Below are positions 1 through 43,556 of a stretch of DNA of 43,556 nt, piece after piece. The position numbers and the translations under genes were made by a program. Source of the stretch: Sorangium cellulosum (lineage in GTDB: Bacteria; Myxococcota_A; Polyangia; Polyangiales; Polyangiaceae); assembly GCA_020720045.1 (NCBI GenBank), contig DYPH01000039.1:1-43556 (forward strand). Direction: 5' to 3'. Below the pieces are notes generated by a model, which was not told the origin of the DNA, ran no database searches, and saw nothing but the letters and a program-made list of their open reading frames with translations. Numbering within the stretch: the first letter of the stretch is position 1; every line of letters starts with the position of its first letter.

Positions 1-162
1 GATGGCCCGACATCCGTTCGCCGCTGGGGGACCGACGCAACCGCATCGACGGTGCACCCGGCGGGCTCGACAAACGCGCGTCGCACGCCGACGATTCCGT
101 ACCTTCCTCCCCGAGACAGCGAGTCTTTCGAGGGATCATCAAACCGCGAAGATTCCGACTAG
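1..162 (+). CDS. Possible C-terminal tail of a gene entering from the left
   Basis: Frame 1 of the plus strand is open from the window edge to a TAG at 160-162. The translation is polar and disordered-looking, ending in an acidic stretch (PRDSESFEGSSNREDSD), and third positions are mostly G or C. This would make it convergent with the minus gene that stops at 204, with the hairpin at 168-188 between them. No domain is visible. Frame 2 is also open but gives an Arg-rich, shadow-like translation. The call is tentative because only 53 codons are available. Confidence 0.3.
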   Translation, partial: DGPTSVRRWGTDATASTVHPAGSTNARRTPTIPYLPPRDSESFEGSSNREDSD

Positions 163-167
163 CGCCC

Positions 168-188
168 GCCCCTAAAGTCGCGAGGGGC
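168..188. terminator. Hairpin between convergent gene ends
   Basis: GCCCCT (168-173) and AGGGGC (183-188) form a 6-bp stem around a 9-base loop, in the gap between the plus-strand tail ending at 162 and the minus gene ending at 204. No clear T-run follows on either strand, so it may be a weak or factor-assisted terminator. Confidence 0.3.
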
Positions 189-203
189 GTGCCAGGCCCT
201 CGT

Positions 204-926
204 TCACGGCCCGCCCAACAGCGCAGCGACAATCGCTTCGGCGCGTGCCGTGGGGACGCTCCAGGTCCAGACGCGGACGCGACCGAGGAGCTCTTCGGCG
301 CCGCCGCCGGCCCGTCCGTTCGCGACCGCGAGCGACGGCGGGCCGACTTCAAACAGCGCACGGAGGCGCCCGGCGTTCTCGGGGGCGAGCGGGGCGCCCT
401 TCCCCTCTTTGCACCAGAGCTCGACGACGTCCCGCGGGCCGAAGTCGGCGACTCCGTCTACTACATGGAATTCGCGGGAGAATCCGAGGCGCGCTTCGCC
501 GAAAACCGGGGCGCTCCCGCCAACGGTCCCCGAAAGCCACGGCGCCGCGATCGCCGCGAGGAACCGGTCAATCAGCGCTGCGCGTGCGAGCGCCGGAGTC
601 GCCAGGGGCAGAGGGCGCTCCCGGAGGGCACTTGCGAGATCGGCAGCGGCGGCAAGCGCTTGAAAGTAGGCCGCTTCTTCGAGGCCGCCGGCGTCGCTCG
701 CGAGGTCCTTCGCGAAGAGCCCCTCCATCGGCGCCCGGTAGCCGAAAGCCTCCAGTGCCGCAGAAATCCCGGCGATTTGCTCGGGATCGACGCCGTCGAG
801 GACCCAGCTCGCCTTCACACCACTCGGCTGCCACGCCAACGTCACGTCGCCGCCGGCGAGCTCGCCGTCGAGGGTCAGCGTATCGAGGGGGAGTCCCAAT
901 CGGAGGAGGGGGATCTCAGAAAGCAT
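204..926 (-). CDS. Hypothetical protein with an embedded palindromic repeat
   Basis: A 240-residue protein I do not recognise. ATG at 926 has a good ribosome site (GAGGGG, about 5 bases upstream). There is no signal peptide or membrane segment; the protein is Ala/Leu-rich and looks like a soluble alpha/beta protein. Near the C-terminus the residues GPPSLAVANGRAGGG are encoded by a short-form copy of the window's palindromic repeat (309-344), inserted in frame. It lies 9 bp downstream of the 936-1367 gene on the same strand, so the two are probably co-transcribed. The function is unknown. Confidence 0.7.
   Translation of the reverse strand: MLSEIPLLRLGLPLDTLTLDGELAGGDVTLAWQPSGVKASWVLDGVDPEQIAGISAALEAFGYRAPMEGLFAKDLASDAGGLEEAAYFQALAAAADLASALRERPLPLATPALARAALIDRFLAAIAAPWLSGTVGGSAPVFGEARLGFSREFHVVDGVADFGPRDVVELWCKEGKGAPLAPENAGRLRALFEVGPPSLAVANGRAGGGAEELLGRVRVWTWSVPTARAEAIVAALLGGP
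309..344 (-). repeat. Short-form palindromic repeat inside a coding sequence
   Basis: On the minus strand this 36-bp stretch starts GGCCCGCCGTCGCTCGCGG and continues TCGCGAACGGACGGGCC. These are the two arms of the long elements at 15998-16063 and 16070-16136, joined without their central ~30 bp. The ends are inverted (GGCCCG/CGGGCC). It is read in frame by the 204-926 gene. Confidence 0.75.
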
Positions 927-935
927 GGATACCCC

Positions 936-1367
936 TCAAAAATCGGCGGGCGGGACCGACCCGGGCATCACCGAACGGGGCCCGAGTTCGGCGTCGTAAC
1001 GGACTTGCAACTCTTCGAGTTCGTGAAGGAAATACCGGAACGGGACGGCGAGCGGCTCCGGGAAGACGAGCGTCGCCGCGATCTTCAGCACGCGCCGCGA
1101 CTCATCGGCCTGGAGGGCGTAGTTCCAGCCAAGGAACCGAAATCCATTCGGAAAGAGCATCCGATGGGCCTCTTGGGCCGCCGAAGCGACCTCCTGATCG
1201 GGGACCTTCGCGAAGCCGTCCAGCAAGAGGCCGAGGCCACGAAAGAGTTCGTCAACGGCGTCGTCGGTGGCAGCGAGGGCGATTTCGTTCGGGATCATCG
1301 GCGGTGGGACTACATCGCCGATTTTTCGGCCTTCGTCAGCACTTGTCTCGTACCCGCTGAGCGGCAT
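936..1367 (-). CDS. Hypothetical protein
   Basis: A protein of 143 residues from the ATG at 1367. The frame stays open to 1499, but that extension has a different, shadow-like composition, so MPLSGYETSADEGRK is the more natural N-terminus. No signal peptide, membrane helix or known motif is visible. The C-terminal half (FRYFLHELEELQVRYDAELG) looks like a folded soluble domain. It is the upstream member of a likely two-gene unit with the 204-926 gene. Both are uncharacterised and may work together. Confidence 0.6.
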   Translation of the reverse strand: MPLSGYETSADEGRKIGDVVPPPMIPNEIALAATDDAVDELFRGLGLLLDGFAKVPDQEVASAAQEAHRMLFPNGFRFLGWNYALQADESRRVLKIAATLVFPEPLAVPFRYFLHELEELQVRYDAELGPRSVMPGSVPPADF

Positions 1368-1860
1368 TGCTAAGGCGCCCCCGCAGCCCGACGTCGTCGG
1401 ATTCAGGAGCAATTCCCCGTTCCCGCGGCCGACGGCACCGAAGATCGGCGGCGCTAACAGGCGGAAAACGCGCGAGAACGCCCCGTTTGTGACGTTCAAC
1501 GCCCCGCGCGAGCTTCACGCGCGCTGTTTTGGCTTCATTTGCGGTGAAAGTGCCTTCCCGCGGCGCCGCGAACCCTTCCTTTTCGAGGAAATACGTTTCC
1601 CGCGCGCTGCGAAAGCGTTCTTTCGCGCTGAATTGGCCCTATTTCCGCCGCGTGAAGCTTCCGCAGCGCGACGGAAGGCACTTTCACCGCGCGTGAAGCC
1701 ACTTTCGCCGCGCGGGAAGCCACTTTCGCCGCGCGGGAAGCTTCCGCAGCGCGCGGGAAGCTTCCGCAGCGCGCGGGAAGCTTCCACGGGGGATTTGGGG
1801 GCTCTCCTCCGCAACTTAGCGCCCAGATTCGGCAGGCAGCCGGCTCCGCAATCGCGAGCG
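1368..1860. other. 493-bp gene-poor gap with a repeat array
   Basis: No convincing gene lies here. The right-hand two thirds hold degenerate imperfect palindromes with CTTTC or CTTCC at one end and GAAAG or GGAAG at the other, becoming regular tandem units at 1656-1790 (listed separately). A 99-codon minus frame (1515-1814) crosses it and reads the array as GFPRGES-type repeats, but it has no domain or convincing start. The part next to 1367 must hold the promoter of the 936-1367 gene; no clear -35/-10 pair was found. Confidence 0.5.
1656..1790. repeat. Tandem array of 20-21 bp imperfect palindromes
   Basis: Consecutive units are visible at 1679-1699, 1700-1720, 1721-1741, 1741-1760 and 1761-1780. 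The type-1 core is CACTTTCGCCGCGCGGGAAG, present as two exact copies and one variant. The type-2 core is CTTCCGCAGCGCGCGGGAAG, present as two exact copies. Each unit is nearly self-complementary (CTTCC...GGAAG), so every repeat can form a small hairpin. More diverged units continue left to about 1515. The spacing is contiguous, without unique spacers, so this is not a CRISPR array. Confidence 0.8.
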
Positions 1861-2667
1861 TCAGGCAGTAACGCGCACGGCGCCGCCGTCGAGGGCGATC
1901 ACGAGGCCGTCGTCGGTCGCGGCGAAGCCCAAGAGGGGGGCGGTCCGCTCGTCGTTGTCGAGGCGGGCGACGAGGAGCGCGTCGGCATCGTCGGTGCGTC
2001 TTGCGAGGTAAATCGCTTCCGCGGCCAGCACGATCGCCCACGGCGGCGGGAGCTCGGACATCGACGAGAGCTCGGCCGGCTCGTCGACGGCAACCACGCG
2101 TGCGGCGATCGGCGCCCACGGGGGGAGTTCGTCGGCGGGGCGGAAGCGGAGCTGGCCGTAGCGACCAGCGACCGGCTCCTCGCGCTCCTCGATTTCTTCT
2201 AGCATTCCCGGCGTTTCCCCGGCGGCGATCCCCGGCGCCGTGATCCCGGCGCTCCCGGCGGCAGGCCCTTCGAGACCGCCGTCTTCGTCCCCCTCTTCGT
2301 GCTCGACGAGGGAGTCGTCCCGGAGGCGGCTGCGGTCGTGATCGGGCTCGAAGTCGGCGAGATCAAAGTGTTCTTCGACGCCATCCTCCAGCGCCGCGAC
2401 CGACCCTTCGAGGGGGCGCTCGGCGAGCGGTTCGAGGTCGTCGAAGGCCTCTTCGTCGGTGCCGTCCAGAAACCGATCGAGGGCGGCCGGCGCGCCGATC
2501 ACGGCATCGTCAAGACCACGATCTTCTTCGGAAAACGCAAACGCGCCGAGGGTCCCGAGTTCCTCCTCTTCGCCGGTGTAGCCGCCGACGCGGTCCTCTT
2601 CGACGAGCGGGATCGGGCTGGGGTCGGCGCTGGGACGGGGACTGGGGCTGGCCGTCGAATCATCCAC
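1861..2667 (-). CDS. Acidic hypothetical protein
   Basis: 268 residues. The first ~140 are strongly acidic and low in complexity (runs of E and D, plus P/S at the extreme N-terminus) and likely disordered. The last ~100 (from GRYGQLRFRPADELPP to the end) alternate short hydrophobic strands with turns, as in a fragment of beta-propeller (AIVLAAEAIYLARR, LLVARLDND, LLGFAATDDGLVIAL). There is no signal peptide, so it is probably cytoplasmic. It diverges from the lipoprotein starting at 2890. I do not recognise a family. Confidence 0.6.
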   Translation of the reverse strand: MDDSTASPSPRPSADPSPIPLVEEDRVGGYTGEEEELGTLGAFAFSEEDRGLDDAVIGAPAALDRFLDGTDEEAFDDLEPLAERPLEGSVAALEDGVEEHFDLADFEPDHDRSRLRDDSLVEHEEGDEDGGLEGPAAGSAGITAPGIAAGETPGMLEEIEEREEPVAGRYGQLRFRPADELPPWAPIAARVVAVDEPAELSSMSELPPPWAIVLAAEAIYLARRTDDADALLVARLDNDERTAPLLGFAATDDGLVIALDGGAVRVTA

Positions 2668-2784
2668 GGGCGGGGACCTAGCACAGCGAAGAGAGCGCGG
2701 TCAGCCGCCAGGAAAATTCAACGACCCAGGCGGTTCCGGGCGGACGAGCACGTGCTCCGCTTGCGCGGTAATACGCGGGCGTTG

Positions 2785-2847
2785 AGGCCCATCCGTTCGC
2801 GACCGCCAGCGAATTTGCTAGCAAGGGAGTCGCGCGAGACGGCGGGC
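2785..2847 (-). repeat. Long-form palindromic repeat, diverged copy
   Basis: Read on the plus strand it begins GAGGCCCATCCGTTCGCGAC, continues CGCCAGCGAATTTGCTAGC and ends GCGAGACGGCGGGCCC. This aligns end to end with the reverse complement of the elements at 15998 and 16070, with several substitutions mainly in the middle. It lies in the divergent intergenic region 2668-2889, next to the start of the lipoprotein gene. Confidence 0.7.
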
Positions 2848-2889
2848 CCCCATCAACAGGCCGCTCATTCGCCGATGAAGGACCGTTCT

Positions 2890-3804
2890 ATGCGTTTTCG
2901 TCCGTTTTTTCCGTTCCTTGCAGGAACGCTGGCCGCCTGCGGCCCGAGTGCTTCCGCACCGGCACCGGCCACGGCGCATGCCACGCCGACCGTCGACCCG
3001 GCGAACGAAACGCCAGAGCCGGCGGTCGCTCCGCCGCCCCGAGAGCCACAAGCGACAGAGACCGCCTGGACGACGGCGTTTCCGACGGCCCGCACAAACG
3101 CGACACCGGGCGTCGCCGATTCGCTGGCAAGGCTTCGCGAGCAGGTCCCGGAAGCGGCGACATTTACCTACGATTTTGCAGCGGCCCCCCTGGCATCGTT
3201 CCCGGTGGCGGCCGGCGCCGAGCTCCTGGAGGTCACGTCCGACGGCACGACGGCGACGGCGCGCATCGCCCCCGCCCTCCCCTCGTGCCCGGCAAAGAAC
3301 GTCTCCGCGGAGCGGCGCATCATCCTGTTTCGCGTGGCGCGCTCAGTGACGACGGCAAAGGTCGTCCTCGTCGCGCCGGCGGCGAGCTGCGGCGGGGCGG
3401 TCCCGGTCCGTCCACTCGCGAAGGAGGGCTGCGTTGCCCCCCAAGCCCCGGCGCTCCTCACACAGACCACCGCGGCAAATGCGCTAGGAAAGTGTCTGCA
3501 AAGCTTTAACTTTTCCCAGGGCACCGCCCTCGCCCTCCCGGTGCCGACCGGCTTTCGGGTCGCCGGAATCACGCTGGCCTGCGCCGACGGGCAGGCGCGC
3601 CCCTGCACGGCGACCCGCGCCCAAGTGAGCTGGACATCAACGACCCCCTGCCCAGGCGGCACCCAGCGCCCCCCGAACCTCGTCGCGACGCCGAACCTGC
3701 CGATCCCCTTCGAACTCTACGAAGTACCGAAGGGGATCACGAGCCTCGAAGGGGGGACGCCACCGACGCTCCAGCCGCCGAGGTACTGCCCGCCGGTTCC
3801 GTAA
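2890..3804 (+). CDS. Putative secreted lipoprotein
   Basis: 304 residues. MRFRPFFPFLAGTLAACGPS is a lipoprotein signal with lipobox LAAC, so the mature protein starts at the Cys and is tethered to a membrane. A T/A/P-rich linker (to about residue 60) precedes a compact domain with several Cys pairs and a Pro-rich end. I chose ATG 2890 because AAGGA (2878-2882) sits 7 bases upstream; an in-frame ATG at 2875 would add five residues. The gene is convergent with the EEP-family gene (24-bp gap). The function is unknown. Confidence 0.75.
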   Translation: MRFRPFFPFLAGTLAACGPSASAPAPATAHATPTVDPANETPEPAVAPPPREPQATETAWTTAFPTARTNATPGVADSLARLREQVPEAATFTYDFAAAPLASFPVAAGAELLEVTSDGTTATARIAPALPSCPAKNVSAERRIILFRVARSVTTAKVVLVAPAASCGGAVPVRPLAKEGCVAPQAPALLTQTTAANALGKCLQSFNFSQGTALALPVPTGFRVAGITLACADGQARPCTATRAQVSWTSTTPCPGGTQRPPNLVATPNLPIPFELYEVPKGITSLEGGTPPTLQPPRYCPPVP

Positions 3805-3828
3805 GCGCTTCACCCGGGGCCCGTCCGG

Positions 3829-4881
3829 CTATTCCGCAGCGAAATCGCCGACAACCGGGTGGTGATCGCTCGTCCAGACGTCTTCCAAGACGTCGATCCC
3901 TCGCGGCACGAGGTCACGCACCAGCAAATAGTCGATGCGGATCCGCGGATTTCCCGTCGGCGCCGTCCCTCCGGCTCCGGAGCCGACGGCCGCCCAGGCG
4001 TCGATGAGCGGTTTTCCGCCGCTTTCCGGCGCCCCTTCGAGGATCTTCAGCGGCATCCAGGTTTCGGCGGCGTTCAAATCGCCGCAGACGACGACCGGGC
4101 CCTTCCGCCGGGCGACCTCCGCGGCGAGCTTCCGCGCCTGCGCGCGACGCACCTCGGCCACCTCCGCAATTCCCCCGGCGGCCGCGTCGCCGCGATCGCC
4201 GGAATAGTTCGCAAATGCGAGCGTCGGCACGAGGTGGACGGCGATGACAGAGACCTCTCCGAGGCGACCGGCGTCGAGCGTCGCAACGACCATCGGGCGG
4301 CTCGATGGGCCGGGATCCAGCGAGATTTCCTCCACATTTCGCACGGGAAGGCGCGTCACGATGCGCACCTCGCGCGTCCCCAGGAGACGGTAGGGCATTT
4401 GAGAACTCTCCGACAGCGCCCGCACGAAGGCCTCAGGGGTCCGCGCGTTCTCCGCCTGCCACCAGTAATGATCGGCCTCCGGGAGGCAGAGCACATCCAT
4501 CTTTGTTGGTGCGATTGCGGCCGCCACCTCGGCGCCGGTGAACGACCATTTCTCGACGTTGTACGTCACCACCCGAAGATCCCCACCGGTCGCCCGATGG
4601 CCGCCGAAGCGCCATTTGGTCAGCGGCAGCGCGAGGGCGGGAAACAGGAGGAGTGCCGCGACGACGGTCACGCTCCGGGCGCCGGCGCCGCGCCGGTAAA
4701 CAGCTGAAAATAGACCGGAAAGCGTCACGCATCCGGCGAGAGCCACCGCGCCTGCGGGCGGCAGATGGGCGACGAGCACCCCGCCAAGCCAGCGGTCGCC
4801 CCCCACGCGGTCGCTGAGAATTGTAAGGGTGCCGACGGCTGCGAGCGCGAGAAAAAGCCGCGTCGATTTAGGCACCGGCAC
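3829..4881 (-). CDS. Membrane-anchored endonuclease/exonuclease/phosphatase family protein
   Basis: About 350 residues from GTG 4881 (GGAAG upstream); GTG 4875 is an alternative. Three hydrophobic segments fill roughly the first 100 residues, followed by an EEP (DNase I-like) metal-dependent hydrolase domain. Its motifs appear in order: VVTYNVEKW, LCLPEAD (metal-binding acidic residue), VVCGDLNA, RIDYLLV and SDHHPVV. The family hydrolyses phosphodiester or phosphomonoester bonds in nucleic acids, phospholipids or inositol phosphates; the catalytic domain should face the periplasm or cytoplasm from the inner membrane. The start overlaps the end of the DUF2071-like gene (4868), so translation is coupled. 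The substrate cannot be read from sequence. Confidence 0.85.
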   Translation of the reverse strand: MPVPKSTRLFLALAAVGTLTILSDRVGGDRWLGGVLVAHLPPAGAVALAGCVTLSGLFSAVYRRGAGARSVTVVAALLLFPALALPLTKWRFGGHRATGGDLRVVTYNVEKWSFTGAEVAAAIAPTKMDVLCLPEADHYWWQAENARTPEAFVRALSESSQMPYRLLGTREVRIVTRLPVRNVEEISLDPGPSSRPMVVATLDAGRLGEVSVIAVHLVPTLAFANYSGDRGDAAAGGIAEVAEVRRAQARKLAAEVARRKGPVVVCGDLNAAETWMPLKILEGAPESGGKPLIDAWAAVGSGAGGTAPTGNPRIRIDYLLVRDLVPRGIDVLEDVWTSDHHPVVGDFAAE

Positions 4882-6001
4882 GGGGATCTTCCGTTTCCGG
4901 GACGGCGTCGTGGAGCTCCGCTTCAAAGGTAAAAAATAGGTTCGGAACCCGAAAGCAGATCGGTTCCGCATCGCCGGCAATCGCCGCCGCCGTCGCCGAA
5001 ACAATCGCCCCAGGTACCCGCGGCACGAGCGGCTCGACGCGATCGAGGGGGATCGGCAACGTAATTTCGTGGCGCGTGATCCGCCGGTGCCAGCGCTGGC
5101 CAGACATCGCCCGGTTCTGCGGCACACAGTAGGCTAAGAACTGGGACCAATCGCCGAAGGCGTCGGCCCAGGGGCCTTGAAGGACGGGCGCCACCGCCGG
5201 GATCAGATCGCCGGAAGCGACCGGCGCCGTCCCGTGGCCGGCGGTAAACGAAAAGCGAATTCCGCCACCGGCATCGCGGGTGATCTCCGAGCGCTCAAAC
5301 ACGTGCATCGGCATCCCCTCGGTGAAGAGGCGCGCGCCGAGGGCCGGCGGCGTGAAGTCGATCCCGTTGGTAAGAAAGTAGATTCCGCGGATCTTTGTCC
5401 GCGGATCACGCACATGAATGCGCCAATTCGTCTGGACCGGCGACGGAAAGAGGCGCCGGAGCGGCCCCAGAAAGCGGAAGCCGAAATGGCCGTGCCGATA
5501 GGTCAAAAACGAAAAGAGGGCCCACTCCCCGGCGGCGCCGAGGCGCTCCAGTTCAAGCCCGAAGGGGACGTACTTCGCCGCGACGGCGGCCGGGACGAGG
5601 TAATTGATGTAGAGGACATCTTCGATATCGCTCACCATCGGCGCCATCGGAAGTGGCTCCAGCCACGCCGACAAAACGCGACTGTTTGCAACGCCATTCG
5701 CGAGCAGGGCCAACGGATGGCGGCCTGGGTGGCGCCAGCGAGCCATCCGCCCATGATCCTCGAAGGGGCGCTCCTGGCGCAGCTCCCCCTCAACGATCCG
5801 GTAACCGATGAAAAACGAAACCAAAAATAACGTCGCCAGCGCCAGGAAAGCGTCGCGATGGGCCGGATCGAGCAGCGCGACGCCTGAAGCGGCAGCGGCC
5901 CCAAACGCGATCCCAAGGAGCAGAAACGGAGCGCCACGGCGGGCCATCGCGGGGAAGCTACCCTGAAGAGGGGCCGACGCGGGCCGGGAACGGAACATCA
6001 T
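4868..6001 (-). CDS. DUF2071-like membrane protein
   Basis: 377 residues. Two membrane helices lie near residues 24-45 and 52-70. After them comes a soluble domain resembling the DUF2071/YqjF family, related to the acetoacetate-decarboxylase fold: VAAKYVPFGLELERL, NWRIHVRDP and RGIYFLTNGIDF match the family pattern of chain start, strand with conserved R, and G-YF strand. DUF2071 proteins have no established reaction. The membrane anchor is unusual for the family. It is upstream of and overlaps the EEP gene, so the pair probably forms one envelope-associated unit. The extreme N-terminus is uncertain: an internal ATG (MARRGAPFLLL) would fit the first helix equally well. Confidence 0.6.
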   Translation of the reverse strand: MMFRSRPASAPLQGSFPAMARRGAPFLLLGIAFGAAAASGVALLDPAHRDAFLALATLFLVSFFIGYRIVEGELRQERPFEDHGRMARWRHPGRHPLALLANGVANSRVLSAWLEPLPMAPMVSDIEDVLYINYLVPAAVAAKYVPFGLELERLGAAGEWALFSFLTYRHGHFGFRFLGPLRRLFPSPVQTNWRIHVRDPRTKIRGIYFLTNGIDFTPPALGARLFTEGMPMHVFERSEITRDAGGGIRFSFTAGHGTAPVASGDLIPAVAPVLQGPWADAFGDWSQFLAYCVPQNRAMSGQRWHRRITRHEITLPIPLDRVEPLVPRVPGAIVSATAAAIAGDAEPICFRVPNLFFTFEAELHDAVPETEDPRAGA

Positions 6002-6075
6002 CCGTTCGCGCGTCGACGGAAAACGGGGCGACCTCCGCCGCCGGAGACCGCCCCGCCCTAGCCGTTGGCGTCTAC

Positions 6076-6321
6076 TCAGGCCGCCGAGCCGACTCCGCGC
6101 TTCTTGTGCGGGGCGAGGCCCCCTTTGCGACCGGCGACCTTCGCCTCATCGCTCGAGAACTTGTGGGCGGTCCCGGCGGTGTGGGCCGCCTTGCCGCCCT
6201 TGCTCGCGATTTCGCTGACCTTGCGACGGTCCATCGCGGCAAACCCACGCGGCTTTCGGGGCTTCTCAGCCGCAACTTCCGGGGTGGACGGGCTGGCGGC
6301 GGTTTCGTTTTCCTGTTTCAT
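6076..6321 (-). CDS. KGG-repeat stress-type protein
   Basis: 81 residues, small, basic and hydrophilic. It has the family core GFAAMDRRKVSEIASKGGKA followed by SSDEAKVAGRKGG, two copies of the (S/A)-x-x-G-(R/K)-GG motif of the YciG/GsiB/con-10 group of general-stress proteins. The first ~25 residues are a disordered E/K/P/A tail. ATG 6321 has a GGAG site about 6 bases upstream; the longer frame to 6537 is Pro/Arg-rich and rejected. Related genes are commonly induced by stationary phase, desiccation or heat. The molecular function is not known. Confidence 0.85.
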   Translation of the reverse strand: MKQENETAASPSTPEVAAEKPRKPRGFAAMDRRKVSEIASKGGKAAHTAGTAHKFSSDEAKVAGRKGGLAPHKKRGVGSAA

Positions 6322-6858
6322 GGTCGGCTCCAAGGTTGCGGCGCAAGGGGGGGGCCGCGTGGGTGGTGGGGGATTCGCGCCCGCTCGCCGATGCCGCCCG
6401 ACGGGACACGGCCGATGGGAGAGGGGACGCTGTCTGGGGGGGTTCGGCCGGCACCGCCCCCCCTGGAGCCGGTCACCGGTGTGCCACGCACCGACGATCC
6501 GACCAAGAGGGATGGCGCAGAAATGGCGCGTGGCCATTCGGGCGCTAACGGCTGTGATGCATCTCGGGGGAAAAGCGTCGCGCAGCCGCTCGCAGGTGTT
6601 GCGTTCTCGTTTCGATTACCCGTTCTCCCAAGCGCTACGGCATGGTTCCGGCGTGGTTTCACGCAACCCGACGTTGCGTCAAAGCGAAGATCCGCTTCCG
6701 CCCCGACCGGCAGGCGAAAAACGCGACCGCCGATTCGGCAGCGCCGAGCGGGGACAAACGTTACAACGGCGGCGCAGTCGGCGGAGCACGCGCCCGCGCA
6801 GGTCCGACGGCGCTCGATCGAAAAATTGCTCTAATTCGGCGAATCCCCGGGAGAAACC
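6322..6858. other. 537-bp divergent intergenic region
   Basis: It separates the KGG-protein gene from the gnd operon and must hold both promoters. The left part is G-rich (runs of seven and five G near 6349-6371). I see no coding frame with convincing composition and no RNA gene. The only clear structure is the short inverted repeat at 6661-6679. Confidence 0.5.
6661..6679. promoter_or_regulatory. Inverted repeat upstream of gnd operon
   Basis: ACGCAAC (6661-6667) and GTTGCGT (6673-6679) form a perfect 7-bp inverted repeat with a 5-base centre, about 180 bp before gnd. It could be an operator or a small hairpin. No promoter elements could be tied to it. Confidence 0.3.
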
Positions 6859-7785
6859 ATGCAGATCGCGATCATTGGCCTTGGCAAAATGGGTGGAAAT
6901 ATGGCGGCGCGGCTTGTCGCCAAGGGGCACACCGTCGTCGGGTTCGACCCGTCGGCGGAGACCCGCGCCAAAGTCGCTGCCCTCGGCGCCACCGTCGTCG
7001 CCTCCCTCGACGAAATCCCCGCCGCCCTGACCGCCGCAGGCCCCGGCCCTCGCGCCGCCTGGGTCATGGTCCCCGCCGGCGACGCCACCGAGAGCGTCCT
7101 CCAGGCGCTCGCCGGCAAATTCGCCGCCGGCGACATCCTGATCGACGGCGGCAACGCCAACTTCAAAGACTCGAAGCGCCGCGGCGAAACCTTTGCCGCT
7201 TCGGGGCTCCGTTTCCTCGATGCCGGCACCTCCGGAGGCATCTGGGGGCGCGAAAATGGCTATTGTTTGATGGTCGGCGGGGACAAAACCGCCTTTGATC
7301 ACCTAGAGCCGCTCCTCCTCGACCTTTCGCCGGGCAAAGAAGGCCTCGGCTATTTCGGCACCGCCGGCGCAGGCCACTACGCGAAAATGGTCCATAACGG
7401 CATTGAGTACGCCATGATGCAGGCCTACGCGGAGGGCTTCGACCTCCTCGCCGCCAGCGACTACGGCTACGATCTCGCCAAGTTGGGCACCGTCTGGGGT
7501 CGCGGCAGCGTCGTCCGCTCCTGGCTGCTTGATCTCGCCGTCAATGCCTTCACCAAAGACCCGAAGCTTGAGCAAGTGCAGGGCTGGGTCGAAGATTCCG
7601 GCGAAGGGCGTTGGACCGTCGAAGAGGCAATCGCGCGAGCGGTCGCCGTGCCGACGATCGCCGCCTCGCTTTTTGCCCGCTTTTCTTCGCGGAAGCCGAA
7701 CGCCTTCTCAAACCGCTTTCTTGCCGCCCTCCGTCGCGAATTCGGCGGCCACGCCGTCAAGCCGGCGGCGACGGAGGCCAAGTGA
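6859..7785 (+). CDS. gnd: 6-phosphogluconate dehydrogenase, decarboxylating (short form)
   Basis: Converts 6-phosphogluconate to ribulose 5-phosphate and CO2, the third step of the oxidative pentose-phosphate pathway, in the cytosol. 308 residues, the length of the short GndA-type enzymes rather than the ~470-residue form. Nucleotide-binding GLGKMGGNMA is at residues 7-16, the substrate motif DGGNANF at about 96-102, DAGTSGGIWG at 121-130, and the catalytic Lys in HYAKMVHNG at about 176. The residue ending strand beta-2 is Asp30 (GFDPS); an acidic residue there usually means NAD+ rather than NADP+. ATG 6859 follows GGGAGA. It is the first gene of gnd-zwf-opcA-pgl, and its stop overlaps the zwf GTG. 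Confidence 0.95.
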   Translation: MQIAIIGLGKMGGNMAARLVAKGHTVVGFDPSAETRAKVAALGATVVASLDEIPAALTAAGPGPRAAWVMVPAGDATESVLQALAGKFAAGDILIDGGNANFKDSKRRGETFAASGLRFLDAGTSGGIWGRENGYCLMVGGDKTAFDHLEPLLLDLSPGKEGLGYFGTAGAGHYAKMVHNGIEYAMMQAYAEGFDLLAASDYGYDLAKLGTVWGRGSVVRSWLLDLAVNAFTKDPKLEQVQGWVEDSGEGRWTVEEAIARAVAVPTIAASLFARFSSRKPNAFSNRFLAALRREFGGHAVKPAATEAK

Positions 7786-9314
7786 GCAACCCCCTCCGCG
7801 AAGGCCTCGAAGCGGGGCGCGTCGTCCCCCCCTGCACGGTCGTCATCTTTGGCGCCGGCGGCGATCTCACCCGCCGGAAGCTCATGCCGGCCCTCTACAA
7901 CCTCGCCGTCTCACGGGCGCTCCCCGGCGGCTTCGCCGTCGTCGGCATTTCGCGCGGTGAGAAGAGCGACGACGCCTTCCGCGAAGAAATGCACGAAGCG
8001 GTCGGCACTTTCTCGCGCAAGAAGCCGATCGATCCCGGCATCTGGACCGACTTCGCCCCCGGCCTCTTTTTCCAAGCAGGCGCCTTTGGCGAGGCCGAGA
8101 CCTACGCAAAACTCAAAGAGCGTCTTGAGACGATTGAATCTTCCCGCGGGACGAAGGGGAACCGGCTCTTCTATCTGGCGGTCCCCCCGTCGGAAGTTCG
8201 GGGAATTGTAGAAGGTCTCCGTGGCGCTGGCCTCGTCGAGAAGCACACGTCAATCAGCGAACTCCCCTTTACTCGCATTATCGCGGAGAAGCCCTTCGGC
8301 CACGATCGTGCCAGCGCCGCCGCCCTCAACGGGCTCCTCGGCGAGGTTTTTGGCGAGCGCCAGGTCTTCCGTATCGACCACTACCTCGGCAAAGAGACGG
8401 TCCAAAACCTCCTCGTCTTCCGTTTTGCCAACTCGCTCTTTGAGCCGCTCTGGAATCGCGAACACGTCGATCACGTGCAGATCACCGTCGCCGAAGACAT
8501 CGGCGTCGAGGGTCGCGGCCGCTTCTACGAGCAGACCGGCGCCCTCCGGGACATCGTCCAGAACCACGCCCTCCAACTCCTCTGCCTCACGGCGATGGAG
8601 CCGCCGATCTCGCTCCATGCCGACGCCGTTCGCGACGAAAAGGTAAAAGTTCTTCGGAGCTTGCGCCCCCTCGGTCCGCGTACGATCCGTTCGAGTGTCG
8701 TCCGCGGCCAGTACACGGGCGGCTTCGTCCGTGGCGACGAGGTCCCCGCCTACCGGCAAGAGCCCGACGTCGCCGGCGAATCGAGCACGGAGACCTTCGT
8801 CGCCATGCGCGTCTTCGTCGATAGCTGGCGTTGGGGCGGCGTCCCCTTCTACGTGCGCGCCGGCAAGCGCCTCAATCGCCGCGCAACGGAAGTGGCGATC
8901 CATTTCAAACGGGTCCCCCACGCCATTTTCCCCGTCCCCGATGGTGGAATCTCGCCGAACGTCCTCACGATGCGCATCCAGCCCGACGAACAAATCGCGC
9001 TGCGCTTTACGACGAAGGAGCCGGGGCAGAACACCGTTCTTCGCGACGTCGCCATGGACTTTCGCTACGGCTCGACCTTCGGATCAAACACGCCCGAGGC
9101 TTACGAGCGCCTCCTTCTCGACGCCATGCGCGGCGACGCGACGCTCTTCACGCGCGCCGACGAAGCCGAGCAGCAGTGGGCCTTCGTCGAGCCGATCCTC
9201 GCCGCCTGGCAGGAGAATCCGACGCCGCCGCCGATGTACGACGCCGGCTCCTGGGGCCCTGAGGCCTCCCACGAACTCCTCGCCGCCGACGGACGCCGCT
9301 GGAGGAAACCGTGA
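7782..9314 (+). CDS. zwf: Glucose-6-phosphate 1-dehydrogenase
   Basis: Oxidises glucose 6-phosphate to 6-phosphogluconolactone with reduction of NAD(P)+, the entry step of the oxidative pentose-phosphate pathway. 510 residues, normal for the family. The N-terminal Rossmann motif GAGGDLT is at about 24-30, followed by RRKL; the signature RIDHYLGKE, with catalytic and substrate-binding His/Lys, is at about 197-205. The start is GTG 7782, overlapping the gnd stop as GTGA; the frame is open further upstream inside gnd but has no reason to be used. Its own stop overlaps the opcA GTG in the same way. Confidence 0.96.
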   Translation: MSNPLREGLEAGRVVPPCTVVIFGAGGDLTRRKLMPALYNLAVSRALPGGFAVVGISRGEKSDDAFREEMHEAVGTFSRKKPIDPGIWTDFAPGLFFQAGAFGEAETYAKLKERLETIESSRGTKGNRLFYLAVPPSEVRGIVEGLRGAGLVEKHTSISELPFTRIIAEKPFGHDRASAAALNGLLGEVFGERQVFRIDHYLGKETVQNLLVFRFANSLFEPLWNREHVDHVQITVAEDIGVEGRGRFYEQTGALRDIVQNHALQLLCLTAMEPPISLHADAVRDEKVKVLRSLRPLGPRTIRSSVVRGQYTGGFVRGDEVPAYRQEPDVAGESSTETFVAMRVFVDSWRWGGVPFYVRAGKRLNRRATEVAIHFKRVPHAIFPVPDGGISPNVLTMRIQPDEQIALRFTTKEPGQNTVLRDVAMDFRYGSTFGSNTPEAYERLLLDAMRGDATLFTRADEAEQQWAFVEPILAAWQENPTPPPMYDAGSWGPEASHELLAADGRRWRKP

Positions 9315-10609
9315 GCGGCCCCCGTATCGCGGCGCTCCTTGGGCGCCTCGAAGGGGAGCTGCGCACGCTCCGTGACGGCGAAAAATTCAGCAATAAGAGC
9401 CGAATTTCCGCCGGAAATCTCGTCTTCGTCTGCACGGCGCGGAGCATCGCGAACCGGTACATCTCCGTCGTCGACGAAATGGCCCAGCGCTTCCCGTCGC
9501 GGGCCTTCTTCGTGGCCGTCGAGGGGGCGCCGACCGGCAGCCGCTCCAGCGCCGACTCGTCCACGCGCTTGGATTTGCTCGGAGAAGGGGCCGCCGTGCG
9601 GATCCTCAGCGCCCAGCAGCTCGAGGCCCAAGACGACGAAGGGCCGCGCAGCATGATGGGGCTCGCCGGCGACTCGGCGCCACTCCCCTCGATGGAAAAT
9701 GCGGCCGATGCACGAATGAGTGTCGACGTCGATGGGCGTGTTTACGCCATTGAGACCGACGCCGATGGTCTCTCCGACCGCGTCGATATTCGTGGACCGC
9801 GCGCCTTCGCTCGGCACCTCGCGAGCGCCGTCGACGCCCTCGTGCTCCCCGAACTGCCGGTCATCCTCGTTTGGGTCGGCACCGCCCGGGCCGACGATGG
9901 CGTGTTTCAGGCGTTCAACGACGACACCAAACGAGTCATCACCGACAGCGCCTACGCCGGACTCGATTCGCTCCTCTCCATCTTTCAGTGGACCCAGGAA
10001 GCCGACACCCGCCCGCGACTCTCCGACCTCGCTTGGGTCCGTCTCGGCCCCTGGCAGGAGCTCACCGCGCGCTTCTTTGACGACGACCGGAGCCCGCTCC
10101 TAGACGTCCTCGATCGCATTGAGATCTCCCATGCCGCCGCCGACGTCGGCTTTCAGCCGCCCGACTGTGCGCTCTTCACCGCCTGGATCGCAAATCGGCT
10201 CGGAGCGACCCTTGAGCGCGATTCCTTTGGGTACATCGCGCCCCAGAAGAACGGCCGCCGGTTCCCAATCACTGTGACGCCGGTTCCGCGACCAAAGGGG
10301 GTCGCGCCCGGTACGCTCGCCTCGGTGCGTTTCCTCGCAAAAAGCAACGAATTTACCGCACAAATCAAGCGCGATCTCGGGACCGGCCGCGGCGATCAGA
10401 CTGCGGACGCCGACCTTCTTCATTGGCACATCGCCGACGGGGTGACGGTGCTGGAGCAGACGATTCGTCTCCACTCCAACAAAGTCTCTTACTGGCTCGA
10501 TCGCACGGTACGCCGCCCCGACGAAGAGCCCCTTTTCGTCGCCGTTCTGAAGACGCTTCTTGCAATGGACGCCGCCCAAGATCGCGCCCAGGAGTCCCTC
10601 CGTGGCTAA
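9311..10609 (+). CDS. opcA: Glucose-6-phosphate dehydrogenase assembly protein OpcA
   Basis: 432 residues. OpcA is best known from cyanobacteria and actinobacteria, where it binds and activates or assembles Zwf, sometimes under redox control. The assignment rests on position directly after zwf plus OpcA-like segments (LVFVCTARSIANRY, LPVILVW, a central helical region, and the C-terminal WHIADGVTVLEQTIRL). No catalytic motif is expected. The start is GTG 9311, overlapping the zwf stop by four bases. The stop TAA (10607-10609) lies past the pgl GTG, so all four genes of the operon are translationally linked. Confidence 0.85.
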   Translation: MSGPRIAALLGRLEGELRTLRDGEKFSNKSRISAGNLVFVCTARSIANRYISVVDEMAQRFPSRAFFVAVEGAPTGSRSSADSSTRLDLLGEGAAVRILSAQQLEAQDDEGPRSMMGLAGDSAPLPSMENAADARMSVDVDGRVYAIETDADGLSDRVDIRGPRAFARHLASAVDALVLPELPVILVWVGTARADDGVFQAFNDDTKRVITDSAYAGLDSLLSIFQWTQEADTRPRLSDLAWVRLGPWQELTARFFDDDRSPLLDVLDRIEISHAAADVGFQPPDCALFTAWIANRLGATLERDSFGYIAPQKNGRRFPITVTPVPRPKGVAPGTLASVRFLAKSNEFTAQIKRDLGTGRGDQTADADLLHWHIADGVTVLEQTIRLHSNKVSYWLDRTVRRPDEEPLFVAVLKTLLAMDAAQDRAQESLRG

Positions 10610-11324
10610 TTTTGACGTCCGCGTACGCAACCCGGGCGTAATCGTCGAAACGGTCACCACCCATCTCGTTGGCAGCATCGACGAACGCCTCGATAACGCG
10701 AGCATTTGCAACGTCGCCCTCTCCGGCGGGACGACGCCGAAGGCGGTCTACGAAGCGCTCGGCCGGAACACGACGACCGAGTGGTCCCGGGTCGTCTTTT
10801 GGGAGGTCGACGAGCGCGCCGTCCCGGAAGAGAGCCCGCGCAGCAACGCGCAAATGATCCGGAAGGCGCTCTCGCCGATCCTCGATCAAGGGGCCAAATT
10901 CTATCCGTTTTTCGGCGAGGGGGACCTCGAAGCGGCCGCGGAAGGCTACGCGGAACTCCTCGAAGGGGCCCTCGTCGGCGCGCCGCCACGCTTCGATGTC
11001 GTCCTCCTCGGCATCGGCGACGACGGCCACACCGCGTCGCTCTTCCCCGGCGACGGCACCATCGCCCTCGCCGGCGAACCGATGACGCGGGCCGTCCCCG
11101 CCGTCCCCGCCCAGGGGCGCGAGGCACGGCTCACCCTCAGCGCGACGACGATCCTCGCCGCGAGGGAGCTCCTGCTCCTGGCGACCGGCGCGAGCAAAGC
11201 CCCTGCCCTTGCTCGTCTTTTTGCCGACGAAGGCAGCGAGGAGGAGACCCCTTCCCGCCTCCTCCGTCGCGCCCGCAACCCCGTCGTCGTCTATCTCGAC
11301 GTCGCAGCCGGCGGGCGGGAGTAG
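10602..11324 (+). CDS. pgl: 6-phosphogluconolactonase
   Basis: Hydrolyses 6-phosphogluconolactone to 6-phosphogluconate, the second step of the oxidative pentose-phosphate pathway. 240 residues of the SOL/DevB type. NVALSGGTTPKAVYEAL near the N-terminus is the phosphate-binding loop and LGIGDDGHTASLFPG at about 137-151 is the family signature. The start GTG 10602 overlaps the opcA end by 8 bases, so the frame upstream of it is not used. With Zwf, OpcA and Gnd it completes the oxidative branch in one operon. It is convergent with rimO at only 4 bp, with no room for a dedicated terminator. Confidence 0.94.
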   Translation: MANFDVRVRNPGVIVETVTTHLVGSIDERLDNASICNVALSGGTTPKAVYEALGRNTTTEWSRVVFWEVDERAVPEESPRSNAQMIRKALSPILDQGAKFYPFFGEGDLEAAAEGYAELLEGALVGAPPRFDVVLLGIGDDGHTASLFPGDGTIALAGEPMTRAVPAVPAQGREARLTLSATTILAARELLLLATGASKAPALARLFADEGSEEETPSRLLRRARNPVVVYLDVAAGGRE

Positions 11325-11328
11325 CCAT

Positions 11329-12759
11329 TCAGCGGTAGTTGGCGGCGTCCGGCGCGCCGATGATCCGGAGGGCGGTCCGCTTCCGCGCCTTCGGCGGCGG
11401 GCCGTCCGGGTCGAGCAGTTCGCCGACGAGATCGTAGTCGGAGGCCTGCTCGATCCGCACGCGACGGAGCTGCCCCGCGTAGGCTTCGCCGCCGCTGAGG
11501 AAGACGCTGCCGTCGACGTCGGGCGCCTGCCCCATGTGGCGCCCCTTCATCACGAATTCGTGCTCCTCGCTCACGCCTTCCACGAGGACATCGAGCTCTT
11601 TTCCGAGGAGCGCCTTGTTCTTCTTTCGTGAAATCGCACGCTGGGTCGTCATCAGTTTCCGATGGCGCTTGGCGATCGTCTTCTCGTCGACTTTGCCTTC
11701 GATTTCCGCCGAGCGTGAGCTCTCCTCGTCGGAATACTTGAAGACGCCGACGTGCTCGAACTGGGCCCACTTGACGAAGTCGACGAGCTCTTCAAACTCG
11801 GCTTCCGTCTCGCCGGGGTGGCCAACAATGAACGCAGTTCGGAACGAGAGATCGGGGATCGCGGTGCGCAACCGCTCAACCACCCGCTTTTGCCGGTCTT
11901 TCCCGTGGCCGCGGCGCATTCGCGCGAGCATCTCGTCGGCGGCGTGCTGGAGCGGCATGTCGACGTATTTCGCGACTTTCGGATGATCGCGGAGCACTTC
12001 GATCAAGGCTTCGTCGATGTTCTCCGGGTACAAATAGAAGAGACGGACCCAACCGACGCCGTCGACGTCGGCGACCGCGCGGACCATGTCGGCCAGCGCG
12101 CGGCGCTCTTCCTTCGTCTGATCGCGCCCCCAAGAGATGGTGTCTTGGCTGATGAGATCGATTTCGAAGATCCCCTGATCGACCAAGTTCCGCGCCTCCG
12201 CGACGATGTCATCGAGGCTGCGTGAGCGCTGCTTCCCGCGGAAGCTCGGGATCGTGCAGAAGGAACAGCTACGATTGCACCCCTCGGCGATCTTCAAATA
12301 GGCGGAGACGGCACTCCCCGTAATGATCCGCGGGTCGGTCGCCTTCAAGACCCAATCGGCCGGGTTGCCGACGAGGACGCGCGCCGCGTCGCCGTCGAGG
12401 ACGTTCCGGAGCTTGAGCATGTCCGATGAGCCGAGGAAGTGGTCGACTTCCCCCATTTGTTCGGACAGTTCCTTCGGGTACCGCTGGGAGAGGCAGCCGG
12501 TGACGACAAGCTTCTTGCAGGCGCCGACCTTCTTCATCTCCGCCATCTCAAAGATGGTATCGATCGACTCTTGCTTCGCTTCCCCGATGAAGCCGCAGGT
12601 ATTTACAACGATGACTTCGGCGTCTTCCGCCTCATCGGTCAATGCAAATCCGGCCTCCGCCGCCACCCCGAGCATGACCTCGGAGTCGACGCGGTTCTTC
12701 GGGCAGCCGAGGCTGATGAAATGGATAGTCTTCAGATCTTCAGAGCTCGGCGACGCCAT
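11329..12759 (-). CDS. rimO: Ribosomal protein uS12 (S12) methylthiotransferase
   Basis: Radical-SAM enzyme that adds a methylthio group to a conserved Asp of ribosomal protein S12 using two Fe-S clusters. 476 residues. The N-terminal methylthiotransferase domain has Cys in SLGCPKNRVDSE, VNTCGF and TGCLSQRYP (three cluster ligands). The radical-SAM motif CNRSCSFC is at about 160-167, followed by the family sequence TIPSFRG. A C-terminal TRAM domain covers about 390-455. SLGCPKN plus the TIPSFRG context fits RimO better than the tRNA enzyme MiaB. ATG 12759 starts 45 bp downstream of the lipoprotein gene on the same strand. About 35 residues extend past the usual end. Confidence 0.95.
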   Translation of the reverse strand: MASPSSEDLKTIHFISLGCPKNRVDSEVMLGVAAEAGFALTDEAEDAEVIVVNTCGFIGEAKQESIDTIFEMAEMKKVGACKKLVVTGCLSQRYPKELSEQMGEVDHFLGSSDMLKLRNVLDGDAARVLVGNPADWVLKATDPRIITGSAVSAYLKIAEGCNRSCSFCTIPSFRGKQRSRSLDDIVAEARNLVDQGIFEIDLISQDTISWGRDQTKEERRALADMVRAVADVDGVGWVRLFYLYPENIDEALIEVLRDHPKVAKYVDMPLQHAADEMLARMRRGHGKDRQKRVVERLRTAIPDLSFRTAFIVGHPGETEAEFEELVDFVKWAQFEHVGVFKYSDEESSRSAEIEGKVDEKTIAKRHRKLMTTQRAISRKKNKALLGKELDVLVEGVSEEHEFVMKGRHMGQAPDVDGSVFLSGGEAYAGQLRRVRIEQASDYDLVGELLDPDGPPPKARKRTALRIIGAPDAANYR

Positions 12760-12804
12760 GCGCGCGCCTTACACGAAGCGGCACGGCGATGCGAGCGGTG
12801 AAGG

Positions 12805-13161
12805 CTACGGAACGACGAAGGTGACCGACGGCGACTGGGCGCTATCGACTTCTTGAGTCAATTCGAGGACATCCCCCGAAGAAGCGCGAATTTCGAGGCT
12901 CCAGTTGCCTGCCGCATCGGCGATGGCGCCGGCGACACGCTCATTGCCTGGGAGGTTCGTGTTGCGGTTCACGACGACGATGAGCGCGTTGGCGATCGCC
13001 CCGCCGGAAGAGAGCCGAATGGTGAGCGGGGTGCTTCCGCTGTCGATGGTTGGGATCGCCGGCGGCGGCAAGGGCAACGTCGGCGCCGCACAGGCGACGA
13101 GCACCGAGAACGCGGCAACACCAAGAGCACTCCGAAGCCAGGCGCGACGAGAGAGGATCAC
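12805..13161 (-). CDS. Small lipoprotein with Tat-like signal
   Basis: About 118 residues from GTG 13161; the frame stays open to 13239 but that extension has no signal-like character. The N-terminus LSRRAWLRSALGVAAFSVLVACAAP combines a twin-arginine-like SRRAWL with lipobox LVAC, so it may be a Tat-exported lipoprotein. After a short Pro linker the mature part is one beta-sandwich-like domain (TIRLSSGGAIANALIVVVN, GAIADAAGNWSLEI), similar in style to Ig-like or carboxypeptidase-regulatory domains. It lies upstream of rimO on the same strand. The function is unknown and the start is uncertain. Confidence 0.55.
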   Translation of the reverse strand: MILSRRAWLRSALGVAAFSVLVACAAPTLPLPPPAIPTIDSGSTPLTIRLSSGGAIANALIVVVNRNTNLPGNERVAGAIADAAGNWSLEIRASSGDVLELTQEVDSAQSPSVTFVVP

Positions 13162-13331
13162 AAATCCGGTATTAGCAGAAGACGTACCAACTTTCCGCTG
13201 CACAAATACCGCGTAATTCTCTACATTTGCGACGAGCACCCGCGCACGTATGCCAACCGAGTTGGCGATCGCTGCCAGCCCGATTGGCGGGTCGGCGGGC
13301 CGCGCGGAAGCTCAGCGAAGTCGCGGGAGGC

Positions 13332-15374
13332 ATGCTAGCGAGACCGACGATGACGGCGAGGCCGGGCAACTATTTACGCAGTCGACTGCCGCTCCTTGCC
13401 GTGGCGGTCGCTGGCGCAACCCTGGCGCGGCGACCCCCGGCGACGCCCGGCGACGATCCGCGTGCCGACGTCCGCGCGCTGGTCGCCCGCGAAACGGGCT
13501 TCACCGCCGATGAGGTCGTGTTCGTCAGCGACGCGACGGCGGTTGCCGCGGTCGTGCGCGACGGAGAGTCCCGAAATCACGATCTTTTGCGGGTCCCCCT
13601 CCGTCGCGCCCCGAACGGCACCGTCCTCGGGCTGAGCCGCGTCGAGCCGCTCGCGTGGATCACCCGCACCGACGCCGTGGACGAAACGGCCCCCCTCGTC
13701 GACGCCACCCATCCCGGCCGCATCTTTTTCCGTTCGGGGCCGACCGGCATTGAATCGCGTGACCTCTTCGCTGCCGCCCCGCCCATCGCCGACGGCACTG
13801 CGGAAGAGCGCGTACGCGGCGCGATCACGCGCGTCCAAGAGACCGGTCGCTTTGGGGGGATCGCCTCCTATCGCTTTGATCTCTCTCCCGAATCGGCGCC
13901 AAAGGCCGACGAGGCCGTCCTCGTGGCGACCGCCGATGGCGTCGCGCTCAAGGCAGCGGGCGGCGCTCTCCTCGTCACGCTCCGCGGGGATACCCTCGCC
14001 GTTGAACCCCCGAGCGCAGGATCGGGCCAGTGGGACGAAGCGGCCCACCCGCCCGAGCTCGTCCCCTGGGCCGTCGATCGCGTGCGAGGGTTGTCCTTCG
14101 TCGGGGACGAAAAAATGCAGTGGATCAAAGCGGTTGCCTACACCGCCTGGGCGACAATCGGCCCCGGCGAGGCGCCCGAACCGTTGCCGGCACCGGTCAT
14201 CCCCGCCCCCGCTGCGTCAAACGCCGCTCCGTCCAACGGCAGCGCGGCGCCTAAGCCGGCGACGCCGCCAACTGCCGGAGATCCCAAGGCAAACGGCCCA
14301 GCGTCCCCCGCGGCAGCGTTCCCTCCGCCGCCGGTCCTTCCGCCGCTCGCCGATGCGACTCCGGAAGAGGGCGTATTTCAATCGCTGAAAGACGACCCAT
14401 TCCTGGCGGCCGGCGCAGGAAGCGCGTTTGCAACGACCTCCTTCCGCGTCGACAAAAATCGCCCGGTCCGCGTCTGGATCGCCGTTTGGGATCCGCGAAA
14501 GATCGAGCTCCGGATGGTGGCCGGCACCGTGGAGCCGCAAAGCACGACCGGAATCCGCGGAACGGGTGAAATCCCTCGCGATCCGAAGCAGCTACCGCGC
14601 GTCGTCGCCGCCTTCAATGGCGGTTTCCAGGCGCTCCATGGCGGTTACGGCATGCAAGTCGATGGGCAGCTTCTGCTCGCCCCGAAGGCCTACGCGGCGA
14701 CGGTTCTTACGCTCAAGGACGGCGCAACCGCCTACGGAACCTGGCCAGCCACGACCGACCCTTCTCCGGTCGCCGCTGGCGTCCCTTCGGTCGTCACTAG
14801 CTTTCGGCAGAACATGACGCCGCTCGTCGACGGTGGCGTCCTCGACCCCTGGGGGCGCACCTGGTGGGGCGGAACGCCGCCCGGCTGGACCGACACCATC
14901 CACACCGTCCGCTCGGCGATCGGTTTCACGCGGGAGGGCTTCGCCATCTATGCATACTCCCTCGATATTTCCCCGCAGGCCCTCGGCGAGGCGCTGCTCG
15001 CCGCCCGCTGCGACTACGGGATTCATCTCGATATGAACGGCGGACAAGCTGGCTTTGAGTTTCTCCGAATTGCTGCCCAAGGGGGGATCACCCAAGCGCC
15101 CCTCGGCCGCCCCCTGGAGAAGACCTGGGAAGCAGAAGGTCCATTGACGCACGCCCCCGCGGACGACGGAACCGGCACCTGGGAATTCCGCGCGCGCCGC
15201 CTCTTTCGCGGAATGGCCCACATGAGCTTCCCCCGCTACGTCCGCCGCGATGGCCGTGATTTCTTCTACTTGGTGGCGCGCCCCGAGGGGACGACCGGCG
15301 GATCGGCCTTCCGCTACTTCGGAACCAAACCGATTCCGCGCGAGCAGTGGCTGCCGATTCAAACAAAAAGGTAG
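13332..15374 (+). CDS. Phosphodiester glycosidase (NAGPA) domain protein
   Basis: 680 residues from ATG 13332; ATG 13350 is an alternative, and the frame upstream of 13332 overlaps the divergent gene's promoter. An N-terminal signal or anchor segment (YLRSRLPLLAVAVAGATLA) is followed by a region of about 230 residues of unknown fold. A long P/A/N linker lies at roughly 280-345. The C-terminal domain resembles the NAGPA-type phosphodiester glycosidase family: AFNGGFQALHGGYGM, HTVRSAIGFTREG and HLDMNGGQAG. In the animal enzyme this domain removes GlcNAc from a phosphodiester; bacterial members may act on envelope polysaccharides. It is probably exported. Confidence 0.8.
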   Translation: MLARPTMTARPGNYLRSRLPLLAVAVAGATLARRPPATPGDDPRADVRALVARETGFTADEVVFVSDATAVAAVVRDGESRNHDLLRVPLRRAPNGTVLGLSRVEPLAWITRTDAVDETAPLVDATHPGRIFFRSGPTGIESRDLFAAAPPIADGTAEERVRGAITRVQETGRFGGIASYRFDLSPESAPKADEAVLVATADGVALKAAGGALLVTLRGDTLAVEPPSAGSGQWDEAAHPPELVPWAVDRVRGLSFVGDEKMQWIKAVAYTAWATIGPGEAPEPLPAPVIPAPAASNAAPSNGSAAPKPATPPTAGDPKANGPASPAAAFPPPPVLPPLADATPEEGVFQSLKDDPFLAAGAGSAFATTSFRVDKNRPVRVWIAVWDPRKIELRMVAGTVEPQSTTGIRGTGEIPRDPKQLPRVVAAFNGGFQALHGGYGMQVDGQLLLAPKAYAATVLTLKDGATAYGTWPATTDPSPVAAGVPSVVTSFRQNMTPLVDGGVLDPWGRTWWGGTPPGWTDTIHTVRSAIGFTREGFAIYAYSLDISPQALGEALLAARCDYGIHLDMNGGQAGFEFLRIAAQGGITQAPLGRPLEKTWEAEGPLTHAPADDGTGTWEFRARRLFRGMAHMSFPRYVRRDGRDFFYLVARPEGTTGGSAFRYFGTKPIPREQWLPIQTKR

Positions 15375-15407
15375 AAGCGCCGTCCGCGAAACTACGGAGC
15401 GGCGCTT
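15375..15407 (-). terminator. Terminator-like hairpin between convergent genes
   Basis: AAGCGCCG (15375-15382) pairs with CGGCGCTT (15400-15407), and TCCG pairs with CGGA inside it. Read on the minus strand the stem is followed, after five bases, by TTTTTGTTT (inside the end of the opposite gene), which suits termination of the 15426-15833 lipoprotein transcript. It directly follows the plus-strand stop at 15374. Confidence 0.55.
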
Positions 15408-15425
15408 CGGCAAGATCGGGAAGAC

Positions 15426-15833
15426 TCAGTTGCCGAGCTTCGGCACACACGCCGGCATCGGTGCCCCCTTGAAGCAGTAGTTGCCGGGGTTGCAGTCGGT
15501 GTCGAGCGCGCACGGGAAGACGCACTTGCCGTACTGGGTGTTGCACTTCGCCGAGAGGCACTGGGAATCGCTCTGGCACGCGGTCGCCATCGGCCCGGGG
15601 GCGGAAAGCGGGGCCGCCGTCGGGGCGGTCGCGTAGCCGGTCGGCGCCGCCGTGTAGGCCGGCTGGCCGTTGTAGCCGGGCTGGCCAGGTTGACCGTTGT
15701 AGCCCGGGGTTGCGTAGCCGGTCGGCGCCGCCGAGGGGGCGGTCGGTGCGGGCGTCTCGTCCTGGTGCTTGCAGGCGACGATCGAAAGGGCGGCGAAGCC
15801 AAAGGCGAGCGAAAGGGCGAGGGCGGAACGCAT
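15426..15833 (-). CDS. Cys-rich lipoprotein with Gly/Tyr/Pro repeats
   Basis: 135 residues. A lipoprotein signal ends at lipobox LSIVAC. It is followed by a low-complexity segment of about 60 residues built from PTGYATPGYNGQPGQP-like repeats. The C-terminal ~50 residues carry eight or nine Cys in a Dickkopf/EGF-like pattern (CQSDSQC, CNTQYGKC, CALDTDC, YCFKG), which should form a small disulfide knot outside the cytoplasm. ATG 15833 has an AGGAG site 6 bases away; the frame upstream of it is repeat-derived. Such Cys-rich modules are common in myxobacterial surface proteins. No partner is evident. Confidence 0.8.
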   Translation of the reverse strand: MRSALALSLAFGFAALSIVACKHQDETPAPTAPSAAPTGYATPGYNGQPGQPGYNGQPAYTAAPTGYATAPTAAPLSAPGPMATACQSDSQCLSAKCNTQYGKCVFPCALDTDCNPGNYCFKGAPMPACVPKLGN

Positions 15834-15997
15834 CGGAAACTCCTGGAAAGACGGGGCACGACTGCGGTCACCGGCGACCGCGCTTGCGCGGCCAGTGATA
15901 CGCGACCGAGCGCCGGCTGGCGAGCGCCGAGCAGCGCCGATCGGCGTTCCGGCACGTAATTTTCCATGGGTCGCAGGCACGCGACGCCTGGCCTTGC

Positions 15998-16063
15998 GGG
16001 CCCGCCGTCTCTCGCGGCGCCGCCCCCAGCCAATTGCAGGCGGTCGCGAACGGACGGGCCCTT
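15998..16063 (+). repeat. Long-form palindromic repeat, copy 1
   Basis: 66 bp running from GGGCCCGCCGTCTCTCGCGG to GCGAACGGACGGGCCCTT. The ends are inverted (GGGCCCG/CGGGCCC) and the centre contains CCAGCCAATTG. It is identical to the copy at 16070-16136 except for one missing C. It lies in the divergent gap between two lipoprotein genes. Confidence 0.9.
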
Positions 16064-16069
16064 GAAAGT

Positions 16070-16136
16070 GGGCCCGCCGTCTCTCGCGGCGCCGCCCCCA
16101 GCCAATTCGCAGGCGGTCGCGAACGGACGGGCCCTT
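16070..16136 (+). repeat. Long-form palindromic repeat, copy 2
   Basis: 67 bp, the same element as 15998-16063 in direct orientation after a 6-bp spacer (GAAAGT), with one extra C in the centre (AATTCGCAGG versus AATTGCAGG). The short forms at 309-344 and 41153-41242 look like this element with its central ~30 bp removed. Confidence 0.9.
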
Positions 16137-16179
16137 CCCCGTCGACGGAGCGGCGAAGAGATCGTAGGCACCGCCTCCC

Positions 16180-16905
16180 ATGCGACGTGCGCTCCTCGTC
16201 TCCCTGTTTCTGCCCCTCGCCGCCTGCGGACGGGGGGAGCCACCGGCCCCGCCAGGACCGCCGAACGTCGCCCCGCTCGGCGAAGCGGCCCCTTCCGCGA
16301 TCGCCGTCGCCAGTCCACCGGGCGCCAACGCGCCGGCGACAAGCGCCGCTCCAACGGTAGCAAATTCAGCCCCTTCGGCCCCTTCTGCGGCCGCTTCCGC
16401 GGGCGCCGAAGGCGAAACGCTCGTCCCCAGCGACGCCACCGAGCCCCAGACCCACGACCGCCCCGCGCCCGACGCACCGATCCTCGTCAAGCGTGCCGAG
16501 GCGCTCTACCAGGCGATCCGCGACGACGCCCCCGACATCGCGCTCCCCTTCTTCTTCCCCGTCGACGCCTACAAGCAGGTGAAGGACGTCACCTTCCCCG
16601 AGCGCGATTGGAAGAACCGTCTCGTCGCCGAATTCGTGCGCGACATCCATGAGATCCACCGCCTCAACGCGAAGAGCCTCGACGGCTCGACCTTCGCCGG
16701 TCTTGAGGTCCCCGACGCCCGAGCGCGCTGGGTAGAACCCGGCGAAGAGTACAACAAGATCGGCTATTTTCGCGTCTTTGGTTCCAAGTTAAAGTGGGAA
16801 AAGGACGGCCGAACGCGCTCTACGGAAGTGAAGTCGCTCATCTCCTGGCGCCGCCAGTGGTACGCGGTCCACCTCTCGGCGATCGTCCGCAAGAAAGAAG
16901 AATAG
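16180..16905 (+). CDS. Putative lipoprotein
   Basis: 241 residues. The signal MRRALLVSLFLPLAACGRG has lipobox LAAC. Residues to about 90 are a disordered Ala/Pro/Ser linker. The C-terminal ~140 residues form a charged domain (ILVKRAEALYQAIRDDAPDI, LPFFFPVDAYKQVKD, EEYNKIGYFRVFGSKLKW) that looks like a folded periplasmic domain, perhaps of the cystatin/NTF2-like size class; I do not recognise it. ATG 16180 begins a perfect signal peptide. The gene is closed by a strong terminator at 16928. Confidence 0.75.
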   Translation: MRRALLVSLFLPLAACGRGEPPAPPGPPNVAPLGEAAPSAIAVASPPGANAPATSAAPTVANSAPSAPSAAASAGAEGETLVPSDATEPQTHDRPAPDAPILVKRAEALYQAIRDDAPDIALPFFFPVDAYKQVKDVTFPERDWKNRLVAEFVRDIHEIHRLNAKSLDGSTFAGLEVPDARARWVEPGEEYNKIGYFRVFGSKLKWEKDGRTRSTEVKSLISWRRQWYAVHLSAIVRKKEE

Positions 16906-16927
16906 TCCCGCGCCGGCCAAACAAGAA

Positions 16928-16960
16928 AGCGCCAACCTCTGGAGGGGTCGGCGCTTTTTT
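16928..16960 (+). terminator. Rho-independent terminator
   Basis: AGCGCC (16928-16933) and GGCGCT (16950-16955), extended by an inner ACCTC/GGGGT stem, are followed by a six-T run. It ends the 16180-16905 transcript. The convergent gene ends at 16983, so it may serve weakly from the other side too. Confidence 0.85.
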
Positions 16961-16982
16961 CAAAGCCAGAAGGGCGGAATGG

Positions 16983-17549
16983 TCACTTCTTGAAGCTGGT
17001 GATCGAGAGGGAGATGTTGTTCTTCGACTTGTCCATGAAGCCGGGGCTCACCGAGAGGTAAACGGAGCCGTCGGCGCCGTACTTCCCCTTCTGGAAGGAG
17101 ACCGATTTCGTCACACCGAAGTCGGTCTTGCTCTCCGAGGTGGTCGACTGCTTGTAGCCGGCCGCCGTGATTTTATCGGCGTAAAACTTCAAGATCGCGT
17201 CGGGTGCGTCGCCAGTCTCCTGCTGGGCCGACATCGTCTGCGAGCGATCGCTCCCCGACGTCGACGCCGACTTGACCTTTCCACCCGGGTAAGCGGGAAT
17301 GTCGCTCGGCCAGCCGTCCGGGAGCTTGGCGCCGGTGCCGAAATTCGAGGTCGTCGTGGTGCTGGAACCGCTCGAGGAGCCGGTTTCGTTCCCCTTCACG
17401 GTCACGGTGCCGTCGTTGTTGAAGGTCACGCCGCCGTCGCTCGCTTCGGAGATCTTATCTTTGATGATCTTTTCGGCGATGCGTTTGCATCCCGTGGTGC
17501 TGGTAACGGCGAAAGCGGCGACGAGGAGGAGGGCGATTCGAGAGCGCAT
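16983..17549 (-). CDS. Putative lipoprotein
   Basis: 188 residues from ATG 17549 (MRSRIALLLVAAFAV, lipobox STTGC). The mature protein starts with a charged helix (CKRIAEKIIKDKISEA), then a Gly/Ser/Thr-rich linker, then a domain beginning LPDGWPSDIPAYPGGK and ending in strands (GADGSVYLSVSPGF, NNISLSITSF). The DGWPxDIPxYPG opening recurs in bacterial proteins measuring or binding unknown ligands, but I can assign no function. The 12 upstream codons in frame are not needed. The tRNA-Lys gene with its terminator lies just upstream on the same strand. Confidence 0.75.
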   Translation of the reverse strand: MRSRIALLLVAAFAVTSTTGCKRIAEKIIKDKISEASDGGVTFNNDGTVTVKGNETGSSSGSSTTTTSNFGTGAKLPDGWPSDIPAYPGGKVKSASTSGSDRSQTMSAQQETGDAPDAILKFYADKITAAGYKQSTTSESKTDFGVTKSVSFQKGKYGADGSVYLSVSPGFMDKSKNNISLSITSFKK

Positions 17550-17594
17550 AGCGCGGCAGAATACGTCGCCTCGTGCGCGCGCCAAAACAGAAAA

Positions 17595-17632
17595 ACCCCC
17601 GGTGGTGCCGTTTCCAGCGCGCTTCCGGGGGT
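17595..17632 (-). terminator. Terminator of the tRNA-Lys transcript
   Basis: On the minus strand the stem ACCCCCGG/CCGGGGGT (arms 17625-17632 and 17595-17602) is followed by TTTTT and CTGTTTT. It begins 5 bases beyond the tRNA 3' end at 17638. Confidence 0.8.
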
Positions 17633-17637
17633 GTCTG

Positions 17638-17710
17638 TGCGTCCACTGGGACTCGAACCCAGGACCTACGGATTAAAAGTCCGCAGCTCTACCGACTGAG
17701 CTATAGACGC
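17638..17710 (-). tRNA. tRNA-Lys (anticodon TTT)
   Basis: 73 nt on the minus strand. The acceptor stem GCGTCTA pairs with TGGACGC, then discriminator A. The D-arm AGCTCAGTCGGTAGAGCT is complete, the anticodon loop is CTTTTAA, and the T-arm GGGTTCGAGTCCC is standard. The 3' CCA is not encoded. It reads Lys codons AAA and AAG. It stands alone with its own terminator. Confidence 0.97.
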
Positions 17711-17804
17711 ATCGTTGCACGAAGCAACGGGCGCTTTCTGCCAGAACGGCCGACCGACGTCGAGGAAATTCGGAAGGCTCGCTGCAAACGCTTTCGTCGT
17801 CGGC

Positions 17805-19079
17805 TCAGGGACCGCCGTCGGCAGCAGCATCATGGGCCGCGGCGTCGACCGGCACGCCAGCGTCGACGGGCACGCCAGCGTCGCCCACCGGCGTTCGGCA
17901 CGGAACCTCTTTCGCGACCGCAACGCGCTTGCCCGGAGTCGCCTGACGGGCGGTGAAGCCGACGCCGACCGACACCGAATCGCAGACCCGGTTGCCGTCA
18001 TTCGTGCCGTCGGCGAGGAGATCGACGTTGGTGTCGAGGTAGTTTTGAACGAACGTAAACGTCTGATCCCCCTCGCAAATACCGATTTGGCGCACGCTTT
18101 CGAGGAGCTGCGCCGGCGTAGACCGACCACCGATGAGGCCGTCTTGGAGGGTGACGACGCCATCGCGGGCCGTCACGAGGCGGCCGGTGAAGATCGCCCG
18201 CGAAAACGTGAGCGGGATCACCGACGCGGTCAACGAGCCAGGGAACGCGAACGTGCTGTTCACCGGGAGGGTCGCGACGAGGTAGCCGTTGCGAACGAAG
18301 GCTCGTGGGTCGGCCAGTGTGCTGTTTCCGACGGCGGTCCCCTCACCGGCGCCAACAACGGCGTCGTCTTGGATCTTCCACGGTTGATTCGCCAAGAACG
18401 CAGGATTCTTTGCCCAATTTGGCGAGGAGCAATCGAAAGTTGCCCCCTGCTCGAGCCCCGGCGAAGGGTAGAAGTCTACGCGAAGGGTGTCGTCGTTCTC
18501 GGTGCCGTTATAGCCGCTGATACGCACGAGATAGTTGGAGAAACCGAGCTTCAGCGCGCAATTGAAACGGTCGACGCTTAGGTTGTATTTCTGGGTCGCG
18601 TCGTCGGAGGTCGAAGCGGTGAACGCCAGAAGGCCGAAGGCATTATCTCTGCAATAATCGCCATCTACGGGAACGTTCGGCCCGTTTGCCTTGCAGCTCG
18701 AAAGCGCCTCGCTGGAGGGCTCACAGGTATCGCTTCGTGTGCAGGTTCCGTCGAGATCGAAGCCGAGCTTCGCCCAGTTTTGCCCGCCAAGCTGAATCGA
18801 ATCAAGCGCAAGAAAAATGGGGGCAACGTCTTTGGCGGAAGAGGGCGCGGGACGGTCTTTTTCAGACGGGACTTTGGCGGAAAAACAGTTCGGCGGCTCA
18901 CTCGCCGACCAGAACCCGATCCCGGCCCCCTGCGGCGCTTTCTCACCGACAAGGCTCGCGTCGTAGACGTTGCACGCCCAAGCGGACGTGAGGGCTGCGA
19001 TGCTGGCAAGAACGGCAACGATGGTGAGACGGGGGCGGGCCACCGCGCGACTGTACCCCGGGGCGCCGAACGGGTACAC
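17805..19079 (-). CDS. Secreted lipoprotein, myxobacterial type
   Basis: Up to 424 residues. The signal segment RPRLTIVAVLASIAALTSAWAC ends in a lipobox-like SAWAC. The start is GTG 19079 or GTG 19043 (12 codons later); the second gives the more usual n-region. The mature part has about ten Cys and beta-rich segments (YLVRISGYNGTENDDTLRVD, NGYLVATLPVNSTF), looking like an extracellular sandwich domain. The C-terminus is a D/A/V/P repeat (GDAGVPVDAGVPVDAAAHDA), with the DNA directly repeated at 17846-17881. It is divergent from the 19106 gene. The function is unknown. Confidence 0.75.
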   Translation of the reverse strand: MYPFGAPGYSRAVARPRLTIVAVLASIAALTSAWACNVYDASLVGEKAPQGAGIGFWSASEPPNCFSAKVPSEKDRPAPSSAKDVAPIFLALDSIQLGGQNWAKLGFDLDGTCTRSDTCEPSSEALSSCKANGPNVPVDGDYCRDNAFGLLAFTASTSDDATQKYNLSVDRFNCALKLGFSNYLVRISGYNGTENDDTLRVDFYPSPGLEQGATFDCSSPNWAKNPAFLANQPWKIQDDAVVGAGEGTAVGNSTLADPRAFVRNGYLVATLPVNSTFAFPGSLTASVIPLTFSRAIFTGRLVTARDGVVTLQDGLIGGRSTPAQLLESVRQIGICEGDQTFTFVQNYLDTNVDLLADGTNDGNRVCDSVSVGVGFTARQATPGKRVAVAKEVPCRTPVGDAGVPVDAGVPVDAAAHDAAADGGP

Positions 19080-19105
19080 AGCGCCGCGCCGCGAAAGAAG
19101 GATCG

Positions 19106-19492
19106 ATGGAATTTTCCCGCTACAAACTCCGCATCCACGACGGCCATATCCGCGTCGTCTGCGCGGCCCCCTCGGGCGTGCTTCCGCCGGGGGTCGATCT
19201 TTTCGGCGAGGAAGCGGCCCCCGCCCTCGCCGCCGCCGCGCCGCTGATCGACTGGCTACGCGCGATGGAGCCGGGCGTTCCGATTCGGGCGATCCTTGTC
19301 GACCGCGACGGCGGGCGCGTCCAAATCTCGATTGATGAGCGGATTGAAGTCCCTGGATCGGCCTCCGAAAAGCTGCGGCCTCGCATGTTCCGCGCCGATG
19401 GCCCCCTCGCCGAAGAGCTGCTCGCCCTCGCGACGCCCATCGACGAAGCGCTGGCGCGGGCGGTGCCGGTCGTCGTCGCCCGCCGAACGTAA
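19106..19492 (+). CDS. Hypothetical protein
   Basis: 128 residues, acidic to neutral and without signal or membrane segment, so probably cytoplasmic. ATG 19106 has AAGAAGGA just upstream. It begins with strands (FSRYKLRIHDGHIRVVCAAP), continues with a helix containing LIDWLRAMEPG, then VPIRAILVDRDGGRVQISID, and ends in a helical segment. No known motif is seen. It is convergent with the 19497-20399 gene at a 4-bp gap. Confidence 0.65.
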   Translation: MEFSRYKLRIHDGHIRVVCAAPSGVLPPGVDLFGEEAAPALAAAAPLIDWLRAMEPGVPIRAILVDRDGGRVQISIDERIEVPGSASEKLRPRMFRADGPLAEELLALATPIDEALARAVPVVVARRT

Positions 19493-19496
19493 CTCC

Positions 19497-20399
19497 CTAA
19501 AACTGCCCCGCGATCGTCGCACCGGCTCCGCCGGGGACGACCCACGGCGCGGCGCCTACGCGGGGGCCCGCACGCCGCGCTTCCCGTTCGCGGCCGTCTC
19601 GGCCGACGTAGACCGAGTGGCTCGGGAGGCCGAAGAGGAACGAAAGCGCGCCGATCCCCTGGACGACGCCGACCGCCAACACGGCGACGCGGGCGGCCGC
19701 CTCCGGCTTGCAGGGGTCGAGGCCTGCCGGCGTCCCGGCGGGGATTGAACAGCTGGGGCGCTTGCTGAGGTCGACCCAGGGGCCGACGATCGGCACGGCG
19801 AGCCACGCATCGGCCGACTGCTTGCTCTCGGCGGCGACGACGAGCGACGGGATGTAACCCAGCGCAAACACAGTTGTTCCGACGATCAGGAGCGGCGTCG
19901 CCCGGCGACTCTCAATAGCGCCGCCGATGGGAATCTCCTCGCCGGGCGCAAACCGCCCGAACACAACGGCGCGCGCCCCCTCGGGGAGTTCCGTCGGCGG
20001 CCCGGCGACGCCTTGCCCAACGACGCGATCGGCCAGGACTTTTGCCGTCCCCGGCTGAAAATGGACCTCGCTCCCGTCGCTCGCGCGGACGCCGATCACC
20101 GCGCCGTCGCCGTCGGTCAGGAGCTCGTCGCCAGGCGCCGTCAGGTGCTCGAGCGGCCCGTCTGTGTGGAGCCCATCCTTCGCAAGGGTGGCTCCAATCG
20201 GCAGCGGAACCCGGGCGCCATCGATTTCAATCGCCTCAACACGCATGCGCGGTTGCACGCCGGCCGCGTAGGCCTGCTGGGGCGAAACGACCTCCCGAAC
20301 CTCCATCGGGCCTGCGCAGGCGATCGTCGCCGGCAACGCGAGCGTGAGGAGACGTAGCACGCGCGAATTCCCCAAAGTGACGCATTTGATGGAACGCAT
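19497..20399 (-). CDS. Putative lipoprotein with two membrane segments
   Basis: 300 residues from ATG 20399, preceded by GGAG at good spacing; the frame is open to 20492 but those codons are shadow-like. A signal segment ends in TIACAGP, a lipobox-like site. The middle is beta-rich (RVEAIEIDGARVPLPIGATL, VIGVRASDGSEVHFQPG). Hydrophobic helices follow at about 185-205 (PLLIVGTTVFALGYIPSLVV) and 245-265 (VAVLAVGVVQGIGALSFLFG). It is probably in the envelope. The function is unknown. Confidence 0.7.
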   Translation of the reverse strand: MRSIKCVTLGNSRVLRLLTLALPATIACAGPMEVREVVSPQQAYAAGVQPRMRVEAIEIDGARVPLPIGATLAKDGLHTDGPLEHLTAPGDELLTDGDGAVIGVRASDGSEVHFQPGTAKVLADRVVGQGVAGPPTELPEGARAVVFGRFAPGEEIPIGGAIESRRATPLLIVGTTVFALGYIPSLVVAAESKQSADAWLAVPIVGPWVDLSKRPSCSIPAGTPAGLDPCKPEAAARVAVLAVGVVQGIGALSFLFGLPSHSVYVGRDGREREARRAGPRVGAAPWVVPGGAGATIAGQF

Positions 20400-20524
20400 T
20401 GTTGCTCCGAAAGGTTCGTAAGACATCGACCCACGCCCCCGAAGATCGAGCCGATGAAGCCCGATCTCCCCCTTTGGTTGCACGCTCCACAAGCGCCGTT
20501 CGTCCCGGTGGGGCGGCGGCGGCC

Positions 20525-20944
20525 TCAGCGCGAAGAGCGAGGCCCCTGTCCAAGGGGGCCCGCCGTCCCGTCGTCGCCGCTTGCAGGTCGCTTAAACTCG
20601 ACAGAAGTCCCCAGTTTTCCAAGCCTTCTCGCCTCAAGACAGCAAGGCGATCCCGGCTCGACGATGCGACAGTCTTCCGGGCGGATCGCGTAGATAAGGC
20701 AAGGGTAGTGGCCAGGGACGCTACGGTCGAGCGCCCCGCAGGCTTCGCCTTCATTCTTCACAAACCGAAAATAGGGCGGGTGAAGCTCGGTCCAGACCGG
20801 CAACGCTTTCCCCATGCGAACTTCGTCGCTCTCAAGGAGGTGGACAGTCTGCGGCCCATGATGGCAACAGCGCCCACAGGCGACGCAATCGTCGCCGTTG
20901 GCGGCCGGCTCCCCGGCAAGCGGCGTAAGTCCGACGACCGTCAC
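20525..20944 (-). CDS. YkgJ-type Cys-cluster (zinc/iron-chelating) protein
   Basis: 139 residues from GTG 20944, overlapping the kinase stop (GTGA). The family pattern is clear: CVACGRCC near residues 20-27, then an isolated Cys (EACGAL), YPCLIYAIRPEDCR and PCC. YkgJ/UPF0153 proteins bind a metal, probably Zn or Fe, through these Cys; their reaction is not established. The GTG start removes nine residues of frame that overlap the kinase gene. Translation coupling to the large kinase suggests a shared role, for example the metal protein acting in the same signalling response. Confidence 0.85.
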   Translation of the reverse strand: MTVVGLTPLAGEPAANGDDCVACGRCCHHGPQTVHLLESDEVRMGKALPVWTELHPPYFRFVKNEGEACGALDRSVPGHYPCLIYAIRPEDCRIVEPGSPCCLEARRLGKLGTSVEFKRPASGDDGTAGPLGQGPRSSR

Positions 20945-23900
20945 AGAAGCGGCCACTCCTGGCCCCGCCAACTACGCGCCAACCGCCCGAAATCGCGTTG
21001 AAGATCGGCCACCGAGGATCGCGCCGCCGGGTCCCGCCGAAGGGCCCCAAAGAGCAACTCGACGAACCCTTCGGCCTCCCGCCGCTTTTGGAGTTCGCGC
21101 AGCCCTGGGGGGAGACCGTCGTGGGCGAGGTGCCGCGCGATGATCGCCATGTCGTTCGGACCATCAAAGAGGATTTCACCGGTGAACATTTCGTAGGTCA
21201 AACAGGCAAACGCGTAAACATCCGCGGCAAGCGGCGAGAGACGAAGCGCCTCGGCCGTCGTTGCGCTCCAGATCTCCGGCGCCCCATAATTTCCCGTTGC
21301 GCAGCCGGCACGGAGCTTGCCCCCCGCGAGGCCGAAGTCGACGATCACCGGGCGGACTCCCCCGCCCTCCTGTTCGCGCAGAATGATGTTTGAGGGCTTG
21401 ATGTCGAGGTGGGCGACGCCGACGCTGTGCATCGACGCAAGGCCATCCAAGATCTGCGCAAGAACTTCAAAGACCTCGGGCGCGGTGAGCGAGCGTTGGG
21501 CGAGGGCGCGCTCCAGCGTCGTCCCCTCCACATACTCCATGACGAGGATCGGCTTCGGCTTCGCTCCAGCGTCAAACGTCACAAAGCGCGCCAAATTCCG
21601 ATGGGGTGGGACCCCAAGCAGCGCGGAAGCCTCCGCACGGAACAGCTCGAGGAACTCCTGTTCCGAGAGGGCACGTGCCGCATTTTCCGAATAATCAGGA
21701 ACCTTTAGCGCAAAGCGCTCTGCGTCTGGCTCGTGGCGCTCCTCGACGCGGCTCGTGAGAAACACCGAGCCGACCGCACCCGCGCCGACCGCGCGAAGGA
21801 CATAAAAACCGCCGAGGGTCCGACGGGGCGGAAGCCAGCTTGGCAGCGGCTCCGCGTTGCGCTCGACGTCGGCGTCAGCCCCGGCGGCAACATCGACGCG
21901 AAGGCGCGCGAGCCCGAGCACAACCTGCTGAACAACCAGGCGAATCGCTCGAGGAATTCGCTGCGTCCCCCCCTCCACGTACTCGCGGAGCGCCGTCGAA
22001 CGCAGCGGCTGTCGCTCGCCGTCGGCCCGCGCCACTGCCCCCGCAAGGAGGGCGCGCAGCGAGGCGTTGGGCGGCGGCACCGTGAGCCCGGTCGCCGCTT
22101 CAAAACGGCTCCGCGCGGTCGCGCACATTTGGGCGAGCCCGATAAGCGCCGTTTCGAGCCGCTCGAGGGGGTCGCCGTCGGCGCCGTTGGCGAGCGCCCG
22201 AAGCGACGGGGCCGAGGCGAGCGTCCGAAGCGCCGAAGCGAGCCGCGAGATCACCCCACGAAGGGCATCCCCACGACCGGACACGTCGGCAAACAGATCT
22301 TCGCCAAGTTTTTCAAATGCGGCAAGGAGCGCATCCCGCGTGGCGTTTGCCCCTTCCGGATCCCCCTCGGTCGCGTTCGCCAACAGTGCTTCGACGCGCG
22401 GAGAAAAACGTGCATAGTGCACGAGTGCCGCTTCGAGGTCAGGGTCGAGCGACGCCTCGGCGAGCGTTGCAAGATCGCTTGAACTTGGAACATGCAGCGT
22501 AAGGAGGAGGAACGCATCGGCGCGGTCGCTCGCTTCCGTGCGAACGAGCGCGTCGAGGGCGCGGGCGAGCGCCGCAAGAATGGTCCGCCGAAGTGCCTGC
22601 GGCGGCTCCGCGAGAAACCGCGAAAGAAGCGCCTTTGTAATCCGCACCCAGCGGGCACGATGGCGGGTTCTTCGCGACTCAACCGGACGCCCCGTCGCCG
22701 CTGGGCGCGGTTGACGGAGCTCCTCTTTGCCGTCGTCCTCGGCGACATCGCCGTCGGCAAGGCGGAGGAGCGCCCGAAGGCGTCGAAAATGGAGCCCCAA
22801 GTGGGAGCCGTCGGCCGTCGACGACTCCCGCGAAATGATCCAGTCGGCGACGCGCTCGCGAAGGGCATCGAGGTCGGCGTCGTAGGCGCGCGCGTCGGTC
22901 GCGTTCGGCGCGAGGTGGAGCAGCGCCGGAAGCGCAAACGTCTCTAGGAGCGCAGCCTCGACATCCCGAAGTGCAGCCACCTGTGTGCGACGGGCGAGAG
23001 CGCCCGCGCGGCCCGGTTCGCGCTCCTCCTCGGCGGTCGTCGTCGCGAGCCCCTCGACGGCGGCGGTGAGCCCCTCCAACAGCCCTTTCGCCTCCACGCC
23101 GGCCGCCCCCGCCCCTTCGCTTGCAAAGAGGGTTGCTGCACGGCGGAGCTGGTCTCGGAGCGGCTCGTCGTCCCGTCCACCGCTCGTTCGCTGCAGATCA
23201 CGAACAACTTCGCGCAGAATGGTGAGGGCGGAGTCGTCCTCCCCGTCGGCCGGGGTCGGCAAGCTCCCGACCGACGTCACCACCGAGATGGCGACGTTGG
23301 CGAAGATCGGGTGGGGGCCGAACTCATTCCGCGCATCGAGGAGCGCCTCGGCGAAGAAGTACGGGGGCGCGTTGGCGCAGAGTCGATCGACAAGCGCTTC
23401 CGCGGCATCTGGCTCGGCTTCAATCGCGCGAGGGAGCCCCCAAACAAAGGCGGAATAAACCCCGGGATCGCGCTGCGCGACGGCGACCATGCGCGGGAAT
23501 TCGCGGAAGGCCGCCTCCGGCTCCAGAGCAGCGCGCGCCGCGAGCGACGTCGCCCCACGCCGCCATTCCGTAGGGGAAAGTGAAGGATCGAGCGAATACT
23601 CACCCTCCGCCTGCCACTCGGGGACGAAGGGGGCGAGGAGGCCGCGCACAACGGCGACGCCGCGCCAGACAAGACCTTCGCGATCTGCCAAGAGGAGCGA
23701 GATCGTCGATTGAACGGCGTCACTCTGGAAGGTACGAACGCCCCCAAGATCCCCCTGACTCGCGCGCCGGGCCGCTTCTCGGGCGGCGCGCTCGAGGATC
23801 CGGGCCGCGAGACGGCGGTCGCTCAAACTTCCGGTGCGTGCACGATGCACCCACTCGCTCGCGAGCTCTTTTTTTGCAACAATTGCAAGGGCCAACCGAC

Positions 23901-24357
23901 CGTCGCCGACGACGGAGGCCAACGGTAGCTCAAACGTCAGCGCGATCCGCGCCCGCGACGCCGGCGTTGAAAGCGCCTTCGCCGACCCCTTCGCCATCTG
24001 CTCGGCCATCGCGCAAAACGTCGCCGTGTTCCCGCCATGGAGGCGCGCGATGACGCGGCGCCCCAGCTCGCGCTGCTCCTGCCCGGCGGGGAGCGCAGTC
24101 GCGAGCGTGTAGAGGGCGACGCCGGCAGCGGGGGCGGCCATCCAGTCGAGATCGTCAAACAATCCGCTGCCAAGCGCGAGCTGCACCGCCTCGATGAGCT
24201 TTGCGTCGTCGACCCCCTCGAGGACGCCCGGCCCGACCTCCTCGGCGCCACGGGCGAGCCCGAGCATCGCCGCGCGGAACGCCATGCGCGCCTCCACGCG
24301 GCTCTCGGCAGCGGGAAGGTCAAGGAGGCCGGTTACGTAACCGTGAGCGGATTTCAA
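20941..24357 (-). CDS. Giant Ser/Thr protein kinase with a C-terminal kinase domain
   Basis: About 1,138 residues if it starts at TTG 24357; ATG 24285 is an alternative, and the frame to 24576 runs into the divergent ABC-F promoter. The first ~845 residues are Ala/Leu/Arg-rich helices with no membrane segment and no recognised domain. The last ~290 are a Hanks-type kinase: Gly loop GAGAVGSVFL (about 857), FALKVPD (ATP Lys), catalytic loop HLDIKPSNII (about 982), DFG (about 1006) and GAPEIW. The catalytic loop has HLD rather than HRD. Most bacterial kinases of this group carry the kinase N-terminally, so the order is reversed. It is coupled to the YkgJ gene. Confidence 0.88.
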   Translation of the reverse strand: MKSAHGYVTGLLDLPAAESRVEARMAFRAAMLGLARGAEEVGPGVLEGVDDAKLIEAVQLALGSGLFDDLDWMAAPAAGVALYTLATALPAGQEQRELGRRVIARLHGGNTATFCAMAEQMAKGSAKALSTPASRARIALTFELPLASVVGDGRLALAIVAKKELASEWVHRARTGSLSDRRLAARILERAAREAARRASQGDLGGVRTFQSDAVQSTISLLLADREGLVWRGVAVVRGLLAPFVPEWQAEGEYSLDPSLSPTEWRRGATSLAARAALEPEAAFREFPRMVAVAQRDPGVYSAFVWGLPRAIEAEPDAAEALVDRLCANAPPYFFAEALLDARNEFGPHPIFANVAISVVTSVGSLPTPADGEDDSALTILREVVRDLQRTSGGRDDEPLRDQLRRAATLFASEGAGAAGVEAKGLLEGLTAAVEGLATTTAEEEREPGRAGALARRTQVAALRDVEAALLETFALPALLHLAPNATDARAYDADLDALRERVADWIISRESSTADGSHLGLHFRRLRALLRLADGDVAEDDGKEELRQPRPAATGRPVESRRTRHRARWVRITKALLSRFLAEPPQALRRTILAALARALDALVRTEASDRADAFLLLTLHVPSSSDLATLAEASLDPDLEAALVHYARFSPRVEALLANATEGDPEGANATRDALLAAFEKLGEDLFADVSGRGDALRGVISRLASALRTLASAPSLRALANGADGDPLERLETALIGLAQMCATARSRFEAATGLTVPPPNASLRALLAGAVARADGERQPLRSTALREYVEGGTQRIPRAIRLVVQQVVLGLARLRVDVAAGADADVERNAEPLPSWLPPRRTLGGFYVLRAVGAGAVGSVFLTSRVEERHEPDAERFALKVPDYSENAARALSEQEFLELFRAEASALLGVPPHRNLARFVTFDAGAKPKPILVMEYVEGTTLERALAQRSLTAPEVFEVLAQILDGLASMHSVGVAHLDIKPSNIILREQEGGGVRPVIVDFGLAGGKLRAGCATGNYGAPEIWSATTAEALRLSPLAADVYAFACLTYEMFTGEILFDGPNDMAIIARHLAHDGLPPGLRELQKRREAEGFVELLFGALRRDPAARSSVADLQRDFGRLARSWRGQEWPLL

Positions 24358-24493
24358 GCGGGGAGACGTTAGTCGAGAGGGGCAAAAATGTACAGTGCTC
24401 CCCGCCGCTTCCGCCCGTTCCAACGGCGGCGATTTTTGCTTCCGCGGATCGGGGGGAAGACAGCGCGTCGCGATTGTTGTAGGGGCGCCCGCG

Positions 24494-26164
24494 ATGATCC
24501 TGCTCGACAACGTCCAGAAGCGGTTCGGCCCGAAGATTCTCTTCGAAAACGTCACGATGCAGTTCGATCCCGGCAAGCGCTACGGCCTTACGGGGGCGAA
24601 CGGCGCCGGCAAATCGACGCTGCTCAAGATGCTTGGCGGCGACGAAGAGACCGACCAGGGGTCGATCACGATCCCGGGCAACATGCGCCTCGGCGTGCTC
24701 CGCCAGAACCACTTCGAGTACGACAAACAACGCATCATCGACGCCGTCCTCATGGGGAACAAGCGGCTCTGGTCGGCGATGCAGGAGAAAGAGCACCTCT
24801 ACACGCAAGAGATCACCGACGAAGTCGGCATGCGTCTCGGCGAACTTGAGGGCGTCGTCGGCGAAGAAGACGGCTACACCGCCGATTCACGCGCCGCCGA
24901 ACTGCTCATCGGTCTCGGCATTCCCGAGCGCAAACACAACGACACGATGAGCAGTTTGAGCGGCGGCTATAAGCTCCGCGTTCTCCTTGCTCAGGTGCTC
25001 TTTGGCGCGCCCGATGTCCTCCTCCTCGACGAACCGACGAACCATCTCGATCTCGAGTCGATCGCCTGGCTGGAAGAGTTCCTCATCGGCTACCCGGGCC
25101 TCGTGGTGACGGTTAGCCACGACCGTCACTTCCTCAATGCGATCGTCACCCACGTCGCCGACGTAGACTACCAGACGATCACCGTTTATACCGGTGATTA
25201 CGAGGACTTCGTCGAACAGAAGTACGACGAGCGCAAGAAGGCGGAGGCCCAGAATGCGGCGGCCAAGAAGAAGATTGCCGAACTCCAACAGTTCGTCGAT
25301 CGCTTCGGCTCCCACGCGTCGAAGAGCAAGCAGGCTCAGTCGCGTTTGAAGCAGATGGACAAGCTGGAAGTGAAGGATCTCAAACGTTCTTCACTCGTAC
25401 GACCCTTCGTGCGCTTTGAGTTCGAAAAGCCCTCGGGCCGTGACGTCCTCCGTATGGAAACCGTCACCAAGAGCTTCGTTCAGGACGACGGCACCACGCG
25501 CAAAGTCCTCAACAAGCTCAATCTCAACCTCAATCGCGGTGATCGCGTGGCGATCATTGGCCCGAACGGCGTCGGTAAATCGACGCTGTTGAAGCTCATG
25601 GTTGGCGCCCTCGACACCAAAGACCTGATGGGCGAGGCGCCGACGGTCCCCGATGATGGGACGGTCCGCTGGGGTTTCGACGCAAACGTCGGCTATTTCG
25701 CCCAAGACCACCACGAAGCGCTCGGCCGCACCGCCGCCGGGACGAACGCCTTCCAGTGGCTCTACCAGTTCGACAAGCTTCGCCCCCAGGAAGAGGTCCG
25801 CGGCGTCCTCGGCCGGCTGCTTTTCTCCGGCGATCAGGCGCTCAAGGACACGTCGTCCCTAAGCGGCGGCGAGTGCGCGCGCCTGCTCCTCGGGAAGCTC
25901 GTGCTCCTGAAGCACAACGTCTTGATCCTCGACGAACCGACCAACCACCTCGACATTGAGTCGATTGAAGGACTGATTGAAGGGCTCCAGCTCTTCAAGG
26001 GGACCGTCGTCTTCGTCGCCCACGACCGCCACTTCGTCAATTCGCTCGCCACGCGCATCGTCGAGCTCACGCCGAGCGACGACGGCGCCAAGGTGAACGA
26101 CTTCGGCGGAAGCTATGAGGAATTCCTCGAGCGCTTCGGCCGCGACTACGGCCGCAAAGAGTGA
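24494..26164 (+). CDS. ybiT: ABC-F family ATPase, YbiT type
   Basis: 556 residues, soluble, two ATPase domains and no membrane part: an ABC-F protein, acting on ribosomes during translation. Domain 1 has Walker A GANGAGKS at about 34-41, signature LSGGYKLR and Walker B VLLLDEPTNHLD. A helical linker holds FVDRFGSHASKSKQAQSR. Domain 2 has GPNGVGKS at about 356, LSGGECAR at about 456 and LILDEPTNHLD. Linker and insert match YbiT more than EttA or Uup. ATG 24494 (AGGGGC upstream) gives the family N-terminus MILLDNVQKRFG. A strong terminator follows. It is divergent from the giant kinase. Confidence 0.93.
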   Translation: MILLDNVQKRFGPKILFENVTMQFDPGKRYGLTGANGAGKSTLLKMLGGDEETDQGSITIPGNMRLGVLRQNHFEYDKQRIIDAVLMGNKRLWSAMQEKEHLYTQEITDEVGMRLGELEGVVGEEDGYTADSRAAELLIGLGIPERKHNDTMSSLSGGYKLRVLLAQVLFGAPDVLLLDEPTNHLDLESIAWLEEFLIGYPGLVVTVSHDRHFLNAIVTHVADVDYQTITVYTGDYEDFVEQKYDERKKAEAQNAAAKKKIAELQQFVDRFGSHASKSKQAQSRLKQMDKLEVKDLKRSSLVRPFVRFEFEKPSGRDVLRMETVTKSFVQDDGTTRKVLNKLNLNLNRGDRVAIIGPNGVGKSTLLKLMVGALDTKDLMGEAPTVPDDGTVRWGFDANVGYFAQDHHEALGRTAAGTNAFQWLYQFDKLRPQEEVRGVLGRLLFSGDQALKDTSSLSGGECARLLLGKLVLLKHNVLILDEPTNHLDIESIEGLIEGLQLFKGTVVFVAHDRHFVNSLATRIVELTPSDDGAKVNDFGGSYEEFLERFGRDYGRKE

Positions 26165-26206
26165 GCGCGCGCGGGGCAACCGGCCCGCGCTAGTAGACGA
26201 ATCTGC

Positions 26207-26239
26207 AAATGCCTCCGGGGCCCTCGGAGGCATTTTTTT
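26207..26239 (+). terminator. Rho-independent terminator after ybiT
   Basis: AAATGCCTCCG (26207-26217) pairs perfectly with CGGAGGCATTT (26225-26235), with a seven-base loop and a seven-T run (26233-26239). Confidence 0.95.
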
Positions 26240-26328
26240 GCGTAGGCATCGATGCACCACTGCCGCAACCGATTGCTGCAAAGATGCCTCATTGGGGCGA
26301 CGGACGATTTGAAGTAGCGATTGAGGCT

Positions 26329-26931
26329 ATGAAACGACAGCGCCTCGGCCTCGCCGCCCTCACCCTCGTCTCGCAGACCGGTTGCTTCGGCAAATTCGCG
26401 CTCGTACGCGCCGTCTAAGGCATCAACGACGGCGTCGGCAACAAGGTGCTGAAGAGCCTCGTGACCTGGGTCTTCGTCATCGTCCCCGTCTATGCGGTCG
26501 CCGGGTTCCTCGATTTCGTGATCTTCAATACGATCGAGTTCTACTCGGGGAGCAACCCGGTCGGCAGCGGCCCGGTCACGCGGAGCTACGCGCACGGCGG
26601 CGACGAACTCCATGTAACGTACACTAAAGAGGGCGGAAAGATCGTCGCCAACATCCGCCATGAGCGTGACGGCAAGCTCGTGAAGGAATCGCACCTCGTC
26701 GACGACGGCGTCCGCGTCTCAATGAAGACCGAGCTCCTCGCCGGCGGCGACCCGGTTCCGACGTCGGTCTCGGCGGTCCGCAACGCCGACGGCTCGGTCG
26801 TCGTCGATCGTGGCGACGGCCCGGAAACGATGAAACCCGGCACCGCCGCCGAGCTGCCGAGAGCCAAGTCGCCGAAGCGACCGCGACCCGCTGAAGCAGT
26901 TGGCCTTCTACCGGCCGGCAAGCTGGGGTAG
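26329..26931 (+). pseudogene. DUF3332-family lipoprotein gene interrupted by one stop codon
   Basis: Read through, the frame encodes about 200 residues of a DUF3332-type protein: a short signal (MKRQRLGLAALTLVSQTGCF, lipobox-like QTGC), FGKFAL, then VGNKVLKSLVTW, a hydrophobic helix (VFVIVPVYAVAGFLDFVIF) and the family sequence NTIEFYSGSNPV. Codon 30 is TAA (26416-26418), where relatives carry a sense codon before the xxN-x-x-VGNK segment; one base change from TAC or TAT would restore it. The two halves are in the same frame with no shift. It is therefore a recent nonsense mutation, a sequencing error, or less likely recoding. The downstream half alone (from ATG 26446) would lack the signal. 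Confidence 0.8.
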
Positions 26932-26940
26932 ACCGCACGC

Positions 26941-27873
26941 ATGCTCGCTCGCACGCTCGCCATCGCGGCGAACACCTACCGCGAAGCCGTACGGGCCCGT
27001 GTCCTCCACGGGCTCCTCGCGCTCGCGTTCGCCGCGACGCTCTACGCGATCTTCCTCGGCGCTCTTTCTCTGAATCAAGATGCACGCGTTGTTGCCGATG
27101 TAGGGGCGGCAACGCTTTCGCTTTTTTCCGTCCTTGTCGCCATTGTTCTCGGAGCAACGAGCCTTCAGCGCGAGGTCGAGTACAAGACGCTCTTTCCGAT
27201 TTTGACGCGCAAATTGCGGCGTCATGAGTTTCTCATTGGGAAACTGCTCGGAATGATTTTGACGATCTTCGTCTTTGTCTGTCTCGACGGCGCAGCGATT
27301 CTCGCGATCCTCGCCTCCCTCGGAGGTGTATCGAAAGGGCTCCTCGCCGGCGTCGTCGTTGGGGCATTGGCGCTCCTCGCAGGATTGTTCACCTGGCGGA
27401 AGCGCGACCGAGATTATATTGTAATTCCATGGGCCGCTGCCCTCTTCGGCGTGATGGCGCTCCTCGCCGAACCGGAGGCCTCCGAGCGGCGGCTGGTGCT
27501 TGCCAGCGTCACGCTGACGCTCGCCGAGAGCGCGATTGTCTCGGCGCTCGCCCTGTTCTTTTCGAGCTTCTCTTCCCCGTTCTTGACGGCCATTTTTACG
27601 CTCGCCGTCTTCCTCATTGGCCGTTCTGCCGACACGGCGACCCATCTCCCCCCGAAGGTCGTCGGTCCGTTCCTGGCTGATTTGGTGGGGAACTTTGCAA
27701 AGATCCTCCCTAACTTGCATCTTTTCGTCCCGCCGCGACCGCTGCTTCTTGGGGAGATCCCCGAGAAGCCTCTGTGGCCCTATGTAGGGCGGGCGCTCGG
27801 CTATGCGAGTGCGGTGACCGCCGCGCTCACCGGCGGCGCGGTGCTCGCGTTTCGGAAGCGCGACCTGACGTGA
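26941..27873 (+). CDS. ABC-2 type transporter permease
   Basis: 310 residues with about six membrane helices: near 20-40, 60-78, 105-130, 135-150, 160-180 and 195-230, and a last one near the end. The opening ARTLAIAANTYREAVRARVL and the segment REVEYKTLFPILTRKLRRHEFLIGK are typical of NosY/ABC-2 permeases that pair with a separate ATPase. No ATPase gene is adjacent; the nearest, ybiT, is an ABC-F protein and not a transporter subunit. The stop overlaps the GTG of the next gene. The substrate is unknown. Confidence 0.85.
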   Translation: MLARTLAIAANTYREAVRARVLHGLLALAFAATLYAIFLGALSLNQDARVVADVGAATLSLFSVLVAIVLGATSLQREVEYKTLFPILTRKLRRHEFLIGKLLGMILTIFVFVCLDGAAILAILASLGGVSKGLLAGVVVGALALLAGLFTWRKRDRDYIVIPWAAALFGVMALLAEPEASERRLVLASVTLTLAESAIVSALALFFSSFSSPFLTAIFTLAVFLIGRSADTATHLPPKVVGPFLADLVGNFAKILPNLHLFVPPRPLLLGEIPEKPLWPYVGRALGYASAVTAALTGGAVLAFRKRDLT

Positions 27874-28475
27874 AGCGCCCCGTTGGTGGCCTGCGCCGCG
27901 CCGTGCTTGCGTTGGCCCTCGGAGCCGTCGTCCTCAGCGCGGGGGCCTGGCGCACCCATCGTGGCGCCCAAGAGGCGCTCGCGGCGAGCGAAGCGGCGGA
28001 GGTCAAAGGGGACGCCCTCGGGGCGATTCTTGAAGCGTATCGGGCGGCTACGCTGCGCCTCCCCGGGGATCCTCTTGCCGACGACGGCGTCGCCCGCCTC
28101 TTCGATCTCGCCGCGCGTGCCCAGGCCCGCGACGACCGGACGGCCGCCGCCCTCGCTTGGCGCGCTGTCGACGCCAGCGCCATCGCGACGCGCGGCCCCT
28201 TCGGCCCCTCGGAAGCGCTTCGGGAACGCGCACGGAAGGCGCTCGAAGGCGCCGCCGAAACAGCTGCAAATGCCCGAACTCCCTCGGGAAAACTTGTCCC
28301 CAAGAGCGACTCAGTCGCCTACGACGTCCGCGGCGATGCACGCCTCGAAAACCCGCATCTCCCCTCGCCGCTCCGCGCGTCTGCGATCGCCGCGCTTGTC
28401 TTGCTCGTGCTCGTCCTTGCGATTCCTAGACGTCGGAGCGAGGCGACGCTGCGCGCAACCGCGGAAAAGAGCTGA
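27870..28475 (+). CDS. Hypothetical membrane protein with an N- and a C-terminal helix
   Basis: 201 residues from GTG 27870, which overlaps the permease stop (GTGA). One membrane helix lies near residues 9-27 (AVLALALGAVVLSAG), then a helical soluble domain of about 130 residues (GDALGAILEAYRAATL, ARAQARDDRTAAALAWRAVD; TPR-like in style), and a second helix near the C-terminus (SAIAALVLLVLVLAIP). The soluble part should lie in the periplasm. Coupling suggests it works with the permease. It precedes the aminomutase genes by 57 bp. Confidence 0.7.
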   Translation: MKRPVGGLRRAVLALALGAVVLSAGAWRTHRGAQEALAASEAAEVKGDALGAILEAYRAATLRLPGDPLADDGVARLFDLAARAQARDDRTAAALAWRAVDASAIATRGPFGPSEALRERARKALEGAAETAANARTPSGKLVPKSDSVAYDVRGDARLENPHLPSPLRASAIAALVLLVLVLAIPRRRSEATLRATAEKS

Positions 28476-28532
28476 CGTCTCCTCCAAGTTCCGTTTGCGA
28501 ACCGGCGCTCGTTTGTGCGATGCGCGTGGGCC

Positions 28533-30110
28533 ATGGCAACCGTTCCCGTAGACGAAGGCAAAGTGCGCGCGTGCCGTGAGCTTGCCGCGAATATCGCGCG
28601 CGATGTGCAGGGATACATCAATCAGCACACGTCGGTCGGTGTAGAGCGCACGATTCTGCGCGCTTATGGCGCCGAAGGGGCCGACGCCGAAGGGGCGCCC
28701 CTCGTGAATTTGGCGGTTGACCGCTACAAGGACGCCGGGCTCCTCGATCGGGGGATCCTCTACTTCGTCGGCCGCGCGCTCCTCGGCGGGTCCCGAAGCG
28801 TCCAGGAAGCGGCGGAGGCGCTCGCCTACGGCGACCTCGACACCGGGGAAGGTGGCCCATCGCTTGAAGAAATTCGCGAAGCGCTCCGCCAGCCGACCAT
28901 CGACGCCCTCGCCCGCATCGACGGCGCCCGCGACCAGCGCGACGCCCTACGCGCAAGCTTCCCGGAGGCGCCAGCCCCTCACAAGTACGTGATCGTTGCG
29001 ACCGGCAACATCTGGGACGACGCCCTTCAGGCGAAGGCGGCCGCCTACGGGGGGGCCGACATCGTCGCCGTCATTCGCGCTACCGCGCAATCGCTCCTCG
29101 ATTACGTCCCCGATGGCGCCACCACCGAGGGCTTCGGCGGCACGTTTGCGACGCAGGAAAACTTCAAGATCATTCGTAAAGCGACGAATGAAGCGGCGAA
29201 AGAGTACGGGCGTTACATCCAGCAGACCAACTATTCTTCCGGCCTCTGCATGGCGGAGATTGCCTGGATGGCGGCCGTCGAGGGGCTCGACATGCTCCTC
29301 AATGATGCCATGTACGGCATCCTCTTCCGTGACATCAACCCATGCCGCAACTTCGTCGATCAGTACGTCGCCCGACGCATTATCGGCCGCGCAGGCATCA
29401 TCATTAATACCGGTGAAGACAACTACTTGACGACTGCCGATGCCGTCGAGAAGGCGCACACAGTCCTCGCGAGCCAGTTCATCAATGAGGCTTTTGCCCA
29501 CAATGCGGGCGTCTCCGACGAGAAGCTTGGGCTCGGCCACGCCTACGAAATCAATCCGTCGATTGAGAACAGCTTTCTCTTCGAGCTGTCTCAAGCTCAG
29601 CTCATTCGTCAAATCTTCCCCCAGCACCCGATCAAATGGATGCCGCCGACGAAGTTCAAGACGGGAGACATCTTCCAGAGCCACGTCCACGACGCGATGT
29701 TCAACCTGGTCGGCGTCATGACGAACCAGAGCATCGAACTCCTCGGGATGTTCAGCGAGGCGATCCACAACCCGATGTTGATGGATCGCTTCCTCAGCCT
29801 CAAAGCGACCAAGTACGTCTTCAACACGGCGAAAGACTTCGGCGACGAGATCGAGTTCAAGAAGGACGGGATCGTCGCGAAACGCGCGGTGCAGGTCCTC
29901 GATGAAGCGCTTGAGCTCCTCCAAACCGTTGAAAAAGAAACGATTTGGGGAGCGATCGCCCGTGGAGATTTCGCCGACGTAAAGCGCCTTCGGGATGGCG
30001 GCAAAGGCTATAAGGGGGTCGTTGCGCGGCATCCCGAGTATCTGAATCCTCTATTGAGCCTCCTCGAAGGCGATGCAAAAGGCGGCGAAGCTGCCGGAAC
30101 GGGGGGTTGA
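28533..30110 (+). CDS. kamD: Lysine 5,6-aminomutase, alpha subunit
   Basis: 525 residues. With KamE it moves the terminal amino group of D-lysine or L-beta-lysine from C6 to C5, using adenosylcobalamin and PLP, a step known from anaerobic lysine fermentation. The large subunit provides the TIM-barrel active site. Conserved blocks include NQHTSVGVERTILRAYG, GGADIVAVIRATAQSLLDYV, NYSSGLCMAEIAWMAAVEGL and the C-terminal PTKFKTGDIFQSHVHDAMFN. I use ATG 28533; six extra codons to 28515 lack support. The kamE ATG follows the stop by one base, so the subunits are made together. No other lysine-fermentation gene is in the window. Confidence 0.94.
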   Translation: MATVPVDEGKVRACRELAANIARDVQGYINQHTSVGVERTILRAYGAEGADAEGAPLVNLAVDRYKDAGLLDRGILYFVGRALLGGSRSVQEAAEALAYGDLDTGEGGPSLEEIREALRQPTIDALARIDGARDQRDALRASFPEAPAPHKYVIVATGNIWDDALQAKAAAYGGADIVAVIRATAQSLLDYVPDGATTEGFGGTFATQENFKIIRKATNEAAKEYGRYIQQTNYSSGLCMAEIAWMAAVEGLDMLLNDAMYGILFRDINPCRNFVDQYVARRIIGRAGIIINTGEDNYLTTADAVEKAHTVLASQFINEAFAHNAGVSDEKLGLGHAYEINPSIENSFLFELSQAQLIRQIFPQHPIKWMPPTKFKTGDIFQSHVHDAMFNLVGVMTNQSIELLGMFSEAIHNPMLMDRFLSLKATKYVFNTAKDFGDEIEFKKDGIVAKRAVQVLDEALELLQTVEKETIWGAIARGDFADVKRLRDGGKGYKGVVARHPEYLNPLLSLLEGDAKGGEAAGTGG

Positions 30111-30111
30111 A

Positions 30112-30843
30112 ATGAGCGACGAAAAGCAGCTTCTTCGCGCCTACGGCGACCGCCGCGGCGACGGAATGATCCAGCTCTCCTTCACGCTGGAGGTCGCCCC
30201 TGGGGCGCGCGCCCGCGAGGCGGCGAAGCGTTTTGCGGAACTCCACGGCATCCACGAGCCGCTCGTCGCATCGATGGAGGAGGTCGCCCCCGGATTTTCC
30301 CTCTTCGTCGTCTACGGCCACTCCCAGCACGCCGTCGATCTCGCCACCATCGAGGTCCCCGAGCTCCGCACCGAAGCGCTCTCCCGCGAGGTCGTCTACG
30401 CGCGCATCCAGGAAAAACTCGGGCGAAAGCTCGTCGTCGTCGGGGCGTGCACCGGCTTCGACGCCCACACCGTCGGCATCGACGCGATCCTCAACTACAA
30501 GGGATTCTCCGGCGACAAGGGGCTCGAGTCCTACAAGTGCTTCGAGGCCTACAATCTAGGCGCTCAGGTCGAAAACGAGCAGCTCCTCGCGCGGGCCCTC
30601 GCCGTCAACGCCGACGCGATCCTGATCAGCCAGATCATCACCCAGCGAAACAGCCACAAGGAAAATGCGGCTGCGTTCATCGAACTCTTGAATCAACAAG
30701 GGCTCCGGGACCGGTTTGTTTGCCTCCTCGGCGGGCCGCGTATCGACCACAAACTCGCCCTCGAACTCGGCTTTGATGCCGGCTTCGGAACGGGGACCAA
30801 ACCGGGCGACGTCGCCAGCTACCTGGTGGAGCGGCTCGCCTAA
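30112..30843 (+). CDS. kamE: Lysine 5,6-aminomutase, beta subunit
   Basis: 243 residues. This subunit carries the cobalamin-binding Rossmann domain and the PLP lysine. The base-off B12 motif is D117-A-H119-T-V-G122. Lys130 in NYKGF is the expected PLP Schiff-base residue, and its 11-residue offset from the motif His matches the described Clostridium enzyme (His133/Lys144). The N-terminal ~100 residues are the dimerisation and PLP part. ATG 30112 has a G-rich upstream stretch (GGGGGGTTGA). The transcript ends at a clear hairpin (30864-30893). Confidence 0.95.
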   Translation: MSDEKQLLRAYGDRRGDGMIQLSFTLEVAPGARAREAAKRFAELHGIHEPLVASMEEVAPGFSLFVVYGHSQHAVDLATIEVPELRTEALSREVVYARIQEKLGRKLVVVGACTGFDAHTVGIDAILNYKGFSGDKGLESYKCFEAYNLGAQVENEQLLARALAVNADAILISQIITQRNSHKENAAAFIELLNQQGLRDRFVCLLGGPRIDHKLALELGFDAGFGTGTKPGDVASYLVERLA

Positions 30844-30863
30844 CAGCCTGCTTTAGAAGCAAA

Positions 30864-30900
30864 AAGGCCTCCGTGAGAATTCACGGGGGCCTTCTTCGTT
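30864..30900 (+). terminator. Terminator after kamDE
   Basis: AAGGCCTCCGTGA (30864-30876) pairs with TCACGGGGGCCTT (30881-30893) over 13 bp with one G-T pair and a four-base loop, followed by CTTCGTT. It lies 20 bp from the convergent bfd end. Confidence 0.8.
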
Positions 30901-30919
30901 CGGGTGCATCAATCCTCGT

Positions 30920-31225
30920 TTACGCAGCCGCTTCCGCTGCGCGTCCGCCCAGAACCGCCGAAGCCGGTGAGGAACCGGCGCGCAGAGCGGTAGCGGCAAT
31001 CACCGGAAGACGCGTGTGAGCGGGTGCGGCCGCTATTCCTTCGGCGGCGACCTCGAAGTGCTCTTCGATCAAATCCTCGATGCAGCCGTGGCAGGCGCCG
31101 CAATCGCCGCCAGCGCGGCAGGAACGGGTGACCTCCTCACGGGTGTGGGCACCATCGGCAATGGCGGCGCGAACCCGGTCGTCGGTGACGGCGAAGCAGC
31201 AGCAGACGTACATCGTGACGAGCAT
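30920..31225 (-). CDS. bfd: Bacterioferritin-associated ferredoxin
   Basis: 101 residues. A [2Fe-2S] protein that, in studied bacteria, binds bacterioferritin and passes electrons to the haem to release stored iron. Cluster ligands are C8 and C10 (MYVCCCF) and C42 and C45 (DCGACHGC), matching the C-x-C...C-x-x-C spacing. An extra Cys9 sits between the first two. A tail of about 40 residues (A/P/R-rich) goes beyond the usual length of about 65. The start is ATG 31225 or ATG 31213 (MYVCCC, the family N-terminus); the first has only a weak ribosome site. It sits directly downstream of the long inverted repeat at 31231-31274. Confidence 0.9.
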   Translation of the reverse strand: MLVTMYVCCCFAVTDDRVRAAIADGAHTREEVTRSCRAGGDCGACHGCIEDLIEEHFEVAAEGIAAAPAHTRLPVIAATALRAGSSPASAVLGGRAAEAAA

Positions 31226-31230
31226 CTTAG

Positions 31231-31274
31231 TGAAAACGGTTATCGATACAAGAGGAAATCGATAACCGTTTTCA
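31231..31274 (-). promoter_or_regulatory. 17-bp perfect inverted repeat, likely iron operator of bfd
   Basis: TGAAAACGGTTATCGAT (31231-31247) and ATCGATAACCGTTTTCA (31258-31274) are exact reverse complements separated by 10 bases. The element ends 5 bp before the bfd ATG at 31225. Each arm also resembles a degenerate 7-1-7 Fur box (TGAAAAC-G-GTTATCG). On the minus strand TTGAAA (31270-31275) and TTGTAT, 18 bases apart, could be -35 and -10 within the element. As RNA it could also form a 17-bp hairpin covering the ribosome site. Confidence 0.7.
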
Positions 31275-31279
31275 ACAAG

Positions 31280-31324
31280 CCCAAAAAGAGAGGCCCCCGT
31301 TGCCATGGGCAGACAGGGGGCCTC
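31280..31324 (-). terminator. Terminator after bfr
   Basis: On the minus strand GAGGCCCCC and GGGGGCCTC (31316-31324 and 31290-31298) form a 9-bp stem with a 17-base loop, followed by TCTTTTTGGG. It separates bfr from the downstream bfd promoter region. Confidence 0.8.
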
Positions 31325-31350
31325 GCGAAGTACCGGATTCTACGAAAGAA

Positions 31351-31821
31351 TCAGCCGTGAATTTGCTGGGCGAGGTAGTTCTGCTCGCCGACCTGCTTGA
31401 GGAGGTCGAACTGAGCTTCAAGCCAGTCGACGTGCTCCTCCTCCGCCTGCAGGATTTCGATGAGGAGCGCTTCCGAGCCGTGGTCGGCGACCGAACGGCA
31501 GTGGCCGATCGCCTTCTTCAGGAGCGGGATCGCAGTGAGCTCCACCGCGTAGTCGTTCTTGAAGATTTCGGGGACGGTCGTCCCGACTTGGAGTTTCGAG
31601 AGCCGCTGCAAGTTCGGAAGCCCCTCCAGGAAGAGGATGCGCTCGATGAGCTTGTCGGCGTGCTTCATCTCGTCGATCGACTCGTGATGGATGTAGTCCG
31701 CAAGCTTCTTGAAGCCCCAGTTCTTGCACATCTTCGCGTGCAAGAAATACTGATTGATGGCGGTCAGTTCGCCGGTGAGGATTTCGTTGAGGAGATCGAT
31801 AACGGTGGCGTCACCCTTCAT
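31351..31821 (-). CDS. bfr: Bacterioferritin
   Basis: 156 residues, the usual length. It assembles into a 24-subunit cage that oxidises Fe(II) and stores iron as a mineral, with haem between subunit pairs. Ferroxidase residues are E18, E51 and H54 (ESIDEMKHADKL), the second Glu in the NDYAVELTAIP segment, and EEEH near 127-130. M52 is the haem ligand that distinguishes it from ferritin. ATG 31821 follows GAGGG; the 11 codons upstream in frame are dropped because M-KGDATVIDLL is the standard N-terminus. It has its own terminator before bfd. Confidence 0.96.
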   Translation of the reverse strand: MKGDATVIDLLNEILTGELTAINQYFLHAKMCKNWGFKKLADYIHHESIDEMKHADKLIERILFLEGLPNLQRLSKLQVGTTVPEIFKNDYAVELTAIPLLKKAIGHCRSVADHGSEALLIEILQAEEEHVDWLEAQFDLLKQVGEQNYLAQQIHG

Positions 31822-32021
31822 AGCCCTCGATGTAAACACCGGGACGGGCACCAAGGCAAGCGCTCCGATCGACCCGGACGCATCTTCCTAAAAAGACCGA
31901 TGATTCGACCGCGGTAGCCGGTTTCGGTGGCGGAACTCTTACGCGGGGACCGGTCCCCCTCTTTCCGCGATCACTCGCGCTTCCCAATGACGATGAAAGT
32001 CATGTTCGGCAAGGAGTCGGT

Positions 32022-33989
32022 TCAGCGCGCGAGCTGAATCGCGAGGAAGGCGTCGACCGATGAACCGGTGCCGATCCCTGCCCCGGCGATTCCGTCGCGG
32101 CCGAGGCGCTGCTGGGCGCGGAGGTCGATCGTGAGGCAGCCACACGCATCACTCGCGCGGAGCCCGGCGCCAACGGCGAGGAGCTCGCCGCGAGACAAAT
32201 CGCTGGCGGCGAAGAGCTGCGCAAGGAGGCGCGTACGACCGGAGACGGGCAGCGGAATCCCGGCGCGCCCCGCGAGCGTCGACGAACGGAGCGGCACGAA
32301 GAAGGCATCACGATCGGCGACCGCACGGACGACGGCGCCGGAAAGGTCGCCGGCAACATGGGTAGCCGCGAGAGAAAAATGAGCATTTTCAAGGATTCCG
32401 ACTCGGATTCCCCCTTCAACGACGGCGCCACCAGCGGGGAGTCGGGTCGCAAAGGCGCGGAGCCCAAACAGGCGACGATCAGCCGCGGCGCTCAAGAATG
32501 GCGCGCCGAGGGGCTTGCCGGCCGCTTGGACCGGCACCGCCACGCCACCTCCCCTCACCTGGATCGCCCCGGCGCCGTCGCCGACGGAGAAGGCGAGTTG
32601 GGCGCGCAGGTAGGCGGCGGCAACTCGGCCCGGAGATGCAGCGGCAAGTGCGGATGACGCCTGAAGAAATTCCCCGGCGAGGCCCGGATTCGCCACCGCG
32701 GCGAGGGCGCCAGCCGCGACCTCCGGGTCGAGCCTTGCCCGATAACCCCCGAGGCGACGCCCCAAGGGGAGTGCGGCACGCGCTTCGACGCGCTCCGCGT
32801 GGGCAACCGCCGCCCCGCCGTCGCCAACCAAGAAGGCCGTCGCTCGCGCCTGCCCCTCGACGCGAACGCCTGCGAGCGGACCGCCGAGGAACGCCCCGCC
32901 GTCAACGGAGCCGCGGCCGCGAAGGAACGGGGTCGCCGTTGTGCGTGAGAGCGCGGTGCTAGCGACGTCGCCAGTGAAAAAGCTGGGGACGAGCGTGATC
33001 GATGCACCTCCCGATCGCCCGTGCAAGCCGCCGGCAAACACCGTTTCGAGCGCGCCAAGCGGGTTCCCCTCATCACCGCCACGACGGCTACGAAGTTTGG
33101 TGACGACCCCAAAGAAGGCCCCGTTGGCGACGCGGGTGGTCATCGAGAACTCGGAACGATTCCAAAGGGATGCCGCGCGTGAGAGTTCCGGTTCGAGGCG
33201 GAGCGCGCGGAGGCCGATGCGGGCGTCGGTCGCGACGAGGAGCGTCGTCCCCGCGGCAGCGTGTCGGAGCGAGCCGTCCAGGCTTATCCCTCCGCCACCC
33301 CGCGACTCCACAAGTGCGTGGAGCGTGCCTGCACGTGCCAGGAGAGCGACGTCCCCATAGGCGCCGCCGGCCGTGTAACCGCCCCCAACAAGGGTCACGC
33401 GGGGTGCGTCGGGGTCGGGAATCCCGCGAAATTTCCCAGCTGCGAGGGGGACGTTCACGCCGAGGCCGAGGCGAAGACCGTCCCTTCCACGAAACGCGAC
33501 GTCCGGCGGCAGCACACCGAAGCGATCGGGTGCGCGGAGCCAGGCCCAAGGCGTGTAAAATACAGGTATCGACCAAATCCGGACGGTCGCGTTCCGCAGG
33601 AAAAGGTCGGACGGCGGCGAGACGGTCGCAGCGTCGACGCCGATGCGAAGCGGGGCGTCGAGGCAGGGGCAAAAGGCGAGATGGGTTCGCCCTTTGAGCG
33701 ACACGCCAAAACGATCGCGCTTGACCTCCAGGGCATCGGCGCGGAGCGTCCAGAGCGGCGTCGTCGGTCCTCCGCCGTCGGTCGCCGAGCGATCGCCAAA
33801 GGTAATCACGACGTTGCCGCGTAAGCCGAGCGTTTCCGAACGGGAGCCGCTGCCGGAAGCTACGCCGTATTCGATGTCGTCCGCGTGGAGCGTGACCGGC
33901 TCCGGCTCGTCGGCCGACGCCATCCCAGAAGCGAGGAGCCCCAGAAGAAGGGTGGCAAATGCAGCTAATTTGCGGCCGCGGCGAGGCAC
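32022..33989 (-). CDS. lptD: LPS-assembly outer-membrane protein LptD
   Basis: 655 residues from GTG 33989, which gives a clean signal peptide (RRGRKLAAFATLLLGLLASGMASA). It is the outer-membrane barrel that, with LptE, inserts lipopolysaccharide. The periplasmic OstA/jellyroll domain starts at PVTLHADDIEYG. The stretch FCPCLDAPLRIGVDAA, then RNATVRIWSIPVFYTPW, follows the family pattern closely. The rest (about 170-655) is beta-barrel sequence. Two Cys near residue 105 (CPC) and two near the C-terminus (CGC) mirror the disulfide-forming pairs of E. coli LptD. The barrel ends in Arg rather than Phe, and it is shorter than E. coli LptD. An exported-protein gene lies 17 bp upstream. Confidence 0.85.
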   Translation of the reverse strand: MPRRGRKLAAFATLLLGLLASGMASADEPEPVTLHADDIEYGVASGSGSRSETLGLRGNVVITFGDRSATDGGGPTTPLWTLRADALEVKRDRFGVSLKGRTHLAFCPCLDAPLRIGVDAATVSPPSDLFLRNATVRIWSIPVFYTPWAWLRAPDRFGVLPPDVAFRGRDGLRLGLGVNVPLAAGKFRGIPDPDAPRVTLVGGGYTAGGAYGDVALLARAGTLHALVESRGGGGISLDGSLRHAAAGTTLLVATDARIGLRALRLEPELSRAASLWNRSEFSMTTRVANGAFFGVVTKLRSRRGGDEGNPLGALETVFAGGLHGRSGGASITLVPSFFTGDVASTALSRTTATPFLRGRGSVDGGAFLGGPLAGVRVEGQARATAFLVGDGGAAVAHAERVEARAALPLGRRLGGYRARLDPEVAAGALAAVANPGLAGEFLQASSALAAASPGRVAAAYLRAQLAFSVGDGAGAIQVRGGGVAVPVQAAGKPLGAPFLSAAADRRLFGLRAFATRLPAGGAVVEGGIRVGILENAHFSLAATHVAGDLSGAVVRAVADRDAFFVPLRSSTLAGRAGIPLPVSGRTRLLAQLFAASDLSRGELLAVGAGLRASDACGCLTIDLRAQQRLGRDGIAGAGIGTGSSVDAFLAIQLAR

Positions 33990-34005
33990 CGCGGGCGCCC
34001 CGCGA

Positions 34006-34755
34006 TCAGCTCTTCGGAGGCGCCTCGGAGGCGGCAGGCTTTGTTGCGGGCTTTTTCCCGGCACCCTTCTTCGACCCCTTCGTGGCTTTCGGCGCGTCTT
34101 TTCGTGTTTTTTCCGAGCGCGGCGCGTCCGGTGCATCGGCAGGGGCGTCCGCGGTCGGAAGTACGATCGCGTAGAAATCGCCCTCGGCGTCTTTACGCCA
34201 CTCGCCGGTCAGCGCGGTCGCCTTTCGGAGGTCGATAATCAAGTCGGTCCCCCCTTTTCCTGGATGAAGCCGGGCACTTTGGAGTGCCGTCGGAAATCCT
34301 TCCGCGTGAAGGGCATTCCGGTCGTTGCGGTGGGGGACGTTCATCGCGGGGAAATGAAACACCCAATGGCCGGCGCCCCCCGCCCCTTTCACGTCGACCA
34401 CTTTCGCGGCGTGCACGGAAAGCAGACCGGTATCGCCCGGCCGCATTTCAAACCGAAGGAAGCGCAGTCCGCTTGCTTTTGCGGCCTTCCCGGCGCCTTT
34501 CCCTGGCGATTTCCGTTGTTTGGGGCGCGATGGCCCATCTGAGTACGTGTAGCCCCCCGGCGCGCCCGCCGGTCGCTTCGGCGCTTCCGGTTTCTCTTCC
34601 GCCTTTGCAGCCTCCCCCTTCGCCTCCTTGGCGGGCGCTTTTTCGGCGGCCGGTGCCTCGGCCCTTGCGCCAGGGGCGACCGCAAGGAGCGCGGCGAGTG
34701 CACCGGCGACGACGCGAACGAAAGAACCGGGGCGCGGAAGTGCGAACAGACCCAT
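34006..34755 (-). CDS. Exported protein with Ala/Lys-rich ends
   Basis: 249 residues. The signal peptide (SFVRVVAGALAALLAVAPGARA) is followed by a Lys/Ala/Glu/Pro-rich linker to about residue 95 and a folded domain of about 100 residues (LRFLRFEMRPGDTGLLSVHA, GGTDLIIDLRKATALTGEW) whose last motif recalls AMIN-type periplasmic domains. A second Lys/Ala/Pro-rich tail closes the protein. It is immediately upstream of lptD, so it may assist LPS or envelope assembly; this is inferred from position only. It is divergent from the peroxiredoxin gene. Confidence 0.7.
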   Translation of the reverse strand: MGLFALPRPGSFVRVVAGALAALLAVAPGARAEAPAAEKAPAKEAKGEAAKAEEKPEAPKRPAGAPGGYTYSDGPSRPKQRKSPGKGAGKAAKASGLRFLRFEMRPGDTGLLSVHAAKVVDVKGAGGAGHWVFHFPAMNVPHRNDRNALHAEGFPTALQSARLHPGKGGTDLIIDLRKATALTGEWRKDAEGDFYAIVLPTADAPADAPDAPRSEKTRKDAPKATKGSKKGAGKKPATKPAASEAPPKS

Positions 34756-34839
34756 AGGGGCGACAGTGGACCACGCCTACCCCGTCGGCGCCAATTTCCG
34801 TGCATCCCGCCGCCGCCTTTTCGCGCTAGAAAGCGGCCT

Positions 34840-35316
34840 ATGGTCATCGCAAAAGGGGTCGTAGCGCCCGACTTCGAACTGGCATCCCACGAGGCAAACG
34901 CGGACGGCAAGCCGGGAAGAAAGATCCGTCTTTCCGAGTATCGTGGAAAGAAAACCGTCGTTCTTGCCTTCTATCCTCTGGATTTCAGTCCGACCTGTAC
35001 CACGGAGAACTGCGCATTCCGTGATGATTTCAGTGACTTCGAGGCGGCCGATATCCAGATTCTTGGGATCAGTGTCGACTCGGTATGGACCCACAAGGCG
35101 TACGCCGAGAAGCTGGGCCTCACCTACCCACTCCTTGCCGACTTCCATCCAAAGGGGGCGGTTGCCGCGCTGTTCGGCCTCTACCACGCGGAAAAGGGGA
35201 TCACGGCACGCGCGACCGTGATCGTCGGAAAAGACGGAACGGTCCTTCACGCGGAAGAACACGCCCTCGGGACGCCGCGCGTAAACAAGAACCTCTTGGC
35301 GGCGGTGCGCGGATGA
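34840..35316 (+). CDS. Peroxiredoxin, BCP/PrxQ type
   Basis: 158 residues, cytosolic thiol peroxidase reducing H2O2 and organic peroxides. FYPLDFSPTCTTENCAFRD holds the peroxidatic Cys53 and, five residues later, a resolving Cys58, the arrangement of bacterioferritin-comigratory proteins. The thioredoxin-fold pattern (GVVAPDFEL, GISVDSVWTHKAYAE, YPLLAD, RATVIVGKDGTVLHAE) is complete. The stop overlaps the bactofilin ATG (ATGA), so the two are translated together, an unusual pairing of peroxide defence and cell-shape scaffold. Confidence 0.93.
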   Translation: MVIAKGVVAPDFELASHEANADGKPGRKIRLSEYRGKKTVVLAFYPLDFSPTCTTENCAFRDDFSDFEAADIQILGISVDSVWTHKAYAEKLGLTYPLLADFHPKGAVAALFGLYHAEKGITARATVIVGKDGTVLHAEEHALGTPRVNKNLLAAVRG

Positions 35317-35750
35317 GCGGCGATATTACGGCACTTCTCGGTCCTGGAACGCGCTTCGAAGGCAAGCTTCATTTCGACGGCTGCGTCCGAATCGACGGCA
35401 TTTTCCGCGGCGAAATCCGGAGCGAAGACACGCTCATCGTCGGCGAGGGGGCTGAGATCGATGGTACGATTACCGTCGCAACGGTGATTGTACGCGGAAA
35501 GATTCAGGGCGATATATTTGCAAAAACGTCCATTGAACTTTTCGCCCCCGGTGTCGTAATCGGCGATGTCACCACCCCCGAGTTCGCCGTCGAGCGCGGC
35601 GCCCGTTTCGACGGTCGGTGCATGATGCATGCTCCCGCGGCGGGCACTGCGGACGACCTTGCGGCCGGTGCCACCGACGCTCCCCGCCCGCCCCGGGAAC
35701 GCACCCCCCCGCCGGCCCCCGTTGGGCCACCGCGTCGAGCGTCTGTGTGA
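35313..35750 (+). CDS. Bactofilin
   Basis: 145 residues. Bactofilins are cytoskeletal polymers used in cell shape, stalks or chromosome arrangement. The core is a regular right-handed beta-helix: LLGPGTRFEGKLHFDGCVRI, DGIFRGEIRSEDTLIVGEGA, EIDGTITVATVIVRGKIQGD, with hydrophobic and Gly spacing about every 18 residues. Short N-terminal and Pro/Ala-rich C-terminal tails flank it. ATG 35313 overlaps the peroxiredoxin stop, and its own stop overlaps the GTG of the next lipoprotein. Confidence 0.92.
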   Translation: MSGDITALLGPGTRFEGKLHFDGCVRIDGIFRGEIRSEDTLIVGEGAEIDGTITVATVIVRGKIQGDIFAKTSIELFAPGVVIGDVTTPEFAVERGARFDGRCMMHAPAAGTADDLAAGATDAPRPPRERTPPPAPVGPPRRASV

Positions 35751-36211
35751 AGCGCGCGCTGGTTTACCTTGCCCTCCAAGGGTTTGTCGCGTGCGGAGCG
35801 AATCGCGTGACCCCAGCGCCGACCCCGTCCGCGGACGCGGCGACCTCCGCGGCGCCGGTTGGCGATGCAAGCGCGTCTGCCAGTGACGCAACCGGCGGAT
35901 TTGCGACCGCCGAGCACCTTCGCGCGGCGCTCGCAAGCGACGCCGTTCAGACGAGCGAGCAGCATGTACTTGAGGGGGCTGGGAACGGCGTCGAGTGGAC
36001 GACGACGAACCTAACCCCCGTATGCCTCCGTCTCGCCGCGGCCGGCCCGTATACCGTCGTCGTCGATGGAAAACGCCAAGCGGACGGAATTGCGCCGATC
36101 GATGGTGCTCTCGTCCCTGCCGCGGGACCGCTCTGCGTGCCCGCCGGCGAGCTGCGCGTCGTCGGGGCCTCGAGAGGTCGCATCGTGGTCGCGTTTGGAG
36201 CCCGGAAGTAA
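35747..36211 (+). CDS. Small lipoprotein
   Basis: 154 residues from GTG 35747 (GTGA overlap with bactofilin). KRALVYLALQGFVACGAN is a short signal with lipobox FVAC. A Pro/Ala/Ser linker (to about 55) leads to a compact domain with two Cys (PVCLRLAAAGPYTVVVDGKR, GPLCVPAGELRVVG) that looks like a small beta-sandwich. It is the last gene of the peroxiredoxin-bactofilin operon and is closed by the terminator at 36259. The function is unknown. Confidence 0.75.
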   Translation: MKRALVYLALQGFVACGANRVTPAPTPSADAATSAAPVGDASASASDATGGFATAEHLRAALASDAVQTSEQHVLEGAGNGVEWTTTNLTPVCLRLAAAGPYTVVVDGKRQADGIAPIDGALVPAAGPLCVPAGELRVVGASRGRIVVAFGARK

Positions 36212-36258
36212 CGCCCCGATCGACGGGAGAACGCCGAAGCTGCGGAATCGACACAAAG

Positions 36259-36291
36259 AAAACGGGACTCTCGAAAAGAGAGTCCCGTTTT
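36259..36291. terminator. Bidirectional Rho-independent terminator
   Basis: AAAACGGGACTCTC (36259-36272) and GAGAGTCCCGTTTT (36278-36291) form a perfect 14-bp stem with a five-base loop. A/T runs at both ends make it work for the plus-strand operon and for the minus gene ending at 36312. Confidence 0.95.
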
Positions 36292-36311
36292 GGCGCCGAG
36301 GGGCAAGAGGC

Positions 36312-38255
36312 TCAGCGGCGCTTGCGGCGACCGGCGAGGAGCAGCGCGAGTCCGGCGACGAAACCGGCCGGAACGGCAGCAAGTCCGCCAGCTTCGGTCG
36401 GCGAAACCGCACAACCACCGCCATCACCACCGCCCGACGGCGGGGTGCCGGCATCGGCCTCCGGCTCGGGACCGGCTTCCGGCTGGGGCTCCGGCTGCGG
36501 TTCCGGCGTCGGGATCGGCTTGCACTGGCCGATGTTCGACGACGACGAGGTGCACTCTTCGCCGGCGGGGCAGCCCTTGCTCAAACGGCAGCCCGGGTCA
36601 CAAGCGCCGGTGTCGACGTTGCAAACGAGGCCGACGCCGATTCCGCAATCGCCGTCCGCCTGGCAACGGCCGCAGGTGCCACTGCCGCCGTCGGTCGCGC
36701 TGCAGGCGCCCGCCTGGCATTCGTTGGCCGTCTTGCAGGAGCGACCATCCGGGAGACCGCACTTCATCGTCGCCGCGTCGCAGGTGAGGAAGCGGCACTG
36801 GGGGCCGTCCGCACAGTCTTCGCGGTTCAGGCGGCCGCACTTGTTGTCGACGGTCGAACAGGTTCCGCTCGCACAGACGATCTTGCCGCCCTGTTCCGCG
36901 TTGCCACACTGGCCACCGGCGATGGTCGCCGGGATCGGCTGGCCGCCAGCGAGCTTCGCCGCGCATTTGCCAACGGTATCAGCGCCCTGAACGAGACAGA
37001 ACTGGTCCGCCGCGCAATCGGCGTGGATGTCTTTGCGGCAGCTCGCTTCGCAGGCGCCGGTGGCGACGTTGCAGATCGCACCGAGGTGCGGTCCGCCGGC
37101 GGCGGCCGCGCAATCGGCGTTCGCCGCACACTTCCCGCAAGAACCGTCGGCCTTGCAGAGCGGGTTCGCGGCTGCCGGGCAGACGTTGGTCGCCGGGGCG
37201 CCGACGCCGAAGTCGCCGCCGCACTTCGCACAATTTCCCTTGTTCGGGTCAGCTGCGGCCTTGATGCAAATCGGCGCAGTGGCCGACGGGCAGGTCACCT
37301 TGGCGGCATCAGCCGGGTCGCCGATGGAGAGTTCACAGCCTTTGCAGGCGAAGTCGTCGGTATTTACGCCGGCAACGGCGGGAACGACGGCAGTGCTCGT
37401 CTTGACACAGTTTGCCGTCGGTGCCGCGCACGTCACCGGGAGCGAGTTCGTCCCTGCCACGAGCTGGTCGAACTGGGCTTGCGTCGGGCAGGCGGTCGCG
37501 TCTGCCGCGGGCGCCTTGAAGACGAAGACGTCGCCGACCGAGAATCCGCCGGCCGGCACGCCAACGCCGCCGATCCCACCGCCGGCGTTGTCGCCAAACA
37601 GTTGGAATTTCAGATGAAAGAAGCCAGTACCGTTCGCGACGTCGCGTGCGGCAACCGTCCAGCCCTTCTCAAGACGCGTCCACGTGTTCGTCTTCGGGAT
37701 GCTCGCGTAGGCACCGTAGCTCGGGGTGCCGTCGTCGTCTCCACCGTTGTACGTCGACCCCGCGATGAAGTGCTGCTTCGCGAAAACGTCGCCACCGACG
37801 AAGTTCCCGTCTGCGCCGACGTAGTTCGCGGCGATGTACCCGCCGCTACCACCGGGGTTATTCCCCTGCTTGGCCCACGCAACGACGCAGAAGTTCTCTC
37901 CCGACGCCGCAGCGATCTTGGAGGCGCGTCGCGTTGCGACGTTACCGCCGGCCCCGGCATAGTTCACCGCCGGATCAGCCGGATCGGCGGCGGGGATCGA
38001 GAGGTAGTTGCCCTGGCACACGTTCGCTTCGGTTGCCGTAATAATTTTGCGAACTTTGCCGGCGGCATCCGGACACGCGGGCTCGTTTCCGCAGTCCCCT
38101 TTTTGGTTGGCAAGGGCGCGCCACTGGCTCGCGTCTGGCCGGTCCCAGGTTTCGCTAAAGACAAGCGTCGGCGCGGCGAACGCGAGCGCGGGGACGAAGG
38201 TCGAAACGGCGGCACCGACAAGGGCCAAAAGGCGGGAATTTTGCTTGGAACGCAT
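36312..38255 (-). CDS. Cys-rich secreted protein with MYXO-CTERM-like tail
   Basis: 647 residues. ATG 38255 follows GAGGAG and a cleavable signal (LLALVGAAVSTFVPALAFA). Residues about 27-250 form a lectin or sandwich-like domain starting TLVFSETWDRPDASQWRALA. Residues about 255-575 hold some 40 Cys in EGF/Dickkopf-like modules (CGKCAANADC, CRFLTCDAATMKC, CGRCQADGDC). A Pro/Glu spacer leads to GGGCAVSP, a hydrophobic helix and RRKRR, the MYXO-CTERM plan recognised by myxosortase for surface display. The order of lectin-like domain, Cys repeats and MYXO-CTERM resembles the outer-membrane exchange receptor TraA of Myxococcus; homology is not claimed. Confidence 0.88.
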   Translation of the reverse strand: MRSKQNSRLLALVGAAVSTFVPALAFAAPTLVFSETWDRPDASQWRALANQKGDCGNEPACPDAAGKVRKIITATEANVCQGNYLSIPAADPADPAVNYAGAGGNVATRRASKIAAASGENFCVVAWAKQGNNPGGSGGYIAANYVGADGNFVGGDVFAKQHFIAGSTYNGGDDDGTPSYGAYASIPKTNTWTRLEKGWTVAARDVANGTGFFHLKFQLFGDNAGGGIGGVGVPAGGFSVGDVFVFKAPAADATACPTQAQFDQLVAGTNSLPVTCAAPTANCVKTSTAVVPAVAGVNTDDFACKGCELSIGDPADAAKVTCPSATAPICIKAAADPNKGNCAKCGGDFGVGAPATNVCPAAANPLCKADGSCGKCAANADCAAAAGGPHLGAICNVATGACEASCRKDIHADCAADQFCLVQGADTVGKCAAKLAGGQPIPATIAGGQCGNAEQGGKIVCASGTCSTVDNKCGRLNREDCADGPQCRFLTCDAATMKCGLPDGRSCKTANECQAGACSATDGGSGTCGRCQADGDCGIGVGLVCNVDTGACDPGCRLSKGCPAGEECTSSSSNIGQCKPIPTPEPQPEPQPEAGPEPEADAGTPPSGGGDGGGCAVSPTEAGGLAAVPAGFVAGLALLLAGRRKRR

Positions 38256-38473
38256 GCAGATCTCCTCGAAGTACGGCCTAGTCGAAGCTGCGACGGGCGC
38301 CGAGTGAAGTTCACGACGGCCTTCGGTGGTGACCGAAAGCGGGGGCGAGGGCCCAGAAGTGGAAGGCTTGCGGGCAGTTCGAGGTGAACGCGCGGAACGC
38401 GAAACGCCAAAAACAGGAAGCCCGAGCGTTGAATCTACCTGAGCGGACGGCTCGTGCCACGCAGGAAATCAAA

Positions 38474-38545
38474 AGAGCCGCGGAAGAAATCCACGGCCCC
38501 ATCCGTTCGGGCAAATTCACGGGGTTTTTGCCGTGTTGCGGCTCT
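38474..38545 (-). terminator. Possible terminator after the OmpA-like gene
   Basis: AGAGCCGC (38474-38481) and GCGGCTCT (38538-38545) are inverted around a long centre that also contains CACGG...CCGTG. On the minus strand the far arm is followed by TTTTGATTT. The large loop makes it uncertain. The rest of the 38256-38544 gap shows only the ribosome site of the downstream gene and a weak match (GGCCCCATCCGTTCG, 38495-38509) to the palindromic repeat. Confidence 0.4.
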
Positions 38546-39114
38546 CAAAGCAGCTGGATGTCGACGCGCCGATCCTTCGCCCAACCGGCTTCGTCGGTAC
38601 CGGTCGCATCGATCTTGCCGCGGGAAGTGGCGCGAAGGCGCTCCTCTTGGACGCCCAAGTCCTTCAAATAGCGCCGAACCGCCGTCGCGCGGGCTTCGCC
38701 CAACGAGAGGTTATATTCCTCTTCGCCGCGCGGATCGGCGCGACCGACGAGCGCCACGCCGCGCCCGCGGAGCGCCCCCTCAACGAGGCATCGCGCCACC
38801 GCCGCAAGAAGTGTTCGATCTTCGTCGCCAATTTGCGAGGAATCGAAGTCGAAGCTCGATTTCGTCTCCGTCTGCGTCAGGCCGCACGCGCGGGCGATCT
38901 CGTCGTCGACGTGGAGATTTCCGCTAATGATTCCAGGGCCCGGAGCCGCCTTCGTCGCCCCTGCCACCGTCTCCGAGCCCGTCGATCCGTTTCGAAAGGT
39001 GGCGGGCGTCTTCGTGTCGGTCGCTTTTGCGCCACTTCCGCCGCAACCGACGGCGAAAGACGCCGCGAAGGTAGCGGCAAGAAGCGAATTTTGCTTGAAC
39101 ATTTGACGGAGCAT
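38545..39114 (-). CDS. OmpA/Pal-like lipoprotein
   Basis: 189 residues. The lipoprotein signal ends FAVGC. A Gly/Ala/Thr-rich linker precedes a C-terminal OmpA domain (about 85-189): FDFDSSQI, LVGRADPRGEEEYNLSLGEA, RATAVRRYLKDLGV, GWAKDRRVDIQL. The domain binds peptidoglycan diaminopimelate, so the protein should tie its membrane to the cell wall, as Pal does. I use ATG 39114 (GAGG 6 bases upstream); GTG 39117 and ATG 39102 are alternatives. No tol genes are nearby, so a strict Pal label is not given. Confidence 0.88.
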   Translation of the reverse strand: MLRQMFKQNSLLAATFAASFAVGCGGSGAKATDTKTPATFRNGSTGSETVAGATKAAPGPGIISGNLHVDDEIARACGLTQTETKSSFDFDSSQIGDEDRTLLAAVARCLVEGALRGRGVALVGRADPRGEEEYNLSLGEARATAVRRYLKDLGVQEERLRATSRGKIDATGTDEAGWAKDRRVDIQLL

Positions 39115-39278
39115 CACAAACCTCGGAAGCGGCAGGACGGAACCGGAAGACCCGACCCGCTAGGACGTTGGAGGAAGTAGGATATTCCTCCCCTGAGTGG
39201 GAGGCCAACTTCCGGCGTCGGCGTGCCGGCGAAGGGTTTCGGTGGCCGCGGGACGGGAGGTTTGTTAGCAGCGCGCCC

Positions 39279-39860
39279 ATGGACGTCACCGTTCTCGTCG
39301 AACCCGAACCGAATCTCGAGCAAATCGCGCGTGTTCTTGACGAACTCGGCCACGAGGGGCGCGTCCATACCGTCGGTACGTGGGGCAAGAAGGAGCAGGC
39401 GCTCCTCTTCGAAGCGGCGAAGGGGCATCGACCGCTCACGCTGGAGCATTTCGTTCCGAGCAGCCTCGAAACAATGAAAGAGGTCATCCACGACGGGCGG
39501 AACACACTCTTCGCGTTCAATCAGTTTCAAAAGCGCTTCTTTCGCTCGGACGACGAGGACGCGACCCTCTACGGATACAACCACCAGGACATGGCGTGGG
39601 TGACTGGCCCCGGCTACTTTGAAGTCCGCTCGGGCGAAAACGAAGGGGAAATCGCCATCGACTACGCGAAACGCCTTCCGACGAAGACGCCGAGCGGGTG
39701 GCCCCCCGTCCTGCCGAACAGTGCCCGCCTCGGCTCGCTGGTCTACGAAGGCATGATTGACTATATGCGCGGAATTTCCGAGCATGTCGCGATTGGTCGA
39801 GCGTTCAAAAAGGGCGCTTTCATGGACGCTTGGTTCGTGCTCGTCCGGAAAGACGCGTAA
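39279..39860 (+). CDS. Hypothetical protein
   Basis: 193 residues from ATG 39279; the frame opens earlier at TTG 39168 but those codons are Arg-rich and overlap the divergent promoter. It is soluble, with an alpha/beta look: TVLVEPEPNLEQIARVLDEL, LFAFNQFQKRFFRS, MAWVTGPGYFEVRSGENEGE and a C-terminal hydrophobic MDAWFVLVRK. I do not recognise a family. A compact hairpin (TCGGCGCG/CGCGCCGA, 39866-39883) lies just after the stop, without a T-run. The next gene begins 92 bp further. Confidence 0.65.
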   Translation: MDVTVLVEPEPNLEQIARVLDELGHEGRVHTVGTWGKKEQALLFEAAKGHRPLTLEHFVPSSLETMKEVIHDGRNTLFAFNQFQKRFFRSDDEDATLYGYNHQDMAWVTGPGYFEVRSGENEGEIAIDYAKRLPTKTPSGWPPVLPNSARLGSLVYEGMIDYMRGISEHVAIGRAFKKGAFMDAWFVLVRKDA

Positions 39861-39952
39861 GAAACTCGGCGCGTTCGCGCCGAACTTCGGGAAGCGCGAA
39901 GCAGGTTTGACGACACGGGCAACTTCGACGGCACCGACGAAAGAGAGGCCCC

Positions 39953-41248
39953 ATGGAGCTCCGGACGCTCGCTTCGATCGCGGAAATTCCTTCGGAAACC
40001 TGGAACGCACTGGTGCCGGACGGCGCCGTGTTTCTCGAACATGCCTGGCTTTCGGCGCTGGAGTCGAGCGGCTGCGTTGCAACAAACGACAGCCGCGACG
40101 CGCGGGAGCGTCCGCGCGCATTCCACCTTACGCTGTGGGATACAAGCGGCCCTGAGAAGAAGCTGGTCGCTGCCGCGCCAGCCTACCTCAAGGCGAACAG
40201 CGAAGGGGAGTTCATCTTCGACCACGCCATCGCCAACGCCGCCCCACGGCTGGGCGTTCGCTACTACCCGAAGCTCGTCCTCTTCGTCCCGTTTACGCCG
40301 GCGACGGGCACCCGCGTCCTCATCGCGCCCGAGATCTCCGGAAAAATCCGCGACGACCTACTGAGAACATTCTTCCAAGGTGTTGCAGAAGTCACTGAAG
40401 AACTTGGGCTTTCGAGCGCTCACGTCCTCTTTCCTCCGAGCACGGAAACCGCCGCCGCACAGGGCGCCGCGTTTCGGGAGAGGTTCAGCGTCCAATACCA
40501 GTTTCAGAACGAAAACTTTAGAGATTTCGAGGACTTCCTTAGCATTCTGCCAACCAAGAAACGCACCCAGGTGCGACGCGAGCGGAAACAGCTTGAAATC
40601 GATGGTGTTTCCGTCCGCACCCTCGGCGCCGAAGAGCTCGCGCAGACGGCCGTCGTCGACGACCTCTTCCGCTTCTACACCAGCACCGTCGACCAATTTC
40701 TTTGGGGCCGCCGGTACCTCAACCGCGCCTTTTTTGCGACGGTCGCCGAAACGTTCGCCCATCGGCTTCGACCGGTCGTCGCCGAACGGAACGGAAAACG
40801 CATCGCCGGTGCGTTCAACGTCCAGGGCGGAGATACGCTCTGGGGCCGCTATTGGGGGGCGGACGAACAGCTCCCGTTTCTGCACTTCAATGTTTGTTAT
40901 TATCACGGCATTGAGGAGTGTATCGCAAACAAGTGGCGATGGTTCTCCCCGGGCGCTGGCGGCGAACACAAGCGCGTTCGCGGCTTCTATCCTCGGATCA
41001 CGCGCTCCGCTCACCTTTTTACGAACCAAGGTCTCGACACTGCCGTAGATGATTTTTTCGCTCGTGAACGCGAATCAATCGAAGCTCTCCTTCGGGAGGA
41101 AGGGCGCCTACGACCCGATTTTCCCGAAGATCTCTACCGGCAGGCCGGCGACGCGTCCGTCCGCGAAGCGGGAGACGGCGCGCCCTTCGTGACCAACGCG
41201 TCCGTCCGCGAAGCGGGAGACGGCGCGCCCTTCGTGACCAACGTGTAG
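39953..41248 (+). CDS. FemAB/GNAT-like protein (DUF482 / PF04339 type)
   Basis: 431 residues. It matches the DUF482 family, a GNAT-fold group labelled peptidoglycan biosynthesis/recognition: LPTKKRTQVRRERKQLE, GRYWGADEQLPFLHFNVCYY, KWRWFSPGAGGEHKRVRGF. The biochemical role is not firmly established; acyl or aminoacyl transfer is expected. No signal or membrane segment is seen. The last ~31 residues are two identical 15-residue units (ASVREAGDGAPFVTN) plus a final V, created by a 45-bp DNA duplication (41153-41242). This tail is outside the family domain and derives from the palindromic repeat family. Confidence 0.82.
   Translation: MELRTLASIAEIPSETWNALVPDGAVFLEHAWLSALESSGCVATNDSRDARERPRAFHLTLWDTSGPEKKLVAAAPAYLKANSEGEFIFDHAIANAAPRLGVRYYPKLVLFVPFTPATGTRVLIAPEISGKIRDDLLRTFFQGVAEVTEELGLSSAHVLFPPSTETAAAQGAAFRERFSVQYQFQNENFRDFEDFLSILPTKKRTQVRRERKQLEIDGVSVRTLGAEELAQTAVVDDLFRFYTSTVDQFLWGRRYLNRAFFATVAETFAHRLRPVVAERNGKRIAGAFNVQGGDTLWGRYWGADEQLPFLHFNVCYYHGIEECIANKWRWFSPGAGGEHKRVRGFYPRITRSAHLFTNQGLDTAVDDFFARERESIEALLREEGRLRPDFPEDLYRQAGDASVREAGDGAPFVTNASVREAGDGAPFVTNV
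41153..41242 (-). repeat. Two tandem short-form palindromic repeats in a coding sequence
   Basis: Two exact 45-bp units (41153-41197 and 41198-41242). On the minus strand each contains GGCGCGCCGTCTCCCGC then TTCGCGGACGGACGCG. This aligns with the 309-344 short element at roughly three quarters of positions, with the same inverted-end layout. They supply the C-terminus of the DUF482 protein; only GTG-TAG follows. Confidence 0.7.
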
Positions 41249-41317
41249 CGGGCGAACTTGGGCAAACGGAAAACGGAAATCGACGACACGCCCAATCCCT
41301 GCTAGACGCCGACCAAC

Positions 41318-41827
41318 GTGAAGTCCCAGGCCGCACTCCGTCGCGTACGGGTCGGGCGTCGTATCCTTAACGGCGCCTACCTCGCGGTCGCGACGTGGGT
41401 GGTCGTTTCGAGTGTGTGGCAGATCACGGTGGCGACCTTCGCGCTCGGCGAAGGCGCGAAGGGGGCTGCGACTGCGGAGACCGTCGGTCCCGCCTGCGCA
41501 AAGGCCCTCTTTGACTATCGCACGGCCCTCGAAGGGGCTTGGAACAGCGCCCACGCGAATGCGTCGACGGATCCAGCCCTTCGCCGTGCCGAAGAAAAAG
41601 CCCACGATACCGATGGGTTAGCTGAACGCTATCGTGCGGCACTCGCCCCACACGCCGCCACACAAGCGGCGGTTGCGACAACCTGCCGAAACACCCCGCG
41701 CGGTTCCCGCGCAGAACTCGTCCTCGCCCGCCTCGCATCGGGCCAACTCCTCGCCGCAGATCGGGCATCCGCATTCCCTCTCTCGGAGCTGCGCGACGCA
41801 GTATCTCGAGAAATTCCAGCACCTTAG
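41318..41827 (+). CDS. Small membrane-anchored hypothetical protein
   Basis: 169 residues from GTG 41318, with no clear ribosome site. One membrane helix near residues 17-44 (ILNGAYLAVATWVVVSSVWQ) follows a basic N-terminus. The remainder is a helical, probably periplasmic domain (KALFDYRTALEGAWNSAHAN, DGLAERYRAALAPHAATQ) with two Cys. No family is recognised. It is closed by the hairpin at 41839-41877. Confidence 0.6.
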   Translation: MKSQAALRRVRVGRRILNGAYLAVATWVVVSSVWQITVATFALGEGAKGAATAETVGPACAKALFDYRTALEGAWNSAHANASTDPALRRAEEKAHDTDGLAERYRAALAPHAATQAAVATTCRNTPRGSRAELVLARLASGQLLAADRASAFPLSELRDAVSREIPAP

Positions 41828-41838
41828 CATCTCCAACC

Positions 41839-41877
41839 GCCCCTTCGCCGGCCGCCGCGCCGACGCAAGGGGCTTTT
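41839..41877 (+). terminator. Terminator
   Basis: GCCCCTT (41839-41845) and AAGGGGC (41867-41873), followed by TTTT, end the 41318-41827 transcript. A second GC-rich hairpin (CCTG..GCCGGC / GCCGGCCAGG, 41892-41918) follows, in the leader of the helicase gene. Confidence 0.65.
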
Positions 41878-42031
41878 CTGTAGCTGACTCCCCTGACGCC
41901 GGCCTTCCGCCGGCCAGGAAATCCCCGCCGGTCGACCGACTCGCCCTCCGCGAGCGCACGCCGCGCCCCTCGCCGCCGATGCGGCGAACCGACACCTGAA
42001 GAGACCGAGCGCCGACGCGCCGGACCGATCC

Positions 42032-43556
42032 ATGACCGAAACGAATGCCCTCGCGGCCGACCTCGACGCCGCCGTCACCTTCGACGCGATCCCCCTCAGC
42101 GCGGACGTCCGCCGCGCCCTCGACGAACTCGGATTCGCGCGCCCGACGCCGGTCCAGAAGGCCGTTTTTGCTCCGGCTTCCGCCGGAAAGAACTTGGTCG
42201 TCCAAGCGCGAACCGGGACCGGGAAGACGGCCGCCTTCGGCCTCCCGATCGTCGACTCCCTCGTCGACCCGAAGAAAAAGGGCGTCCAAGCGCTCATCCT
42301 CGTCCCTACCCGCGAGCTAGCGCTCCAGGTCGCCCGCGAGCTCGGCGCCCTCGGGAAGTACAAAAAGCTTTCGATTACGGCCATCTACGGTGGTGCACCG
42401 ATGGGCGCCCAGATTGAGGCCCTCGAAGGCGGCACGCAGATCGTTTGCGGAACGCCCGGTCGCGTCCTCGATCACCTGCGACGCGGCACCCTCGACCCTA
42501 AGCTCGTGAAGATCTTCGTCCTCGACGAAGCCGACGAGATGCTCTCGATGGGTTTTGCCAAGGAGCTCCACGCGATCGTCGAACGCCTCCCGAAGGAGCG
42601 CCAGGGGCTCTTCTTCAGCGCGACGATCCCGCCGGACATTGAGCGCATGGCGACGAGCCAGCTCAAAGATCCCGAGTTTGTCACCCTGTCGTCGGACCAG
42701 GTCGGCGCCCTGCAGATCGCCCACTATGTCTACCCGATCCAGGGGGACAAGTGCGGCGCCCTCGTAAAGGTTCTGGAGATTGAGAACCCGGAAAGTGCGA
42801 TTGTATTCTGCAATACCAAGCACGAGACCGAGCGCGTCGCCGAGGTCCTGAAGCGCAACGGCTACGACGCCGATTGGCTGAACGGCGACCTTGAGCAGAA
42901 GGAGCGCGAGCGCGTCATGGCAGCGACCCGCGAGGGGAAAGTTCGCTTTCTCGTCGCGACCGACGTCGCCGCCCGTGGCATCGACATCAGCCACCTTACC
43001 CACGTCATCAATCACGACTTCCCGGAAAGCCTCGAGAACTACGTGCACCGCACTGGCCGCACCGGCCGCGCGGGGAAGACCGGGACGGCGATCAGCCTCG
43101 TGGAGCCGAAGGATATCGGCAACTTGTACCTGCTCCGGCTGACGTACAAGCTGAAGCCGGTCGAGAAGCACCTGCCGTCGTCGGCGGAACTCAAGACGCG
43201 CCATGAGCTGGATGTCGTTCAGCTCTTTGCCGATATGTTCGGCAATAAGGCCGTCGACGAGGAAGATCTCGCCATCGCGCGGCGCCTGCTCAGTCACGAA
43301 AATGCCGAGCGCATCATCGCGGCATGCATCCGAACCCACCTCGGAGACAAAGAAGATAAGGCGAAAGAGGCGGCCGCCGATGCGCGCCGCGCAAAAAACC
43401 CCGCACCGGTCCGCGAAGTCCGTGCAGAACGCACCGAACGCGCCCCCGCACCGGCCCGCGAAGTCCGTGCAGAACGCACCGAACGCGCCCCCGCGCCGGC
43501 TCGCGAAGTCCGTGCAGAACGCACCGAACGCGCCCCCGCGCCGGCTCGCGAAGTCC
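42032..43556 (+). CDS. DEAD-box RNA helicase (partial, runs off the window)
   Basis: 508 codons from ATG 42032, with no stop before the window edge. It unwinds RNA with ATP. The motifs are complete: FxELGFARPTPVQ-like Q motif, ARTGTGKT (Walker A), PTRELALQ, GG, TPGRVLDH, DEAD (VLDEADEM), SAT, IVFCNTK, ATDVAARGID and HRTGRTGRAGKTG. After the core an acidic/basic helical segment leads to a tail of 15-residue REVRAERTERAPAPA repeats, disordered and charged, likely for RNA contact. The roughly 200-bp leader with stable hairpins would fit cold-regulated expression, but nothing proves it. Confidence 0.95.
   Translation, partial: MTETNALAADLDAAVTFDAIPLSADVRRALDELGFARPTPVQKAVFAPASAGKNLVVQARTGTGKTAAFGLPIVDSLVDPKKKGVQALILVPTRELALQVARELGALGKYKKLSITAIYGGAPMGAQIEALEGGTQIVCGTPGRVLDHLRRGTLDPKLVKIFVLDEADEMLSMGFAKELHAIVERLPKERQGLFFSATIPPDIERMATSQLKDPEFVTLSSDQVGALQIAHYVYPIQGDKCGALVKVLEIENPESAIVFCNTKHETERVAEVLKRNGYDADWLNGDLEQKERERVMAATREGKVRFLVATDVAARGIDISHLTHVINHDFPESLENYVHRTGRTGRAGKTGTAISLVEPKDIGNLYLLRLTYKLKPVEKHLPSSAELKTRHELDVVQLFADMFGNKAVDEEDLAIARRLLSHENAERIIAACIRTHLGDKEDKAKEAAADARRAKNPAPVREVRAERTERAPAPAREVRAERTERAPAPAREVRAERTERAPAPAREV
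43402..43556 (+). repeat. 45-bp tandem repeat encoding the helicase tail
   Basis: The core CGAAGTCCGTGCAGAACGC recurs at exactly 45-bp spacing (GAAGTC at 43415, 43460, 43505 and 43550), giving at least three units of REVRAERTERAPAPA. Units differ by a few third-position or single-base changes. The window ends inside the array, so the copy number is unknown. Confidence 0.9.

Follow-up and report, generated by a model that had tools for sequence, protein, structure and literature searches.

Hanks-type kinases are numerous in myxobacteria, at tens to hundreds per genome, and most have no known role. The window analysed here, a stretch of 43,556 nucleotides from Sorangium cellulosum, contains the gene of a kinase whose catalytic domain lies behind a very long N-terminal region, and the stop codon of this gene overlaps the start of a small cysteine-cluster gene. 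The locus raises two questions, namely what the long N-terminal region is and whether the two proteins work together. The reading we favour, and hold to be probable though well short of certain, is a solenoid-scaffolded, cytosolic, non-RD Hanks-type kinase accompanied by a metal-cluster protein that is optional and co-expressed. The features are listed in Table 1.

Table 1. Features of the kinase locus (positions in the window)
Feature	Position	Strand	Basis or detail
Solenoid-Hanks kinase gene, 1138 aa, TTG start, TGA stop	20941..24357	-	Translation, Pfam, end-to-end homologs, AF2
Predicted all-helical HEAT/ARM-like solenoid, residues 1-822	21892..24357	-	AF2; weak PDB shape matches
C-terminal Hanks-type Ser/Thr kinase domain, residues ~851-1130	20968..21807	-	PF00069, invariant residues, PknB fold
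CxxCxxCC (YkgJ-like, PF03692) gene, 139 aa, GTG start	20525..20944	-	Profile match
GTGA stop/start overlap	20941..20944	-	GTG 20944-20942, kinase TGA 20943-20941
Divergent ABC-F family ATPase gene; conserved upstream neighbour within paired clade	24494..26164	+	

The kinase gene and its catalytic domain

The TTG taken as the start of the kinase gene (24357) lies at the same point as the starts in relatives (VKGPWTYVSGLLDL, MKGPWDYASGLLDL), in which GTG or ATG occupies the corresponding position. The exact start is somewhat doubtful because a clear Shine-Dalgarno site was not found upstream of this TTG. Dozens of relatives align with the kinase over its full length at 38-50% identity, and orthologs of the YkgJ-like protein, 61-97% identical, are likewise aligned end to end; neither gene is therefore a chance open reading frame. 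Hydropathy analysis of both proteins revealed a transmembrane-like segment in neither. The term 'giant' is generous, since several longer open frames with kinase domains are present in the genome. The description of the architecture as reversed is fair: among the 30 best-scoring of the 122 kinase matches in the genome, a sample biased toward classical kinases, no other has more than ~400 open residues ahead of the domain.

Pkinase (PF00069) is the sole Pfam match in the protein, covering residues 853-1119 with E = 1.7e-28 and 100.2 bits against a cut-off of 31.7. The motifs present are the glycine loop GAGAVG, K885, E909, H983-L984-D985, K987, N990, D1007-F-G and E1028 of the APE motif. Within the catalytic loop HLDIKPSN, the H, L, D, K, P and N are invariant in an alignment of 69 relatives, as are K885, E909, D985, N990, D1007 and E1028 across the 69 aligned rows. 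Both the domain match and the complete set of catalytic residues (VAIK Lys, alphaC Glu, HxD Asp, Asn, DFG and APE) place the protein among the Hanks-type kinases, and the original prediction of a C-terminal Ser/Thr kinase domain with an HLD catalytic loop was correct. As HLD replaces HRD, the enzyme is a non-RD kinase. Judged by these residues, it appears catalytically intact and we expect it to be active.

The closest solved folds are those of mycobacterial PknB and PknA (Z 27.3 and 3.0 Å over 255 residues for PknB), and structures of this type were also found by sequence (E 6.7e-20). With PknB and other Hanks-type kinases (PF00069; PDB 5u94, 1o6y) the protein shares the kinase fold and the full catalytic residue set. 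In contrast to the PknB type, its kinase domain is C-terminal, behind an 820-residue solenoid, a PASTA match is absent and HLD stands in place of HRD. Assignment to the PknB-type PASTA kinases was rejected (NF033483, 92.1 bits against a cut-off of 450). An antiphage identity (MAD6, PD-T4-6 or PglW) was rejected as well, since the matches are to the generic part, the kinase domain, and score well below their cut-offs: the MADS antiphage kinase MAD6 (NF047741) scored 98.4 bits against 460, its best match being limited to the kinase region, and BREX PglW (NF033442) 57.9 bits against 990.

The predicted N-terminal solenoid

About 845 unassigned helical residues had been predicted ahead of the kinase domain, and this description holds. 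Residues 1-850 (~840 N-terminal residues) have no Pfam or NCBIfam match of their own. A Pfam search with 31 N-termini, from the window protein and 30 relatives, gave weak and inconsistent single matches, none of them reproducible, and no reproducible match to a HEAT/ARM profile; a comparison of the N-terminus with PDB sequences by profile gave nothing significant. AF2 modelled residues 1-822 alone, with 69 homologs, as an all-helical structure with a pLDDT of 92.3 and a pTM of 0.92. The full-length model has a pTM of 0.74, and its residues 825-834 have a pLDDT <50, consistent with a flexible linker at ~823-845 that would join the solenoid to the kinase.

Structure searches with the full-length model were swamped by kinase domains, and the N-terminus was therefore folded and searched alone. 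Foldseek and VIA-align listed SF3B1, karyopherins, FANCI, CAND1, beta-catenin, ATM and mTOR, none of which matched well; the best Foldseek hit had an E of 4e-4 with poor superposition and the best VIA-align Z was 8.1. A library of viral structures yielded no match at E <0.001. These weak matches suggest that the modelled N-terminal region is a HEAT/ARM-like alpha-solenoid in shape, and we use the label as a description of shape because a Z of this size among helical repeats may reflect a mere common arrangement. A well-known repeat domain with a fixed function would have spoken against the original prediction: the predicted shape is indeed a well-known one, but it does not imply a fixed function for this kinase. 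The best-conserved stretch of the solenoid, residues 180-270, contains R181, R182, D225, R226, E227, W231, W265, R266 and R267 and is, from its conservation, likely to be a functional site.

A long helical solenoid followed by a C-terminal kinase domain is also the layout of PIKK kinases such as ATM and mTOR, segments of which are among the weak solenoid matches. Unlike in PIKK enzymes, however, the kinase domain here is Hanks-type (Pkinase/PknB-like), and the Pfam result contains no PI3K-type family. The resemblance, at Z <8, is best described as an analogy in solenoid shape without kinship.

Distribution of the family and of its cysteine-protein neighbours

Full-length or near full-length homologs of the kinase are present in 50 of the 59 nearest genomes. 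A search at class level found the family in 27 of 115 genomes, including two further families outside the order of the window, and in a sample of the phylum it was found in 18 of 141 genomes, every match lying inside that order and other classes of Myxococcota in the sample yielding no relative. A GTDB scan gave 143 kinase loci, of which the best 80 were retrieved. The genome sets of the 59-genome homolog search, the YkgJ ortholog search and the GTDB scan overlap, and their counts are not additive. Most genomes have one copy and a few have several (G043, G045). Records with the family are named Labilithrix, Sorangium (cellulosum So ce26), Polyangium, Minicystis rosea and Sandaracinus. One record within the paired clade described below, titled Nannocystis exedens (L144), is a metagenome-assembled genome and may be mislabelled. 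The kinases form an unnamed family that is mostly vertically inherited and so far found in one class of Myxococcota only.

Eukaryotic-like kinases number 99 in M. xanthus and 317 in S. cellulosum, and synteny among seven myxobacteria has been noted for a single kinase region, pkn4 (PMC2887360). The kinase studied here belongs to the same large kinome but differs from its other members in its solenoid N-terminus and its conservation across several families of the class. This conservation and the unusual solenoid-first layout make it a good candidate for membership of the core kinase set rather than the accessory one.

The downstream gene overlaps the kinase gene by the predicted GTGA and is preceded by AGGAG upstream of its GTG, an arrangement that is consistent with translational coupling without proving it. 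Its product matches PF03692 (E = 2.9e-6; 28.3 bits against a cut-off of 23), and nothing beyond the cysteine domain was detected in its 139 residues. Eight cysteines are conserved (20, 23, 26, 27, 69, 82, 92 and 102), and the orthologs retain the CX2CX2CC motif. This motif with four more conserved cysteines is a likeness to both the CxxCxxCC/YkgJ family and the flagellin methylase FliB, in which a comparable motif binds [4Fe-4S] (PMC8598068). The FliB motif is CX4CX3CC, in contrast, and the YkgJ-like protein has only 139 residues and is not known to transfer methyl groups. The analogy makes a metal or Fe-S cluster probable in the YkgJ-like protein.

In a tree of 78 kinases, all those with a downstream YkgJ gene fall in one clade of 26 (support 99), in which 18 are paired. 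The spacing in this clade is short and both genes are on the same strand, several pairs having 4-base overlaps and most others lying within ~20 bases; the pair persists down to 45-50% kinase identity. Pairing is therefore conserved outside the genome of the window, in at least 11 genomes that the tree places in one clade. The orthologs in the cultivable relatives Sorangium cellulosum So ce26 (L163) and Minicystis rosea (L150) have no YkgJ neighbour. Literature on CxxCxxCC/YkgJ proteins, FliB and myxobacterial kinomes, in which few subscription papers were covered, contained no description of the kinase family or of the pair.

A second pairing occurs elsewhere in the kinase tree, in a well-supported clade of its own (L162/L104, L180 and L191/L105), in which a CxxCxxCC gene is located directly upstream of the kinase, 21-54 bases away on the same strand. 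Its product passes PF03692. In a tree of CxxCxxCC proteins the YkgJ proteins encoded downstream are a clade to themselves (100/98), and those encoded upstream cluster with other members of the family; by their sequences, the two sets are different subfamilies and the pairings independent. Both types are carried by G043 and G056, where the YkgJ ortholog is located elsewhere. The CxxCxxCC proteins are the sole non-kinase neighbour cluster common to both deep kinase clades (43 clusters in the second clade). Outside the paired clade the neighbours of the kinase vary (43 neighbour clusters) and give no hint of a substrate. A fixed operon across the kinase family was rejected on account of this variation, and a role for the ABC-F protein as a third functional partner is unsupported beyond one clade.

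Functional tie or inherited gene order

The original prediction of a two-protein signalling unit survives in part. The pairing recurs and there is a second, independent one, but in most of the kinase family no CxxCxxCC gene is adjacent, YkgJ outlives the kinase, and the presence of the two genes is uncorrelated across 59 genomes (15/2 against 35/7; Fisher p = 1). A CxxCxxCC neighbour is a recurrent but dispensable feature of the family, and because most members are without one it cannot be a general requirement. The main alternative is that the two genes are adjacent by inherited gene order alone and share a transcript in one clade with no common function. We regard this as a serious contender, if somewhat less apt to be right than wrong. 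Much of the genomic evidence agrees with it. Even within the paired clade, YkgJ is missing from at least five members (L129, L144, L149, L151 and L194) whose downstream sequence extends beyond 1 kb. In one genus (g5), YkgJ is intact where the kinase between it and the ABC-F gene is missing (G005) or reduced to a 187-residue remnant (G154). YkgJ orthologs lie apart from the kinase in G012, G043 and G050, and in G056 YkgJ is in a short contig with no kinase beside it. In three species (L130, L133 and L136) an opposite-strand PknB-type kinase gene sits between the two genes, and within the paired clade the ABC-F neighbour is retained about as well as YkgJ. Moreover, the genome is rich in kinases: with ~122 matches, ~0.2 kinase neighbours are expected for five CxxCxxCC genes, and caution against over-interpreting gene proximity to kinases in Sorangium has been advised (PMC2887360). 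Set against inherited order are three members that keep YkgJ though the ABC-F neighbour is gone (L128, L139 and L159) and, above all, the other pairing, which is independent and involves a different CxxCxxCC subfamily. The probability of the latter arising by chance is ~0.02 (43 clusters x ~3 CxxCxxCC genes in 6000), a rough and partly post hoc estimate. No other observation argues as strongly for a functional tie between the kinase and the CxxCxxCC protein.

Two further alternatives assign YkgJ a definite activity. In one, which we consider unlikely, the pair would be a redox- or metal-gated module, the CxxCxxCC protein with an oxygen-sensitive Fe-S cluster (or zinc) docking on the solenoid and switching the kinase. 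The overlapping genes, the two independent pairings, the eight conserved cysteines and the Fe-S motif of FliB (PMC8598068) would suit such a module; the many unpaired family members and the persistence of YkgJ after loss of the kinase argue against it. Its broadest form, a bacterial family of HEAT-solenoid kinases of PIKK-like layout that respond to oxygen, iron or redox state and are gated by small Fe-S proteins of the CxxCxxCC type, brought into their operons at least twice independently, strikes us as quite unlikely. In the other, YkgJ would be an enzyme that modifies the kinase or components of translation, by Fe-S methyl transfer as in FliB or by a different reaction, and the ABC-F gene would belong to the same context. 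FliB is a precedent, and YkgJ adjoins ABC-F or, where alone, valS-like, RNA helicase and pseudouridine synthase-like genes (identified by eye). These neighbours are anecdotal, however, and a protein of this size with only a cysteine domain makes an enzyme improbable.

We believe that the solenoid-scaffolded kinase with an optional metal-cluster partner best accommodates the evidence on both sides. From the architecture, recognition and regulation would fall to the solenoid, which would bind a partner or substrate; it may deliver or position this partner for the tethered kinase, or restrain the kinase. The CxxCxxCC protein would then probably be a small protein with an Fe-S or metal cluster that is expressed together with the kinase in one clade. 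It would be optional, whether as partner, substrate, adaptor or sensor input, rather than an obligatory subunit. If it regulates the kinase, a poorly understood Fe-S-type family would be tied to phosphorylation signalling, and the two independent pairings render such a link directly testable. One further case of a kinase gene next to a CxxCxxCC gene was found on contig C1.

Loss and additional copies of the solenoid kinase

In two of the genomes compared, the solenoid kinase has been lost while both of its neighbours, the divergent ABC-F ATPase gene and the gene for the CxxCxxCC protein YkgJ, were retained. At locus L225 of G154 the kinase is reduced to a remnant of 187 residues between intact ABC-F and YkgJ genes, and at locus L108 of G005 no solenoid kinase lies between the two, which are again intact. 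Multiple additional full or partial copies were found in one genome, G043 (L122, L123, L124 and L125), two of them retaining just the second half of the solenoid.

Neighbouring genes in relatives and on contig C1

In Labilithrix-like genomes (L130, L133 and L136), the solenoid kinase and YkgJ are separated by a PknB-type kinase gene that lies ∼1.5 kb downstream of the former and is encoded on the opposite strand. A different branch of the family has, immediately 5′ of the solenoid kinase and on the same strand, a gene for a MutS-like protein of ∼625 aa with a MutS_V match; the gap between the two genes is 0–1 base at some loci. On contig C1 of the window's own genome, another CxxCxxCC gene adjoins, tail to tail, a different kinase gene, which carries a zinc-ribbon-like CPSCG...CEACG motif at its start.

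Coordinates of the features described
Feature	Location	Strand
Kinase remnant, G154	L225:8532-9092	
Tail-to-tail gene pair, C1	L116:4784-6856 and about 6860-7500	+ and -
MutS-like gene	L094:6423-8294; also L165, L169, L171, L172, L177, L186, L190, L197	
OpcA-containing gene run	window 6859-11324	
D-lysine 5,6-aminomutase alpha subunit	window 28533-30110	

Other genes in the window

In one gene run, an OpcA-type glucose-6-phosphate dehydrogenase subunit is encoded together with a gene of the 6-phosphogluconolactonase type; by eye, the two upstream genes of the run resemble 6-phosphogluconate and glucose-6-phosphate dehydrogenases. The window also encodes the alpha subunit of D-lysine 5,6-aminomutase (PF09043, E 1.5e-231). 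This enzyme of the lysine-fermentation type was unexpected, and an ABC-2 transporter-like gene lies nearby.
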